A stretch of DNA of 64,000 bases from an uncultured Bacteroidota bacterium (GTDB lineage Bacteria > Bacteroidota > Bacteroidia > Chitinophagales > Chitinophagaceae). Below the pieces are notes generated by a model. The model was not told the origin of the DNA. It searched no databases and saw only the letters and a list, made by a program, of their open reading frames with translations. The first letter of the stretch is position 1. Each line of letters starts with the position of its first letter. Below are positions 1 through 64,000 of this stretch, one piece after another. The stretch is from assembly GCA_903938445.1 (NCBI GenBank), contig CAJADG010000052.1, positions 1-64,000 on the forward strand, in the 5' to 3' direction. The position numbers were made by a program, and so were the translations under genes.

Positions 1-1291
<1,291 letters not shown>

Positions 1292-1341
1292 TTAATGAAT
1301 TGTAATATAAAAAAATTAATGGAGAAAAAAGCAACTTGAAT

Positions 1342-2715
1342 CTATCTTCTATTCTTCAACCAATTTTCCGGATCTAAAAACGACCCTTTATCGTTGCTTA
1401 TCATAAATAATAAGGAACCTTCTCCTTCAATATTTACTCCGGAGCGGCCTAAAAGTGTTCCGGCACGGACTTCTTGACCCACTGAAACATTAATACTGCT
1501 TAAGTGTGTATAGGTAGAGAAATATTTTCCATGTTGTACAAAAACAGTTAAATCACCATTAATATCACCCGTATATTTAACTACACCATTAGCGATACTT
1601 TTCACTGAACTTCCTTTTGGAACTGCCAATTCAATACCATCACTTTTTCTGTTCAATTTGGTCCCCGGTATGTTTTCAACACCAAAATGAACGTAAACAT
1701 TTCCTTTATCAACTGGCCAAGGAAGTCCTCCTTTATTATTTTCAATCGAAATAGATGCCTCCCTTCCTTCTTCTGTGGTTTCTAATGCTGAGTAGGGTCT
1801 ATTTCCTGAAGTATTCGTTAAGCCACCTTCTACCGCACTTACTTTATTGCCATTTTTAGTCGCTATTTTTTGTTCTGTTTTTGATACAATTGGTGCTGCT
1901 TCATTTTTTGCTTTTGCAGCTGCAGCTGCTTCATTAGCCGCTTTTAATTTTGCTTGACGTTCTTTTTCTTTTTTCTCCGCCTCTAAAGTTTCACGTCTAA
2001 TAATAGTAAGTAATGCTGATTGCATTTTTTTTCTTTGAGCCTCTTTTTGCTTTAATTGTGCAGTAACTTCTTGCTCTTTACCTTTTAATTGACTAATGAT
2101 TTTATCTTGTTCTTTTCTATCATCTACCAAAACTTTCAATTGCTCATTTTGTACTCCCAAAGTTTTTAAACGATCTTTTTTATTGGAGCCTAATTGACCT
2201 ATTTTTTGATTTAAATCTTTTTGAGACATATCAATTGCACGCGCTTGTGCCTCTCTGTTTTGACGATAACTTTTTAAATAAGTTAAGCGCTTAACAGCAT
2301 CATTAAAACTATTAGCAGAAAATAAAAAATTTAAATACTCATAACCACTTCTACTTTTATAAGCAAAGACTATACTTTTTTCATACTTACTCTTTAAAGT
2401 ATCCAAATCCTTATTTAATTTTTGAACATCTTGCTTATTGGCTTCTATTGCGTCATCAATAATTTTTACTTGTTTAGCAATACTATTTACAAGGGCTTCT
2501 CTCTTGGCAATTTTACTTTTTATAACTGCCATTTGGGCCAATGTACTTTTTTTATTTTTTTGAATTTGATCCTTCAATTGGTTTAATTCCTCTAATTCTT
2601 TCCTTAAAGTTTGCTCTTGTTTTTGCAACTCCTCTCTACTCACATTTGTTTGAGCAAAAGAACTAATGCCAATAGTAAATAAAATAAAAAATAATATTGC
2701 GCCCTTTTTAGTCAT
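1342..2715 (-). CDS. EnvC-like amidase activator with degenerate LytM/M23 domain
   Basis: 457 aa with a signal peptide (about residues 1-21, ending SSFAQ), a long coiled coil (about 22-260), a low-complexity Ala/Lys linker, and a C-terminal LytM (peptidase M23) domain from about residue 335. In active LytM peptidases zinc is held by an HxxxD motif and by the last His of HxH in a TGPHLHFE-like strand. Here those places read KSDGIEL and GEGSLLFMI, so the ligands are gone. That is the architecture of EnvC, a non-catalytic periplasmic activator of division amidases working with FtsEX; ftsX lies at the other end of this window. It is last in the dut-DUF4292-envC run, 21 bp after the lipoprotein gene. 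The domain call is firm; the activator role is by analogy. Confidence 0.88.
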   Translation of the reverse strand: MTKKGAILFFILFTIGISSFAQTNVSREELQKQEQTLRKELEELNQLKDQIQKNKKSTLAQMAVIKSKIAKREALVNSIAKQVKIIDDAIEANKQDVQKLNKDLDTLKSKYEKSIVFAYKSRSGYEYLNFLFSANSFNDAVKRLTYLKSYRQNREAQARAIDMSQKDLNQKIGQLGSNKKDRLKTLGVQNEQLKVLVDDRKEQDKIISQLKGKEQEVTAQLKQKEAQRKKMQSALLTIIRRETLEAEKKEKERQAKLKAANEAAAAAKAKNEAAPIVSKTEQKIATKNGNKVSAVEGGLTNTSGNRPYSALETTEEGREASISIENNKGGLPWPVDKGNVYVHFGVENIPGTKLNRKSDGIELAVPKGSSVKSIANGVVKYTGDINGDLTVFVQHGKYFSTYTHLSSINVSVGQEVRAGTLLGRSGVNIEGEGSLLFMISNDKGSFLDPENWLKNRR

Positions 2716-2736
2716 AAGTTATTTTGTTTCAAAAAA

Positions 2737-3561
2737 TTACCTTCTCTTTCCTGATTTTGGAATGACAAAGTTATATTTTAATGGTTCATTAAACGAATAA
2801 TCCTTCATCTCCATATGAATTTCCAATCTTGATTGTGAAGCTATTGCAATATCTCTATTGGCAGGAAATTGATTTTGCATTACCGAATTATGATTTGAAT
2901 AGGTGATATCACATGTTCGATGTTGATTAATATCAATATCATCCAATTTTAAGTGCAGAACTTTGATATTATCTTCACTCAATGTAATCAAATTTTTGAA
3001 TAATTTGCCAGCCATTCCTACCTGTAATTTGTTGGAATTCATCTTATAAGTTATAATGCTTGCATCCTCCATGAAAATAGGATTTCCGACAATCAAATCT
3101 TCCAATGTATTATAGGTAAATGGAATTTTTATTACTTCTTGAATATAAGATAAAGGACGTAACTCTACTTTTTTCTTTAATGGATAAAACAACATCACAC
3201 TATCTTTTGTGATGATTGCTTTTAAGCCAATTACACCCATTGCTCCTCTAACCGTTATATAAATTGTTTTACCTTTTTCAATGCTAATGTTAGCTATAAA
3301 TGCGTCTGAATTATTCACTGTTTCGTAATCCAATTTAACACGGGCATTCATCGTATTAAAAGCAAGCTTTGTAGTTGCTATTTTATCTACAATTTGTCTT
3401 ACTATTTCGCCAGAATCTACTTTTGTTTTTTCTGCAATTAGCTGAACTATGGCTGTGTCTTTTTTTGATAATGCATCTTGAATCACTTGCACTTTTCGAG
3501 AGGTAGCGCAGGATGCAAGTAAAAAAAGGATAGCAACAAAAAAAAGAAACCTTGAATTCAT
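2737..3561 (-). CDS. DUF4292 family lipoprotein
   Basis: 274 aa. The N-terminus is a clear lipoprotein signal (FLFFVAILFLLASCATSRK, lipobox LASC), so the mature protein should be acylated and membrane-anchored on the periplasmic side. The body resembles DUF4292, a Bacteroidota family; features such as ISIEKGKTIYITVRGAMGVIGLKAIITKDSVMLFYPLKKKV suggest a LolA/LolB-like beta-rich fold, but that fold relation is inference. It sits 10 bp after dut and 21 bp before the EnvC-like gene, almost certainly one transcript, a pairing I recall from other Bacteroidota. A role in envelope assembly is plausible; no specific function is established. Confidence 0.82.
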   Translation of the reverse strand: MNSRFLFFVAILFLLASCATSRKVQVIQDALSKKDTAIVQLIAEKTKVDSGEIVRQIVDKIATTKLAFNTMNARVKLDYETVNNSDAFIANISIEKGKTIYITVRGAMGVIGLKAIITKDSVMLFYPLKKKVELRPLSYIQEVIKIPFTYNTLEDLIVGNPIFMEDASIITYKMNSNKLQVGMAGKLFKNLITLSEDNIKVLHLKLDDIDINQHRTCDITYSNHNSVMQNQFPANRDIAIASQSRLEIHMEMKDYSFNEPLKYNFVIPKSGKRR

Positions 3562-3571
3562 TTAAAAATGT

Positions 3572-4012
3572 TTATTGTTTACCAGTGTGGCCAAAACCTC
3601 CTGCCCCTCTTTCTGTGTTTTCTAATTGTTGAACCAATTCCCAACTTGCTTTTTCAACTTTTTGAAAAACAATTTGAGCAATTCTATCTCCATCTTGTAT
3701 AGTTTGTACTTCTGAAGATAAATTAATTAAAATGACTTTAATTTCACCTCTATAATCAGCATCAATGGTGCCTGGTGTATTTAAACAAGTTAACCCTTGT
3801 TTGATTGCCAATCCACTACGTGGCCTAATTTGAGCCTCCCAGTTATTTGGAATCGCAATAAATAATCCTGTGGGAATTAAAACTCGTTGCATGGGCTCCA
3901 ATTGCATTGGGGCCTCTAAAAATGCCCTTATATCCATTCCGGAAGCGCCAGTAGTGGCATAACTAGGCAATGGATGGTGGCTATTATTTACAATTTGGAT
4001 TGCTGTTGACAT
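3572..4012 (-). CDS. dut: dUTP diphosphatase (dUTPase)
   Basis: Hydrolyses dUTP to dUMP and pyrophosphate, keeping uracil out of DNA and supplying dUMP for thymidylate synthesis; a cytoplasmic homotrimer. All five trimeric-dUTPase motifs are visible: GASGMDIRA (I), RPRSGLA (II), [13 protein letters not shown] (III), [10 protein letters not shown] (IV) and [11 protein letters not shown] (V, the C-terminal flap over the active site). The track ORF begins at a TTG at 4021; the ATG at 4010-4012 ([10 protein letters not shown]) gives the expected family N-terminus and about 146 aa, so I use that. It lies 73 bp after porV and 10 bp before the DUF4292 gene. No defects seen. Confidence 0.96.
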
Positions 4013-4085
4013 TAGCAACAAAAATAGGCAAATCTGAGTAAATAACCCGATGGAATAAACCCATAACTAACAAAGTATTTGTTAA

Positions 4086-5225
4086 TTAAAAGAAGAAAAT
4101 ACTACCAAATCTCAGTGTATTTGAAAGCGGATTCTTTGTAAGTCCTCCTCCGGATGGAACTAAATAACTAATATTAAATTTAGATTGTTGGTATTGAAAA
4201 CTAGTACCTAAGGTGAAATATTGCATATTACCCAAGCTCTTATTATTGTCCATAAAATAGCCCCCTCTTAAATAAAAGCGATTGGTATAATTGTATTCCG
4301 CTCCAATGGATGCTTTTAAAGATTCTGAAAATGGCATTCCATATTGCGTTGAAAAGGAATTGAAATAACTATTTATTACAGACTGAGTAAAATATTGATT
4401 TACAGACTCAGTGTTGGTATTATCTGGACTAGCCGGCACCATTAATCTATTCACATCAACTCCAAATTCCAATGAGTTGTCCATATCAAACTTATTGAGA
4501 TACCCTACTCCAACACCAATATTTGCAGGTATTAAATATTTATTTTTTGTTTCATTCGAGTAACTAATTTTTCCTCCTAAATTAGATAATAGCAAACCAG
4601 CATGAAATCCATTTAAATCTTGATTTTGTTTATAAAACAAAGAAATATCTGCTGCTGCAGTACTACCTGCTTTATAGTTAATTGCAGAGGCACCAAATGA
4701 ACCTTGCACTAATTTAGAGTAGATATATCTTAATGTTGCACCAATACTTAATTTGTCATTTAACAATAAACTATATCCAATATCATAACTGAATTCTGTA
4801 GGTTTTTGAGAAGGCAAAGTTGTAAGTCCAGATTCATCCGTAAAATCAATATTCCCTAAACTAAAAAAACGTAAAGAGCTATTAATCGCACTTTGATCAT
4901 TTAATTTTTTATAATAACCAGCACTAGCAAGATAAACATCACTTAATCCTAAATCTTTTAACCAAGGGGTATAGTTAATTAAAAAACCTTGTCGCTCGGT
5001 TAAATAGGGCAATTTAGCAGTGTTTCCAAATAAATCATTTGCTTCTGGTGTCATTCCTAATGATAAATTTCCCATTCCGCCTGAACGTGCATCAGGTGAA
5101 ATCATCATAAAAGGCACTGCTGTACTTTGTAATTTTAAGGAAGTAGTTTGTGCCTGACTTTTTTGAACAGTTAGGAATATACAAATGAAAACCAAATATT
5201 TAATAAACTTATTAAAGTAATTCAT
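4086..5225 (-). CDS. porV: Type IX secretion system outer-membrane protein PorV
   Basis: 379 aa FadL-like outer-membrane beta-barrel. PorV receives cargo with a type A C-terminal signal after translocation and hands it to the PorU sortase. A signal peptide (ending SQAQ) is followed by the characteristic opening STAVPFMMISPDARSGGMGNLSLG, then alternating aromatic beta-strands, and the chain ends in phenylalanines (RFGSIFFF), a usual end for an outer-membrane barrel. It follows porU by 45 bp on the same strand. A promoter-like TTG-N21-TACCTTTA lies between the genes, so porV may also be made independently of porU. The porU-porV order next to gldJ matches the arrangement known in Flavobacterium. 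Confidence 0.94.
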   Translation of the reverse strand: MNYFNKFIKYLVFICIFLTVQKSQAQTTSLKLQSTAVPFMMISPDARSGGMGNLSLGMTPEANDLFGNTAKLPYLTERQGFLINYTPWLKDLGLSDVYLASAGYYKKLNDQSAINSSLRFFSLGNIDFTDESGLTTLPSQKPTEFSYDIGYSLLLNDKLSIGATLRYIYSKLVQGSFGASAINYKAGSTAAADISLFYKQNQDLNGFHAGLLLSNLGGKISYSNETKNKYLIPANIGVGVGYLNKFDMDNSLEFGVDVNRLMVPASPDNTNTESVNQYFTQSVINSYFNSFSTQYGMPFSESLKASIGAEYNYTNRFYLRGGYFMDNNKSLGNMQYFTLGTSFQYQQSKFNISYLVPSGGGLTKNPLSNTLRFGSIFFF

Positions 5226-5244
5226 GCTAATGATTGTTATAACA

Positions 5245-5276
5245 TAAAGGTAATAAAAGAACTTTGTTTTCTACAA
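5245..5276 (-). promoter_or_regulatory. Candidate promoter for porV inside the porU 3' end
   Basis: On the minus strand TTG (5276-5274) is separated by 21 bp from TACCTTTA (5252-5245), close to the Bacteroidota consensus TTG-N17-23-TAnnTTTG with one mismatch in the -7 box. The TTG lies just ahead of the porU stop codon. Transcription would start roughly 14 nt before the porV ATG. Sequence match only. Confidence 0.5.
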
Positions 5277-8200
5277 TTTGATAAAAGTATTTGTAGTAGC
5301 AACTATCCTAGAATTAGACTTGACGCTAAATTTATAAAAATAAATGCCTGGGCTAAGTTTAATTCCAGGAATTACTTTGCCATCCCAATCAAAATAAATT
5401 CTATTTTGATTCATTACTTGTAAATTGTTTTGTGCATACAAAAGCTTTCCAGACCAATCGAATACTTCAAACAAAACTTGGTCAGTTTCTCCAATTTGAT
5501 TTGTTTCAAAACTGAAGCGCGTTTTGTCTACAAACGGATTTGGATAATTAATCGCATTTTTGATTTGGAGGTTTTCGGTATTTGGCACTTCAAATGTTAA
5601 AGTATCTACATTACTATTCCCAAAAAGATCCCATGCTTTAATTATTATACGATGAAATCCAGCTGAAAGCAGCGGTAATGAATACTGAATTTTTCCTGAC
5701 TTATAGGTATCAACATCTGTGACAAAATAATTGTTAAGTACCATTTGAATTGGATTGTTATCTATCCAAATTGACAAATCATGACCCAAAATATTTCCTG
5801 ATGTTTGGATACCTGAACTATCAGATAAATGAATATATAAAGTAGAGTTTGCCATTGCCCAACCTCCTTGTTTAAATAAAGGATCATTTAAAAATGCACT
5901 TATTACAGGACCACTTGTATCCCGATTATTTATTGCTTGATTATATTTTACATAAATTGAATCTAAAATGATGCTAGCAGCATAATTGGTATCCAACGTT
6001 GCTAGTTCAATTCTTAATGGATTACTTGAATTCACAACTTGAACAGGTAATATAAAATCAATATTATACTTTCCATTGATTACACTTGCCTTCCCTTTGA
6101 ATAATATATTTTCTTGTACTACAATTGGAACAGACATACTTGTGGATAAATTGGCTAATGTTTTTTTAGTTTTTGCTGCGTCATAAATAATCATTTCTAA
6201 ATGACCATTATAGTTTGACATTAGTAATCCATTTTTCAAAACATTCCCTTGCAGTGTATATTTAGTTCCTGTCAATAAAGTATCCTGTCCAATAAAATTT
6301 TTATCATTTATTTTTTGGATATTAACTTGATAATTAGGGAGATTTAATTTTAATGCAGGATCTCCAATAAGATTAAATTTTAAATCATTCACCCTATCTC
6401 CCCCATTTGCCCAATCCGCAGTTTTTGCTTTTTGCAAAGCCTCACCAATTGAATTATAAAATCCACTGGAATTTTTTACCAAAAGTTGTTGGATAAACAA
6501 ATCATTGATTTGTTTATTACTATATGCAAACACTAATCTATTGGCAGCAACTAGCCCAATAATTCCATTTCCGTTTTTCATTAAAGCATCCCAAGCAATA
6601 GCCTGTAAGCCAGGCTGGTCAAAGGGTGCAAAATTACAAGATGCAGTTACCATCAATGGTAGTTTACCCGAATTTTTCCAAAGATCAAATTGAGTTTGTG
6701 AAATAATTGCCTCTTCTGATAATCTCAAATAATTACCATGTCCAGTATAATTTAAAAGCAAAGTCCCGTCTTGTATTGATTGTTGTATTGCATTAAAAGC
6801 TAGCGGATAAGTATTCCCTGAGGAAGAACTTACAGGAGTAAAAAAATCAAGATAAATTTTATTTTGATCCCATTGAGGCGCAATCCCTTGCAAATGATTT
6901 ATGATAGACTCAGCATCTTGTAAATGCAAATTATAATCTCCATCATCTGCAACCCAAGTGATTTTATTTTCCCAAGTGCCACCAATATTATTTGTTTGAT
7001 AATTTATTAATTTATTAATAGTTGTATCCGCTTCCTGTGAAGTTCTTGCAGGAATTCTACCCACACTTAGCTGTAATTGTTTTAATGCATTGTAATTATT
7101 TACATCGTCATTTGTAGTCAAAGCTGAAAAGAAATCATCCGTAGAAAAACTTGACAAAATTGAATTTGAATTTACACTTTCATAAGTTGGCAATTCTTGT
7201 TCAATATTTATTTTACGGTAATTAAAATTACCAATACCTAATAATAAAAGGTATTTCGGAGCATTCACTTTATTTTGTATTGCATCATTAAAAAGTGATT
7301 TTAAATAATTACGAATACCCACCGCACTTACTTGCCCACCCGAAAAATCGTTATATAATTCCTTGGCATTTGCTACAATTGCTTTTCTTCCAAACTGTGT
7401 TTGCTGAAATTTTTGATATTTATTTGCTGCATTTAAAAATGCAGGGGCAGTTATAATTACATAATCAACTCCAAGATTGTTTTGGGGTACATTTTGATTA
7501 TTAACTGTGCCTAGTAAAGTTGGAGTTTCAAATGCTGACTGCCTAACTCCAAAAAAATTGGATAAAGAATCTAAGGATTGTAAAAAAAATCCATTTCCAT
7601 TAACGTCAGTGCCCACTTTAATTTCCTTTGGATTTTGAATATTTGAAACATTCCAAATAATTGCACTGGGATCTATATTTTGAATTTTGCAATTGGCAAT
7701 TTTATTTGATTGCAATCCGTCTTCTATAGCAAAAGCAAGCGTGCTATCCTGCCAAAATCCAATTGATTTTTTAGCGTGAATTTCAACAAAATCTATCCAA
7801 CCTGTACTTGTGGAATTAGTTGAATTAAATGTAATTTTTAACGTTGATTTTGAAGGCCAACTAATTTGTGTATTTACGGAAAAACTATCCATTTTTTCTG
7901 ATGCAATATCATCATACAACATACCAGAAACTGGTGATAAAGTTGACGATTTTACAACTTGATCATTTAATACAAAATCAAATTGCCCATTTTCTTGATA
8001 GGTAGTGGAGGCAACGTGATAATTACTTTTCAATTCACTCAACGCATTCATACCTTGGGTTGGAAATGGGAATAAAAATTGAGTGATTTTTCCAGAACCC
8101 ACACCCATTGGTGGGCCATAAAATGTTTTACCACTGTTTAATAATGAAATACTATCTTTTTCAAAAAGAAAATGCTGATTGAATATTTCTTTTGAAATGG

Positions 8201-8675
8201 TATTTTGAGATGACAAATCCTGAACCCCAATTCTTTTACCATTTTGACCAGTTGTTAAAAAATAAAAGACCGTATCTGAACTTGAATAATTGTTGTGTAC
8301 CATTCGTCTAATAGTACTATCGTATTTCCAATAAATTGCCCCTTGATTGTAAAATAAAATATAATCTGTTGTATTAATCTGACCATCACCACCATCCACT
8401 ATTTTTATTGAATTTTCTGTTAACCCCAAAGCTGGACTGTTCGGCACCCTGTCGTTTAAATTGGATAAATCAAAACCAAATAATTGTAATTGACTGGAAG
8501 TAATGGGCAAGGTATAGCCCAAACTCGCAAGCTGGGCTCCCGTTAATTTATAAATACCTTGTTTCACAGCTCCTATTTTTGTCCATTTACCAGTTGATAA
8601 AGGGCTGGTTTGCGCCTTTAAAACACTTGAAATTGTCAAAAAACCCATTAAATATGATAAAAGGAGCCTATTCAT
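5271..8675 (-). CDS. porU: Type IX secretion sortase PorU (gingipain C25-like peptidase)
   Basis: 1134 aa. PorU is the cell-surface sortase that removes the C-terminal signal of type IX cargo and attaches the protein to surface glycolipid. Signal peptide (ends SSVLKAQ), a beta-rich N-terminal region, then a C25-type peptidase domain from about residue 400. The catalytic His is in LLLNYTGHGNYL (about residue 645) and the Cys in TASCNFAPFDQPG (about 678). The C-terminus carries its own type A sorting domain (NYPNPFVDKTRFSFETN, then SPGIYFYKF). Length matches PorU proteins of about 1100-1250 aa. It is divergent from gldJ across 113 bp and leads the porU-porV-dut run. Both catalytic residues are present, so it should be active. 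Confidence 0.95.
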   Translation of the reverse strand: MNRLLLSYLMGFLTISSVLKAQTSPLSTGKWTKIGAVKQGIYKLTGAQLASLGYTLPITSSQLQLFGFDLSNLNDRVPNSPALGLTENSIKIVDGGDGQINTTDYILFYNQGAIYWKYDSTIRRMVHNNYSSSDTVFYFLTTGQNGKRIGVQDLSSQNTISKEIFNQHFLFEKDSISLLNSGKTFYGPPMGVGSGKITQFLFPFPTQGMNALSELKSNYHVASTTYQENGQFDFVLNDQVVKSSTLSPVSGMLYDDIASEKMDSFSVNTQISWPSKSTLKITFNSTNSTSTGWIDFVEIHAKKSIGFWQDSTLAFAIEDGLQSNKIANCKIQNIDPSAIIWNVSNIQNPKEIKVGTDVNGNGFFLQSLDSLSNFFGVRQSAFETPTLLGTVNNQNVPQNNLGVDYVIITAPAFLNAANKYQKFQQTQFGRKAIVANAKELYNDFSGGQVSAVGIRNYLKSLFNDAIQNKVNAPKYLLLLGIGNFNYRKINIEQELPTYESVNSNSILSSFSTDDFFSALTTNDDVNNYNALKQLQLSVGRIPARTSQEADTTINKLINYQTNNIGGTWENKITWVADDGDYNLHLQDAESIINHLQGIAPQWDQNKIYLDFFTPVSSSSGNTYPLAFNAIQQSIQDGTLLLNYTGHGNYLRLSEEAIISQTQFDLWKNSGKLPLMVTASCNFAPFDQPGLQAIAWDALMKNGNGIIGLVAANRLVFAYSNKQINDLFIQQLLVKNSSGFYNSIGEALQKAKTADWANGGDRVNDLKFNLIGDPALKLNLPNYQVNIQKINDKNFIGQDTLLTGTKYTLQGNVLKNGLLMSNYNGHLEMIIYDAAKTKKTLANLSTSMSVPIVVQENILFKGKASVINGKYNIDFILPVQVVNSSNPLRIELATLDTNYAASIILDSIYVKYNQAINNRDTSGPVISAFLNDPLFKQGGWAMANSTLYIHLSDSSGIQTSGNILGHDLSIWIDNNPIQMVLNNYFVTDVDTYKSGKIQYSLPLLSAGFHRIIIKAWDLFGNSNVDTLTFEVPNTENLQIKNAINYPNPFVDKTRFSFETNQIGETDQVLFEVFDWSGKLLYAQNNLQVMNQNRIYFDWDGKVIPGIKLSPGIYFYKFSVKSNSRIVATTNTFIKL

Positions 8676-8788
8676 AGCTCAAAATTAGGGTTTTACTAAC
8701 ATAAGAATATGCAAAAGGCATGTCTAAATAAGCAAAAACAAAGTATATTCGCAGCAACATTTTACTAGATTTAGACTAAATTTTATAT

Positions 8789-10120
8789 ATGAATTTCATC
8801 AACAGTATTTTATTGTTTTTCGCGGTATTATTATTAGGACCAACAGTGGTTTCAACATTACAAACCAAGGAAATTAATTCTGTTCAATTCGCAGCTACAA
8901 AAAATGATCCATATGAAGGTACTGTTCTAGTAAGAGGAGGCACTTTTGCAATGGGTATGAATACAGAGGAAAGTGAAATGAGACAATGGAATAATACACT
9001 ACGCAGAAAAACGGTTAGCTCCTTTCGTATTGATGTTTATGAAGTAAGTAATAAAAAATATAGAGATTATACACATTGGCTAGAAAATTTAGCCAAGGAT
9101 TCAGCTCAATATAAAGATTTAGCCATTGAAGCATTACCTGATACATTAGTTTGGAAAACTCCATTATCTTACAACGAGCCAATGGTATTGGGATACTTTA
9201 GAGCAAAGGCTTTTAATGATTACCCAGTTGTTGGTGTTAGTTGGGAACAAGCAAATAAATATTGTCGTTGGAGAACTGATAGAGCTAATGAAAAAACACT
9301 TATCTATTATGGAATTTTAAATTCAAAACAAAGATATGTTGGGAAAATTGCAGGTAGAGAAAAGTTAATGGACTCAACCGCAAAAGGAAATGCTCGCTTT
9401 GTTAAATCTGGAGAAGAATTTATCATGGTTCCCGATTTTCGTTTACCTACAGAGGCTGAATGGGAATATGCTGCAAAAGTCTCCAGCTCAAAAAATTATG
9501 TTTCTAATTTTAAAAATGCAAGAGCAGGAGTAAATTCCGCACATCCCAATGCAAGTGTTGCTCAATCTGACTCCCCTTTCCCTTGGAGCAGCAATGGCAA
9601 TAATGCAATAAGGTCAATAAAAAAATCTGATCAAGGAATGTATACGGCTAATTTTAAAAATGGCCAAGGTGATTACATGGGTATGATCGGTTATTCAAAT
9701 GATGGAGCGGGCATACCTAGTAAAGTTTATAGCTTTACTCCAAGCAGAATTGGAATTTACAATTTAAACGGAAATGTGAATGAATGGGTTGCTGATATTT
9801 ACAGACCATTAAGCGGAGATGATATGGATGATTTTAATCCATACAGAGGAGATAGTACTTTAGATGGAGACGACGAAAGTTTAGTTCAATACGAATCTGG
9901 AGTAAATACATTGATTTCAAATAAATCAAGAGTATATAAAGGGGGTAGCTGGAAAGATCGACCATACTGGTTAAATCCAGGTACAAGAAGATTTCTAGAC
10001 CAAGATAAATCAAGCAGTACTATTGGATTTAGATGTGTATCCTCTGCCTTTGGATTTGACGCGGCAAGTGATGTTACCGATCAATCTATTCCTTGGTATA
10101 AGAGACTTTTTAAAAAATAA
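8789..10120 (+). CDS. gldJ: GldJ-like gliding/type IX secretion protein (formylglycine-generating-enzyme fold)
   Basis: 443 aa. GldJ is an FGE/sulfatase-modifying-factor-like protein required for gliding and type IX secretion in flavobacteria. The FGE fold is clear: VLVRGGTFAMGMNTEE, PVVGVSWEQANKYCRWR, RLPTEAEWEYAAK, NLNGNVNEWVAD, VYKGGSWKDRPYW and TIGFRCVSS. The porU-porV neighbourhood and downstream murF support GldJ over GldK. Oddities: known GldJ proteins are lipoproteins of about 560 aa, but here the hydrophobic N-terminus (NSILLFFAVLLLGPTVVS) has no cysteine, and an in-frame TAA at 8777-8779 rules out a longer start. It should therefore be a classical secreted protein or be anchored by an N-terminal helix. 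The ispF ATG follows by 4 bp. Confidence 0.83.
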   Translation: MNFINSILLFFAVLLLGPTVVSTLQTKEINSVQFAATKNDPYEGTVLVRGGTFAMGMNTEESEMRQWNNTLRRKTVSSFRIDVYEVSNKKYRDYTHWLENLAKDSAQYKDLAIEALPDTLVWKTPLSYNEPMVLGYFRAKAFNDYPVVGVSWEQANKYCRWRTDRANEKTLIYYGILNSKQRYVGKIAGREKLMDSTAKGNARFVKSGEEFIMVPDFRLPTEAEWEYAAKVSSSKNYVSNFKNARAGVNSAHPNASVAQSDSPFPWSSNGNNAIRSIKKSDQGMYTANFKNGQGDYMGMIGYSNDGAGIPSKVYSFTPSRIGIYNLNGNVNEWVADIYRPLSGDDMDDFNPYRGDSTLDGDDESLVQYESGVNTLISNKSRVYKGGSWKDRPYWLNPGTRRFLDQDKSSSTIGFRCVSSAFGFDAASDVTDQSIPWYKRLFKK

Positions 10121-10124
10121 GCTA

Positions 10125-10604
10125 ATGAAATTACGCATTGGCTCAGGAATTGATTTTCATCAATTAGTAGAAGGTAGAGATTTGTGGATTGGTGGTATTA
10201 AAATACCGCACACAAAAGGTGCATTAGGCCATAGCGATGCGGATGTTTTATTACACGCTATTTGTGATGCATTATTGGGAGCTTTAAGTTTAGGTGATAT
10301 AGGCACTCATTTCCCTGATACCGACAATACTTATAAAAACATTGATAGTAAAATTTTATTAGCACGTACTTACGATTTAATCACTGCACAGGGATATGAA
10401 ATTGTAAATATTGATGCAACGCTTTGCTTAGAAGCTCCAAAAATTAAGCCTTATGTTATTGAAATGCAAAACTGCATTGCTAGCATTTTAAAAATTGGAG
10501 ATAAAGATATTTCAATCAAAGCTACTACTACTGAAACCATGGGTTTCACTGGACGACAAGAAGGCTTGGTTGCAATGGCTACTTGTTTACTTAGTGCTAA
10601 ATAG
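10125..10604 (+). CDS. ispF: 2-C-methyl-D-erythritol 2,4-cyclodiphosphate synthase
   Basis: Catalyses the cyclisation step of the MEP isoprenoid pathway, which supplies among others the undecaprenyl carrier recycled by UppP at the end of this window. About 159 aa. Zinc ligands are visible in GIDFHQL (Asp and His) and in LGHSDADVLLHAICDALLGA; the closing motif ATTTETMGFTGRQEG is the family signature. The track ORF starts at 10023 inside gldJ, but the conserved N-terminus MKLRIGSGIDFHQL begins at the ATG at 10125, four bases after the gldJ stop, so that is the start. Probably co-transcribed with gldJ and murF. Confidence 0.96.
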   Translation: MKLRIGSGIDFHQLVEGRDLWIGGIKIPHTKGALGHSDADVLLHAICDALLGALSLGDIGTHFPDTDNTYKNIDSKILLARTYDLITAQGYEIVNIDATLCLEAPKIKPYVIEMQNCIASILKIGDKDISIKATTTETMGFTGRQEGLVAMATCLLSAK

Positions 10605-10619
10605 TTAAATCATTCTACA

Positions 10620-11921
10620 ATGATCAAGCTCCCCTCTATTGCTTACTTGTATGAAATCTTTAAGCAGTATCCTTCTGTTCAAACTGATACCAGAAAATTA
10701 AAATCAGGTGATATTTATTTTGCATTAAAAGGCCCCAATTTCAATGGAAACCTATTTGCAGAAAAAGCTTTAGAGGCAGGTGCATCTTATGCAATTGTTG
10801 ATGAAGAGGTAGCTGCCGATGCAAAATGGAATGATAAGATTTTATTGGTTCAAGATGGCCTTAGTTCTTTACAAGCACTTGCTAAATACCATCGCGAACA
10901 ATTCAATATTCCTTTTATTGGGATCACAGGTAGCAATGGTAAAACAACTACAAAGGAATTAGTATATACAGTACTCGCTAGTCATTATACAACTTATACT
11001 ACACAAGGAAATTTAAATAATCATATTGGCGTACCCCTGACCCTATTAAGCATTCATCCAGATGCACAAATGGCGGTAATTGAAATGGGTGCTAATCATT
11101 TACATGAAATTGCAAGTTATTGTGAATATGCAATACCTAATTATGGGCTCATTACCAATTGTGGTAAAGCCCATTTAGAAGGATTTGGTTCAGAGGAAGG
11201 TGTTAAAAAAGGCAAGGGTGAATTATTTGATTTCTTAAGGGACCATAATGGAACTGCTTTTATTATGAGTGACTATGATTACTTACAAAACATGAGTAAA
11301 GGTATTAGCAATGTAATTACTTATGGCACTCAATCAGGAACATTACAAGCAAAGGCCAATACGGTGAATGGATTTTTACAAGTAAATTTTACACAAGGTT
11401 TTGAAATGGAATGTATTCAAACACAATTGGTGGGAGAATATAATTTACCTAATATTTTAGCTGCAGTAAGTATCGGTATTTACTTTAAAGTACCTGCTGA
11501 AAAAATTAAATCGGCTATTGAAAATTATGCACCAACCAATAGTCGTTCTCAATTATTAAAATGGAAAGAAAATGATGTTATTTTAGATGCTTACAATGCT
11601 AATCCAAGTAGCATGAAATTGGCAATTGAGAATTTTGCCAAATTAAATGCTACTCATAAAATTGTTTGCATTGGTGGTATGAAGGAACTTGGCACCACTA
11701 GTTTGGAGGAGCATCAACAACTTATTCATTTACTACAACAAACTCAATGGGAGCAGGTCGTTTTAGTGGGTGGCGATTTTGAACATTGTCAACACCATTA
11801 TCTTTTCTTCCCTAATGCATTAGAAGCAAAAGCTTGGCTTGCTGAACAAAATTATAAAGACAGATCTATTTTAATAAAGGGATCTAGAGGAATCCAAATG
11901 GAACAGGTGTTAGATTTATAA
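10620..11921 (+). CDS. murF: UDP-N-acetylmuramoyl-tripeptide--D-alanyl-D-alanine ligase
   Basis: 433 aa cytoplasmic Mur ligase adding D-Ala-D-Ala to the UDP-MurNAc-tripeptide, the last cytoplasmic step before lipid I. The N-terminal domain binds the substrate (QTDTRKLKSGDIYFALKG). The central ATPase has GITGSNGKTTTKE at about residue 100, then NLNNHIGVPLTLL and EMGANH. The C-terminal domain begins near DAYNANPSSMKLAIENF. Length is normal. It lies 15 bp after ispF. A murF next to gldJ is a linkage I recall from other Bacteroidota. No anomalies. Confidence 0.96.
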   Translation: MIKLPSIAYLYEIFKQYPSVQTDTRKLKSGDIYFALKGPNFNGNLFAEKALEAGASYAIVDEEVAADAKWNDKILLVQDGLSSLQALAKYHREQFNIPFIGITGSNGKTTTKELVYTVLASHYTTYTTQGNLNNHIGVPLTLLSIHPDAQMAVIEMGANHLHEIASYCEYAIPNYGLITNCGKAHLEGFGSEEGVKKGKGELFDFLRDHNGTAFIMSDYDYLQNMSKGISNVITYGTQSGTLQAKANTVNGFLQVNFTQGFEMECIQTQLVGEYNLPNILAAVSIGIYFKVPAEKIKSAIENYAPTNSRSQLLKWKENDVILDAYNANPSSMKLAIENFAKLNATHKIVCIGGMKELGTTSLEEHQQLIHLLQQTQWEQVVLVGGDFEHCQHHYLFFPNALEAKAWLAEQNYKDRSILIKGSRGIQMEQVLDL

Positions 11922-11942
11922 ACAGCCCTCCTTTTAATTTAA

Positions 11943-11950
11943 TACCTTTG
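11943..11950 (+). promoter_or_regulatory. Perfect TAnnTTTG -7 box ending 4 bp before an ATG
   Basis: TACCTTTG matches the Bacteroidota -7 consensus TAnnTTTG exactly. Only four bases separate it from the ATG at 11955, so transcription should begin at or within a few bases of the start codon, giving a leaderless mRNA. No clear TTG -33 element was seen at the usual distance. Confidence 0.6.
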
Positions 11951-11954
11951 CAGC

Positions 11955-12398
11955 ATGAGCAAAAATCTAATTCTTAGTATGCTTACCAATAAATGCCCTC
12001 GTTGTAGAGAAGGTAAATTATTTGTATCAAGCAACCCTTATGACTTATCCAATATTACTAAAATGAATGAGCGCTGTCCAGTATGCGGACAACCTACTGA
12101 AATTGAAGTTGGTTTTTATGTTGGTACAGGTTATGTGAGTTATGCATTAACCGTAGCCTATTTTGTATCCAGCTTTGTTGCTTGGAAAGTATTGATTGGT
12201 ATGACATTTGATTTGGACGACAATAGAATTTTATATTGGTTATTTAGTTCCATTGTTTTAGTCATATTATTGCAACCCGTTTTTATGCGCTTATCCAGAT
12301 CCATTTGGATTGCGATGTTTGTTTCTTTCAATAAAAATTGGAAGACAGAGCCATTAGATTATAATGAAAGGATGGACGAACATTTTAAGGAGCATTAA
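11955..12398 (+). CDS. DUF983 family membrane protein
   Basis: 147 aa. Two CxxC pairs near the N-terminus (KCPRCREGKLF and RCPVCGQPTEIE) form a probable zinc ribbon and are followed by two transmembrane segments (about residues 55-75 and 87-107) with a basic cytoplasmic tail. This is the DUF983 layout; the family has no settled biochemical role. It sits 33 bp after murF but has its own perfect -7 box immediately before the ATG, so it may be separately expressed and leaderless. A tRNA-Ser gene follows. Function unknown. Confidence 0.85.
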   Translation: MSKNLILSMLTNKCPRCREGKLFVSSNPYDLSNITKMNERCPVCGQPTEIEVGFYVGTGYVSYALTVAYFVSSFVAWKVLIGMTFDLDDNRILYWLFSSIVLVILLQPVFMRLSRSIWIAMFVSFNKNWKTEPLDYNERMDEHFKEH

Positions 12399-12440
12399 GT
12401 TTAATGCCGGCCTATAATTACAAACTCATTTTATTTTCAG

Positions 12441-12448
12441 TACATTTG
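12441..12448 (+). promoter_or_regulatory. Promoter -7 element for tRNA-Ser
   Basis: TACATTTG fits TAnnTTTG exactly and ends 10 bp before the first base of the tRNA, the right distance for a transcript with a very short leader. Confidence 0.65.
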
Positions 12449-12458
12449 CAACCTTAAT

Positions 12459-12543
12459 AGAGAGGTGTCCGAGTGGTTGAAGGAGCACGCCTGGAAAGTG
12501 TGTATACGGCAACGTATCGAGGGTTCGAATCCCTTCCTCTCTG
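12459..12543 (+). tRNA. tRNA-Ser (anticodon GGA)
   Basis: 85 nt class II tRNA. The acceptor stem pairs AGAGAGG with CCTCTCT and the discriminator is G. The anticodon stem CACGC/GTGTG encloses CTGGAAA with anticodon GGA. The extended variable arm TATACGGCAACGTATC is the mark of tRNA-Ser, and GGGTTCGAATCCC is the T arm. CCA is not encoded. A perfect -7 box lies just upstream and an intrinsic terminator follows directly. Confidence 0.95.
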
Positions 12544-12544
12544 C

Positions 12545-12575
12545 AAAGCCTGTCACGAAAGTGATAGGCTTTTTT
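12545..12575 (+). terminator. Intrinsic terminator of tRNA-Ser
   Basis: AAGCCTgTCAC gaaa GTGAtAGGCTT forms a stem with a GAAA loop and is followed by a T-run, beginning just after the tRNA 3' end. Confidence 0.85.
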
Positions 12576-12594
12576 AATCCGAAACGACGTCTAT

Positions 12595-13362
12595 CTAAAT
12601 CCCAAACAACCTTTCAGCATTAGCGGTTGTAATAGCTGCAATTTCATGTAGCGGCATTTGCTTAATGTCAGCTAATTTTTTAGCCACTTCAATCATAAAA
12701 GCTGGCTCGTTTCTTTTGCCACGATAAGGAACTGGAGGTAAATAGGGAGCATCCGTTTCTAAAAATAAATACTCCATAGGAATATCACTTATAGCTTCTG
12801 CTACACCGGCATTTTTATAAGTAAGCACCCCACCAAGGCCTAAATAAAATCCCATATCAATAATTTGTTTAGCTGATTCGTAGCTTCCACTAAAACAATG
12901 AAAAGCACCACGTAAACCTTTTTTTACAAATGGCTTCACAGCATCAATTGTTTCACCCATAGCGTTGCGTGTATGAATAACTATAGGTGTATTAAAATCT
13001 ATTGCCCATTGCATTTGAATTTCAAAAGCCTTGTGTTGTTGTTCCGTAAAAGTTTTATCCCAATAAAAATCCAATCCAATTTCTCCAATTGCAACAAATT
13101 TTCTTTTAGATAACCACTCCTCTACAATCGCTAATTCCTGCTCATAATTTTCTTTCACATAACAAGGATGCAAACCCATCATGGCCATACATTGCTTAGG
13201 ATATTTAGCTTCCAATTCCAACATATCCTTAATACAAGTACTATCAATTCCCGGCATGAGAATTTTCTCTACTCCCGTATTAGTTGCGTTTTTTAGAATA
13301 ACATCTATCTCAGGAAGTATCGTTTCGTCGTAAATATGGGAATGGGTATCAATAAATCTCAT
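12595..13362 (-). CDS. tatD: TatD family metal-dependent hydrolase/deoxyribonuclease
   Basis: About 255 aa TIM-barrel amidohydrolase of the TatD family, which acts as a 3'-5' exonuclease or DNase in DNA repair in the members tested. Metal-site motifs are FIDTHSHIYD (HxH), AIGEIGLDFYWD (Glu), PIVIHTRNA (His), AFHCFSGS (His) and FLETDAPYLPP (Asp). The track ORF starts at a TTG (13383); the ATG at 13360-13362 gives MRFIDTHSHIYD, the normal family N-terminus, so I use it. No operon partner is clear: the deacetylase upstream is about 195 bp away and the gap holds two plus-strand terminator-like hairpins. Confidence 0.93.
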   Translation of the reverse strand: MRFIDTHSHIYDETILPEIDVILKNATNTGVEKILMPGIDSTCIKDMLELEAKYPKQCMAMMGLHPCYVKENYEQELAIVEEWLSKRKFVAIGEIGLDFYWDKTFTEQQHKAFEIQMQWAIDFNTPIVIHTRNAMGETIDAVKPFVKKGLRGAFHCFSGSYESAKQIIDMGFYLGLGGVLTYKNAGVAEAISDIPMEYLFLETDAPYLPPVPYRGKRNEPAFMIEVAKKLADIKQMPLHEIAAITTANAERLFGI

Positions 13363-13447
13363 AATTATAGATTGAGTACACAAAAAAAGGATATTTTTTC
13401 CAGCTTACATACTAAAACATTCTATTTCATCGTTTTAGCAATTGGAC

Positions 13448-13538
13448 GATAGGTCTTATTAGTACAGACTTTATCTTTTTGTTTTTTATAGGGTACGGAT
13501 TATACAGGCCGAGGTTTCTACCTTGGCCTTCTTTTTTT
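13448..13538 (+). ncRNA. Two tandem terminator-like hairpins; possible end of a small plus-strand RNA
   Basis: In the 195-bp gap upstream of tatD, GATAgGTCT/AGACttTATC (13448-13475) is followed by TTTTTGTTTTTT, and 31 bp later GGCCGAGG-tttcta-CCTTGGCC (13507-13528) is followed by TTCTTTTTTT. Both carry their T-runs on the plus strand, whereas both flanking genes are on the minus strand. Something short transcribed rightwards may end here. I found no convincing promoter and recognise no RNA family, so this is only a candidate. Confidence 0.3.
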
Positions 13539-13557
13539 CTAAAATAAGGACAAAAAT

Positions 13558-14181
13558 TTATGGAATTACTTCAAATTGATATCCCAGCTTAGAGAAATAA
13601 TCCAAAACCAGGGGCAAGGCAATTGACATTCTATCCCAAGCTTTTTGACTATCATGAAAAACAATAATGGAACCAGGTACCGTATTTTGAATAACATTCC
13701 TGGCACAATCTTCTCCATTTAAATTCAAATCAAAATCTCCACTCAAAACATCCCACATGATAATATGTTGAGGACAATTTGAATCTGCTTGAATTGTTTT
13801 TATTTGTTTTCTGGTAACCCGGCCATAAGGTGGTCTAAATAAGTCACTCTCTATTAAACTAGCAGCGTCTTTTATATTTTCAATGTAAGAAACTGAATCT
13901 GTTTTCCAACCGTTTAAATGATCATAAGTGTGATTGCCAACACGATGCCCTTGTTGCAAAATGGACTCATAAACATTAGGGTGTTTGAGTACATTATTTC
14001 CGATGCAAAAAAAGGTAGCTTTAGCATTGTATTTTTTTAATGTTTCCAAAACAAAAGGAGTTGCTTCTGGATGCGGACCATCATCAAAACTGATATAAAT
14101 TACCTTTTCCTTGGAAGGAATTTTCCAAGTACAATTTGGGTATAAAGCCCTGAGCCAAAAAGGTGTTTTTATCAAATACAT
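13558..14181 (-). CDS. Polysaccharide deacetylase (NodB/CE4 family)
   Basis: About 207 aa. NodB-homology domain with the CE4 motifs in order: YISFDDGPHPEAT (motif 1, catalytic Asp and metal Asp), HRVGNHTYDHL (motif 2, two metal His), RPPYGRVT (motif 3), IIMWDVLSGDF (motif 4) and IIVFHDSQ (motif 5). Such enzymes remove N-acetyl groups from peptidoglycan or chitin-like polymers. The short hydrophobic N-terminus is not a convincing signal peptide, so location is uncertain. The track start is a TTG at 14187; ATG at 14179-14181 (MYLIKTPFWLRALYP) is preferred. It is divergent from gltX across 63 bp. Substrate cannot be told from sequence. Confidence 0.9.
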   Translation of the reverse strand: MYLIKTPFWLRALYPNCTWKIPSKEKVIYISFDDGPHPEATPFVLETLKKYNAKATFFCIGNNVLKHPNVYESILQQGHRVGNHTYDHLNGWKTDSVSYIENIKDAASLIESDLFRPPYGRVTRKQIKTIQADSNCPQHIIMWDVLSGDFDLNLNGEDCARNVIQNTVPGSIIVFHDSQKAWDRMSIALPLVLDYFSKLGYQFEVIP

Positions 14182-14218
14182 CACCAAAGATAAATAGTTC
14201 TATTGCCCGTTTGAATAT

Positions 14219-14226
14219 TATCTTTG
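14219..14226 (+). promoter_or_regulatory. Promoter -7 element for gltX
   Basis: TATCTTTG matches TAnnTTTG exactly, 18 bp before the gltX ATG. A TTG lies 13 bp upstream, shorter than the usual spacing, so only the -7 box is well supported. Confidence 0.5.
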
Positions 14227-14244
14227 TGAAAATGTTGTAAAAGT

Positions 14245-15774
14245 ATGGATTCAAAGGTAAGAGTAAGATTTGCACCCTCTCCAACCGGTGGTTTACACCT
14301 TGGTGGCGTAAGAACTGTTTTATTTAATTATTTGTTTGCAAAGCACCATCATGGTGAATTTATATTAAGAATTGAGGACACGGACCAAACTCGTTTTGTG
14401 CCAGGCGCCGAACAATACATTCAAGACACTTTAGCATGGTGTGGTTTAACTCCTGATGAAAGCCCATTACACGGTGGTCCTTATGGTCCTTATCGTCAAA
14501 GTGAGCGCAAGGCAATGTATAAACAATATGCTGATCAATTAATTGCACAAGGGAATGCCTATTACGCATTTGATACTCCCGAAGAATTAGATGCAAAACG
14601 TAAGGAGGTTCCTAATTTTCAATACAGTCGTGCCCACAGACTGGAGATGAAAAATTCAGAAGCACTTTCACCCGAAGCAGTGGATGAATTATTGAAAAAT
14701 AATACACCCTATGTAATTCGCATTAAGGTTCCTGAAAATGAAGAAGTAAGTTTAGAAGATGTCATTAGAGGACATGTGAGTTTTGACACCAACATGGTTG
14801 ATGATAAAGTTTTATTAAAAGCAGATGGCATGCCAACCTATCACCTAGCGGTAGTGGTAGATGATCATTTAATGAAAATTACACATGCTTTTAGAGGCGA
14901 AGAATGGTTGCCAAGTGCACCCGTACATGTGTTATTATGGAAGTATTTATTTGGATTAGATCAGATGCCTAAATGGGCACACCTTCCATTAATATTAAAA
15001 CCAGATGGCAATGGCAAATTAAGCAAACGCGATGGAGAACGCTTAGGATTTCCTGTATTTGCAATGGATTGGACCGATCCAAATACAAACACTACCACTA
15101 TTGGTTTTAAGGAAAGAGGTTTTTTACCAGAAGCATTTGTAAACCTTTTAGCGATGCTTGGATGGAATGATGGAACGGATAAAGAAATTTATTCGATGGA
15201 TGAATTGATTGCAGGCTTCTCTTTAGATAGAGTGCATAAAGGGGGAGCTAAATTTGATTACGAAAAAGCAAAATGGTTTAACGCGGAGTGGATTAAGAAA
15301 ATGGATAATGAAAAATTAGCCACTTTGGTAAAGCCCTATTTTGATGAGGCTACAATAGAAATTCACGAGCATAGTTATTTAGTAAAAGTGGTTGGGCTCG
15401 TAAAAGAACGATGTCATTTATTACCAGATTTTATTGCACAATCAAGTTTTTATTTTCAAGCGCCTACTCAAATTGATACAGCAAGTATTGCTCCAAAGTG
15501 GGAAGAGAAAAAGCGCACGTTTTTTGAAACATTAGCTGCTAATTATCAAAACAAACTGGACGCTGGAATTATCACAGCTCCTGCACTTGAATTAGAAGCT
15601 GAATTTAAAGAACTAGTTGCGAAACATGAATTGAAACCAGGCGAGTTAATGTTGCCATTTAGAATTATGTTAGTAGGTGGCAAATTTGGACCTGGCGTAT
15701 TCGATATTGTAGAAACGATTGAACTTAAAGATACCGTTGCAAGAATTCAACATGGCTTGCAATTATTATCATAG
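14245..15774 (+). CDS. gltX: Glutamate--tRNA ligase
   Basis: 509 aa class I aminoacyl-tRNA synthetase charging tRNA-Glu. The N-terminal Rossmann domain starts RVRFAPSPTGGLHLGGVRT, with the HIGH-equivalent HLGG at about residue 18; FRGEEWLPSAPVHVLL is the family fold signature, and the KMSKS-equivalent GKLSKRDGERL is at about residue 258. The C-terminal helical half is the anticodon-binding region. Length is typical of the bacterial discriminating enzyme; whether it also charges tRNA-Gln cannot be decided. Followed after 45 bp by the B12-binding protein gene. Confidence 0.97.
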   Translation: MDSKVRVRFAPSPTGGLHLGGVRTVLFNYLFAKHHHGEFILRIEDTDQTRFVPGAEQYIQDTLAWCGLTPDESPLHGGPYGPYRQSERKAMYKQYADQLIAQGNAYYAFDTPEELDAKRKEVPNFQYSRAHRLEMKNSEALSPEAVDELLKNNTPYVIRIKVPENEEVSLEDVIRGHVSFDTNMVDDKVLLKADGMPTYHLAVVVDDHLMKITHAFRGEEWLPSAPVHVLLWKYLFGLDQMPKWAHLPLILKPDGNGKLSKRDGERLGFPVFAMDWTDPNTNTTTIGFKERGFLPEAFVNLLAMLGWNDGTDKEIYSMDELIAGFSLDRVHKGGAKFDYEKAKWFNAEWIKKMDNEKLATLVKPYFDEATIEIHEHSYLVKVVGLVKERCHLLPDFIAQSSFYFQAPTQIDTASIAPKWEEKKRTFFETLAANYQNKLDAGIITAPALELEAEFKELVAKHELKPGELMLPFRIMLVGGKFGPGVFDIVETIELKDTVARIQHGLQLLS

Positions 15775-15819
15775 AATTGGCTTAACTTGTATACAGAAAG
15801 CTTGCTTAAATAAAAAAGA

Positions 15820-16230
15820 ATGTCTTTAGATCGACCTATAAGAGTTTTAGTGGCTAAAGTTGGCCTTGACGGGCATGACCGAGGCGCAAAAGTTATTGCT
15901 ACTGCATTAAGAGATGCGGGCATGGAAGTTATTTATACCGGACTTCGTCAAAGTCCTGAGATGGTTGTTCAGGCAGCTTTACAAGAAGATGTGGATGCGA
16001 TTGGCATTAGTATTTTATCTGGAGCGCACATGACTATTTTTCCAAAAGTGTATCAAATGATGCAGGAAAAAGGATTAACCAACACCCTTCTTACTGGTGG
16101 TGGAATTATTCCTGATGAAGACAATGCTCAATTAAGTGCCATGGGCATTGGTACCCTATTTAGTCCAGGAGCAAATACTTCAGATATTGCAGCATATATA
16201 AAAGATTGGGTCGCAGCACATAGAAAATAA
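15820..16230 (+). CDS. Stand-alone cobalamin (B12)-binding domain protein, methylmalonyl-CoA mutase small-domain type
   Basis: 136 aa made only of a B12-binding domain. It has the base-off/His-on signature: [13 protein letters not shown] (DxHxxG, His coordinates cobalt), ISILSGAH (SxL) and LLTGGGIIP (GG). The sequence is closest by eye to the C-terminal domain of methylmalonyl-CoA mutase, as in two-part mutases where this domain is a separate subunit. No catalytic mutase subunit is in the window, so the partner must lie elsewhere. The crotonase gene follows after 30 bp, suggesting an acyl-CoA carbon-skeleton pathway. The fold is certain, the exact mutase partner is not. Confidence 0.88.
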
Positions 16231-16260
16231 AAGTTTCTTTCACTTTTAAATTGATTCATT

Positions 16261-17040
16261 ATGTCTTTTCAAACTTTGTTTACTAAGATGGAAGATCACA
16301 CATTGATCATTACCATCAATCGTCCAGATGTTTTAAATGCATTAAACAAACAAGTAATTGATGATTTAGATGCCGTAATGGACAGAGTGTATAAATTTCC
16401 AGAAATAAAAAGTGTGGTGATAACGGGTGCAGGATTAAAAAGTTTTGTAGCAGGTGCAGATATAAAAGAATTTGAATCTCTTTCAAAAGACGAAGCCATT
16501 GCAGTTGCCAAAAGAGGCCAGTCCGTATTTGCAAAAATTGAACGTTCTCCAAAACCAGTAATAGCTTGTGTAAACGGATTTGCTTTGGGCGGGGGTTGTG
16601 AATTGGCCATGAGTTGCCATTTTGTGATTGCTTCTGAAAGCGCCACATTTGGTCAACCCGAAGTGAATTTAGGCATCATGGTGGGCTATGGTGGTTCTCA
16701 AAGATTAACACAAAGGGTTGGAAAAGGAAGGGCCATGGAATTAATTATTACAGGAAAAACAATCAATGCCACACAAGCTATGAATTACGGTTTGGTCAAT
16801 TATGTGGTGCCTCAAACTGAATTATTAGATAAAGCTTTCTCCATATTAAGAGTGGTACACGAAAAATCACCTATTGCCGTTGGTAATTCTATAAAGGCTG
16901 TAAATGCCGTATGGGATGAAACCGTTAATGGATATGATGTGGAAGCAAACTTATTCGGCGAATGCTTTAATAGCGATGATGCTAAGGAAGGAATTGCTGC
17001 ATTTAAAGAAAAAAGAAAGCCTCATTTTAAAGGGTACTAA
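16261..17040 (+). CDS. Enoyl-CoA hydratase/isomerase (crotonase) family protein
   Basis: 259 aa crotonase. The oxyanion-hole segment FVAGADIKEFESL and the signature VIACVNGFALGGGCELAMSCHFVIAS are present. Both glutamates used by hydratases are visible, in GGGCELAMSC and in FGQPEVNLGIMVGYGG, so water addition to a 2-enoyl-CoA is the likely reaction. The C-terminus FNSDDAKEGIAAFKEKRKPHFKG is standard. Probably co-transcribed with the B12-binding gene 30 bp upstream. The acyl-CoA substrate, whether short-chain fatty or branched amino-acid derived, cannot be assigned. Confidence 0.92.
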   Translation: MSFQTLFTKMEDHTLIITINRPDVLNALNKQVIDDLDAVMDRVYKFPEIKSVVITGAGLKSFVAGADIKEFESLSKDEAIAVAKRGQSVFAKIERSPKPVIACVNGFALGGGCELAMSCHFVIASESATFGQPEVNLGIMVGYGGSQRLTQRVGKGRAMELIITGKTINATQAMNYGLVNYVVPQTELLDKAFSILRVVHEKSPIAVGNSIKAVNAVWDETVNGYDVEANLFGECFNSDDAKEGIAAFKEKRKPHFKGY

Positions 17041-17044
17041 CCCC

Positions 17045-17059
17045 TTCTGAGTTTACGAT
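17045..17059 (+). repeat. 15-bp direct repeat, copy 1, upstream of fumC
   Basis: TTCTGAGTTTACGAT occurs here, just after the crotonase stop, and again at 18538-18552 just after the fumC stop. The two copies bracket fumC. A 15-mer pair is not rare by chance in 64 kb of AT-rich DNA, but the placement is notable. Confidence 0.5.
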
Positions 17060-17109
17060 TACTTACTGGATTTACCTGATTTTCTTTACCCATTTTAATC
17101 AATGAGTCT

Positions 17110-17117
17110 TACCTTTG
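17110..17117 (+). promoter_or_regulatory. Promoter -7 element for fumC; decides the start codon
   Basis: TACCTTTG matches TAnnTTTG exactly. It lies inside the track ORF but 20 bp before the ATG at 17138, so the transcript would begin after the track start at 17102. This supports [11 protein letters not shown] as the true N-terminus. Confidence 0.65.
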
Positions 17118-17137
17118 CGGTATCTAAAAAACCGCAT

Positions 17138-18532
17138 ATGGAATACAGAATTGAGAAAGACACAATGGGTGAAGTAAAAGTACCTGCAAATGTTTATTGG
17201 GGTGCTCAAACACAAAGAAGCATTGAGAATTTTAAAATAGCTCAAGACATTAATAGAATGCCGAAGGAAATTATTCGTGCATTTGCTTACTTAAAAAAAG
17301 CAGCAGCATTAACTAATTTTGATGCAGGTGTTTTACCAAAAGAAAAGTGTGATTTAATTGGCCAGGTTTGTGATGAAATTTTAGCTGGTAAATTAGATGA
17401 TCAATTTCCATTAGTAGTATGGCAAACAGGTAGTGGTACACAAAGTAATATGAACATGAACGAGGTGATTGCTTATCGTGCGCATGTTATCAATGGCGGT
17501 AGTTTAACCGATAAAGAAAAATTTATTCATCCAAACGATGATGTAAATAAATCTCAATCTTCAAACGACACCTTCCCTACTGCAATGCATATTGCAGCCT
17601 ATAAAATTTTAAAGGAAGTTACCATCCCTGGTATTATTACTTTAAAAAATACATTAGACGCTAAGAGTGCCGAGTTCATGCACATTGTGAAAATTGGTCG
17701 TACCCACTTTATGGATGCTACTCCACTTACATTGGGTCAAGAAATTAGCGGTTATGCAAGTCAATTAAAACATGGATTAAAAGCGATTGAAAATACATTA
17801 GCACATTTAAGCGAATTAGCTTTAGGTGGCACCGCAGTTGGTACAGGAATTAACACACCAAAAGGGTATTCAGAAAATGTTGCCAAGCATATAGCCAACT
17901 TAACGGGATTACCATTTATCACCGCTGAAAATAAATTTGAAGCATTGGCTGCACATGACGCCATCGTTGAATCGCATGGTGCCTTAAAAACAGTAGCAGT
18001 AAGCTTAATGAAAATAGCGAACGATGTTCGTATGTTGTCTTCTGGACCAAGAAGTGGTATTGGTGAATTGTTTATTCCAGACAACGAACCAGGCTCTTCA
18101 ATTATGCCAGGTAAGGTTAACCCTACTCAATCTGAAGCATTAACCATGATTGCTGCACAGGTAATGGGTAATGATGTAGCCATTAACGTGGGTGGATCAA
18201 TGGGTCACTTTGAATTAAACGTTTTCAAACCTGTGATGATTTATAATTTCTTACACAGTGCAAGATTAATTGGAGATGGTTGTGTAAGCTTCAATGAAAA
18301 GTGTGCTATTGGTTTAGCACCCATCGAAGAAAACATTAACAAGCATGTGAACAATAGCTTGATGTTAGTGACTTCTTTAAATACTAAGATTGGTTATTAT
18401 AAGTCAGCAGAGATTGCTCAAAAAGCACATAAGGAAGGAACAACTTTAAAAGAGATGGCTGTTAAATTAGGTTATGTAACTCCTGAAGAATTTGATGCAT
18501 GGGTGGTGCCAAAGGATATGGTTGGACTATAA
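17138..18532 (+). CDS. fumC: Class II fumarate hydratase
   Basis: Interconverts fumarate and L-malate in the TCA cycle; a heat-stable homotetramer without an iron-sulfur cluster. From the ATG at 17138 it is 464 aa, close to the 467 of E. coli FumC. Motifs: [13 protein letters not shown] near the start, [42 protein letters not shown] (catalytic His) and the superfamily signature [11 protein letters not shown] at about residue 320. The track start at 17102 adds 12 residues ([12 protein letters not shown]) encoded over a perfect -7 promoter box, so I reject it. A long hairpin at 18567-18650 follows as probable terminator. Monocistronic. Confidence 0.96.
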
Positions 18533-18537
18533 TTGAT

Positions 18538-18552
18538 TTCTGAGTTTACGAT
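18538..18552 (+). repeat. 15-bp direct repeat, copy 2, downstream of fumC
   Basis: Second copy of TTCTGAGTTTACGAT, 6 bp after the fumC stop and about 1.5 kb from copy 1 at 17045-17059. Confidence 0.5.
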
Positions 18553-18566
18553 ATAGCAATAGCAAG

Positions 18567-18650
18567 GAAAGATAAGAAAATACTAATTCGAGCGAGCTTT
18601 CGAGCCACGCGCAGAGCGAGTCGAGAGTTGGTAGTTTCTTATCTTTTTTT
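18567..18650 (+). terminator. Long GC-centred hairpin and T-run after fumC
   Basis: The arms AAAGATAAGAAA and TTTCTTATCTTT pair perfectly over 12 bp, and pairing continues imperfectly inward (ATACTAATTC against GAGTTGGTAG). The interior GAGCGAGCTTTCGAGCCACGCGC is far more GC-rich than its surroundings. A run of seven T follows the right arm. Likely the fumC terminator, but longer and richer than the other terminators in this window. Confidence 0.6.
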
Positions 18651-18688
18651 ATTTAACTAACATAAGAAGTGACAAGTATAGCCTAATT

Positions 18689-20314
18689 CTAGTGTACTCT
18701 TTCGCCGTTAATATATGTATGGGTTACATTAATTTTTAAAATACTATCCGTTGCAACTTTCATTAAGTCTTTATCCAAGATAATAAAGTCGGCTTTTTTC
18801 CCAACTTCTAATGAACCTACTTGCTTTTCCATTCGGTTTGCTTTCGCTGCCCAAATGGTCATCCCTTTGATAGTTTGTTCACGCGTTAATGCATTTTCCA
18901 TTTGGAATCCACCAGCAGGAAACCCTTTGCTATCCTGTCTTGCCACTGCCGCAAGGAAGGTTTTGAATGGATTAATTTCTTCCACAGGAAAATCGGTACC
19001 TAATGGCAACCAATTGTTTTGTTCCAATAATTGCTTGTAGGCATAGCCTCCTTTTAATCTCTCCGCACCCAATCTATCTCCTGCCCAATACATATCACTA
19101 GTGCCATGTGTGGGTTGTACTGATGGCACAATACTATTGTCACCAAATAAATGAAAGTCAGCTGGATTAATGATTTGAGCATGCTCAATTCTCCAACGCT
19201 TATCGTTCTTCCCTTTTAAATATTTTGCATACACATTTAAAATAGTTCTATTAGCACTATCTCCAATGGCATGGGTACACATTTGAAAATCGGTGTTAAT
19301 TAATTTAGCAGCAACGGAATCAAAATGAGCTTGGCTGCTTAATAAAAATCCTGACCACCCTGCTTTATCCGCATAAGGTTGTAATAAACAAGCACCTCTA
19401 CTTCCTAATGCTCCATCACCATATACTTTTACCCCTTTGACCATTAAACGATCTGTTACATAACCGCCACCTGTAAAATATTTTGAAGTGTAGGAAGAAG
19501 GCTTATCACTTAACATCACGTATAATCGCATTTTTAAATCATTGCTTTTTTGCAAAGCATCTACATTATCAATATCCTCCGGACTTAATCCACAATCTGT
19601 GATAGTTGTTAATCCTGTTGCAAAACAATTTTGTTGTGCAGCCGTTAACCAATCCTTATAATCTGCTCTTGTTGCAGCTGGAACAAATTTTTCTACTACC
19701 CCCACTGCATTGTCTACTAACAAGCCTGTTAACTTTCCATCTTGCATGGTAAATTGTCCGCCTTCAATCGTTTGACCTGGCTTCACCCCTGCTAATTGTA
19801 AAGCAAAATCATTGGCAACACTTGCATGGCCATCCACACGTTCTAACAATACTGGACGATCAGGAAATAATGCATTTAATTCAGTATTGGTTGGAAACTG
19901 TTTACAAGGAAAACGATTTTGATCCCAACCACGCCCTTTAATCCAACCCTTACCAGGATGCTTTGCAGCAAAGTCTTTCACACGAGAGATCGCTTCTTCC
20001 CAGCTAGGCACAAACATTAAATTAACAGCATACAATGCTTGTCCATACCCTAAAAAGTGTGCATGCGCATCAATAAATCCTGGGTATACTGCTGCCCCTT
20101 TTGCATCTACTAAACTATCTGATTTATATTCTTTTAAAATTTCATCATTCGTTCCCACTGCTACAATTTTCCCATCTTGTATGGCCATCGCTTCGGCAGT
20201 CGCAAACTCATTATTGACTGTATAAATTTGTGCATGATGCACAATTAAATCCACTCTTTGATTGATGCATGAACTACATAAAAAAATAATTACAACAGCA
20301 AATATATTACGCAT
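18689..20314 (-). CDS. Amidohydrolase family 3 (YtcJ-like) probable lipoprotein
   Basis: 541 aa. A short hydrophobic signal ending FLCSSC suggests export, perhaps as a lipoprotein, although the lipobox is not ideal. The body is an amidohydrolase_3/YtcJ-type metal-dependent hydrolase: DLIVHHAQIYTVN, YPGFIDAHAHFLGYG (HxH metal site), KGWIKGRGWDQNRFP, VKGVKVYGDGALGSRGACLLQPY, CTHAIGDSANR, WRIEHAQII, PLGTDFPVEEINPF and VGSLEVGKKADFIILD. Family members hydrolyse amide or ester-like small molecules; the substrate here is unknown. The AraC regulator gene lies about 80 bp upstream in the same orientation and could control it, but that is only proximity. Confidence 0.88.
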   Translation of the reverse strand: MRNIFAVVIIFLCSSCINQRVDLIVHHAQIYTVNNEFATAEAMAIQDGKIVAVGTNDEILKEYKSDSLVDAKGAAVYPGFIDAHAHFLGYGQALYAVNLMFVPSWEEAISRVKDFAAKHPGKGWIKGRGWDQNRFPCKQFPTNTELNALFPDRPVLLERVDGHASVANDFALQLAGVKPGQTIEGGQFTMQDGKLTGLLVDNAVGVVEKFVPAATRADYKDWLTAAQQNCFATGLTTITDCGLSPEDIDNVDALQKSNDLKMRLYVMLSDKPSSYTSKYFTGGGYVTDRLMVKGVKVYGDGALGSRGACLLQPYADKAGWSGFLLSSQAHFDSVAAKLINTDFQMCTHAIGDSANRTILNVYAKYLKGKNDKRWRIEHAQIINPADFHLFGDNSIVPSVQPTHGTSDMYWAGDRLGAERLKGGYAYKQLLEQNNWLPLGTDFPVEEINPFKTFLAAVARQDSKGFPAGGFQMENALTREQTIKGMTIWAAKANRMEKQVGSLEVGKKADFIILDKDLMKVATDSILKINVTHTYINGERVH

Positions 20315-20395
20315 AGTAAAAGTTTAGAAAATAAAAATAACTAAAAAAGGTCTAGAAAAAATAAATGATAATTAAACAACCTAAAAAGCACTCGA

Positions 20396-21328
20396 TTAGT
20401 TCAACAATTCACATGGCTTTAAGCCTGTATGCTTTTTAAATGCAGCAGAAAAGTGAGAGATAGAGGAATACCCCAATAATGCAGAAACATCCGTTACGCT
20501 CAAAGCTTTTTCATACAACAAGTATTTGGCGTGTTCCATTCTTTGTTGTTGGTAAAAATCAAAAATGGTCGTTCCAAAAACTTCTTTAAACCCTTTCTTT
20601 AAATAACATTCATTCATAGCCACTTTACGGCTAAGCTCCTTGATGGTGATAGGGTCTCCAATATGTTGTAATAAAATTTCTCGCGCTTGATAAATACTTT
20701 CTTTACCTCGATCATCAGCTAAAAATTTACAAGTAAATCCTTCTTCTTTTTCATCATCTACAATTACATCTAAACTTTGTAAAAGTAATTCGTGAATTTT
20801 AGCGTTGATAAAAATATTTTCCAGTGAACCTGTGTAACTGTGATTTAATACACTATCTAAAGTATTACGCTTACGTACGCTTAATGGAAATATTTTTGTA
20901 AAAGCATTAGGATGTTTAAATGCCAACACCTCGTCCTTTGTGGTTGTCAATTTTACATTATGTAAAAACTGATGTAAAAAAGTAGAAGTAAAATGAAATG
21001 AAAAAACATCCACAGTTCTTAATGGCCCAGCACAATCTTCGGTAGGTAATTGATTACAATTTCCACACTCTTTATTTTCACAGAATCTGTTTCCTGAAAT
21101 ACAAAAACGTAGTTCTAAAAAATTGTCTCTTGGTTGATCTTGATTAAAATGATAAACAAACATACCTGTATCCTCCGTAGACCAAGTATCTTGAGCATAA
21201 TAGCGCTTGATACTGTATTGAGTGGACCCAGGAATATGCTGATCCTTATGCCATAGTAAGGCCATTCCTGCAAATTCTGAAGGCTTGTTGGATTGTTTTA
21301 ATATGTCTAAAGCTTGTATCACAGTCAC
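20396..21328 (-). CDS. AraC family transcriptional regulator with N-terminal cysteine cluster
   Basis: 310 aa. The C-terminal 100 residues hold two AraC helix-turn-helix motifs (ITIKELSRKVAMNECYLKKGFKEVFG and LSVTDVSALLGYSSISHFSAAFKKHTG). The N-terminal sensing region is not a recognisable cupin but contains five closely spaced cysteines in RFCISGNRFCENKECGNC...EDC, which could hold a metal or iron-sulfur centre or sense redox; that is inference. Start: ATG with MTVIQALDIL, about 300 bp from gyrB on the other strand. The amidohydrolase gene downstream is a possible target. DNA-binding role firm, signal unknown. Confidence 0.87.
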   Translation of the reverse strand: MTVIQALDILKQSNKPSEFAGMALLWHKDQHIPGSTQYSIKRYYAQDTWSTEDTGMFVYHFNQDQPRDNFLELRFCISGNRFCENKECGNCNQLPTEDCAGPLRTVDVFSFHFTSTFLHQFLHNVKLTTTKDEVLAFKHPNAFTKIFPLSVRKRNTLDSVLNHSYTGSLENIFINAKIHELLLQSLDVIVDDEKEEGFTCKFLADDRGKESIYQAREILLQHIGDPITIKELSRKVAMNECYLKKGFKEVFGTTIFDFYQQQRMEHAKYLLYEKALSVTDVSALLGYSSISHFSAAFKKHTGLKPCELLN

Positions 21329-23611
<2,283 letters not shown>

Positions 23612-23623
23612 ACCTAGTTTTAG

Positions 23624-23643
23624 GCCTAAAAAAGGCATTTTTT
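23624..23643 (+). terminator. Weak terminator-like hairpin after gyrB
   Basis: GCCT-aaaaa-AGGC followed by ATTTTTT within GGCCTAAAAAAGGCATTTTTT, about 15 bp after the gyrB stop. The stem is only 4-5 bp, so this is tentative. Confidence 0.35.
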
Positions 23644-23729
23644 AACAAAAAATCAATGGGTTTCTAAAGGGAATCGCAATAAATAACCTACTTTCAATTT
23701 AGCAATTTAAACACTAAAATTTATACAAA

Positions 23730-23936
23730 ATGGACACTTCAAAAATGATCAAAGCTTATTGCTTAAAAACAAAAGAAAAAAATGTACCAATGCATGACGC
23801 TGTTATCACTAAAACTGCAAAAGGCGGTTATATGGCAGGCGGTCACGATGGTAAAGGAAATAAAATGGCTGCAATCATGAGCGAAGCAAATGCATTAAAA
23901 GCAATTGCTGACGGAGTAGCTACAAAAGGTTTCTAG
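23730..23936 (+). CDS. Small conserved-looking protein, 68 aa
   Basis: 68 aa, basic, no signal peptide or membrane segment. The sequence (MIKAYCLKTKEKNVPMHDAV, GYMAGGHDGKGNKM) resembles by eye the small DUF5679 proteins (AYCxKCxxKxxM...G...G), but the second cysteine pair of that zinc-ribbon-like family is missing, so the match is uncertain. The C-terminal half is Ala-rich and probably helical (AAIMSEANALKAIADGVATKGF). It follows gyrB by 118 bp and ends 25 bp before a strong bidirectional terminator, so it is a well-delimited gene. Function unknown. Confidence 0.72.
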   Translation: MDTSKMIKAYCLKTKEKNVPMHDAVITKTAKGGYMAGGHDGKGNKMAAIMSEANALKAIADGVATKGF

Positions 23937-23961
23937 TATACAGCTTTAAAAGCTCAACTAT

Positions 23962-23994
23962 AAAAAAGCCGCTGATTAATCAGTGGCTTTTTTA
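23962..23994. terminator. Bidirectional terminator shared by the 68-aa gene and mfd
   Basis: AAAAAAGCC(G)CTGAT-TA-ATCAG(T)GGCTTTTTT gives a strong stem with A-run and T-run on either side. The mfd stop on the minus strand lies 2 bp beyond it, so it can end both convergent transcripts. Confidence 0.88.
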
Positions 23995-23996
23995 TT

Positions 23997-26900
23997 TTAC
24001 CCCACCAACCCGTTGTACATTTTTTGTAAGGTTCTTAAACAGGCTTCCATGCCCTTGATATCCTTTACAATTAAGATAAAGGTTTTTCCTACCTGCTTAA
24101 AGTGGGCATTGTTCATAGAAGTTTGGGTAAAGCCCAATAAATTTTTGAAAGTTTCACTTTCAAAATAAGGAGAGTCTGGACGATTAATAAAGAAACATCT
24201 TAAAGTCTCCTCTTTTAAAGTCATCTTTTCAAATCCCAAAGCAATAGCTAACCTTCTGCATTGAATGGTTATAAATAAATCGTTCACAGGTTCCGGCAAA
24301 GGACCAAAACGATCTACTAATTCTAATTTCATTTGTTCCAACTCAGTATCATCTTCGGACTGATCAAGTCTTGTATATAAAGAAAGTCTTTCGCCAATAT
24401 TTTCAACATAGCTGTCTGGAATCATTATTTCCAAATCGGTATCAATGGTACAATCCGATACAAAATCATCCTGTTTACTTATTTCCTCTTTAAATAATTC
24501 TTGAAAGTCAGAACGCTTTAATTCACGAACTGCTTCAGCTAATATTTTTTGATACATTTCAAATCCAATCTCCGCCATAAATCCACTTTGCTCTCCTCCC
24601 AATAAATTTCCTGCACCGCGTATATCCAAATCACGCATAGCAATTTGAAAACCACTTCCCAACTCACTAAATTGTTCTAAGGTTTGTAATCGCTTACGAG
24701 AATCCTCAGGTAATACGCTCATTGGTGGGGCTAATAAATAACAGAATGCTTTTTTGTTACTACGACCTACTCTACCCCTTAACTGGTGTAAATCACTTAA
24801 TCCAAAATGATGCGCATTGTTCACTATGATGGTGTTAACGTTTGGAATATCAACTCCACTTTCTACAATATTTGTGCAAACCAATACATCATATCTGCGT
24901 TCAATAAAATCAAATATTTTTTCTTCCAACTGATGCCCTTCTAATTGACCATGTGCAAATCCAATGCTTAAATCGGGACATAATTTTTGAATCATGGCGC
25001 ACATTTCAGCCAATCCCTGCACTCTATTATGAATAAAAAATACCTGTCCTCCACGTTCGGTTTCATAATAAATAGTTTCTCTAATGACATCCTCATGAAA
25101 CACTTGCACTTCGGTATGAATGGGCTGTCTATTCGCAGGGGGCGTATTAATTATACTTAAGTCTCGTGCACCCATTAAACTAAAATGTAAGGTTCTTGGA
25201 ATAGGCGTTGCCGTCAATGTTAAGCAATCTACTGTAGTTCTTAAGGTTTTTAATTTTTCTTTATGTGCTACACCAAATTTTTGTTCTTCATCAATAATCA
25301 TCAATCCCAAATCCTTAAAAGCCACTTCTTTTCCCAATATACCATGAGTTCCTACTAAAATATCAATTTTACCTTCCTTTACTTTTTCAATGGTTTCTTT
25401 TTTCTCTTTGGAAGATTTAAAACGGTTCATATAATCTACCGTGACTGGAAAGTCTTTTAATCTTTCTTTAAAAGTTTTATAATGTTGAAATGCTAAAATG
25501 GTAGTAGGTACTAAAACTGCCACTTGCTTTCCATCAATAGCTGCTTTAAATGCAGCACGCACCGCCACTTCCGTTTTCCCAAATCCTACATCACCACAAA
25601 CCAATCGATCCATCGGAGCAGCTTGCTCCATATCTTTTTTTACATCTGCAATGGCCTTTGCCTGATCAATGGTATCCTCGTACATGAAAGAGGCTTCTAA
25701 TTCGTGTATCATGTAGTTATCCGGTGTAAACGCAAAGCCAGCCTGCGCTTTACGATGTGCATATAATTTAATTAAATCAAATGCGATGGCTTTTACTTTA
25801 GCCTTGGTTTTTTCTTTTAATTTAACCCATGCATCAGAACCCAGTTTATTCACTTTAGGAGGTGCTCCTTCCTTACCTGTATATTTTGATATTTTATGCA
25901 ATGAATTAATGTTCACATATAAAATATCACTGTCTTTGTAAATGATTCTTACCGCTTCCTGGGCATGCCCATTGACATCAATTTTTTGCAGCCCACTATA
26001 CACGCCTACTCCATGATCGATATGCGTTACATAATCTCCAGGTTGTAGGTCACGTAAGGTTCTTAAAGTAATGGCCTTACTTTTACTATAGGCTTGTTTT
26101 ACTTTAAACTTATGATAACGTTGAAAAATTTGATGATCCGTATAGCAAACCATTTTATGATCATGGTCAATAAATCCTTCATGAATGCTTTTTACAATTG
26201 AGACAAATTGAATATCTGTTTTAAGATCCGTAAAAATAGCATGTAATCTTTCCAATTGTTTTGCTTGCTCGGCAAATAAATATAAAGTGTAACCTTGCTT
26301 TTCAAGTTCTTGTAAGTTGGCAATTAAATACTGAAACTGTCTATTAAAAACAGGTTGAGACTGAGTATTAAAAGCAATTTTTTCTACAGATAAATGTTGG
26401 TGAAACCCCCATTCTATCAAGGTATGCTTGGTAATTTTTGCTTCCGTATCAGTTACTAATTCAAAATCATCGATATGACTTTCTTTTTTATGAGAATCGT
26501 TTTCATCTGCCTTATTCATGGCAGCGTGATGTGTAATAAATGTTTCCAACGCCTCATGTTGATCCAACCCTTTTTGTTTAATCACATCCCAATCTTTTAA
26601 CCAAATAATGGTATCGTTGGAAAGAAAGTCTAACAAAGGAATTTTTTGGGTATCTTCAAATTGAGTGGTTACATTGGGAATAATATTTACCTGTAATAAT
26701 TTACGCTCACTTAACTGCGATGCGGGATCAAAAAGCCTTATACTATCTACTTCTTCTCCAAATAATTCAATACGATAAGGCTTTTCATTTCCAAAAGAAT
26801 AAATATCTAAAATTCCTCCTCTTAATGCAAATTGTCCTGGCTCATATACAAAATCGGTACGCTCAAAACCATAGTCAACCATTTGTTGCATCATTGCATT

Positions 26901-27383
26901 TAAGTCTAAATGATCATTGGTTTTAATTTGAATTATATTAAGCTGTAAGGTCTTTGCCATTACAACTTTTTCAAATAAAGCCTCCGGATAAGTAACTACT
27001 ATTTTTTTATTACCACCCATAGAAATTTTAGTCAATGCCTCCGTCCTTAACATAACATGCGAAGGATTCAAGACACTAAAATTATGTGGAGACTTAAAGG
27101 AAGAAGGGAAATAAAATAAATCTAGTGCGCCAGTAACACTTTCGATAGAGTTAAAAAAATAAGCCGCCTCTTCGGCATCACTTAGTACAACAAGGTGATT
27201 TAAATTGGCCGTTTTATCATTGGTAAAGATGGCTTGCAAAACAAAAGCCGCAGCCGATCCATTTAAATTTTGAAGAAATGCCTGAAAAGGATTTTCGTTA
27301 TGCTTGGACATAGCTATCCTGTCCACCAAATTATTTAGGAGGGGGGATTTTTCTAAACGCTCAAATAAGGAATCCTCGTTCAT
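23997..27383 (-). CDS. mfd: Transcription-repair coupling factor Mfd
   Basis: 1128 aa DNA translocase that pushes RNA polymerase off lesions and recruits UvrA. N-terminal UvrB-like region, RNA-polymerase interaction domain around LQPGDYVTHIDHGVGVYSGLQ (about residue 450), then RecG-like helicase motors: CGDVGFGKTEVAVRAAF (Walker A), LMIIDEEQKFGV (DEEQ box), TLTATPIPRTLHFSLMGARDLS, VCTNIVESGVDIPNVNTII and LRGRVGRSNKKAFCYLL. The C-terminal autoinhibitory domain follows. Length is normal. Several TTG/GTG ORFs on the opposite strand are shadows. Downstream of a small lipoprotein-like gene with a 48-bp gap. Confidence 0.97.
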   Translation of the reverse strand: MNEDSLFERLEKSPLLNNLVDRIAMSKHNENPFQAFLQNLNGSAAAFVLQAIFTNDKTANLNHLVVLSDAEEAAYFFNSIESVTGALDLFYFPSSFKSPHNFSVLNPSHVMLRTEALTKISMGGNKKIVVTYPEALFEKVVMAKTLQLNIIQIKTNDHLDLNAMMQQMVDYGFERTDFVYEPGQFALRGGILDIYSFGNEKPYRIELFGEEVDSIRLFDPASQLSERKLLQVNIIPNVTTQFEDTQKIPLLDFLSNDTIIWLKDWDVIKQKGLDQHEALETFITHHAAMNKADENDSHKKESHIDDFELVTDTEAKITKHTLIEWGFHQHLSVEKIAFNTQSQPVFNRQFQYLIANLQELEKQGYTLYLFAEQAKQLERLHAIFTDLKTDIQFVSIVKSIHEGFIDHDHKMVCYTDHQIFQRYHKFKVKQAYSKSKAITLRTLRDLQPGDYVTHIDHGVGVYSGLQKIDVNGHAQEAVRIIYKDSDILYVNINSLHKISKYTGKEGAPPKVNKLGSDAWVKLKEKTKAKVKAIAFDLIKLYAHRKAQAGFAFTPDNYMIHELEASFMYEDTIDQAKAIADVKKDMEQAAPMDRLVCGDVGFGKTEVAVRAAFKAAIDGKQVAVLVPTTILAFQHYKTFKERLKDFPVTVDYMNRFKSSKEKKETIEKVKEGKIDILVGTHGILGKEVAFKDLGLMIIDEEQKFGVAHKEKLKTLRTTVDCLTLTATPIPRTLHFSLMGARDLSIINTPPANRQPIHTEVQVFHEDVIRETIYYETERGGQVFFIHNRVQGLAEMCAMIQKLCPDLSIGFAHGQLEGHQLEEKIFDFIERRYDVLVCTNIVESGVDIPNVNTIIVNNAHHFGLSDLHQLRGRVGRSNKKAFCYLLAPPMSVLPEDSRKRLQTLEQFSELGSGFQIAMRDLDIRGAGNLLGGEQSGFMAEIGFEMYQKILAEAVRELKRSDFQELFKEEISKQDDFVSDCTIDTDLEIMIPDSYVENIGERLSLYTRLDQSEDDTELEQMKLELVDRFGPLPEPVNDLFITIQCRRLAIALGFEKMTLKEETLRCFFINRPDSPYFESETFKNLLGFTQTSMNNAHFKQVGKTFILIVKDIKGMEACLRTLQKMYNGLVG

Positions 27384-27431
27384 ACCGTCATAACAAAGAT
27401 ACCTATCCTATTGTTTAAATCAGCCAAAATC

Positions 27432-27899
27432 TTATTCATAACTTGAATTTACTTTGACTTCAATATCTAATTCAGTTTTTTCGTTTTGTTTTGTTTCAAT
27501 GATTGACACCCAATTTTTACCTGAATAAAATGGAACGTAATACCCATTTTCATATTTAACAAACACACTATACCTCCCAGGATGTAAATACAAGGAATAA
27601 GCACCTGTTTTATCAGCGTGTGCCGAATCTACTAAAGTGGAATTTATTTTTGATACAATTGGCCCTGGTTGCAGCCCCTCCTCAATTTGATTTGTGGTAG
27701 TGGGTTCGTAAATATAAAGCGTTGTTTCAAGAGGCCTACCCTTGGCTTTAGGTTTATCTAACAAGGGCATATTATTGAATTTATGCTCATAAATATGGCC
27801 AGAAAAATTTGATTTTATTAAATTTTTAGGAATTTTTCCGCAGTTTATCGAAAGCATGAAAATGCTTACCATCATTGTTAACCCTAAACAATTTCGCAT
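27432..27899 (-). CDS. Small secreted lipoprotein candidate with carboxypeptidase-regulatory-like fold
   Basis: 155 aa, not firmly recognised. A hydrophobic N-terminus ends LSINC, a poor lipobox (Asn at -1), so either a lipoprotein or a simple secreted protein. The rest reads like one beta-sandwich of the carboxypeptidase-regulatory/CNA-B kind: GRPLETTLYIYEP, DSAHADKTGAYSLYLHPGRYSVFVKYENG. In Bacteroidota such modules occur in surface and outer-membrane proteins. It lies 48 bp upstream of mfd and is divergent from the subtilisin-like protease gene. No specific function can be given. Confidence 0.65.
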   Translation of the reverse strand: MRNCLGLTMMVSIFMLSINCGKIPKNLIKSNFSGHIYEHKFNNMPLLDKPKAKGRPLETTLYIYEPTTTNQIEEGLQPGPIVSKINSTLVDSAHADKTGAYSLYLHPGRYSVFVKYENGYYVPFYSGKNWVSIIETKQNEKTELDIEVKVNSSYE

Positions 27900-27995
27900 A
27901 AGTACATTTTAAACTAAAATTACGCCAAAAATATTCGAGAATTGATTGTAATTTTAATAGTCTCAAGGAGATGACTGATTAATAATCAACCTACT

Positions 27996-30900
27996 ATGCA
28001 AAAATCGTTTTTTACTTTTATTTTAAGCGCTTTTATCATTTCAAATGGTGTTGCACAAAGCGAAACTAAATCCTTTGTTTTAAATAATTCCGCTCGTTCA
28101 TTTGAAACCAATTCAAGAGCAAGTTTCAGTGAAGCAGTTATAAAATCAAAAGAAAAGGGATGGCCATTACAATATAAATCTAGAAATAATCAAACTGTTA
28201 ATTTGGTGGGTATTGATCTATATGGTCAACCTATCTATTTAACTACTTACCAAGATCCTGTTCAAGCTATTACAATCAATGCGAATCAATTATGGAATGG
28301 GGGAAGCAGCGGGTTAAATTTAAGTGGATCTACCGATTCCATTACCAATAGAATCGGAGTTTGGGATGAAGGATCACCTAGACTTTCTCACTTTGAATTA
28401 AATGGGAAAATTACTGTAAAAGATAATTCAACAAAAGTTTCAGATCATCCAACGCATGTTGCTGGAATTATTATGGCAAAGGGTTACAATCCTCTTGCAA
28501 AAGGAATGTCTTATGGGATTAAAGGTGCTTATGCATATGATTGGAATAATGATGCTTCCGAAATGGCTGCTGCAGCAGCAAATGGATTATTATTTTCAAA
28601 TCATTCCTACGGAACTGTTTGTGGATGGGATTATAATTCAGATTCTTCAAGATGGGAATTCAGTGGAAGATGGAATGAAAAAGAAGATTATAAATTTGGG
28701 CTCTATAATGAAAGTGCCCAAATTTATGATTCTATAGCCTACAACGCACCTTATTATTTAATTGTAAAATCATCTGGAAATAATAGAACTAGTAATGGGC
28801 CAGCAGTTGGACAAACTTATTGGCGTAGAGATCAAAATGGAAAATTATATAATGCAGGAAATAGACCCGATAGCTTAAGTAGTAATAATACCTACGATGT
28901 AATTCCAACGGATGCCAATGCAAAAAATATATTAACTGTTGGTGCTATTTCACCCATAAGTGCAGGATATTTAAAAACGGCTGATGCTACAATGACTTCA
29001 TTTAGCTCTTGGGGGCCAACGGACGATGGACGAATAAAACCAGATATTGTTACGGATGGCTTATCAGTTTACTCTTCGATTAGTACAAACGACTCTAGCT
29101 ACGCCTATTTAAGTGGGACATCAATGGCAGCACCTGGCGCAGCAGGATCATTACTGCTTTTACAAGAATTAAGTCAAAGATTAACCCCTAATAAATTTAT
29201 TAAGGCTGCAACTATAAAAGCACTTGCAATACATACCGCTAATGAAGCTGGTGCTAACCCAGGTCCCGATTATAAATTTGGATGGGGTGTATTGAATGAT
29301 GCTGAGGCTGCCAATGTTTTAAACAACGCTCTTACGAGTAATAATAATAGTAACAGTGTTGACTTAGTGTATGAAAATAATTTACAAAATGGTCAGACCT
29401 ATAATTTAAATGTAATCGCTTCTGGTATTAAACCTTTAAAAGCTACTGTCGTTTGGACAGACGTGAAAGGAAATCCAACCAATGTATTAAATGATACTAC
29501 CCATCAATTAGTGAATGATTTAGATTTAGTCATTAAAAAAGGAGCTACTATATATTATCCTTGGACATTAAATAGATCCGCACCTGATAATCCTGCAGTA
29601 AGAGGAATAAATAGTATTGACAATGTCGAAAAGGTGGAAATTGATTCTACTCTTATTGGTAATGCTTATACCATTTCAGTAAATCATAAAGGTACATTAG
29701 CGAGAGGTCAGCAATCATACTCTTTAATAGTGAGTGGTGCTGGTGGAATCGCTTATTGTACATCTTCCGCTACTTCAAATGCTGGAACAAGAATGGATAG
29801 CGTCAGTTTTAATAATATTCAATATACCAATAACTCTAGCAATCAATATATAGACAATACTAATCTATTTATAAATGGAGAACCGGGAGGTAATATCCCT
29901 GTTTTCATTAAATTAGGAAGTACAGATGCAACCAATAATACAAGATTTGTTAAAATATTTATTGACTTCAACAATAACGGAAAATTTGATTCTACTGAAA
30001 ATGTTTTAACAAGTTCGGAACTTACCAATGGCAACTATATATCTACAATAAGTTTACCTAGCAATTTAGCCATTGGGAAACTGTTTAAATTTAGAGTGGT
30101 AGTAATGGAAACTAGTATCAGTAGCAACGTTAATGCATGTGGATCCTATACGATAGGCGAAACACAAGACTATACTTTAAAAATTAATAGTGCGTCCAAT
30201 GATTTACAAGTAAGTGATATTATCAACCCAACTGCTGGAGTATGTAAAAAAGCAGTTCAATATGTAACCATTAAATTGGTAAACAATGGGTCTACCAATC
30301 AGTCCAATATTCCTGTAAGCTTAATTGTAAAAAAAGGGAACGTTACTATTTTAAATATCAATGAAACATTTACTGGTCGTCTCAATGGATTTGAAAATAT
30401 GACTTACACATTTCAAAAGCCAATTTCAATTGATGCTAATACCAGCTATATTATAACTGCATCAGTTAATATTAATAATGACCAACAGCCAAGCAATAAT
30501 TCTTTGACCACTACAATTGTAAGTGCCGCTGAGATAGCAGCACCACAAGGGACTGCAGTAATTTGTAATGGAGTAATGCGTTTGAATGTATCTAATCCAA
30601 CTTCAGGTTCGAATTATTATTGGTATGATAGTAGTAATTTGTATAATCCTATCGTAATTGGCAATAGTGTTGGAGCTTCCAATTCAAGCAATAAAGTATA
30701 TGTAGCACAAGGATACCAAGCTACCCTCCCTCCACTCACAAATACCAGTTTAAATGGAGGAGGCGGTTATAATGTTTTTAGTGGTAGTTTTATGAAAATA
30801 AATACAACCCAGGCCTTAACCTTAGAAACAACTAAACTTTACTCCAGTTATCCAGGTAAAGTTGATTTTATTTTAGGTACACTTGGGACTTTTAACAGTG

Positions 30901-31781
30901 ACAATACATTCACTTATTTTCCCATACAAACTGTTTCTTTAAATGTTCCTGCAAGTAGCCCTTCACCAACTCCTGGACCTTCAACCTATGTAGCTGGTGA
31001 CACTGGCCGTATTTATGCATTGAATTTAAATATACCTCAGGCAGGTGATTACATAGTTATTTTCAGAAGTGATAGTGCCTCCATATTTAGAAACAATGGA
31101 GCACCCGATCCAACCTACCCTTTAGGACCTAACCATATTATAAGTTTTACTGGCAATAGTGCAATGCCTACGACAGCTAATCCGAATGCAAATTTTCAAA
31201 ATTATTTTTATTTCTTTTACAATATGCAAGTGAGTTCAACTGATTGTATGAGCGCTGCAACACTTGTTAATGTTACAACAAACAGCAAACCTACCATAAC
31301 ACAAAGTGGGGATAGTCTTATCAGTTCAGTGGGTAGCGGATATCAATGGTATATGAATGATTCATTGATTAATGGCGCCACAAAACAATCTTATAAGCCT
31401 TTGAGAAATGCGATGTATAAGGTAGCTACGATAACGATTGCGGGAGATTGTCAAAATATATCAGATAATAAACTAATTTTGGTAACGGATATTGCTGAAG
31501 CGAGTGCTAAAGAAATAAACCTTAAGATTACATCTGACGATTATGTCGAAAACATCATTAAAGGAAATTCATTTTACATTCAATTTAGTAATATTCAAAC
31601 CCAAAAAATTTCATTAGAAATAATAAATTCAATGGGTAATAAGGTTTTCCAAAAAGAAAACTTAATAAACCAACAGGCTCCGCAGCATATTTCTATTGAT
31701 AGCTTGACTACAGGTATTTACTTTGTTAAAATCTATGCTAACAATAAAGTGTATGTCCAAAGAGTTTTTATTACTAATTAA
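27996..31781 (+). CDS. Subtilisin-like (S8) secreted protease with GEVED domain and type IX sorting signal
   Basis: 1261 aa. Signal peptide ending SNGVAQ. Peptidase S8 domain with the catalytic triad: Asp in IGVWDEGSPRLSHF (about residue 122), His in DHPTHVAGIIM (about 151) and Ser in LSGTSMAAPGAAG (about 374). A P/jelly-roll-like region follows, then a GEVED domain (FIDFNNNGKFDSTENV ... GETQDYTLKI), CARDB-like and Ig-like repeats, and a C-terminal type A sorting domain (ISLEIINSMGNKVFQKENL, TTGIYFVKIYANNKVYVQRVFITN). It should be exported by Sec, crossed through the type IX system and processed by PorU, whose gene is in this window. Likely an extracellular degradative protease; substrate unknown. 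Confidence 0.93.
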   Translation: MQKSFFTFILSAFIISNGVAQSETKSFVLNNSARSFETNSRASFSEAVIKSKEKGWPLQYKSRNNQTVNLVGIDLYGQPIYLTTYQDPVQAITINANQLWNGGSSGLNLSGSTDSITNRIGVWDEGSPRLSHFELNGKITVKDNSTKVSDHPTHVAGIIMAKGYNPLAKGMSYGIKGAYAYDWNNDASEMAAAAANGLLFSNHSYGTVCGWDYNSDSSRWEFSGRWNEKEDYKFGLYNESAQIYDSIAYNAPYYLIVKSSGNNRTSNGPAVGQTYWRRDQNGKLYNAGNRPDSLSSNNTYDVIPTDANAKNILTVGAISPISAGYLKTADATMTSFSSWGPTDDGRIKPDIVTDGLSVYSSISTNDSSYAYLSGTSMAAPGAAGSLLLLQELSQRLTPNKFIKAATIKALAIHTANEAGANPGPDYKFGWGVLNDAEAANVLNNALTSNNNSNSVDLVYENNLQNGQTYNLNVIASGIKPLKATVVWTDVKGNPTNVLNDTTHQLVNDLDLVIKKGATIYYPWTLNRSAPDNPAVRGINSIDNVEKVEIDSTLIGNAYTISVNHKGTLARGQQSYSLIVSGAGGIAYCTSSATSNAGTRMDSVSFNNIQYTNNSSNQYIDNTNLFINGEPGGNIPVFIKLGSTDATNNTRFVKIFIDFNNNGKFDSTENVLTSSELTNGNYISTISLPSNLAIGKLFKFRVVVMETSISSNVNACGSYTIGETQDYTLKINSASNDLQVSDIINPTAGVCKKAVQYVTIKLVNNGSTNQSNIPVSLIVKKGNVTILNINETFTGRLNGFENMTYTFQKPISIDANTSYIITASVNINNDQQPSNNSLTTTIVSAAEIAAPQGTAVICNGVMRLNVSNPTSGSNYYWYDSSNLYNPIVIGNSVGASNSSNKVYVAQGYQATLPPLTNTSLNGGGGYNVFSGSFMKINTTQALTLETTKLYSSYPGKVDFILGTLGTFNSDNTFTYFPIQTVSLNVPASSPSPTPGPSTYVAGDTGRIYALNLNIPQAGDYIVIFRSDSASIFRNNGAPDPTYPLGPNHIISFTGNSAMPTTANPNANFQNYFYFFYNMQVSSTDCMSAATLVNVTTNSKPTITQSGDSLISSVGSGYQWYMNDSLINGATKQSYKPLRNAMYKVATITIAGDCQNISDNKLILVTDIAEASAKEINLKITSDDYVENIIKGNSFYIQFSNIQTQKISLEIINSMGNKVFQKENLINQQAPQHISIDSLTTGIYFVKIYANNKVYVQRVFITN

Positions 31782-31794
31782 TTAAACATTGGTT

Positions 31795-32523
31795 ATGGCA
31801 CTTGAATGGGTGGAAGGAGTAATTACTAAAATTGAAAATGAAACTCCCAATACAAAAAGATTTTATTTCGAAATTCCAAGTCTTGAAAAATTTGACTTTA
31901 TTCCTGGTCAATTTGTAACATTAGACTTGCCAATTCATGAGCAAAAAAATAAAAGATGGAGAAGTTATTCAATTTCTTCTGCTCCTAACGGAACAAATAC
32001 ATTTGAATTAGTAATTGTCCATTTAGAAGGGGGTTTAGGAACTACTTACTTATTTAACGAAGTAACTGTGGGTTCAAAAATTACGCTTAGAGGTCCTCAA
32101 GGTGTGTTTACATTACCAAAGAACTTTGACAGCGATGTTTATTTTATTTGTACAGGAACTGGTATCGCACCTTTCCGTTCTATGATCACCTATATTCACG
32201 AAAATAAAATTGCACATAACAATATTCACTTAATTTTTGGATGTCGCAAATTCGAGGATGGCTTATATATTGATGAATTAAAAGCTTTAGAGGCGAAAGA
32301 GCCAGGCTTCCATTTTCATCCTTGTTACTCTAGAGAAACTGAAGTGCCTACAGGATCACATAGCGGCTATGTACACCCTGTATACCAAGAATTATTAAAG
32401 CATAATAAAGAAACTGCACATGTTTGGTTATGTGGCTGGAAAGCAATGATTGATGATGCACGAAAAAACATGACAGAGTTAGGCTTGGACAAAAAACAAG
32501 TTCACTTTGAATCTTTCGGATAG
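31795..32523 (+). CDS. Ferredoxin-NADP(+) reductase-like FAD oxidoreductase
   Basis: About 242 aa. FNR superfamily: FAD-binding barrel with the RxYS motif (KRWRSYSISSAPNG), then LEGGLGTTYLF. The NAD(P) domain has YFICTGTGIAPFRSMI, LIFGCRKFEDGLYIDEL, and the pyridine-binding end HVWLCGWKAMIDDARKNMTELG. The chain ends near that region, so there is no fused ferredoxin domain and the redox partner is separate. The track ORF begins at TTG 31789; the ATG at 31795 (MALEWVEGVITK) is preferred. It lies 13 bp after the protease gene, possibly by chance co-transcription. A clear terminator follows. Confidence 0.9.
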   Translation: MALEWVEGVITKIENETPNTKRFYFEIPSLEKFDFIPGQFVTLDLPIHEQKNKRWRSYSISSAPNGTNTFELVIVHLEGGLGTTYLFNEVTVGSKITLRGPQGVFTLPKNFDSDVYFICTGTGIAPFRSMITYIHENKIAHNNIHLIFGCRKFEDGLYIDELKALEAKEPGFHFHPCYSRETEVPTGSHSGYVHPVYQELLKHNKETAHVWLCGWKAMIDDARKNMTELGLDKKQVHFESFG

Positions 32524-32543
32524 TCCAACTGCATTGAAATATT

Positions 32544-32572
32544 TAAAAGCCTCGATTTATCGGGGCTTTTTT
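32544..32572 (+). terminator. Intrinsic terminator after the oxidoreductase gene
   Basis: AAAAGCCtCGA-TTTA-TCGgGGCTTTTTT forms a strong stem with a T-run, about 20 bp after the stop codon. Confidence 0.88.
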
Positions 32573-32597
32573 AATGTCTTAACATACTTATTTCTAG

Positions 32598-32817
32598 ACG
32601 CGCAATTTAGTGATATATAAAATGGCTTCATGAAACCAATTTCTTCTCTGCTCACCATTTACGCTAAAAATGAAATCTAGCATCTAAAATTGCGAACTCG
32701 CTTCGCTCAGACATGCGCAATTTATTAACGATGCTATCTCTCATTTTCTTAACGCTATGGCTCGGAGTTCAGAAATTTGTTTCATTGCGCCTTTTATTAT
32801 CCCACTATATAAGTCGT
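32598..32817. repeat. Large imperfect palindrome, MITE-like
   Basis: The left arm (about 32606-32684) and the reverse complement of the right arm (about 32730-32808) align along their whole length at roughly three quarters identity by eye, with perfect blocks TAGCATC/GATGCTA (32678-32684 and 32730-32736) and AAATTGCG/CGCAATTT (32687-32694 and 32716-32723). The centre GAACTCGCTTCGCTCAGACATG forms the loop. GCGCAATTT occurs as a direct repeat at 32600 and 32715. The structure suggests a miniature inverted-repeat element or a long structured RNA; no coding potential. Confidence 0.6.
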
Positions 32818-32822
32818 AACAT

Positions 32823-32852
32823 AAAAAATTCCGAAACGGTTGCTTCGGGATT
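32823..32852 (-). terminator. Intrinsic terminator of glyS
   Basis: On the minus strand AATCCCGAA-GCAACCGT-TTCGGAAT (one G-U pair) is followed by TTTTTTA, about 24 bp after the glyS stop. Confidence 0.75.
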
Positions 32853-32875
32853 AAGTATTCAAAAATAATTAATAA

Positions 32876-34324
32876 CTAGTTGATTGCATCTAGCACTAAT
32901 GATTTTACTTTACTCATCGGAATACGCTCCTGTGTCATAGAATCACGATGACGAATGGTAACGGTACCATCCTCCTTAGTTTGATGATCAATCGTTACGC
33001 AGAAAGGAGTCCCAATGGCATCCTGACGACGATATCTTTTACCGATAGCATCTTTTTCTTCATAAAAGCAATGAAACGATTTCTTACATTCGTCCATTAA
33101 TTCTTTTGCCAATTCTGGCAAACCATCTTTTTTAGTTAATGGTAAAATAGCTAATTTATTAGGTGCAATTCTTGCAGGCAAATGCAAAACCACTCTTGAA
33201 TCGGTAGTACCGTCTTCCTTATTAATAGTTTCTTCTTCATATGAATTAGACAAGATTAACAAGAACATTCTATCCAAACCAATAGAAGTTTCAATTACAT
33301 AAGGAATATAATGCTGATTAATTTCAGTGTCAAAGTATTGCATTTTCTTTTTGCTAAACTCCTGATGACGACTCAAATCAAAATCAGTTCTTGAGTGAAT
33401 GCCCTCTACTTCTTTAAAGCCAAATGGAAATTCATATTCTATATCCAAAGCAGCATCCGCGTAGTGTGCTAATTTAACGTGGTCATGAAAACGATATTTG
33501 TCAGCAGCAATACCCAAACTTAAATGCCACTTCATACGTTCATTCTTCCAGTGCTCATACCATTCTTTTTGCGTTCCTGGCTTAATGAAAAATTGCATTT
33601 CCATTTGCTCAAACTCTCTCATTCTAAAGATAAACTGACGGGCTACAATTTCATTTCTGAATGCTTTACCAGTTTGTGCAATACCAAAAGGAATTTTCAT
33701 CCTAGCAGTCTTTTGCACATTCAAAAAGTTCACAAAAATACCTTGTGCCGTTTCTGGTCTTAAATAAATAGTACTTGCCTCATCTGTTACAGAACCTAAT
33801 TCAGTAGAGAACATTAAATTAAATTGACGAATCTCCGTCCAGTTACCTGTTCCACTAACACTACAATGAATTTTATGGTCGTCAATTAATTTTTTTAAAC
33901 CAACATAGTCATCATTCGCCAATAAGGCATCCATATCAGCAATTAATTGATCGGCTCCCACTTGATCTCCTTTTTCGATCATTTTTTCAGCATGACCTTC
34001 AATTAAATGATCAACTCGATATCTTTTTTTACTGTCTTTATTATCTATTAAAGGGTCGCTAAAACTATCTACGTGTCCGCTTGCCTTCCAAGTAGTAGGA
34101 TGCATGAAAATAGCCGCATCGATACCAACTATATTTTCATTCATTTGTGTCATGGAATTCCACCAATAATCACGAATGTTCTTCTTTAATTGAGCACCAT
34201 AAGGACCGTAATCATAAACCGCACTAAGTCCATCGTAAATTTCACTACTAGGAAATACGAAACCATATTCCTTAGCATGGGAAATAATTGCTTGTAATGT
34301 ATTGTCTGTTGGGTTCTTACTCAT
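32876..34324 (-). CDS. glyS: Glycine--tRNA ligase (single-chain, dimeric type)
   Basis: 482 aa class II synthetase charging tRNA-Gly, of the single-polypeptide type (GlyQS/eukaryal-like) rather than the alpha/beta form. Motifs: AIISHAKEYGFVFPSSEIYDGLSAVYDYGPYG at the start, YLRPETAQGIFVNFLNVQKTARMKIPFGIAQTGKAFRNEI (motif 2 region), EQMEMQFFIKPG, IETSIGLDRMFLLIL (motif 3 region) and a C-terminal anticodon-binding domain (IAPNKLAILPL ... GTPFCVTIDHQT). The track ORF starts at TTG 34333; ATG 34322-34324 (MSKNPTDNTL) is used. Last gene of an apparent dtd-mazG-glyS operon, 26 bp after the mazG-like gene. Confidence 0.95.
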   Translation of the reverse strand: MSKNPTDNTLQAIISHAKEYGFVFPSSEIYDGLSAVYDYGPYGAQLKKNIRDYWWNSMTQMNENIVGIDAAIFMHPTTWKASGHVDSFSDPLIDNKDSKKRYRVDHLIEGHAEKMIEKGDQVGADQLIADMDALLANDDYVGLKKLIDDHKIHCSVSGTGNWTEIRQFNLMFSTELGSVTDEASTIYLRPETAQGIFVNFLNVQKTARMKIPFGIAQTGKAFRNEIVARQFIFRMREFEQMEMQFFIKPGTQKEWYEHWKNERMKWHLSLGIAADKYRFHDHVKLAHYADAALDIEYEFPFGFKEVEGIHSRTDFDLSRHQEFSKKKMQYFDTEINQHYIPYVIETSIGLDRMFLLILSNSYEEETINKEDGTTDSRVVLHLPARIAPNKLAILPLTKKDGLPELAKELMDECKKSFHCFYEEKDAIGKRYRRQDAIGTPFCVTIDHQTKEDGTVTIRHRDSMTQERIPMSKVKSLVLDAIN

Positions 34325-34350
34325 AGTTGGCAAAGATACGTAGTAATCAA

Positions 34351-34692
34351 TTATCGGTGTAATTTTTCATTATTTTGATGTCTTGTTGCATCTCTACTAG
34401 TTTTCTTCTGTAAATTTTTCTCTAAGGCCGTCGCTAAATCAATTCCAGTTTGATTGGCCAAGCATATTAGAACAAACAACACATCGGCCATCTCATCCGC
34501 TAACAACAAATCTTCTTCTTTATTTTTAAAGGATTGATCTCCATATTTTCGAACCATTATTCTTGACAATTCCCCCACTTCTTCCATTAATACTCCAAGA
34601 TTGGTTAGCTCACTAAAATATTTTACGCCCACTGTTTTTATCCACTGATCCACCTGTTCCTGAGCTTGTTGAATGGTTGTATTATTTGACAT
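34351..34692 (-). CDS. MazG-like nucleotide pyrophosphohydrolase
   Basis: 113 aa all-alpha NTP pyrophosphatase of the MazG superfamily. Metal-binding pattern: LMEEVGELSRIM (ExxE type) and LADEMADVLFVLICLAN (ExxD type), the two motifs that hold Mg2+ over the nucleotide triphosphate. Single-domain and short, like the small house-cleaning members (YpjD/RS21-C6 type). It lies between dtd and glyS with 45- and 26-bp gaps, likely the same transcript. The nucleotide substrate is not predictable. Confidence 0.9.
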   Translation of the reverse strand: MSNNTTIQQAQEQVDQWIKTVGVKYFSELTNLGVLMEEVGELSRIMVRKYGDQSFKNKEEDLLLADEMADVLFVLICLANQTGIDLATALEKNLQKKTSRDATRHQNNEKLHR

Positions 34693-34737
34693 TTATTGTT
34701 TGTTAACTTGTTTTAAGAAATGTAATTGCTTCTCCCT

Positions 34738-35190
34738 TTATTCTTTGTTTTTTGAATCAATAGTAATGGTTACAGGTCCATCATTTATCAAAGCCACTTT
34801 CATATCCGCACCAAACTTACCTGTTTGTATTAGAGCTCCTAAATCCTGTTGTAATTGCGTAATCATTTTTTCATAAAGTGGCACCGAAATATCTGGTTTT
34901 GCTGCAGCGATATAGGAAGGCCTATTTCCTTTTTTGGTAGAGGCGTGTAAAGTGAATTGACTTACTAATAAAATGGAGCCGCCAATCTCCAATACGCTTT
35001 TGTTCATTACTCCTTGCTCGTCCTCAAAAATACGCATGTTCACAATTTTATTGGAAAGCCATTCGATATCGGCTTGGTCATCCTCATTTACAATTCCCAC
35101 CAATACCATTAAACCCTTTTGAATTTGGCCAACAATTGCCCCATCTACGGTTACACTTGCCTCCAAAACCCTTTGAATTACCACTCTCAT
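34738..35190 (-). CDS. dtd: D-aminoacyl-tRNA deacylase
   Basis: 150 aa. Removes D-amino acids (and glycine from tRNA-Ala) mistakenly attached to tRNA. The two cross-subunit active-site motifs are present: LLVSQFTLHAST (SQFTL) and LINDGPVTITID (NxGPVT). The N-terminus MRVVIQRVLEASVTVDG is canonical. First gene of dtd-mazG-glyS, so a proofreading enzyme is transcribed with the synthetase most relevant to it, since Dtd also clears mischarged glycine; that functional reading is inference. Divergent from the flippase gene across 67 bp. Confidence 0.96.
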   Translation of the reverse strand: MRVVIQRVLEASVTVDGAIVGQIQKGLMVLVGIVNEDDQADIEWLSNKIVNMRIFEDEQGVMNKSVLEIGGSILLVSQFTLHASTKKGNRPSYIAAAKPDISVPLYEKMITQLQQDLGALIQTGKFGADMKVALINDGPVTITIDSKNKE

Positions 35191-35257
35191 ACATTCGATT
35201 TTACTACATGAAGATAAACAAAACTATTTTCACTAATTTAGCTGTAATTTCAATCCC

Positions 35258-36742
35258 TTGAGTAGTATAAAAAAATTAGCAAGCCAAACAGCATGGTATG
35301 GACTTAGTTCCATAGCAGCTAGGTTTATTAGCTATTTATTAACCCCTTATTTAACCCTAAAACTTACCGAGGCTGCCTACGGGGAACAGGCAATTGTATA
35401 CTCTTTTATTCCATTTTTAAATGTAATTGTTACCCATGGCATGGAAACTGCTTATTTCCGATTTGGGTCTAAAGACAACGAAGAAAAAATTTATCATACT
35501 AGTAGTTTTTCAATGATTATGGTAACTGGGTTCGTCGTAGCCTGTTTATTAATTTGGGGAGGCCCCATTTCCAACTTATTGCAAATTAATTTACACCCTG
35601 AATATATAAAATTAGTAGCCTGGGTGGTTGCTTTAGATGCATTAACTACCATCCCATTTTCAAGATTAAGGTTAGAAGGCAGGCCTAAAAAATATGCATT
35701 TATAAAAGTGGGTGGCATTCTCATTAATATTTTGGCTACCTATACATTGATTAGTATTTTGCCAAGCTATGCTAATTCGCATCCCGAAAGTTTTATTGCA
35801 AAATTATATGTTAAAGGTTTTGAAGTTGGTTATATATTAATTGCGAATGTTTTACAAAATGTTTTTGTATTACTGCTATTGCAAAAAGAAATCCGATCAC
35901 TTCGTTTTAATATTGATTTTAAATTATGGAGTCAAATGATGGTATATGCCCTGCCACTGATATTAGTAGGTTTTGGTGGAATGATCAATGAAACCATGGA
36001 TCGTATTATGATTGGCTGGTGGGCAAATGGTGGTAGCGAAGAAGCTAATAAATCATTGGTGGGGATTTATAGTGCTTGTTACAAATTAGCTATCTTAATA
36101 ACCATTTCAATACAGGCTTTTAGAATGGGTGCCGAGCCATTCTTTTTTAAACAAGCACAGTCAGATAATGCGCAAAAAACTTATGCTAGAGTGATGAAAT
36201 TTTTTGTAATCACACTTTGTGTTATGTTCCTAGGCGTAGTGTTGTTTTTAGATATTTGGAAGGAATTTATTCGTAATCCAAAAATGTATGAGGGCTTACG
36301 TGTTGTGCCTATTTTGTTAATGGCCAATATGTTTTTAGGTGTTTATTATAATTTAAGTATTTGGTATAAACTAAGCAATAAAACCATGGCTGGTGCTTGG
36401 ATCACATTATTAGGCGCGTTCATCACCATTGTTATTAATTATTTATTGATTCCTCGATATGGCTATATGGCAAGCGCTTGGGCAACTTTCCTTTGCTATG
36501 GTACCATGATGGTAGTAAGTTATAAATGGGGCCAGAAGGTGTATTATATTCCTTATGCCACTAAAAAATTGATTGCCTATTTTGTAATTGCACTTATCAT
36601 TTACAGCATCAATTTATTGATACTTTGGATCTCCTCTAATAAAGCGTTTAATTATTTATTTGCAAGTATTATGCTAGTAGGATTTATTGCCTTTGTGGCA
36701 AGAATTGAAAAGAAAGAATTAAAATCTATTTTTAATAAATAA
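35258..36742 (+). CDS. Polysaccharide/lipid flippase of the MOP superfamily (Wzx/MurJ-like), TTG start
   Basis: 494 aa with about 12-14 hydrophobic helices, opening SSIKKLASQTAWYGLSSIAARFISYLLTPYLT, typical of the oligosaccharide flippase/PST family that moves lipid-linked sugars across the inner membrane. Conserved stretches include LPLILVGFGGMINETMDRIMIGWW and the ISIQAFRMGAEPFFFKQA segment. No ATG is available near the expected N-terminus: the next Met is about residue 61, inside the transporter, so translation must begin at TTG 35258. No glycosyltransferases adjoin it, so the sugar lipid is unknown. fRMsr-like gene follows after 5 bp. Confidence 0.87.
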   Translation: MSSIKKLASQTAWYGLSSIAARFISYLLTPYLTLKLTEAAYGEQAIVYSFIPFLNVIVTHGMETAYFRFGSKDNEEKIYHTSSFSMIMVTGFVVACLLIWGGPISNLLQINLHPEYIKLVAWVVALDALTTIPFSRLRLEGRPKKYAFIKVGGILINILATYTLISILPSYANSHPESFIAKLYVKGFEVGYILIANVLQNVFVLLLLQKEIRSLRFNIDFKLWSQMMVYALPLILVGFGGMINETMDRIMIGWWANGGSEEANKSLVGIYSACYKLAILITISIQAFRMGAEPFFFKQAQSDNAQKTYARVMKFFVITLCVMFLGVVLFLDIWKEFIRNPKMYEGLRVVPILLMANMFLGVYYNLSIWYKLSNKTMAGAWITLLGAFITIVINYLLIPRYGYMASAWATFLCYGTMMVVSYKWGQKVYYIPYATKKLIAYFVIALIIYSINLLILWISSNKAFNYLFASIMLVGFIAFVARIEKKELKSIFNK

Positions 36743-36747
36743 GAAAC

Positions 36748-37224
36748 ATGGCCGAAGATTTAACGATACAAAAAGGAACTAAGCAGGAACAATACGAATC
36801 TTTGATTCCGCAAATACAAGGATTGCTAATGGGTGAGTCTAATTTAATTGCAAATCTTGCTAATATTAGTGCCGCCCTAAAGGAACAATTCAATTGGTGG
36901 TGGGTTGGTTTTTATTGGATACAGGAGGATGAATTGGTATTAGGTCCTTTTCAGGGTCCAGTGGCTTGCACCAGAATTAAAAAAGGTCGTGGCGTTTGTG
37001 GTGGTGCTTGGGAAAAAGGAGAAACCCTTATCGTTGAAGATGTAGAAAAATTTCCTGGACATATTGCATGCAGTAGTGCTTCCAAATCTGAAATTGTTGT
37101 GCCTGTATATTTTGGTGAAACAATCGTTGGGGTTTTAGATGTTGATAGCGAGCATCTCTCCCATTATGATGAAACAGACAAGTTTTATCTTGAAAAAATA
37201 GTGGCTTTGATCCCGAATAGCTAG
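36748..37224 (+). CDS. Free methionine-(R)-sulfoxide reductase (GAF domain, MsrC-like)
   Basis: 158 aa single GAF domain. It has the fRMsr residues: CTRIKKGRGVCGGAW with two cysteines and GHIACSSASKSEIVVPV with the third, corresponding to the catalytic and resolving cysteines of E. coli MsrC; also NWWWVGFYW and GVLDVDSEHLSHYDETD. It reduces free Met-(R)-sulfoxide using thioredoxin, protecting against oxidation. It begins 5 bp after the flippase stop, so translation may be coupled though no functional link is obvious. Confidence 0.92.
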   Translation: MAEDLTIQKGTKQEQYESLIPQIQGLLMGESNLIANLANISAALKEQFNWWWVGFYWIQEDELVLGPFQGPVACTRIKKGRGVCGGAWEKGETLIVEDVEKFPGHIACSSASKSEIVVPVYFGETIVGVLDVDSEHLSHYDETDKFYLEKIVALIPNS

Positions 37225-37285
37225 CAATGAATGCTATTTACTAAAGCAGGCTTGAAAAAGTAACCGAAAAATTAAAAAAATCAAT

Positions 37286-37293
37286 TAAGTTTG
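37286..37293 (+). promoter_or_regulatory. Promoter -7 element for tRNA-Leu
   Basis: TAAGTTTG matches TAnnTTTG exactly and ends 10 bp before the tRNA 5' end, the same spacing as at tRNA-Ser in this window. Confidence 0.6.
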
Positions 37294-37303
37294 CAACCCC
37301 TAA

Positions 37304-37385
37304 GCGGATGTGGCGAAATTGGCAGACGCACTAGACTTAGGATCTAGCGCCGCGAGGCGTGTGGGTTCGACCCCCTCCATCCGCA
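37304..37385 (+). tRNA. tRNA-Leu (anticodon UAG)
   Basis: 82 nt. Acceptor stem GCGGATG/CATCCGC with discriminator A. Anticodon stem CTAGA/TCTAG encloses CTTAGGA with anticodon TAG. The long variable arm (CGCCGCGAGGCGTG) marks a class II tRNA, here Leu. T arm GGGTTCGACCCCC. CCA is not encoded. Confidence 0.95.
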
Positions 37386-37396
37386 CTAAATACTCA

Positions 37397-37433
37397 TAAA
37401 AAGCCCTTTTCACACTCTGAAGAGGGCTTTTTA
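37397..37433 (+). terminator. Intrinsic terminator of tRNA-Leu
   Basis: AAAAAGCCCTtTTCACACTCTGAAgAGGGCTTTTT: strong stem with T-run about 12 bp after the tRNA. Confidence 0.8.
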
Positions 37434-37467
37434 TTGCGAAAACCTCCCCTTTTTAAGGTTAAAAACT

Positions 37468-37475
37468 TACCTTTG
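37468..37475 (+). promoter_or_regulatory. Promoter -7 element for tig
   Basis: TACCTTTG matches TAnnTTTG exactly, 41 bp upstream of the tig ATG; no clear -33 element. Confidence 0.55.
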
Positions 37476-37516
37476 CCCCCCTTAAACACTACAAAAAAGT
37501 AGAAAATAGCAATATT

Positions 37517-38878
37517 ATGGCAACAGTAAAAAGAAGCAACATTGCACCGTTAAACGACAAATTAACAGTGACTATTACCAAAGAGGATTACTTAAAAGGC
37601 TTTGAAACGAGCTTGAAAAAGTATTCTAAAACAGCTAATATTCCAGGATTTAGAAAAGGAATGGTGCCAGCTGGTTTAATTAAAAAAATGTACGGACAAT
37701 CTGTTTTTCAAGACGAGGTAATTAAGACCGTTGAAAATGAGATGAACCAATATATCGCAAAAGAAAAAATTGAAATTTTCGCACAACCTCTACCTGTAAC
37801 AAATGAATTTCCTGCGATGGATGTAAACAATCCAAGCGACTATGATTTTTCATTCGAAGTAGGTTTAAAGCCATCTTTCACAATTGATACAAAAGGTATT
37901 AAAGCTACAAGATATAAAATTGAGGTTACCGAAGATATGTTGACAGCAGAAGTAGAAAGATTACAAGTGCGTAACGGAAACATGACCGAGCCTGAAGCTG
38001 TTGAAAATGAAGAAAACGTTTTGAATGTAACTTTTACTGAAGCTGATAAAAACGGCGTGGTAGTAGAAGGTGGAATTGCTAAAGACAACTCTTTATTGAT
38101 TAAATACTTTGCAGAAAAAGCAAGAAAGCAATTTATTGGTAAAAAGAATGGAGATGTGGTTACAATTCAATTGAGCAAAGCGTTTGAAGCGAAGGAGTTA
38201 GATATTATAATAGCAGATTTAGGTATTACAAAAGAAGAAGCTGAAAAGTATTTCAATTTAACCATCACTAAAGTTGGTGCGGTTGAAAAAGCGCCTTTAG
38301 ATGAAACTTTATTTACAGTAACCTACCCCAATCAAACCATCACTACGGAAGTTGAATTTAGAGAGGCCATTAAAAAAGATATTGAAGGTTACTATGATCA
38401 ACAATCTCGCAATCAAGTCCACGACCAAATTTATCATGCATTGATTGACAACACTAAGATGGACTTTCCTGCAGATTTCCTAAAGCGTTGGTTACAAACT
38501 GGTGGTGAAAAACAAAGAACTTTAGAAGAAGCAGAAAAAGAATACCCAGTATTTCAAGATCAATTAAAGTGGACTTTAATAAGCACACAATTAATTGCTG
38601 ATCATAAAATTGAAGTGGTTGCCGAAGATTTAAAAGCTTTCGCTAAACAACAATTAATGAGCTATATGGGTGGCCAATTAGGCGCATTAGGTGATAATGA
38701 CCAATGGTTAGAAGACTATGCTGCAAGAATGATGCAAGATAGAAAGTTTGTTGAAGATAGCTACCACCGCATCAGCACTGACAAATTGTTTCAAGCAATC
38801 GAAGGCGATGTAACTGCAAAAGAAGAGAAAATCTCAGCTGAGAAATTTGCTGAAAAATTGCAACATCACCACCACTAA
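37517..38878 (+). CDS. tig: Trigger factor
   Basis: 453 aa ribosome-associated chaperone. The ribosome-binding signature is present in the N-terminal domain (KYSKTANIPGFRKGMVPAGLIKKMYGQ; compare GFRxGKxP). The middle PPIase-like domain is divergent: NVLNVTFTEADKNGVVVEGGIAKDNSLLIKYFAEKARKQFIGKKNGD lacks the usual FKBP core, so prolyl isomerase activity is doubtful. The C-terminal helical arms follow. The chain ends in four native histidines (KLQHHHH). A terminator follows and clpP begins 157 bp later, giving the common tig-clpP-clpX gene order. Confidence 0.93.
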   Translation: MATVKRSNIAPLNDKLTVTITKEDYLKGFETSLKKYSKTANIPGFRKGMVPAGLIKKMYGQSVFQDEVIKTVENEMNQYIAKEKIEIFAQPLPVTNEFPAMDVNNPSDYDFSFEVGLKPSFTIDTKGIKATRYKIEVTEDMLTAEVERLQVRNGNMTEPEAVENEENVLNVTFTEADKNGVVVEGGIAKDNSLLIKYFAEKARKQFIGKKNGDVVTIQLSKAFEAKELDIIIADLGITKEEAEKYFNLTITKVGAVEKAPLDETLFTVTYPNQTITTEVEFREAIKKDIEGYYDQQSRNQVHDQIYHALIDNTKMDFPADFLKRWLQTGGEKQRTLEEAEKEYPVFQDQLKWTLISTQLIADHKIEVVAEDLKAFAKQQLMSYMGGQLGALGDNDQWLEDYAARMMQDRKFVEDSYHRISTDKLFQAIEGDVTAKEEKISAEKFAEKLQHHHH

Positions 38879-38917
38879 TCCAATATTTTGCCCAAAGGGG
38901 CGCTAATTATAATTTTT

Positions 38918-38950
38918 AAGACCTTCCTAAACCAGGGAAGGTCTTTTTTT
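38918..38950 (+). terminator. Intrinsic terminator of tig
   Basis: AAGACCTTCC-taaaccag-GGAAGGTCTTTTTTT about 40 bp after the stop codon. It separates tig from the clp genes. Confidence 0.88.
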
Positions 38951-38980
38951 ATTGAAATACGGTCAAGTTTGGCATCGTTT

Positions 38981-39014
38981 TTGCTCTACCATTAGGGAAT
39001 AGGTTTTACCTTTA
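38981..39014 (+). promoter_or_regulatory. Candidate promoter for clpP1
   Basis: TTG (38981-38983) and TACCTTTA (39007-39014) are separated by 23 bp, near the TTG-N17-23-TAnnTTTG consensus with one mismatch. The ATG follows at 39036. Confidence 0.45.
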
Positions 39015-39035
39015 CTTTACTAGAAAAACACATAT

Positions 39036-39722
39036 ATGAACTTAGGAAAAGAATTTGAAAAGTACGCTGTTAAACACAGAGGAATCAGCAGCAATAGTTT
39101 ACATCAGTATCAAAATAGTGTAACGAATCTAACTCCTTATATTATTGAAGAAAGACCGATGAATGTGGCAAGTATGGATGTATTTAGCCGCTTAATGATG
39201 GACCGTATTATCTTTTTGGGCGAAGGCATTAATGACTATGTAGCTAATATTGTAACTGCTCAACTATTGTTTTTAGAAAGTACAGATCGCACTAAAGATA
39301 TTCAAATGTATATTAATAGTCCAGGTGGAAGCGTTTATGCTGGTTTAGGCATTTATGATACCATGCAATTTATTGGACCTGATGTGGCTACCATTTGCAC
39401 TGGTATGGCTGCAAGTATGGGTGCTATTTTATTATGTGCAGGGGTGGAAGGTAAAAGAACCGCTTTAAAACACAGTCGCATTATGTTACATCAACCAAGT
39501 GGTGCTGTGGGTGGACAGGCCTCAGATATTGAAATCACTGCAAGAGAAATTAAAAAATTAAAACACGAATTATACGAAGTAATTGCTACCCACACACATA
39601 AAGATGTGGAGGTAGTTGCTAAAGATTGTGATAGAGATTTTTGGATGACCGCTGCCGAAGGAAAAGCATATGGATTAGTAGATGAAGTGTTATTAACCAA
39701 CCCAAGAAAACAAAAAAAGTAG
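39036..39722 (+). CDS. clpP: ATP-dependent Clp protease proteolytic subunit, copy 1
   Basis: 228 aa serine peptidase subunit forming the degradation chamber with ClpX. Catalytic Ser is in ICTGMAASMGAILLC and His in RIMLHQPSGAVGG; the Asp is in the SDIEITA segment. INSPGGSVYAGLGIYDTM lines the binding site. The N-terminus is longer than in E. coli ClpP by about 20 residues (through NVASMDVFSR) and could be a propeptide or regulatory extension. Followed by a second clpP and by clpX in the same direction, so likely part of a mixed ClpP1-ClpP2 system. Confidence 0.96.
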   Translation: MNLGKEFEKYAVKHRGISSNSLHQYQNSVTNLTPYIIEERPMNVASMDVFSRLMMDRIIFLGEGINDYVANIVTAQLLFLESTDRTKDIQMYINSPGGSVYAGLGIYDTMQFIGPDVATICTGMAASMGAILLCAGVEGKRTALKHSRIMLHQPSGAVGGQASDIEITAREIKKLKHELYEVIATHTHKDVEVVAKDCDRDFWMTAAEGKAYGLVDEVLLTNPRKQKK

Positions 39723-39777
39723 TTAAAAAAAACTATATACCTAAAACTAGAATTAACTAATATTTCAAATTGAATAT

Positions 39778-40401
39778 ATGATACTTACGAATCGTTTTTT
39801 AATGGAAGATGAGGATGAACCAAAAGCAGATAAAAAAGAAGAAAATGCTCCTGGGTTCTTAAATAAAAAAATGGAACAAATCTTTTTTGAAAAAAGATCC
39901 ATTTACTTATGGGGTCAGGTAGATGATAAATCTGCAAAAGATATTGTTACAAAATTATTGTTGCTAGATGCTGACAAGCCAGGTGCTGAAATTAATTTTT
40001 ACATCAACAGCCCAGGTGGTGTAGTGACTAGTGGCATGGTGATGTTTGATACTATGAACTTAATTAAAAGCCCTGTTCACACCATTTGTATGGGATTGGC
40101 TGCAAGTATGGGATCTATTTTATTAAGCATGGGCGAAAAAGGTAAGCGTACTATTTTTCCTCACGGCGAAGTAATGATTCACCAACCAAGTTTGGGTGGA
40201 TATTATCAAGCAACCAGCGCTGATATCGAAATTCAAGCAGAACAAATTAGAAAGACAAAAGAGTTAGGTGCTAAAATATTAGCGAAAAATTGTGACAAAT
40301 CAATAGAACAAATCATGGCAGATTTTGATAGAGACTATTGGATGAATGCGGAAGAAGCAGTGGCTTATGGTATAGTAGATAAGATTGCTAAAAGCTTATA
40401 A
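39778..40401 (+). CDS. clpP: ATP-dependent Clp protease proteolytic subunit, copy 2
   Basis: 207 aa paralog of the preceding gene. Catalytic Ser in ICMGLAASMGSILLS, His in EVMIHQPSLGGYYQ and Asp in TSADIEIQAEQI, so it should be catalytically competent. The N-terminus is acidic and lysine-rich (MEDEDEPKADKKEENA) unlike copy 1, and the substrate strand reads INSPGGVVTSGMVMFDTM. Other ATG starts (for example MEDEDEP, residue 9) are possible. It lies 55 bp after copy 1 and 56 bp before clpX. Tandem, divergent copies suggest hetero-tetradecamers as in mycobacteria or Listeria; this is inference. Confidence 0.94.
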   Translation: MILTNRFLMEDEDEPKADKKEENAPGFLNKKMEQIFFEKRSIYLWGQVDDKSAKDIVTKLLLLDADKPGAEINFYINSPGGVVTSGMVMFDTMNLIKSPVHTICMGLAASMGSILLSMGEKGKRTIFPHGEVMIHQPSLGGYYQATSADIEIQAEQIRKTKELGAKILAKNCDKSIEQIMADFDRDYWMNAEEAVAYGIVDKIAKSL

Positions 40402-40457
40402 ACAAGTAGCTTAGTAAAAGTAGTAGATAGTAATAAAGAAAATAAAAGAAATTCTAT

Positions 40458-41702
40458 ATGAAAATGAGCAAAACAGATACAAGCATTCATTGTTCTTTTT
40501 GTGGACGCAGCAGAGATGAAGTAAAAATCCTCATTGCTGGCCAAGAGGGACATATATGCGAAAACTGTATTGAACATGCACATGAAATCATTGAAAAAGA
40601 ATTTCATCAAAAGAAAACAGATGGCAAACCTGGTACTTTAAAAGTACAAAAGCCAATTGCCATTAAAGCATTTCTAGATCAATATATTATTGGTCAAGAT
40701 GAGGCTAAGAAAATATTATGTGTTGCCGTATACAATCATTTTAAACGTATCAACCTCCCTACAACTTCAAAGAATGAAGTGGAAATTGAAAAGAGCAATG
40801 TGATAATGATTGGCGAAACTGGTACTGGTAAAACTTTATTGGCAAAAACAATCGCTAAATTATTAAACGTTCCTTTTGCTATTGTGGACGCAACGGTTTT
40901 CACCGAAGCTGGCTATGTTGGAGAAGATGTGGAGAGCATGCTAACCCGTTTATTACAAAACTGCGACTATGATGTGGAAGCTGCACAAAGAGGTATTGTA
41001 TACATAGACGAGATTGATAAAATAGCTCGCAAAAGTGATAATGCTTCCATCACCAGAGATGTTAGTGGAGAGGGAGTTCAACAAGGTTTATTGAAAATGT
41101 TGGAAGGAACCGAAGTGTTAGTTCCACCTCAAGGCGGTCGTAAACACCCAGATCAAAAAATGATCAAAGTGGATACCAAGAACATCTTATTCATTTGCGG
41201 TGGTGCATTTGATGGTATCGATAAAATTATTGCACGCCGTATCAACACCAATGCAATTGGATTTAGCGTCAATAAAGATGAGCAAGAATTACAACGTAAA
41301 AACCTTTTACGTTTTGTAAATGCACAGGATATTAAAACCTTTGGTTTGATTCCTGAAATGTTAGGTCGCTTACCTATTGTTACGCATTTAGAGCCGTTAG
41401 ATGCTGAAACATTAAGAAGTATTCTAACCGAGCCTAAAAATGCATTAATCAAACAGTTCACTCAATTGTTTGCTATTGAAAATATTAAGCTTAAAGTGGA
41501 TACAGAAGTTTATGATTTCATCACAACAAAAGCTATGGAATACAAATTAGGGGCAAGAGGACTAAGAAGTATTTGTGAAAGCTTATTCACACAAGCCATG
41601 TTTGACCTACCAGGTACTGATATAAATGAATTTGAAGTAACACTTGATTATGCAAAACAAATGTTTGACAAAAGCAAATTAAGTGCCTTAAAAGTAGCCT
41701 AA
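40458..41702 (+). CDS. clpX: ATP-dependent Clp protease ATP-binding subunit ClpX
   Basis: 414 aa AAA+ unfoldase that feeds substrates to ClpP. An N-terminal C4 zinc-binding domain is visible ([13 protein letters not shown] ... ICENCIEHA). Walker [16 protein letters not shown] is at about residue 120, the pore loop in GYVGEDVE, Walker [11 protein letters not shown] at about 185, and sensor/C-terminal regions [11 protein letters not shown]. Starts [12 protein letters not shown]; the second Met (MSKTD) is an alternative. Third gene of clpP1-clpP2-clpX; a 50-aa protein follows after 25 bp. Confidence 0.97.
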
Positions 41703-41727
41703 CCATAAACCCATAAAATAAAATTAT

Positions 41728-41880
41728 ATGCAAGAATTAATTGATCGCTTAGTAAAAGAAGCTGGCGTTACACCTGAACAAGCAAAACAATCTATTGAAA
41801 CAATTGCGGCATTTGTAAAAGAAAAATTCCCAATGTTAGGTGGTGCAGTAAACCAAATATTCAAGGCAGGCGGAAAATAA
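41728..41880 (+). CDS. 50-aa protein downstream of clpX, missing from the ORF track
   Basis: Read from the sequence: ATG at 41728, TAA at 41878-41880, 50 codons (MQELIDRLVKEAGVTPEQAK ... FPMLGGAVNQIFKAGGK). Predicted mostly helical, with an amphipathic EAGVTPEQAKQSIETIAAFV segment and a Gly-rich tail; no signal peptide. It resembles by eye small helical proteins found in Bacteroidota but I cannot name the family. Codon use matches the neighbours, the ATG lies 25 bp after clpX in the same direction, and a hairpin starts 2 bp after the stop. Below the track's 60-aa limit. Likely a real gene, function unknown. Confidence 0.7.
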   Translation: MQELIDRLVKEAGVTPEQAKQSIETIAAFVKEKFPMLGGAVNQIFKAGGK

Positions 41881-41905
41881 AAAAGCCCTTCTTTCGAAGG
41901 GCTTC
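41874..41905 (+). repeat. 32-bp direct repeat with hairpin, copy 1
   Basis: AAAATAAAAAAGCCCTTCTTTCGAAGGGCTTC, identical to 41960-41991. Its first bases contain the stop codon of the 50-aa gene. The core AAGCCCTT-ctttcg-AAGGGCTT is a strong stem; the run of A precedes it, so as a terminator it points to the minus strand. Confidence 0.9.
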
Positions 41906-41954
41906 GCATATATAAATCTTATAAAATTTGGAAAATGATAAGATTTATATATGC
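41906..41954. repeat. 17-bp perfect inverted repeat between the two hairpin copies
   Basis: GCATATATAAATCTTAT (41906-41922) and ATAAGATTTATATATGC (41938-41954) are exact reverse complements separated by 15 bp (AAAATTTGGAAAATG). It fills the space between the two 32-bp direct repeats. Confidence 0.92.
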
Positions 41955-41959
41955 ACTCT

Positions 41960-41991
41960 AAAATAAAAAAGCCCTTCTTTCGAAGGGCTTC
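41960..41991 (+). repeat. 32-bp direct repeat with hairpin, copy 2
   Basis: Exact copy of 41874-41905. The A-run ahead of the stem makes it a plausible terminator for the leftward transcript of the HhH gene; a second identical copy 86 bp away is not explained by that. Confidence 0.9.
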
Positions 41992-42034
41992 AAGCAAGCA
42001 ATCATAAACTAGGAATAAATCCTACATCAATACT

Positions 42035-42078
42035 AATAAATTTTTTAGAAAAATCCTACTTTTTCTAAAAAATTTATT
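42035..42078. repeat. 19-bp perfect inverted repeat
   Basis: AATAAATTTTTTAGAAAAA (42035-42053) and TTTTTCTAAAAAATTTATT (42060-42078) are exact reverse complements around a 6-bp loop TCCTAC. Confidence 0.92.
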
Positions 42079-42145
42079 CTATATACTACCAGTCCTTAGT
42101 GTATAGTATAGCTAAAATAATAGGATCCTATATGGCATAAATGCC
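42079..42145. repeat. Three further short palindromes
   Basis: CTATATACTA (42079-42088) pairs with TAGTGTATAG (42097-42106) at 9 of 10 positions; ATAGGATCCTAT (42120-42131) is a perfect palindrome; GGCAT-aa-ATGCC (42134-42145) is a 5-bp hairpin. They continue the chain directly up to the HhH gene's stop. Confidence 0.75.
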
Positions 42146-42151
42146 TCATAA

Positions 42152-42988
42152 TCATTCTATAAAGTGTACACTTTGCTTTAGTTGAATAGCCTCATTTTGA
42201 CTCAAATCACAAGCCTCAATTAGCTGCTCCCAACCTATTTTGCCATTATTTTGTTTCTTAAGCCGCAAAATTATCCAAACCTGTTGATCTGTAAACAAAC
42301 CCAATTGTTTCCAATCTTTAAAATTCATAGCATTGGCGTTCAATATAATTTTAAAACCAGGCCTAATGTATAAATGCCCCCTAAGTTTTTGCAAAATACT
42401 ATCAGGCATTCCATATATTTTATTCAATTGATATGGACTGGTAAATGCGCCTACAAAATTGCGATAAGATAAAATACGATGCACAATCTCCTTGTTCAAA
42501 TTTGTTTTTAGGAACCATTCATTTTCATCCGCATTATTAATATCAATCTTCCAGTTATCCGTTTCATCATTAAATTTCTTTGGAATTTTTCGATTGGTAT
42601 AAAAGGGATCATCCGATTTTTTACGGGGATTCATTATTATATAAGGCCTCAACAACAAAAACAATTCATTTTTTAATCCATATAATTTAGCAAAATCATC
42701 TGCATTTTTAAAATGCCCTCCTCTCTCTCTATAATGTAACAAAGAGCGTACCTGCCGCTCAGGAATTCCTAACTGAATTGCTTGTACACTATCTATTTGA
42801 TTGGGATCAAAGAATATTAAGTGCAATGGCTTAATAGCTGAATTGGAAATTTTTTTATGATGTATACTTGGAGCAGAAAAAATCATACTCATTAATACAG
42901 AACCTGTCAATACAATTCCCAAAACAATAATTCCTTTGAGTTCTTTTTTTGAAAAATAAAAATAGGCCTGCCAATTTGGAAGAATCAT
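42152..42988 (-). CDS. Membrane-anchored helix-hairpin-helix protein (ComEA-like repeats)
   Basis: 278 aa. One N-terminal transmembrane helix (GIIVLGIVLTGSVLMSMIF), then three tandem helix-hairpin-helix units of the ComEA kind: LGIPERQVRSLLHYRERGGHFKNADDFAKLYGL, the stretch beginning DINNADENEW followed by HRILSYRNFVGAFTSPYQLNKIYGM, and LNANAMNFKDWKQLG...IGWEQLIEACDL. ComEA itself has one such pair and binds incoming DNA in transformation; this triple-repeat form could bind DNA or be structural. No com genes are adjacent. It ends at the palindrome cluster. Confidence 0.82.
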   Translation of the reverse strand: MILPNWQAYFYFSKKELKGIIVLGIVLTGSVLMSMIFSAPSIHHKKISNSAIKPLHLIFFDPNQIDSVQAIQLGIPERQVRSLLHYRERGGHFKNADDFAKLYGLKNELFLLLRPYIIMNPRKKSDDPFYTNRKIPKKFNDETDNWKIDINNADENEWFLKTNLNKEIVHRILSYRNFVGAFTSPYQLNKIYGMPDSILQKLRGHLYIRPGFKIILNANAMNFKDWKQLGLFTDQQVWIILRLKKQNNGKIGWEQLIEACDLSQNEAIQLKQSVHFIE

Positions 42989-43071
42989 TATAAAATAATT
43001 GATCCCAAAATAACCATATTAAAACGCGTATTTATCGCAAGAAATAATTTGTAAATTCAATTTATATAATA

Positions 43072-43839
43072 CTACTCTACGGTAAACTGCAACCCATCAT
43101 AAGCCATTTTAATAAATGAAGGCAATTGGGGCTCAAGCTCCGCCTGTAACCCAATTTGATGGCTGAAATGAGTGAAATATACTTGAGGTATTTCCAACTC
43201 AGTCGCAAGTGCAATAGATTCATTTAATGTAAAATGTGTTGGATGCGGCTCGGGTCTTAAAGCACTTAAAATTAAAACCTTTGATCCTTTGATTTTTTCT
43301 TTCTCCTGATCACTGATATAATTCAAATCAGTCACATAGCTAAAGTCCCCAATTCTAAAACCAAGAACCGGCAATTCACGATGCATTACTTGAATAGGCT
43401 TAAATAATAGGTCCCCGACTTTAAAAGGATCTTTGTGAATGGTATGTAACATCATTTCGGGCAAACCGGCATCCTTATTTTTTTCAAAAGCATAATAAAA
43501 ATCACGCTTTATCGCCACCTGTGTTATTTCATTCGCATAAATCTGCATGGGCTTATTGGAATGGAAATTAAAGGGCCTAATATCATCCAAGCCAGCGTAA
43601 TGGTCGCGATGAGGATGGGTAAAAACAACTGCGTCTAAATGTGTAGTATTGGTTCTTAGCATTTGATACCTAAAATCAGGAGTAGTATCAATTACCACGG
43701 CAGTATTATCGGATTGAATTTTAATACTGGTACGCAAACGGCTATCTCGAGGGTCCTTTGATGTACATACTTTACAATCGCATCCAATAAGTGGAACGCC
43801 AGTACTTGTACCTGATCCTAAAATAGTGATATTTAACAA
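43072..43839 (-). CDS. MBL-fold metallo-hydrolase (PhnP-like)
   Basis: 255 aa metallo-beta-lactamase fold. Zinc ligands: FTHPHRDHYAGLDDI (HxHxDH at about residues 74-79), the His of VMHRELPVLGFRIG, Asp of YVTDLNYIS and the final His of YFTHFSHQIG. Opening ITILGSGTSTGVPLIGCDCKVC resembles PhnP/RNase-Z-like phosphodiesterases, including the CxCxxC cysteine set that binds an extra zinc in PhnP. No phosphonate genes are near, so a general cyclic or nucleic phosphodiesterase role is more likely. 16 bp after the 90-aa gene on the same strand. Confidence 0.9.
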   Translation of the reverse strand: MLNITILGSGTSTGVPLIGCDCKVCTSKDPRDSRLRTSIKIQSDNTAVVIDTTPDFRYQMLRTNTTHLDAVVFTHPHRDHYAGLDDIRPFNFHSNKPMQIYANEITQVAIKRDFYYAFEKNKDAGLPEMMLHTIHKDPFKVGDLLFKPIQVMHRELPVLGFRIGDFSYVTDLNYISDQEKEKIKGSKVLILSALRPEPHPTHFTLNESIALATELEIPQVYFTHFSHQIGLQAELEPQLPSFIKMAYDGLQFTVE

Positions 43840-43855
43840 AGTAGCTTATTTTCTC

Positions 43856-44128
43856 CTATGCTTCAGTCAAAGAGATCTTTTGAACCTCTTCATATAATTT
43901 TTGAGAGTCGTGGGTTAATTTATCAAATTGAATATCTAACTGAGGAATTAATTCTAATAAAGTATTAATTCTAGCTTCTAAATTCAAGAATTTATTCAAC
44001 ACAACAATTCTCTTTGATTCTAATAAACACCAACCGCTCTGAAAATTACCTCTTTCGTATCTTACAACGAACTCTGATTCTCCTAAAATATCTTCTAACT
44101 TATTTAATGTAGTTTGAGTCAATTTCAT
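43856..44128 (-). CDS. 90-aa protein of unknown function
   Basis: About 90 aa from the ATG at 44126-44128 (MKLTQTTLNKLEDILGESEF). The longer track start at 44185 adds an unlikely cysteine-rich stretch encoded over a perfect promoter box, so I reject it. Motifs visible: RYERGNFQSGWCLLESKRIVVLNKFLNLEARINTLLELI, a mixed alpha-beta pattern I recall from small Bacteroidota hypotheticals. No signal peptide. Followed by the MBL hydrolase after 16 bp, probably one transcript. Function unknown. Confidence 0.75.
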   Translation of the reverse strand: MKLTQTTLNKLEDILGESEFVVRYERGNFQSGWCLLESKRIVVLNKFLNLEARINTLLELIPQLDIQFDKLTHDSQKLYEEVQKISLTEA

Positions 44129-44165
44129 AATTATGCATTGATTTATAGGGTAGTAAGTGGACATA

Positions 44166-44173
44166 CAAATATA
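44166..44173 (-). promoter_or_regulatory. Promoter -7 element for the 90-aa gene
   Basis: On the minus strand TATATTTG (44173-44166) fits TAnnTTTG exactly and lies about 38 bp ahead of the ATG at 44128, favouring that start over the upstream one. Confidence 0.55.
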
Positions 44174-44226
44174 GTTTTTTAGCAAACTAAGCTGGTAAAT
44201 AAGGCCTAGTAGTTATTCACATTTCG

Positions 44227-44234
44227 TACCTTTA
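44227..44234 (+). promoter_or_regulatory. Candidate -7 element for the HD hydrolase operon
   Basis: TACCTTTA (one mismatch to TAnnTTTG), 16 bp before the ATG at 44251, divergent from the minus-strand promoter at 44166-44173. Confidence 0.4.
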
Positions 44235-44250
44235 CCAACACTCATTTTAT

Positions 44251-45480
44251 ATGGCTTTTACACATCGAAAAATTATAAATGACCCGGTACATGGTTTTAT
44301 AACCATCAATGAACCGCTCATTTTTGAAATTATTAGTCATCCTTTTTACCAAAGATTAAGGAGAATTCAGCAAATGGCTTTAGCGCAGTTGGTTTACCCA
44401 GGCGCTGTTCACACTCGCTTACATCATTCATTAGGTGCCTACCATTTAATGTGTATTGCCATCAATGAATTAAAAGATAAGGGGATTGAAATCACAGAAG
44501 AAGAAGCGACTGCAGCAAAAGCTGCAATTCTTTTACACGATATTGGACATGGCCCTTATTCACATGCATTAGAAAAAGTACTATTAAAAGGCATTAATCA
44601 CGAAGACATTTCCTTAGCGATTATGCATAGCCTAAATGAAGATGTGAATCCAAAATTAAAAGGCCAATTAACACTTGCTATCAAAATATTCACCAACCAA
44701 TATTCTAAGCAATTCTTACACCAATTAATAAGTGGGCAATTAGATGTAGACAGGCTAGATTATTTATCTCGTGATAGCTTCTTTACTGGCGTAAGTGAAG
44801 GTGTTGTTGGTTATGAAAGAATTTTAAAAATGTTGACAGTTAGAGATAACGAATTAGTAGTGGAAGAAAAAGGAATTAACAGCGTTGAGAAATTTTTGTT
44901 GTCACGAAGATTAATGTACTGGCAAGTGTACCGACATAAAACAGTAGTGGCAAGTGAAAATATGTTGGTTAAAATTATTGAACGTGTACAATTTTTATTT
45001 TCAGAAAAAAATAACTCCGTTCAAACGGGTGGTTTACTTGATTATATTTTAAGCAATCCTGAAATTCAATTAGCCGATTTAGATTTAAACGCTTACTGTA
45101 ATTTAGATGATACTGATATCCTATTTGCTATTAAAAAATGGCAAAATAATGAAGATCCCATTTTGTCCATTTTATGCAAAGGGCTTTTAAATAGAAAATG
45201 TTTTAAATGCCAAATACAATCTGAACCCATTAATGATTCGGTTTGGACTACTGCATTCAATAAGACTAAGTTAGCTTTCCCCTTTAATGATAAAGATTTG
45301 GCATTCTTATGTTTTAAAGGAACTGTTTCCAATACTTTATATAAGAATGACAATGAAACCATTAAAATTTTGCTAAAATCGGGCGAAATAGCCAATATTT
45401 CGGCTATCCAGAACGCAATAATTGTGGAAAGTCTTTCTGCCCCCGTGAAAAAATTTTACATTTGTTCACTTAACGAATAA
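44251..45480 (+). CDS. HD-domain phosphohydrolase (dNTPase-like)
   Basis: 409 aa. HD superfamily with the dGTPase/SAMHD1-like layout: KIINDPVHGFITI, YQRLRRIQQMALAQLVYPGAVHTRLHHSLGAYHL (first His), AAILLHDIGHGPYSHALEKVL (HD pair at about residue 96), and DVDRLDYLSRDSFFTGV (final Asp). Such proteins hydrolyse dNTPs to nucleoside and triphosphate, or related substrates. It leads into lpxD after 22 bp, so it may share the lipid A gene transcript even though its chemistry is different. Substrate not predictable. Confidence 0.9.
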   Translation: MAFTHRKIINDPVHGFITINEPLIFEIISHPFYQRLRRIQQMALAQLVYPGAVHTRLHHSLGAYHLMCIAINELKDKGIEITEEEATAAKAAILLHDIGHGPYSHALEKVLLKGINHEDISLAIMHSLNEDVNPKLKGQLTLAIKIFTNQYSKQFLHQLISGQLDVDRLDYLSRDSFFTGVSEGVVGYERILKMLTVRDNELVVEEKGINSVEKFLLSRRLMYWQVYRHKTVVASENMLVKIIERVQFLFSEKNNSVQTGGLLDYILSNPEIQLADLDLNAYCNLDDTDILFAIKKWQNNEDPILSILCKGLLNRKCFKCQIQSEPINDSVWTTAFNKTKLAFPFNDKDLAFLCFKGTVSNTLYKNDNETIKILLKSGEIANISAIQNAIIVESLSAPVKKFYICSLNE

Positions 45481-45502
45481 CCCCCCATTCAAAATTTAAC
45501 GA

Positions 45503-46549
45503 ATGTTACAATTTAGTGCCCAACAGATTGCAATGATGATTCAAGGAAAAGTGGAAGGTGATGCATCTGTTTCCGTAACTCAATTTGGTAAAATAGAAGA
45601 AGCTAAAAATGGAGAAATTTCTTTTTTAGCCAATCCTAAATACGAAGAGTTTTTATACACTACGCAAGCAAGTATTATTATTGTTAATGATAGTTTGATT
45701 TTAAAACAACCTATTGCAGCTACTTTATTAAGGGTGCCTGATGCCTATGCTGCATTTGCAACTTTGCTTACTAAATACCAAGCATTGAAAACTGAAAATT
45801 TAGTGGGTATTCAAACGCAATCTTATATTTCTAGCTCAGCACAACTTGGCGAAAACCATTTTGTGGCTGCATTTGCGCATATTGGGGAAAATGTAAAATT
45901 GGGTAACAATGTAAAAGTATATCCCAATGTAGTGATTGGTGAAAATGTAAAAATTGGAGACAATGTTATTTTACATCCTGGTGTGGTCATTTATGCAGAC
46001 TGTGTATTAGGAAATAATATTACGATTCACTCAGGTGCTGTGATTGGTAGTGATGGTTTTGGATTTGCGCCAACAGCAGATGGTAGTTTTCAAAAAGTAC
46101 CTCAATTAGGAAATGTAATTATTGAAGATTTTGTGGAAGTAGGATCTAATACCACCATAGATAGAGCAACAATTGGATCAACAATAATACGCAAAGGCGT
46201 TAAGCTAGATAATTTAGTCCAGATAGCACATAATGTAGAAGTGGGATCCAATACCGTTATTGCTGCACAAACCGGCATAAGTGGAAGTACAAAAGTTGGA
46301 AAAGGTGTCATGATGGGTGGTCAAGTGGGAACCGCTGGTCATTTAAGCATTGCCGATGGGGTAAAGGTTGCGGGCAGAAGTGGCATTACTAAGACCATCT
46401 CTAAGGAAAACTCAGTGATTACTGGATACCCTGCTACTGACCATAATACAGCATTAAGAGCCCAAGTACAAGTAAAAAACCTTCCAAATCTCGAAAAAAG
46501 GGTTAAAGAATTGGAAATATTGGTCGCTCAACTGACTCAAAAAGGCTAA
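45503..46549 (+). CDS. lpxD: UDP-3-O-acylglucosamine N-acyltransferase
   Basis: 348 aa. Adds the N-linked hydroxyacyl chain in lipid A synthesis. N-terminal uridine-binding domain ([26 protein letters not shown]) then a left-handed beta-helix of hexapeptide repeats ([31 protein letters not shown]), catalytic His in [20 protein letters not shown], and a C-terminal helix ([18 protein letters not shown]). Normal length. Second gene of a run HD-lpxD-lpxC/fabZ-lpxA-ABC ATPase. Confidence 0.96.
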
Positions 46550-46609
46550 TTAGCTTAAATTTGCTGAAAATCATTGCTTTAAGTTAATAAAGCATAATAA
46601 TACCTTCTT

Positions 46610-48019
46610 ATGGATCAACATTTTAATCCAGACAAACAGCATACACTAGTTAATAGCATTAGCATTAGTGGCACTGGTTTACATACAGGCGTTTTGGTTG
46701 ACATGAAATTATTGCCAGCCAACCCTGGTTTTGGCATTCAATTTCAAAGAGTAGATTTACCCAATAACCCCATTATAAAAGCGGATTGTGATTTAGTAAC
46801 GGATACTAGCCGTGGCACCACTTTACAGGTAGGTGATGCTAAAGTGAGCACCGTTGAACATATTTTAGCCGCATTAGTTGGAAGCGGGGTGGATAATGTT
46901 TTGATTGAAGTAAACGGACCAGAAATTCCAATTATGGATGGCAGCTCAGCTCCATTTATTGAATTGATTGAATCAACTGGTGTATTGGAACAAGACGCGG
47001 CAAAAGCTTGGTATAGTATTGATGAAAATATTTTTCATTATGACGAAGCTAAGCGTGTTGAAATGGTTGCGCTTCCTGCATTAGATTATCAGATCACCAC
47101 TTTAATTGATTTTAATAGTCCAGTACTTGGAACACAACATGCTGCACTTACAACCATTAAAGATTTTAAAGCAGAGATATCTCCTTGTCGTACTTTTTGT
47201 TTCTTACATGAATTAGAAGCCTTATTAAAACACGACTTAATTAAAGGTGGTGATATCAATAATGCCATTGTGGTGGTTGATAAACCAGTGACTGATGAGG
47301 AAATGAGTAGATTAGCAAAGGTATTTAAGCGTGAGAAAATTGAGGTAAAAAGCGAAGGCTATTTAAATAATTTAGAATTAAGATTTCCAAACGAGCCTGC
47401 TAGACATAAATTATTAGATGTGGTAGGTGATTTAGCGTTGATTGGTTACCCAATTAAAGCACGTATCATTGCCAACAGACCAGGTCATAGTAGCAATGTT
47501 GAATTTGCTAAAAAAATTAAACAATACATCAAAAAAAACAAACACGTTAAAGATGTACCTGTTTATAATCCTGCATTAACACCTGTTTTCAATTTAGAAC
47601 AAATTGAAAAACTATTACCACATAGATATCCATTTTTATTCGTTGATAAAATCATTGAATTAACAGACACCGTCATTGTAGGTGTTAAGAATGTAACATT
47701 TAATGAATGGTTTTTCCCAGGACACTTTCCTAATAATCCAGTTATGCCAGGTGTTTTACAAATTGAAGCATTGGCACAAACCGGAGGCATTCTATGTATC
47801 AATGCAATGCCAGAGGGAAAATATGATACTTATTTTTTAAAGATCGATAATTGTAAATTCAAACAAATGGTAAAACCTGGTGATACCATGTTGTTGAAGA
47901 TGGAATTAACTGCTCCTATTCGTAGAGGAATTTGCGAAATGAGAGGAACAGTATATGTAGGAGGCAAAGTTGCAACTGAAGCGGACTTAGTAGCACAGGT
48001 TGTAAAAAGAGCCGATTAA
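46610..48019 (+). CDS. lpxC-fabZ: Fused LpxC deacetylase and FabZ dehydratase
   Basis: 469 aa bifunctional protein. Residues 1-310: UDP-3-O-acyl-GlcNAc deacetylase, the committed step of lipid A synthesis, with zinc ligands in STVEHILAALVG (His), and RHKLLDVVGDLAL (His and Asp), catalytic GHSSNVEFA (His). Residues about 320-465: (3R)-hydroxyacyl-ACP dehydratase with LPHRYPFLFVDKI (His) and GHFPNNPVMPGVLQIEALAQ (Glu). The fusion is known in Bacteroidota; it couples lipid A and fatty acid synthesis, which compete for the same hydroxyacyl-ACP. All key residues are present. Confidence 0.97.
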   Translation: MDQHFNPDKQHTLVNSISISGTGLHTGVLVDMKLLPANPGFGIQFQRVDLPNNPIIKADCDLVTDTSRGTTLQVGDAKVSTVEHILAALVGSGVDNVLIEVNGPEIPIMDGSSAPFIELIESTGVLEQDAAKAWYSIDENIFHYDEAKRVEMVALPALDYQITTLIDFNSPVLGTQHAALTTIKDFKAEISPCRTFCFLHELEALLKHDLIKGGDINNAIVVVDKPVTDEEMSRLAKVFKREKIEVKSEGYLNNLELRFPNEPARHKLLDVVGDLALIGYPIKARIIANRPGHSSNVEFAKKIKQYIKKNKHVKDVPVYNPALTPVFNLEQIEKLLPHRYPFLFVDKIIELTDTVIVGVKNVTFNEWFFPGHFPNNPVMPGVLQIEALAQTGGILCINAMPEGKYDTYFLKIDNCKFKQMVKPGDTMLLKMELTAPIRRGICEMRGTVYVGGKVATEADLVAQVVKRAD

Positions 48020-48039
48020 AAAATTAAATAGAAAAAACT

Positions 48040-48837
48040 ATGACGCATCCATTTACTTATATCGACCCTAATGCAAAAATTGCAAACAATGTTAAGATTG
48101 ATCCATTTACGGTAATTCATAGTGAGGTGGTGATTGGGGAAGGCACTTGGATTGGCAGTAATGTAACCATTATGAATGGCACTAAAATTGGAAAAAATTG
48201 TCGCATATTTCCGGGAGCAGTAATCGGTGCAGATCCTCAGGATTTAAAATTTAATGGTGAAAAAACTTCTGTTGAAATTGGTGATGGCGTAACCATTAGA
48301 GAGTTTGTAACCATTAACAGAGGTACTAGTGATCGTTGGATTACCAAAGTGGGTAATAACTGTTTAATTATGGCTTACAGTCATATTGCACACGACTGTA
48401 TTATTGGCAATAACTGTATTTTAAGTAATAGCGTTCAAATTGCAGGTCACGTAACATTAGGTGATTATGCGTGGATTGCAGGTGTGAGTGCGGTACATCA
48501 ATTTGTAAATATTGGACAGCACGCTTACATCGCTGGAGGTAGCTTGGTGAGTAAGGATGTTCCTCCCTATATTAAAGCGGTTCGTAATCCTTTAAGTTAC
48601 GGTGGTGTGAATAGTGTTGGTCTTAAAAGAAGAGGATTTGATTTAGAAAAAATCAATCATATTTTAGATATCTATCGTTATATATTCAATAAAGGCATGA
48701 ACACCACACAAGCTTTAGAATTTATTGAAGAAGAATTACCAGCAACTGATGAACGTGATGAGATTGTTACATTCATTAGAGATAGCGGTCGCGGAATTAT
48801 TAAGAAATTTGGCAAAGGAGCAGTAGACGAAGATTAA
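48040..48837 (+). CDS. lpxA: UDP-N-acetylglucosamine acyltransferase
   Basis: 265 aa, first enzyme of lipid A synthesis. Hexapeptide beta-helix (IGEGTWIGSNVTIMNGTKIGKNCRIFPG), substrate and catalytic segment MAYSHIAHDCIIGNNC with the active-site His, GHVTLGDYAWIAGVSAVHQFVNIGQHAYIAGGS, and the C-terminal helical domain (RRGFDLEKINHILDIYRYIF). Separated from lpxC-fabZ by 20 bp and from the ABC ATPase by 2 bp, so translational coupling on both sides is likely. Confidence 0.97.
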   Translation: MTHPFTYIDPNAKIANNVKIDPFTVIHSEVVIGEGTWIGSNVTIMNGTKIGKNCRIFPGAVIGADPQDLKFNGEKTSVEIGDGVTIREFVTINRGTSDRWITKVGNNCLIMAYSHIAHDCIIGNNCILSNSVQIAGHVTLGDYAWIAGVSAVHQFVNIGQHAYIAGGSLVSKDVPPYIKAVRNPLSYGGVNSVGLKRRGFDLEKINHILDIYRYIFNKGMNTTQALEFIEEELPATDERDEIVTFIRDSGRGIIKKFGKGAVDED

Positions 48838-48839
48838 TT

Positions 48840-49466
48840 ATGGTAACCATCAGCCTCAATGAAGCGGGAAAAAGATTCAATAAAGATTGGATTTTTAAAG
48901 ACCTGAATTATACTTTTGAAATGGGGCAACATTATGCATTAATCGGCAATAATGGATCAGGGAAAAGTACCCTATTACAAGTAATTGCTGGTTATGCAAG
49001 TTTATCCAAAGGGAATATTAGCTGGGGAGAATATGACACCAACTCTATTTACCAACAAATAAGTATAGCAGCTCCCTACTTAGAATTAATTGAAGAGTTT
49101 ACCACCATTGAACAAATTGAATTTCACGAAAAATTCAAACCATTAAGTGGCGAATTTACGCATGAACAAATTATAGAATTAGTAGGATTAAAAGCAGCCG
49201 CTGAAAAACAAATCAGATATTTTAGTAGCGGGATGAAGCAACGATTAAAATTAGCATTGGCTATTTTTTCTGATACCCCAATTTTATTATTAGACGAGCC
49301 TTGCAGTAATTTGGATAAAGAAGGATATGCATTATACCAAACAATGATTTACAAGTATGCAATGAATAAATTAATCATTGTTGGCAGTAATGACCCCCAG
49401 GAATATACATTTTGCAATACCCAGATTAATTTAATGGATTACAAAGTAGCTGGAAATAATAACTAG
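48840..49466 (+). CDS. ABC transporter ATP-binding protein without a visible permease
   Basis: 208 aa ABC ATPase. Walker A ALIGNNGSGKSTLLQVIAG, ABC signature YFSSGMKQRLKLALAIFS, Walker B PILLLDEPCSNLDKEGY, H-loop apparently replaced: the expected His region reads IIVGSNDPQEY, with Asn/Asp instead, so ATP hydrolysis may be altered or the family be a non-canonical one. It starts 2 bp after lpxA, so it is in the lipid A operon. No membrane partner is adjacent; a role in lipid A or lipoprotein transport is only a guess from position. Confidence 0.88.
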   Translation: MVTISLNEAGKRFNKDWIFKDLNYTFEMGQHYALIGNNGSGKSTLLQVIAGYASLSKGNISWGEYDTNSIYQQISIAAPYLELIEEFTTIEQIEFHEKFKPLSGEFTHEQIIELVGLKAAAEKQIRYFSSGMKQRLKLALAIFSDTPILLLDEPCSNLDKEGYALYQTMIYKYAMNKLIIVGSNDPQEYTFCNTQINLMDYKVAGNNN

Positions 49467-49491
49467 GGCTATTGCTTTTAAGTAAACAGAA

Positions 49492-50706
49492 TTAACTTCT
49501 ACTCGCAATTAATAAATTCAAATCAGTAAATTTTAACTGGAATTTTTCACTGATATAAAAATCAGTAAGCGCTCCTTTGTATAAATAAATGCCTTCTCTC
49601 AAATGTACTTGTTGCCAAATAATTTCTTCCAAACCACCTTGGTCTCCTACCTGAATTAACAATGGCATTAATACATTGCTGATCGCTTGACTTGCAGTGC
49701 GTGCAAAACCACTAGGGATATTAGGTACCCCGTAATGAATTACATTGTGCTTTGTAATCACTGGATGTTCATGATTGGTTAATTCACTTGTTTCAAAACA
49801 ACCTCCTCTATCAATGGCAACATCAATAATGATACTGCCTGGACGCATTGCAGCTACCATTTCCTCGGTTACAACAATGGGTGCGCGACCTATTTCGTTT
49901 CGCAAAGCACCAACCGCAACTTCACAGGTTTTTAATTGCTTCGCTAAAATTTTAGGCTCTAATACACTGGTCCAAACTCTTTGACCTAAATTGTTTTGTA
50001 AACGTTGTAGACGAGAAACATTGTTATCAAATACTTTCACACTTGCACCCAAAGCTAATGCGTTACGGGTTGCAAATTCACCAATAATATCTGCTCCAAT
50101 AATAACCACCTTCGTTGGAGGCACACCACTAATACCCCCCAATAGCACTCCTTTTCCCTGATTAAAATTGCTTAAGTATTGACCTGCTATTAACATCACC
50201 GCACTACCTGCAATTTCTCCCATACTTCTTAAAATGGGATAATTTTGATTTTCATCTTTAATATTTTCAATAGCTAATGCGGTGATTTTTTTAGCCATTA
50301 ATTTTTCAACCAACTCTTTTTTTAGTGCAGACAAATGCAACGGAGAAATAATAATTTGATGCATTTGTAAAAAAGGTAAATCAGCTTCCACTGGAGGTGC
50401 TGTTTTTACCAAGATAGGACACTTATATACTTCTTCTTTTTCAAAAACAATGCGCGCTCCTGCTTCGGCATAATCATGATCGGTATACCTACTTCCATCC
50501 CCTGCACCCGACTCTACCATTACCTCATGTCCATTGGCAACCAATACGCCCACTGCATCGGGTATTAATCCAATTCTATTTTCCTGAAATGCAATTTCTT
50601 TGGGAATACCAATTAATAATGGTTTAGAACGATGCGGGATGTCCAATACTTCCTCCTGTGTTTCATAGGAAAAGGAACTGGAAATTTGTGGCTTAAGGAC
50701 ACTCAT
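49492..50706 (-). CDS. ald: Alanine dehydrogenase family protein
   Basis: 404 aa. AlaDH/PNT superfamily: GIPKEIAFQENRIGLIPDAVGVLVANGHEVMVESGAG at the N-terminal domain, MGEIAGSAVMLIAGQYLSN, the dinucleotide-binding VVIIGADIIGEFATRNALALGASVKVFDNN, and VAIDRGGCFETS ... YGVPNIPSGFARTASQAISN. It should interconvert L-alanine and pyruvate with NAD. Note the glycine motif is GADIIGEFA rather than the textbook GxGxxG. It lies 11 bp after tsaE, an order I recall from other Bacteroidota. Confidence 0.9.
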   Translation of the reverse strand: MSVLKPQISSSFSYETQEEVLDIPHRSKPLLIGIPKEIAFQENRIGLIPDAVGVLVANGHEVMVESGAGDGSRYTDHDYAEAGARIVFEKEEVYKCPILVKTAPPVEADLPFLQMHQIIISPLHLSALKKELVEKLMAKKITALAIENIKDENQNYPILRSMGEIAGSAVMLIAGQYLSNFNQGKGVLLGGISGVPPTKVVIIGADIIGEFATRNALALGASVKVFDNNVSRLQRLQNNLGQRVWTSVLEPKILAKQLKTCEVAVGALRNEIGRAPIVVTEEMVAAMRPGSIIIDVAIDRGGCFETSELTNHEHPVITKHNVIHYGVPNIPSGFARTASQAISNVLMPLLIQVGDQGGLEEIIWQQVHLREGIYLYKGALTDFYISEKFQLKFTDLNLLIASRS

Positions 50707-50717
50707 ATTGCATGTTT

Positions 50718-51128
50718 TTATGAAGGTATAAAAATCCTTCTATGTTCAGGATCTAATATTTCAATTTCTAATTTAACGGTATGTTCATTTAATAAGCCAG
50801 GTGCTTTTTCGGGCCATTCAATGAAACATAAATCCGCGTCATCCATGGCAGCTTCCACCCCTGTTCTAATAGCCTCCGCCTCATCTTCCAAACGATACCA
50901 ATCCATATGGTAAATCATTTTGCCATTGGCCTCATATTGATTCATAATGGCAAAAGTGGGACTTGAACCAGCATCCTCAACACCCAACTGTTTGCATATT
51001 TGGCTAATTAAAGTGGTTTTGCCTGCCCCCATGGGTGCAAAAAATGCCCAGACTGTTCTTGTTCCATGCATTTTTATCAATTTGGCAGCAACCGATTCAA
51101 TTTGGTCCAAAGTATAAATCATATCCAT
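50718..51128 (-). CDS. tsaE: tRNA threonylcarbamoyladenosine biosynthesis ATPase TsaE
   Basis: 136 aa. P-loop ATPase that drives the TsaBD complex in making t6A37 of ANN-decoding tRNAs. Walker A AFFAPMGAGKTTLISQICKQLG; DAGSSPTFAIMNQYEANGKMIYHMDWYRLEDEAEA is the conserved switch and central region; DADLCFIEWPEKAPGLL carries the late WPE motif. Start MDMIYTLDQ (an internal Met is possible). Divergent from copA across 104 bp. Confidence 0.95.
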   Translation of the reverse strand: MDMIYTLDQIESVAAKLIKMHGTRTVWAFFAPMGAGKTTLISQICKQLGVEDAGSSPTFAIMNQYEANGKMIYHMDWYRLEDEAEAIRTGVEAAMDDADLCFIEWPEKAPGLLNEHTVKLEIEILDPEHRRIFIPS

Positions 51129-51184
51129 TCCTCAAAGATACAGCAAGTATTATAATGCCAAAATCAGAAATCTTAAAAGGGTCG

Positions 51185-51192
51185 TACCTTTA
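51185..51192 (+). promoter_or_regulatory. Candidate -7 element for the copper ATPase
   Basis: TACCTTTA (one mismatch to TAnnTTTG), 40 bp before the ATG at 51233; places the transcript start downstream of the track ORF start at 51035. Confidence 0.45.
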
Positions 51193-51232
51193 TAGTGGAA
51201 TCACATTTTTTGTCATTTCAAAAAGAAACACT

Positions 51233-53404
51233 ATGGAACATATACAATTAAAAGTAGACGGAATGAGTTGCACCAACTGTGCACTTTCTATACATAAATA
51301 TTTAGAAAATCAAGGTGCTATTGAACCCAGAGTAAGTTTTATGGAGGGCGAAGTTCAATTTGATTTACCGGCCAATTTGAAAAAAGAAAATTTAGTAAAA
51401 GGAATAACTAATTTAGGTTACAAAGTGCGCGGGCAGGAAGAAGCTACTCCCAAAAAGAAATGGTTAGACAATAATAAAGAGCGCGCCATTTTCTGTTTAA
51501 TTTTTACAATTCCATTGGTGGGTCATATGTTGCCAGGCATTCATAATATTCCCGGCATTCACATTTTCATGAACCCCTATTTACAATTGGCCTTAACCCT
51601 TCCTGTATTTTTTGTAGGAATGGGCTATTTTGGAAAGAGCGCTTGGAATAGTTTACTGAATGGCATTCCTAATATGAATGTTTTGGTAAGTATTGGTGCC
51701 CTCTCCAGTTTTGGCTATAGTTTATATGGAACTATTATTGGCCAGGGTATGGAGTTTGCCTATTATGAAACGACGGCAACTATTTTGACCCTTGTATTTT
51801 TTGGAAATTATTTAGAAGACGCTTCTATTGAATCCACACAGCGCGCTTTAAAAGATTTGGTGAAAGCACAAAAGGTAATGGCTAATATGATTGTGTTTGA
51901 TGAAAATCATAAAGAAATTTTATTCAATGTGGAAAGTGACACTTTAAAAGTAGGTGACTTGGTTTTAATTAATGCAGGAGAAACTATTCCCATGGATTGT
52001 AAAGTATTATGGGGCGAAGCGAATGTGAATGAATCTATTGTAACTGGCGAAAGTGTACCTGTGCATCGCAAAATCAATGATATTTTATTAGGTGGAAGTA
52101 CTATAGAAAACGGAACTGTAAAAGCCTATGTCACTGCTGTGGGCAATGATACAGTACTTGCGAATATTTTAAAAATGGTAAAAGCGGCACAGGGTGAAAA
52201 GCCCCCTGTTCAAATACTTGCAGATAAAATTTCAGCCATCTTTGTTCCATTGGTATTAAGTATTGCACTCATTACATTATTAGGTAATTACTTTTTTGCA
52301 CATAATGCCTCAGGAGCTAGTTTAGGATTTGGAAATAGCATGTTAAGAGCTATCGCCGTACTTGTTATTTCCTGTCCATGTGCAATGGGATTAGCCACCC
52401 CCGCTGCCATTGCTGTGGGATTAGGTCGTGGTGCAAGAAATGGAGTCATATTTAAAAATGCAAAAAGTTTAGAAACATTTAAAGATATTAAGCAGGTTGT
52501 ATTTGATAAAACAGGTACGCTCACAACTGGTCATTTTGAAATTGCAAATTTTAAAATAGTAGATACAAAAAATGATAGTGCTTCATTAAACGAGCAAGAT
52601 TTTAAAGCACTTGTTTATTCATTAGAAAGATATTCTAATCACCCTATTGCAAAATGTATAAGTGGAAGTTGGAAGACTAATACTACAAACAATTGGGCAA
52701 AAATTGAAGAGATCAAAGGATTGGGTATACAAGCAATAGATAAAGAAGGAAATGAATACTGGGCGGGTTCTTTTAAAACATTAATAAATCAAAATGCCGA
52801 AGATGGTCACAATATCTACATACAAAAAAACAATGAATTGATTGGATGGGTAGACGTTGCAGATCAAATAAGACCTGAAGCTAGAGAAGTGATTGAGACC
52901 TTGCATCGTCAAGGCATTCATACTATTTTATTAAGTGGAGACCGAAAAGAAAAATGTGAGATAGTTGGGAAAGCCTTGGGTATTCAAGAAATTATAAGTG
53001 AACAAAGTCCAGCTGATAAATTAGAAAAGTTAGCAGCTTTAACTGCCATTGCGCCAACTGCAATGGTAGGAGATGGTATTAATGACGCACCAGCATTAGC
53101 AAAAGCGACCATTGGTATTTCTTTAAGCAATGCTTCCCATATTGCTATTCAAAGCGCACAGGTTATTTTGATGAATCAAGGATTGAAAAATCTACCTATG
53201 TCTTTAGGTTTAGGGCGTCGCACTTATGAAACCATTAAAGAAAATTTAGCATGGGCATTTTCTTATAATATCATTGCTATTCCAGTAGCTGCGCTTGGAC
53301 TATTAGGCACTTGGGGACCCACCTACGGTGCATTAATTATGGGATTAAGCGATGTGGTTTTAGCCATCAACTCTCTTAGATTATTCAAAAAGAAATTAGT
53401 ATAA
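51233..53404 (+). CDS. copA: Copper-translocating P1B-type ATPase
   Basis: 723 aa from the ATG at 51233. One N-terminal heavy-metal-associated domain (DGMSCTNCALSIHKYL, CxxC), then the P1B core: metal-binding CPC in ISCPCAMGLATPAAIAVGLGRGARNG, phosphorylation site VFDKTGTLTTG (Asp near residue 423), HP motif SNHPIAKC and hinge MVGDGINDAPALAKA; the late helix has LAWAFSYNIIAIPVAALG, typical of Cu(I) exporters. The track ORF from 51035 adds about 66 residues that overlap tsaE antisense and lie over a promoter-like box, so it is rejected. recQ follows after 6 bp. Probable copper efflux at the inner membrane. Confidence 0.95.
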   Translation: MEHIQLKVDGMSCTNCALSIHKYLENQGAIEPRVSFMEGEVQFDLPANLKKENLVKGITNLGYKVRGQEEATPKKKWLDNNKERAIFCLIFTIPLVGHMLPGIHNIPGIHIFMNPYLQLALTLPVFFVGMGYFGKSAWNSLLNGIPNMNVLVSIGALSSFGYSLYGTIIGQGMEFAYYETTATILTLVFFGNYLEDASIESTQRALKDLVKAQKVMANMIVFDENHKEILFNVESDTLKVGDLVLINAGETIPMDCKVLWGEANVNESIVTGESVPVHRKINDILLGGSTIENGTVKAYVTAVGNDTVLANILKMVKAAQGEKPPVQILADKISAIFVPLVLSIALITLLGNYFFAHNASGASLGFGNSMLRAIAVLVISCPCAMGLATPAAIAVGLGRGARNGVIFKNAKSLETFKDIKQVVFDKTGTLTTGHFEIANFKIVDTKNDSASLNEQDFKALVYSLERYSNHPIAKCISGSWKTNTTNNWAKIEEIKGLGIQAIDKEGNEYWAGSFKTLINQNAEDGHNIYIQKNNELIGWVDVADQIRPEAREVIETLHRQGIHTILLSGDRKEKCEIVGKALGIQEIISEQSPADKLEKLAALTAIAPTAMVGDGINDAPALAKATIGISLSNASHIAIQSAQVILMNQGLKNLPMSLGLGRRTYETIKENLAWAFSYNIIAIPVAALGLLGTWGPTYGALIMGLSDVVLAINSLRLFKKKLV

Positions 53405-53410
53405 TCTTTT

Positions 53411-55123
53411 TTGGAATCAGCAGTAACCATATTAAAAAAGTATTGGGGGTATGAAAATTTCAGACCTCAGCAACTAGTTGTCATCAATAGTGTAGTTGAA
53501 AAAAAAGATACGCTAGCACTCCTACCAACAGGTGGCGGAAAATCTCTTTGCTTTCAAGTACCCACTTTAATGCAGGATGGTATTTGCTTGGTAATTAGTC
53601 CTTTACTTGCATTAATGCAGGATCAAGTAAAAGATTTACAATCCAAAAATATTCCATCCATTGCACTTGGCGGACAGTTAAGTGAGGAAGCACAGGCCGA
53701 AGTAATGGCAGCGGCCAAAAGAGGAAAATATAAATTCATTTATTGCTCTCCCGAAAAATTAGCACAGCAAAGTTTTCAAAATGAACTGAGTCAAATAAAA
53801 ATTACCTTGTTTGCAATTGATGAAGCACATTGTATTTCTCAATGGGGGTATGACTTTAGACCCCCCTACCGAAAATTAGGAATATTAAAAGAGCTTTTTC
53901 CTAATATTCCTATTTTGGCAATGACCGCATCTGCTATTCCGGTAGTACAAGAAGACATTGCTAAACAATTGGAATTTAAAAATGTCAACATTATCACCGA
54001 TAGTTTTTTAAGACCTAATTTAAAATACAGTATTCATAAAGTTCCTGTCAAAATACAAGTACTACGCACCATTTTAAATGAACTAAATGGTGCTGCTATT
54101 ATTTATTGCAATACTCGAAACAATGTTACACAACTAACACAATTATTGAATGCCTATGGATATCCTGTTGGTGAGTATCATGCGGGAATGCCAATCGAAG
54201 CAAGAAAAAAAGTACAGGCAAATTGGATGGCCAATATAACGCCCATTGTAGTTTGCACGAATGCATTTGGTATGGGAATTAATAAAGGCGACGTTCGTAA
54301 AGTAATTCATTATGACATTCCAAGTAGTTTAGAACAATATTATCAAGAGGCAGGTAGGGCTGGAAGAGATGGGCAATTTGCAGAAGCCATTTTATTGTAT
54401 CAACAAAGTGATTGGGATTATTGGCTTGAACTTCAAGAGAAAAAATATCCTAGCATTGAAGTTATCAAAAAAATATATCAAGACCTTGCAGACTTTGTAC
54501 AACTACCCGTGGGACTTGGAGAAAAACAACAATTTATATTTGACTTTGAAAATTTTTGTACCGTATTTAAATGGGATAAAATAATAGCACGCAATGCATT
54601 AAGTTGGATCCAACAAGAAGGGCATGTACGCTTTTCCGAATCAGCTTTCACTCCATCCATGGTACAGGTGCTTGGAGATAGATACACCATTGAACAATTT
54701 CAAAATGCGCATTATGAAGCAGGGATGGTATTACAAACATTGTTAAGAAGCTATGGTGGTATCTTAGATAGCCCACACTTTATCAATGAAAAACTAATTG
54801 CTGAATTATTGCAAAGAGATATCCCTTTTGTAATTGAACATTTGCAATTACTATCGCTTCACGGGATGATTAGTTTTGATCAAAAACAAAATCAGTCCGT
54901 TGTACAGTTTTTGTGGAATAGGAGCTCGGCTAGTTTTATGAAGATAGATTTTGATCATTACCAACTCATGAAAAAAGCCTTTATGGAGCGTATCAAGCAA
55001 TTTGTTGGCTATTTACAAGGGCAGCCCCCTATTTGCAGGAGTATCTATTTAGCTAAATACTTTGGGGAAAAAAGCCCAAAAGCTTGTGAAATTTGCGACA
55101 TTTGTTCAAGTACGAAGAAATAG
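53411..55123 (+). CDS. recQ: RecQ-family DNA helicase, TTG start
   Basis: 570 aa 3'-5' helicase. Motifs: FRPQQLVVINSV (motif 0), LLPTGGGKSLCFQVP (Walker A), IDEAHCISQWGYDFRPPY (DEAH), AMTASA, VCTNAFGMGINKGDVRKVIHYDIP and YYQEAGRAGRDGQ, then a C-terminal zinc region (CRSIYLAKYFGEKSPKACEICDIC). It is shorter than E. coli RecQ because no HRDC domain follows. No ATG exists near the start: TTG at 53411 gives MESAVTILKKYWGYENFRPQQ, 6 bp after the copA stop, and the next Met is about residue 50, beyond Walker A. TTG initiation coupled to copA is therefore likely. Confidence 0.93.
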   Translation: MESAVTILKKYWGYENFRPQQLVVINSVVEKKDTLALLPTGGGKSLCFQVPTLMQDGICLVISPLLALMQDQVKDLQSKNIPSIALGGQLSEEAQAEVMAAAKRGKYKFIYCSPEKLAQQSFQNELSQIKITLFAIDEAHCISQWGYDFRPPYRKLGILKELFPNIPILAMTASAIPVVQEDIAKQLEFKNVNIITDSFLRPNLKYSIHKVPVKIQVLRTILNELNGAAIIYCNTRNNVTQLTQLLNAYGYPVGEYHAGMPIEARKKVQANWMANITPIVVCTNAFGMGINKGDVRKVIHYDIPSSLEQYYQEAGRAGRDGQFAEAILLYQQSDWDYWLELQEKKYPSIEVIKKIYQDLADFVQLPVGLGEKQQFIFDFENFCTVFKWDKIIARNALSWIQQEGHVRFSESAFTPSMVQVLGDRYTIEQFQNAHYEAGMVLQTLLRSYGGILDSPHFINEKLIAELLQRDIPFVIEHLQLLSLHGMISFDQKQNQSVVQFLWNRSSASFMKIDFDHYQLMKKAFMERIKQFVGYLQGQPPICRSIYLAKYFGEKSPKACEICDICSSTKK

Positions 55124-55215
55124 GTATATTTTAACAAAACATTGGAAATGCTTTTTTTACTAAAAAAAGTAAAAATCGTTTCTTTACAATAAGCAACCAA
55201 TTAAAACGAAGTATT

Positions 55216-55914
55216 ATGGAAGATAAAAAGAAATTTAAAGTGTTATTGTGTGAAGATGATAGCAACTTAGGATTGGTATTAAAAAATTATTTAGAATTAG
55301 ATGAGTACGACGTAACCTTAGAACGTGATGGACGTTTAGGACTAGCTGCTTTTCAAAGAGAAAAATTTGATCTTTGTTTATTAGACGTAATGATGCCTCA
55401 TGTGGATGGCTTCACCCTTGCCGAAGAAATAAGAGATATTGACCCAGATGTGCCTTTATTCTTTTTAAGTGCTAAAACATTAAAAGAAGATATTATCCAC
55501 GGATACAAATTAGGTGCTGATGATTATATCACAAAGCCTTTTGATAGTGAAGTATTAATGTTAAAGATTAAAGCTATCATTAAGCGTAATGAGGAAGACA
55601 ATAAAATAAGTGATAATCAAGAATATGAATTAGGCACTTACCACTTTAATCCAAAATTACGCGAACTAAAGCATGCTGATTTAGTACAAACATTGTCTCC
55701 AAAAGAAAATGAATTATTAAAAATGTTAGCAGAACATAAAAATGATTTATTGACAAGAGAAAAAGCCTTGAAAAAAATATGGGGCTCTGATACTTATTTC
55801 AATGGAAGAAGCATGGATGTGTATATTGCAAAATTGAGAAAATTCTTAAAAGAAGATCCACAAATTGAAATTGTAAATATACATGGAAACGGTTTCAGAC
55901 TCGTGGTGCATTAA
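55216..55914 (+). CDS. rprY: OmpR-family response regulator (RprY-like)
   Basis: 232 aa. Receiver domain: VLLCEDDSNLGLVLKNYLEL (acidic pocket), DLCLLDVMMPHVDGF (phosphoacceptor Asp), FFLSAKTLKEDIIHGYKLGADDYITKPFD (Thr/Ser and Lys). Winged-helix DNA-binding domain: LSPKENELLKMLAEHKNDLLTREKALKKIWG ... RSMDVYIAKLRKFLKEDPQIEIVNIHGNGFRLV. The receiver closely resembles Bacteroides RprY. No histidine kinase is adjacent, so it is an orphan here. It ends at a strong bidirectional terminator. Confidence 0.88.
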   Translation: MEDKKKFKVLLCEDDSNLGLVLKNYLELDEYDVTLERDGRLGLAAFQREKFDLCLLDVMMPHVDGFTLAEEIRDIDPDVPLFFLSAKTLKEDIIHGYKLGADDYITKPFDSEVLMLKIKAIIKRNEEDNKISDNQEYELGTYHFNPKLRELKHADLVQTLSPKENELLKMLAEHKNDLLTREKALKKIWGSDTYFNGRSMDVYIAKLRKFLKEDPQIEIVNIHGNGFRLVVH

Positions 55915-55930
55915 TAGCATTCATAGTTTT

Positions 55931-55972
55931 AGATAAAAAAAAGCGACTCGTTTGAGTCGCTTTTTTTTATCT
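55931..55972. terminator. Bidirectional terminator overlapping the ruvB stop
   Basis: AGATAAAAAAAAGCGACTC-gttt-GAGTCGCTTTTTTTTATCT has 19-bp perfect arms. The minus-strand ruvB stop lies inside the right arm, so this hairpin ends the response-regulator transcript and also caps the ruvB transcript. Confidence 0.9.
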
Positions 55973-57001
55973 AAATAATTCCGGATTTTCTGTTGCCCCA
56001 CCTCGGTGTTTACCTAAATGTTCATAGGCTTTGTAAGTAACTTCACGACCTCTTGGTGTTCTTTGTAAAAATCCCTCCTGTATTAAGAATGGCTCATACA
56101 CTTCCTCGATAGTGCCTGACTCCTCGCCTACTGCTGTTGCAATGGTGGAAATACCTACTGGACCTCCTTTGAACTTTTCAATAATAGCTAATAAAATTCG
56201 GTTGTCCATTTCATCCAAACCATGCTCATCAACATTCAATGCTTTGAGCGCATGTTTTGTAATGCCAATATCTACAATTCCATCATTCAATACTTGGGCA
56301 AAATCACGCACCCTTCTTAATAATCCATTCGCGATTCTTGGCGTTCCACGACTGCGACGAGAAATTTCACCTGCTGCTTCAGAATTTATATTTACATTTA
56401 AAATGCCAGCACTTCTTAAAATGATTTTTTCAATCACCGTTGCGGGATAATATTCCAAACGTGATTTGATTCCAAAGCGAGAAAGTAAAGGAGCCGTTAA
56501 TAAACCGCTACGCGTAGTAGCCCCCACTAACGTAAATGGATTTAAATTAATTTGTATACTTCTTGCATTGGCACCACTATCAATCATGATGTCAATTTTA
56601 TAGTCCTCCATCGCAGCATACAAATATTCCTCTACCACCGTGCTTAAACGATGGATCTCATCAATAAACAATACGTCATTAGGTTCCAAGCTAGTCAATA
56701 AACCGGCTAAATCACTAGGCTTCTCAATGACAGGCCCCGATGTTTCTTTTATCTGAACCCCCATTTCATTGGCAACAATTCTACTTAAAGTAGTCTTTCC
56801 CAAACCTGGAGGTCCGTGAAATAAAATATGGTCCAATGCCTCCCCTCTTAGCTTTGCGGCTTTAATAAAGATGCTAATATTTTCGATGAGTTGTGGCTGA
56901 CCAGCAAAAGCTTCTATCTCCGTAGGACGAATACTGTTTTCAAATTCGCGATCCTGAGGATTTAAATTTTGTTGATCCGTATCTAAGTTTGGGTTGGCCA
57001 T
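55967..57001 (-). CDS. ruvB: Holliday junction branch migration helicase RuvB
   Basis: 344 aa AAA+ motor of the RuvAB complex. [21 protein letters not shown] (Walker A), [25 protein letters not shown] (Walker B), [19 protein letters not shown] (sensor 1 and arginine finger region), and [22 protein letters not shown], then the winged-helix domain ending [20 protein letters not shown]. Length typical. ruvA and ruvC are not in the window. Confidence 0.97.
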
Positions 57002-57049
57002 GTAATAATTTATTGCTTACGCTAACGCATTGCTGAATGCACAACTACC

Positions 57050-59158
57050 TTATTTAACAGGTGAATATGGTTTTTCAAGCAAGTGCGTATATATAAACTT
57101 GTTTTTTAATTCTGTAAAATGTTTTCCTTTAGCAGCACCCCATCCATGTCTTCCTCCTGGATACAACATAAACTCTACTTCCTTCCCATTATCTTCTAAT
57201 GCACTTAATAATTGGATGGAGTTTTGCATATGCACATTGTCATCCGATGTACCGTGTACTAGTTGTAATGTTCCTTTAAAGTCTTTTACATAAGACAACA
57301 CACTACTACTTTTGTATCCTTCTGGATTTTCACCTGGTGTATCCATATATCTTTCTGTATAATGAGAATCATATAAACTCCAATCCACTACGCTTCCTCC
57401 AGCCATTGCATGCGTAAATACAGATGCACCATAGGTTAAAGCGTAGCAACTCATATAGCCACCATAACTAAAACCTGTAATACATATCTTTTTTGGATCC
57501 GCACTTCCGTTCGCAATAAACCATTTAGCCATGGTCATATAATCTTGCATTTCCCAATAGCCAAGATTACGGTACATATAATTCACCCCTTCTTTTCCAA
57601 AATGTCCACTCGCTCTATGATCAAATGCAACTTGAATCAATCCTTCTTTTGCCCAATTTTCTTTTGATGCAGGATTGCTCCAGCTATCCATCACCGTTCC
57701 TGCATTTGGACCACCATAAATGCTTACTAATAATGGATACTTTTTATTGGGATCCATATTTTTTGGCCAAGTAACTAATGCAGGTAATTCATATAAACCA
57801 TCCGCACTTTTAATTCTGATTAATTCTGTTTTTGCGAAATTATCCGCATTGTAATTTGCCTCCACAGCAGAGCCAAGTTCTTGTACAGTAGCCGTTCCTT
57901 TTTTAGGAATATCAATCACTGCAATTGATGTAGGTGTTTTTACATTACTATACACTGCCACAAAATGTTTTGAATCAGGCGCTAAATTAATTTGACTATA
58001 GTTATAATCACCAACACTTAATCGCTTTAAATTTTTACCATCAAACCCTACACTATAAAAATCAATTCTAGCGGTGTTTTCAATACCTCTAGCTGTAAAA
58101 TAAAGAGTGTTATTTTTTTCATCAATTAGTTTGATACCTGTTACTGTATATTTCCCGTTGGTAATAGGGTTTAATAACTTACCAGTCATATCATACAAAT
58201 ACAATTGGTTCCATCCAGAAGCATCTGATTGCGCAATGTATCCTTTATTGTTTGCTAAAAAATTAATTCTACCACTCACGCGATCTTCTAAATCAATCCA
58301 TGTTTTTTGATATTCCTTATACACTTCTTTCTTTGCACCAGAAGCCATATCCAATTCATAGATCTTTAAATTATTTTGGCCACGATCCATCCATGACAAC
58401 CACATGCTATTATTATTTGGATTCCAAATAGGCCATCCAAAATATTGATCCTCTTGCTCATTAAAATCTGCCCATGTGATATGCCCACCTGTTGGTGCCA
58501 CCCATCCAATTTTCACCGTTGGATTCGAATCTCCAACTTTAGGATATCTAGTTTCTTCGATATATCCATGTTGTCCATCGCTATTGTATATGGGGAACAT
58601 AGGTACTTTGCGTTCATCAAAACGCATAAATGAAATGAACTTGCTATCAGGGCTCCACCAAAAAGCACGATACTGCGTTGGACGTCCAAATATTTCTTCA
58701 AAATATACCCAGCTTGCATAACCATTTAAAATTCCTTTGGCATCCTCATTTGTTATGGCTATTTCCTTTTTATCAAAAAGATTTAAAGTATATAAATTAT
58801 TGTTTTTAGTATAGCCAACATATTTCCCATCCGGAGATAATGTTGGATTTTTTTCTTCTGCAGCATCAAAAGTCAATTGCGTCTCCACACCATTTTCTTT
58901 CAAAAATAAATTTGCATTTTTTACTACCACTTGCTTGTCTGTACTTTGAGTTAAGGCAGGAGCTGGACTGTATTGTTTTGTTGCAATATTGTACACATAA
59001 TCTTTAGCAATTTTTTCATTGTTCAACTTAGTACTTACCACTACTTGATTGTTATCTACCCAACGTACAAAACGAGGTAAATTACTTTGTGGCATTTGTG
59101 CAATTGATGCAATTGCTACACAAGAAAAGCTTAAAAAAAACAGGATCCTTATTTTCAT
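57050..59158 (-). CDS. Dipeptidyl-peptidase IV-like S9 serine peptidase
   Basis: 702 aa. Signal peptide (MKIRILFFLSFSCVAIASIAQ), DPP-IV beta-propeller with the N-terminal-binding glutamates in ASWVYFEEIFGRPTQYRAFWWSPDSKFISFMRFDE, then the alpha/beta hydrolase: Ser in ICITGFSYGGYMSCYALTYG (about residue 565), Asp in LVHGTSDDNVHMQNS (about 639), His in YPGGRHGWGAAKGKHF (about 670). It probably cleaves X-Pro or X-Ala dipeptides from peptides in the periplasm. Divergent neighbours: ruvB upstream-side, leuS 41 bp away on the same strand. Confidence 0.94.
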   Translation of the reverse strand: MKIRILFFLSFSCVAIASIAQMPQSNLPRFVRWVDNNQVVVSTKLNNEKIAKDYVYNIATKQYSPAPALTQSTDKQVVVKNANLFLKENGVETQLTFDAAEEKNPTLSPDGKYVGYTKNNNLYTLNLFDKKEIAITNEDAKGILNGYASWVYFEEIFGRPTQYRAFWWSPDSKFISFMRFDERKVPMFPIYNSDGQHGYIEETRYPKVGDSNPTVKIGWVAPTGGHITWADFNEQEDQYFGWPIWNPNNNSMWLSWMDRGQNNLKIYELDMASGAKKEVYKEYQKTWIDLEDRVSGRINFLANNKGYIAQSDASGWNQLYLYDMTGKLLNPITNGKYTVTGIKLIDEKNNTLYFTARGIENTARIDFYSVGFDGKNLKRLSVGDYNYSQINLAPDSKHFVAVYSNVKTPTSIAVIDIPKKGTATVQELGSAVEANYNADNFAKTELIRIKSADGLYELPALVTWPKNMDPNKKYPLLVSIYGGPNAGTVMDSWSNPASKENWAKEGLIQVAFDHRASGHFGKEGVNYMYRNLGYWEMQDYMTMAKWFIANGSADPKKICITGFSYGGYMSCYALTYGASVFTHAMAGGSVVDWSLYDSHYTERYMDTPGENPEGYKSSSVLSYVKDFKGTLQLVHGTSDDNVHMQNSIQLLSALEDNGKEVEFMLYPGGRHGWGAAKGKHFTELKNKFIYTHLLEKPYSPVK

Positions 59159-59199
59159 ATGGCTTATTTTAAAACTTGAATTGATAATTTTATCTTAAT

Positions 59200-61953
59200 T
59201 TAAATTACTACGTTGATCATTTTACCTTTTACAAAAATGAATTTCTTTACTGGCTTATCTTCTACCCATTTTTGAATAGCGGCATTAGACAATACAATAT
59301 CTTTCACTTGATCCTCTGTGGCATCAAGTGCTATAGAGATATTAGTTCTTACTTTTCCATTGATACTTACTGGATATTCCTTAGCAGTCTCTAATACATA
59401 TTGCGGATCAAATACTGGATAAGCTGCATCTACAATTAAGTCTGTATGACCTAAAGCACTCCATAATTCTTCGGCAAAGTGCGGTGCATATGGCGTTATT
59501 AAGATAAGTACTTGCTCTAAAATTGCTTTTTTATGACAACCCGCATCATATAATTCATTAATACAAATCATGAAAGTACTAATGGCCGTATTAAAACTAT
59601 AACGCTCTGTATCTTCCTCAATTTTTTTAATGGTCTTATGTAATATTTTTAATTCTTCGGCAGTTGGGGCTTCGTCCACCCAAACCTTTCCTTTCATTTC
59701 ATCAAAGAACAATCTCCAAAACTTTTTAATAAAACGATGCACCCCTTCAATTCCTTTGGTATCCCATGGTTTACTTTGCTCTACTGGCCCTAAAAACATT
59801 TCGTACATTCTAAAAGTGTCTGCTCCATATTTTTGTACCAAGTCATCCGGATTCACCGTATTGAATTTTGACTTACTCATTTTTTCAACTTCTACTCCGC
59901 AAACATACTTGCCATCTTCTAAGATAAATTCAGCATTAGCGTAATCAGGTTTCCATTTTTTAAACGCAGCAGTGTCTAATTCAATCCCATCAACGATATT
60001 CACATCCACATGCAACTGATCCACTTCATGTGCGCCTATCAAACCAGCAGAAACATAAGTTTGCGTTCCCCTTTTACGATATACAAAACGAGAACTACCT
60101 TGAATCATTCCTTGGTTTAATAATTTCTTGAAAGGCTCCTCAAAACCAATATGTCCTAAATCATATAAAGCCTTAGTCCACATACGGCTATATAATAAAT
60201 GCCCTACAGCATGTTCAGTTCCACCAATATATAAATCTACCTGCCCCCAATAGTCACTTGCTTTACGACTACAAAATTCAGTATCATTACTTGGATCCAT
60301 ATAACGTAAAAAATACCAGCTACTTCCTGCATATCCAGGCATGGTATTGGTCTCGTAATTTTCTGCTTTCCATGATTCAATATTCGCAAGAGGACCTTCA
60401 CCTTCTGGACCTGGTCCATAATTATCTACATCTGGTAATAATAAAGGCAATTCATTTTCAGCTAAAGGATAGGCAATTCCATCCACCCACTTAATAGGAA
60501 ATGGTTCTCCCCAATATCTTTGTCTGCTAAATGCCGCATCACGCATCCTGTAATTGACTTTGCGTTGACCTATGCCCATCTCCTCAATTTTATCATTCAC
60601 AATGGCAATGGCCTCTTTTTGAATCACTCCGTTTAAAAAATCACTATTGGTTAATTTTGCCTCTTTAGTTGGATTAGCTTCCTTGCCATCAAATGCATCT
60701 CCAATAATATTGGTAACGGGTATATTAAAATGTTGTGCAAATTTAAAGTCACGATCATCTCCACATGGAACAGCCATGATCGCACCCGTACCGTATCCTG
60801 CTAATACATATTCAGAAATCCAAATTGGAATTAATTTTTGATTAAACGGATTCACCACATAAGCTCCGGTAAAACATCCTGTAATTTTTTTCTCCGCCAT
60901 ACGCTCACGCTCACTTCTACTTTTCACATAAGCAATGTATTCCTCTACTGCTACTTTATGTGTTGCAGGAGTAATACTTTCTATTAAAGCATGTTCCGGA
61001 GCAACTACCATAAAGTCCACCCCAAAAACGGTATCAGGACGAGTAGTATATACTTTTAAACTTGCATCATGTCCATCAATCGCAAAATCAATTTCGGCAC
61101 CATAACTCTTGCCAATCCAATTGGATTGCATTTCCTTCATAGCATCACTAAAATGAATGGTATCTAAACCTAACAATAACCTATCCGCATATTCAGTGAT
61201 ACGTAAATACCATTGTCTTAATTTTTTCTTTTCTACAGGATGGCCTCCTCTTTCACTAAATCCATTGATCACCTCATCATTTGCCAATACCGTGCCTAAA
61301 GCTTCACACCAATTCACTTCGCCATAACCACAAAAGGCCAAGCGATAATTCATTAAAATGGATTGTTGTTCTTTTTCGGAATATCTTTTCCAAGTGGCAG
61401 CATCAAATTGAATTTTTGCATCCCCAGGACAAATTTTATTTACATTTCCTTCGTTTTCAAAAACAACAATTAATTCAGCAATGGGGTTTGCTTTTTGTGC
61501 TGCTCGATCGTAGTAGCTATTAAACAATTGTAGGAAAATCCATTGTGTCCATTTATAATAATTGGCATTGCAAGTCCTTACCTCTCTTTCCCAATCATAA
61601 CTAAAACCAATATTATCTAATTGCTTTCTAAAATTATCAATATTACCATGGGTACTCTTTGCTGGATGTACCCCATGCTCAATCGCATATTGCTCCGCAG
61701 GTAAACCAAATGCATCATAACCCATTGGATGCAAAACATTAAAACCTTTTAATCTTTTAAAACGACTATAAATATCTGAAGCAATATACCCCAAAGGATG
61801 ACCCACATGTAAACCAGCTCCACTTGGATAAGGAAACATATCCAACACATAACACTTTGGCTTTGAACTGTCATTACTTACCTGATACGCCTTCTTCGTT
61901 TTCCAGGCTTCCTGCCACTTTTTTTCGATACTACTAAATTGATACTCCATCAT
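59200..61953 (-). CDS. leuS: Leucine--tRNA ligase
   Basis: 917 aa class I synthetase. HIGH-type motif in MFPYPSGAGLHVGHPLGYIASDI, GYDAFGLPAEQYAIEHGVHPAKST, editing domain with TTRPDTVFGVDFMVVAPEH, YVLAGYGTGAIMAVPCGDDRD; zinc/leucine-specific insertion is reduced; KMSKSKFNTVNPDDL (KMSKS, about residue 691), and a C-terminal anticodon region. Longer than E. coli LeuRS (860 aa) owing to an insertion near residues 155-215, IVVFENEGNVNKICPGDAKIQFDAATW... Start is MMEYQF; either Met is possible. Divergent from ftsX with opposing promoters. Confidence 0.96.
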   Translation of the reverse strand: MMEYQFSSIEKKWQEAWKTKKAYQVSNDSSKPKCYVLDMFPYPSGAGLHVGHPLGYIASDIYSRFKRLKGFNVLHPMGYDAFGLPAEQYAIEHGVHPAKSTHGNIDNFRKQLDNIGFSYDWEREVRTCNANYYKWTQWIFLQLFNSYYDRAAQKANPIAELIVVFENEGNVNKICPGDAKIQFDAATWKRYSEKEQQSILMNYRLAFCGYGEVNWCEALGTVLANDEVINGFSERGGHPVEKKKLRQWYLRITEYADRLLLGLDTIHFSDAMKEMQSNWIGKSYGAEIDFAIDGHDASLKVYTTRPDTVFGVDFMVVAPEHALIESITPATHKVAVEEYIAYVKSRSERERMAEKKITGCFTGAYVVNPFNQKLIPIWISEYVLAGYGTGAIMAVPCGDDRDFKFAQHFNIPVTNIIGDAFDGKEANPTKEAKLTNSDFLNGVIQKEAIAIVNDKIEEMGIGQRKVNYRMRDAAFSRQRYWGEPFPIKWVDGIAYPLAENELPLLLPDVDNYGPGPEGEGPLANIESWKAENYETNTMPGYAGSSWYFLRYMDPSNDTEFCSRKASDYWGQVDLYIGGTEHAVGHLLYSRMWTKALYDLGHIGFEEPFKKLLNQGMIQGSSRFVYRKRGTQTYVSAGLIGAHEVDQLHVDVNIVDGIELDTAAFKKWKPDYANAEFILEDGKYVCGVEVEKMSKSKFNTVNPDDLVQKYGADTFRMYEMFLGPVEQSKPWDTKGIEGVHRFIKKFWRLFFDEMKGKVWVDEAPTAEELKILHKTIKKIEEDTERYSFNTAISTFMICINELYDAGCHKKAILEQVLILITPYAPHFAEELWSALGHTDLIVDAAYPVFDPQYVLETAKEYPVSINGKVRTNISIALDATEDQVKDIVLSNAAIQKWVEDKPVKKFIFVKGKMINVVI

Positions 61954-62049
61954 TATTCTGCTTAAAAAAATCTATAATTATTACGTTTTCATGTTGACCT
62001 GCCCATTTTAGCCCTTTCTAGGGAAAAATTAGGCATAATTCGGCCTATG

Positions 62050-62057
62050 CAAATGTA
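62050..62057 (-). promoter_or_regulatory. Promoter -7 element for leuS
   Basis: On the minus strand TACATTTG matches TAnnTTTG exactly, about 97 bp ahead of the leuS ATG. It is the mirror image of the ftsX -7 box at 62079-62086; the two share GCAAATGTA / TACATTTGC and lie 21 bp apart. Confidence 0.55.
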
Positions 62058-62078
62058 AGTCATTAGCGTCCAAAACCG

Positions 62079-62086
62079 TACATTTG
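62079..62086 (+). promoter_or_regulatory. Promoter -7 element for ftsX
   Basis: TACATTTG matches TAnnTTTG exactly, 28 bp before the ftsX ATG. With the usual spacing its -33 element would overlap the opposite leuS -7 box. Confidence 0.6.
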
Positions 62087-62114
62087 CAAAGCGAACAAAT
62101 TAAAATTTAATGCT

Positions 62115-62990
62115 ATGGCAGTCAACGGATCAGGATCTCTAAAACGCAGTAAACCCAACTATATTTACAGTATTGTGGGGGTGGCCATTGTTTTATTTAT
62201 TATGGGCATTATGGGTTGGTTATTCTTGAATTTACAGTCCATTGGCGATAATTTTAAGGAAGATATCAGAATTAGCATTTATTTAAGAACAGCAGATAAA
62301 AATGCTATAGGAAATATTCAACAATTTATTGCTGGACAACCTTACGCTAAAAATGTGGAATATGTAAACAAGGATAAAGCAAAAGCCATTTGGAATAAAG
62401 AAAACAATGAAGACTGGGGTAAAATTTTAGAAGTAAATCCATTGCCAGAAAGTGTTGATTTTTTTGCAAAAGCAAACTATGTAAATGTTGATAGTTTAAC
62501 TAAGATAAGTACCATTATTGAGCAAAATTTTAAGAACGAAGTGGCTGACATTTCTTATCCAAAAAGCTTGGTTACGAATCTAAATGAACGAACTACAAAG
62601 ATTGGTCTCATCTTTTTAGTTTTATCAATCATACTATGCATTATAGTAATAGTAAGTATTGATACCACTATCCGATTAGCCATGTTTAGCAATCGTTTTT
62701 TAATAAAGACAATGCAAATGGTGGGAGCAACTCGAAATTTTATATCTAAACCATTATTAATTCGCGCCTTATTAAATGGGTTAATCAGTGCATTTATTGC
62801 TATATTTTTATTATTTGGATTAATTGAATGGGCAACGAGTCAATTTCCTCAAATTAGAACATTACAAGGTGTTAGCACCAGCGTAATGCTATTTGGCGGT
62901 CTAATTGTACTCGGAGTAGGTATTTCAGTTTTGAGCACCTACCGAAGTGTGTTAAAATATTTAAAAATGAAACTAGACGAATTATACTAA
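62115..62990 (+). CDS. ftsX: Cell-division ABC permease FtsX
   Basis: 291 aa. Cytoplasmic N-terminus, first transmembrane helix (YSIVGVAIVLFIMGIMGWLFL), a periplasmic loop (VDFFAKANYVNVDSL), and three further helices (GLIFLVLSIILCIIVIVSI, LLNGLISAFIAIFLLFGL, VMLFGGLIVLGVGISVLS) with the ABC3/FtsX motif LIKTMQMVGATRNFI. FtsX with FtsE controls peptidoglycan hydrolysis at division, in E. coli through EnvC, whose likely homolog is at 1342-2715. ftsE is not in the window. The DUF3098 gene follows after 41 bp. Confidence 0.94.
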   Translation: MAVNGSGSLKRSKPNYIYSIVGVAIVLFIMGIMGWLFLNLQSIGDNFKEDIRISIYLRTADKNAIGNIQQFIAGQPYAKNVEYVNKDKAKAIWNKENNEDWGKILEVNPLPESVDFFAKANYVNVDSLTKISTIIEQNFKNEVADISYPKSLVTNLNERTTKIGLIFLVLSIILCIIVIVSIDTTIRLAMFSNRFLIKTMQMVGATRNFISKPLLIRALLNGLISAFIAIFLLFGLIEWATSQFPQIRTLQGVSTSVMLFGGLIVLGVGISVLSTYRSVLKYLKMKLDELY

Positions 62991-63031
62991 CCATAAAAAA
63001 TTAGTACATTTAATTTTCAAATAAAAAGAAT

Positions 63032-63271
63032 ATGAGTCAGAAAAACAACAATAAGTCATTAGCATTTTTCGGAAAATCAAATTATATCTGGATGCTAATT
63101 GGCGCAGGTTTAATATTAATTGGAATGCTTTTAATGTCAGGAGGGAAGAGTGCAGATCCAAACGTTTTTAACGTAAATGAAGTGTATGGTTTTCGTCGTA
63201 TCACATTGGCCCCTATTGTAATTATTGCAGGTTTCATTGTTGAGATTTACGCCATTTTCAAAAAATCATAA
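63032..63271 (+). CDS. DUF3098 family small membrane protein
   Basis: 79 aa. Two transmembrane helices (YIWMLIGAGLILIGMLLMSGG and LAPIVIIAGFIVEIYAIF) with FNVNEVYGFRRITLAP between them, matching DUF3098. Located between ftsX and uppP on the same strand; this three-gene order is one I recall from Bacteroidota, and suggests a part in division or envelope work. Function unknown. Confidence 0.86.
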   Translation: MSQKNNNKSLAFFGKSNYIWMLIGAGLILIGMLLMSGGKSADPNVFNVNEVYGFRRITLAPIVIIAGFIVEIYAIFKKS

Positions 63272-63290
63272 CCTAATTTTAAAATAATCT

Positions 63291-63318
63291 AAAGCGATGA
63301 ATTGCTCATCGCTTTTTT
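63291..63318 (+). terminator. Hairpin between DUF3098 and uppP
   Basis: AAAGCGATGA-attgc-TCATCGCTTTTTT: stem with T-run about 20 bp after the DUF3098 stop. It would separate uppP from ftsX transcription, at least partly. Confidence 0.78.
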
Positions 63319-63336
63319 AATAACTAAACTTTTTCA

Positions 63337-64000
63337 ATGAACACTTTCCAATCCATTATCATTGCTATTGTAGAAGGTATTACCGAGTTTTTACCGATTT
63401 CTAGTACAGCACATATGAAATTTGCAAACCCTTTTTTAGGTGTCAATCCAGAAGATCCGTTTGTGAATTTATTTGAAATAGTGATTCAATTAGCTGCAAT
63501 CGCGTCGGTTGTGGTGGTGTACTATAAAAAGTTTTTTGACTTTAAGCATTATAGTTTTTATTTAAAATTAATCGTAGCAGTAATACCAGCATTAGTTTTT
63601 GGAGCATTGTTAAAGAAGCATATTGATAACGTTTTGGGGAATTTATGGATCATTGCCATGGTCATGGTGGCGGGTGGAGTTGTGTTATTATTTATAGATA
63701 AGCTTTTTACAAATAATGAAAACGAATCACAGGAAATGAGCTATAAAAAATCATTTATTGTAGGTTGTTTTCAAGTATTATCAATTCTATTTCCAGGCTT
63801 AAGTCGAAGCGCAGCAACTATTGTAGGAGGTATGAGTCAAAAATTAACTAAAAAAACAGCGGCTGAATTTTCTTTCTTTTTAGCAGTACCTACTATGTTA
63901 GCCGCATCTGCGAAAAGTACTTTAGATGTTTACAAGGATCATAAGGAAGTATTTTCTCATGACAACTTATTTATCTTATTAATTGGTAGTGCCATTGCCT
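63337..64000 (+). CDS. uppP: Undecaprenyl-diphosphatase UppP/BacA, 3' end cut off by the window edge
   Basis: Integral membrane phosphatase that recycles undecaprenyl pyrophosphate to the monophosphate for peptidoglycan and O-antigen export. Not in the ORF track because it runs off the right edge. From ATG 63337: MNTFQSIIIAIVEGITEFLPISSTAHMKFANPFLG, carrying the signature EGITEFLPISSTAH, then FPGLSRSAATIVGGM and AAEFSFFLAVPTMLAAS. About 221 of an expected 260-270 residues are visible. Bacitracin-resistance family; intact as far as seen. Confidence 0.95.
   Translation, partial: MNTFQSIIIAIVEGITEFLPISSTAHMKFANPFLGVNPEDPFVNLFEIVIQLAAIASVVVVYYKKFFDFKHYSFYLKLIVAVIPALVFGALLKKHIDNVLGNLWIIAMVMVAGGVVLLFIDKLFTNNENESQEMSYKKSFIVGCFQVLSILFPGLSRSAATIVGGMSQKLTKKTAAEFSFFLAVPTMLAASAKSTLDVYKDHKEVFSHDNLFILLIGSAIA

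Follow-up and report, generated by a model that had tools for sequence, protein, structure and literature searches.

What is the roughly 220-bp imperfect palindrome that fills the gap between two convergent genes in the window (the whole 64-kb stretch of DNA analysed here)? A sequence-only reading of this stretch had pointed to its length and to a pattern of decay in its arms, and had proposed either a miniature inverted-repeat transposable element (MITE) or a long-hairpin RNA.

A long hairpin between two terminators

The palindrome is real. Its arms (32598-32817) aligned with 74 of 95 columns identical (78%) and small gaps, and its palindrome score of 46.6 was the highest among all 220-bp stretches of the window, where the next unrelated stretch scored 34.8 and the mean was 20.5 (sd 3.3). 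An ungapped repeat search of the window missed it, because its internal loops are asymmetric. RNA folds of 32580-32840 gave −55 kcal/mol for the plus strand and −73 kcal/mol for the minus strand (z about −4), and none of 200 shuffles folded as well on either strand.

The gap lies between a gene for an FNR-type oxidoreductase (31789-32523, plus strand) and a gene for a class-II tRNA synthetase (32876-34333, minus strand), read as a glycyl-tRNA synthetase (GlyRS) from its Pfam domains. Intrinsic terminators flank the palindrome on both sides, as had been claimed. That of the oxidoreductase gene (32545-32572, plus strand) and that of the GlyRS gene (32823-32849, minus strand) were each found as a hairpin with a T-run.

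The fold is conserved and its loops are near-invariant

A covariance model, R1, was built from 44 copies of the element from the genus of the window genome (Sediminibacterium-like, Chitinophagaceae). In the window it matched the minus strand at 32640-32776 with 142 bits. The conserved core spans about 136 positions, and the outer columns are unconserved. Across the genus alignment the helices vary in sequence while pairing is kept, with 95% of cells paired, and this fraction dropped to 30-48% when the structures were slid as a control. Both sides of a pair had changed in 290 cells compared to 94 in shuffles, a shuffle-based excess that is inflated by the relatedness of the sequences and to which template switching can also contribute paired changes. 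The asymmetry of the wobble pairs and of the loops argues that these two effects are not the whole explanation.

At variable pairs read on the minus strand, G.U outnumbered A.C by 60 to 13, and the consensus fold scored −24 on this strand versus −12 on the other. We therefore assign the fold to the minus strand, which the arm alignment and the folds also indicate as the probable functional strand of the whole hairpin. The wobble bias was weak outside the genus (150 vs 114).

The internal loops and the apex are near-invariant among copies. On the minus strand the apex reads GCATGTYTGAGC-GNA-GCGAGTTC, a tandem G.A beside a two-base-pair stem and a GNA loop. We call this class A, and the window copy has it as GCATGTCTGAGC-GAA-GCGAGTTC at 32694-32716, as judged from the alignments and from a pattern search with a reversed control. 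Class B apices have a longer stem, GCACGAAGTGC. Below the apex, alignment A2 places an inner internal loop on the minus strand, with TTTTAGAT on its 3' side (32682-32689) and ATCGTTAA on its 5' side (32725-32732), and an outer one with TTTTAGCGT (3' side, 32661-32669) and CATAGCGTTAA (5' side, 32749-32759). A basal loop, probably of the tandem-G.A type with non-canonical pairing, follows on the same strand and in the same alignment, with GGTGAGCAGAG on the 3' side (32646-32656; GGCGAGCAGAG in many copies) and CTGAACTCCGAGCC on the 5' side (32759-32772).

Conservation is highest at the unpaired positions, and loop sequences are kept among copies, so that the mismatches had been misread as decay. 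Because the loops are fixed while the helices drift, the folded strand is probably still under selection, most likely through something that binds it. That the loops stayed conserved long after mobility had ceased in this clade suggests the same.

Copies persist in convergent gaps, often as doublets

A search of the window genome brought the total to three, with two additional, divergent copies at 84% and 76% identity, and relatives carry more. The sequence-only reading had named a single-copy sequence that is absent from relatives as speaking against its proposal, and the palindrome is neither. Among 61 genomes searched by blastn, the element occurred in 15, each of them from this genus; the 24 genomes of other families in that set had none. 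Model R1 found matches in 27 of 61 genomes of the genus. Two contigs labelled Comamonas (L184 and L218) also matched the model, with 128 and 142 bits, which suggests that they are mis-binned Sediminibacterium contigs.

Both neighbouring genes were visible for 50 clade copies, which represent mainly nine orthologous loci. Forty-eight of these copies lay in convergent gaps, an arrangement shown by 7 of the 49 pairs of genes in the window, and the terminator scan used found no other terminator on either side in 28 of the 50 gaps. Copies also formed pairs about 200 bp apart. There were 13 distinct pairs (of fifteen rows, two list loci again that already appear under a different record), all outward-facing, and in 12 of them the two apices were of different classes, one A and one B. 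At loci B and E, different species on the tree retain different partners of the doublet at one and the same locus, from which we infer that A+B doublets were ancestral and lost members differentially. At locus A, the class A and class B slots are swapped in G007 (L074) relative to G025 and G005 (L058, L079) while gene order is unchanged, which looks like a flip of the whole doublet.

Orthologous gaps show how patchy the element is. Among 28 close-clade genomes, the gap between the FNR-type and GlyRS genes holds it only in the window genome (G000) and in G025; in the remaining genomes this gap measures 3-325 bp and is without the element. The G025 copy (L228) is nested in a 20-bp inverted repeat, GTTGTACCATATTTATTTCT..AGAAATAAATATGGTACAAC, about 420 bp overall. 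Several other species have a different short palindrome in this gap, of the ATTCAGAAATACAATTTTGAGCGAGCG..AGCGAGTCGAAAAATTCGTATTTTGAAT type (L238-L241, L243, L244, L246, L249, L250, L253). Locus C, where a SAICAR-synthetase gene stands next to a gene identified by eye as rhodanese-like, has an ordinary bidirectional terminator in more distant species and the element in many close ones. Three genomes (G105, G066 and G016) have deletions there that leave one arm and look microhomology-mediated, and in several close relatives the gap measures 13-42 bp and contains no element and no terminator.

Fuller units and a candidate pseudoknot in other genera

Matches to the model, at loci that were not preselected, occurred in 14 of the 103 Chitinophagaceae genera that were sampled (the genus of the window genome included), with 1-19 copies per genome. 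Separate model scoring of loci preselected by their apex overstates independence. In the other genera, and in G070 of the same genus, the unit is fuller, as the long hairpin is flanked by a further hairpin on its 5' side and another on its 3' side. The 3' hairpin, which most relatives have, is for example GTTACTTTTTG-TATCAAGA-CAAAAAGTAAC, and its loop can pair with CTTGAT just upstream. Over 43 distinct modules, the longest complement between loop and upstream sequence averaged 5.16 nt versus 4.04 nt with permuted loops, and it reached at least 5 nt in 28 modules versus 14 with permuted loops (maximum 23 in 500 permutations). In several proteobacterial members, TCGCC:GGCGA replaces the CTTGAT-type pairing. 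On these sequences, the loop-upstream pairing is a covarying candidate pseudoknot.

The apex pattern was present in 13 of 396 Bacteroidota genomes, compared to none for the reversed pattern, and also in Gammaproteobacteria, Betaproteobacteria, Clostridia and Fusobacteria. Isolates that carry it include Clostridium sp. chh4-2 and strains of Methylobacillus. Arm complementarity exceeded the 95th percentile of random positions in 63 of 83 hairpins from outside the genus; the other 20 may be chance matches or decayed members. One Bacteroidota genome, G345, has nine near-identical full units in 24 kb (C2:303157-326430; L287-L288), eight of them on one strand. Tandem hairpin repeats (GAGCGAAGC) and duplicated ATPase genes surround the units of this cluster.

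Terminal inverted repeats and target duplications

How did such units spread? In G588, a genome from another Chitinophagaceae genus, they measure about 385 bp and are bounded by terminal inverted repeats (TIRs), CATTRTTGTCCGRGTAA, with 91 matches to the TIR versus 7 with the reversed pattern. Target duplications of 9 bp were perfect in 7 of 16 cases and matched at 8/9 or better in 12 of 16. The mean match was 7.6/9 versus 4.3/9 in permuted flanks, with no excess at other lengths. The units of G125 and G618 measure about 473 bp, and their TIR is imperfect and not that of G588; one of its ends gave 53 and 24 matches, respectively (control 0). The automatic test for target duplications was negative in the units of these two genomes; shifted 9-bp duplications were read by eye at L366, L370 and L371.

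The G588 evidence is why we file the family as MITE-like, and its TIRs together with the 9-bp duplication point to a DDE-type enzyme. Copies are non-coding and dispersed, with three in the window genome and up to 19 in relatives. As a statement about the family, the proposal of a MITE therefore stands; the window copy itself is a relic, at whose site neither TIRs nor a target duplication were recognised, and the clade elements have lost their ends and the 3' module. The tie between the clade hairpins and the TIR-bearing units rests on the shared core and on G070. None of the G588 matches formed a TIR pair spaced for a transposase gene, although TIR variants could hide one. An autonomous partner with matching TIRs is not strictly required of a MITE.

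Other routes were considered and rejected. An IS200-like transposase gene lies between two family members of the same orientation in G195 (C1, L318), but it has an in-frame stop and was not seen elsewhere. Insertion into palindromic targets is not indicated either, as flank complementarity was 6.5 compared to 7.0 in permuted flanks. The RAYT domain PF01797 (Y1_Tnp) was absent from the window genome and from the tested carriers of its clade.

Discussion

We consider it probable that the palindrome is an old, vertically inherited relic that belongs to a MITE-like family whose structured core is conserved. Units would have been moved in trans by a DDE-type transposase. In the clade of the window genome, copies have lost their ends and the 3' module and remain chiefly between convergent genes, either alone or as both halves of an outward-facing doublet, and elements appear to be lost by deletion between short repeats. 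The folded strand might be bound as an end-of-transcript hairpin in the convergent mRNAs, or as a DNA hairpin. A wider reading, which we put forward tentatively, is that of an uncatalogued structured nucleic-acid module found across phyla, whose hallmarks would be the long hairpin, its tandem-G.A apex, GUUA-type internal loops that recur and the 3' pseudoknot. Such a module could act as RNA or as folded single-stranded DNA, be carried in MITE-like elements and be kept by its hosts at convergent gene ends.

Is the core instead a functional non-coding RNA? It could be a trans-acting sRNA or a 3'-UTR element made from the minus strand, with the mobile units as mere carriers. As a structure, the proposed long-hairpin RNA has the support of the covariation and the wobble bias. 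The strand-specific bias and the pseudoknot, whose type of pairing covaries across phyla, would favour RNA, as do the near-invariant loops, and inverted doublets would give each convergent transcript one sense copy. However, the window copy sits between two terminators, the direction of the folded strand (f-strand) has no clear tie to that of tandem neighbours (6:6 in one count, 10:5 in another), and presence among close relatives is patchy. As these three observations favour folded DNA or a fossil, we judge the RNA explanation unlikely.

The setting of the clade copies, with 48 of 50 in convergent gaps and 28 of the 50 gaps without another terminator on either side in the scan used, is what would be expected of a bidirectional terminator or insulator for convergent genes. 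This explanation is nevertheless improbable: the window copy already has terminators on both sides, the locus C gaps of 13-42 bp, which lack the element as well as a terminator, show that such a role is not required, and termination would not need conserved loops. Mobilisation by a RAYT (HUH) transposase, as an element of the REP/BIME or REPIN type, would account for the inverted doublets of two subclasses, for the GNA mini-hairpin apex and for the intergenic and convergent bias reported for REPs (PMC3733652). It is the explanation we find hardest to credit, since PF01797 is missing from the window genome and the tested clade carriers, the core measures about 136 nt rather than 20-50 and has no end tag, and the TIR and 9-bp duplication in G588 indicate a DDE-type enzyme.

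The relic of a MITE-like family is thus the reading that we carry forward. A MITE, a REP-like repeat and a structured RNA are each known; their combination here is new. The unusual part is the folded core, which is shared across many bacteria and, in scans of the window and selected relatives, absent from Rfam. The family offers a way to test the idea of a structured module, RNA or DNA, that travels in small transposons and may be retained where convergent genes end. Cultured carriers, in which expression is measurable, can be located with the motif and the covariance model.

Comparison with known systems

A literature search by motif strings and descriptive terms, with most subscription papers outside its coverage, returned no matching description. 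Look-ups in plasmids and E. coli gave scattered short matches or none, and a phage origin was rejected, with one viral-contig match only. Like the structured RNAs of Rfam, the family has covarying helices, invariant loops and a potential 3' pseudoknot; a scan of the window and selected relatives with Rfam 15 gave no family at gathering score over the element, and sub-threshold overlaps only (in the window, for example, rimP with 27.6 of 47 bits).

Integron attC sites form a long imperfect hairpin with strand-specific extrahelical bases, and the family is likewise a long imperfect hairpin with strand-specific features. In contrast to attC sites, it showed no attC core motifs by eye, and the array-like G345 cluster has no integrase among its ORFs, so this identity was rejected.

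REPs are defined as palindromes of 20-50 nt, one end of which bears a GTAG (or CGTC) tag (PMC8266576, PMC3733652). The family resembles REP, BIME and REPIN elements with their TnpA_REP (RAYT) in being an extragenic imperfect palindrome with single-strand features, a preference for convergent gaps and inverted two-subclass doublets, with 12 A+B pairs among the 13 distinct outward-facing ones. It differs in being much longer (a core of 136 positions), in having no GTAG/CGTC end tag and no RAYT in the clade, and in the TIR-type mobility of a relative; on tag, size and RAYT it falls outside the REP/BIME definition.

The closest likeness to MITEs is in G588, where the units are small and non-coding, have TIRs and target duplications, number in the tens and have no transposase of their own. 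MITEs are usually regarded as passive repeats with drifting interiors. Here, the ends of the window copy are gone, and the interior of the family is a conserved, covarying fold common to units with different TIRs and kept across genera, with similar apices in distant phyla.
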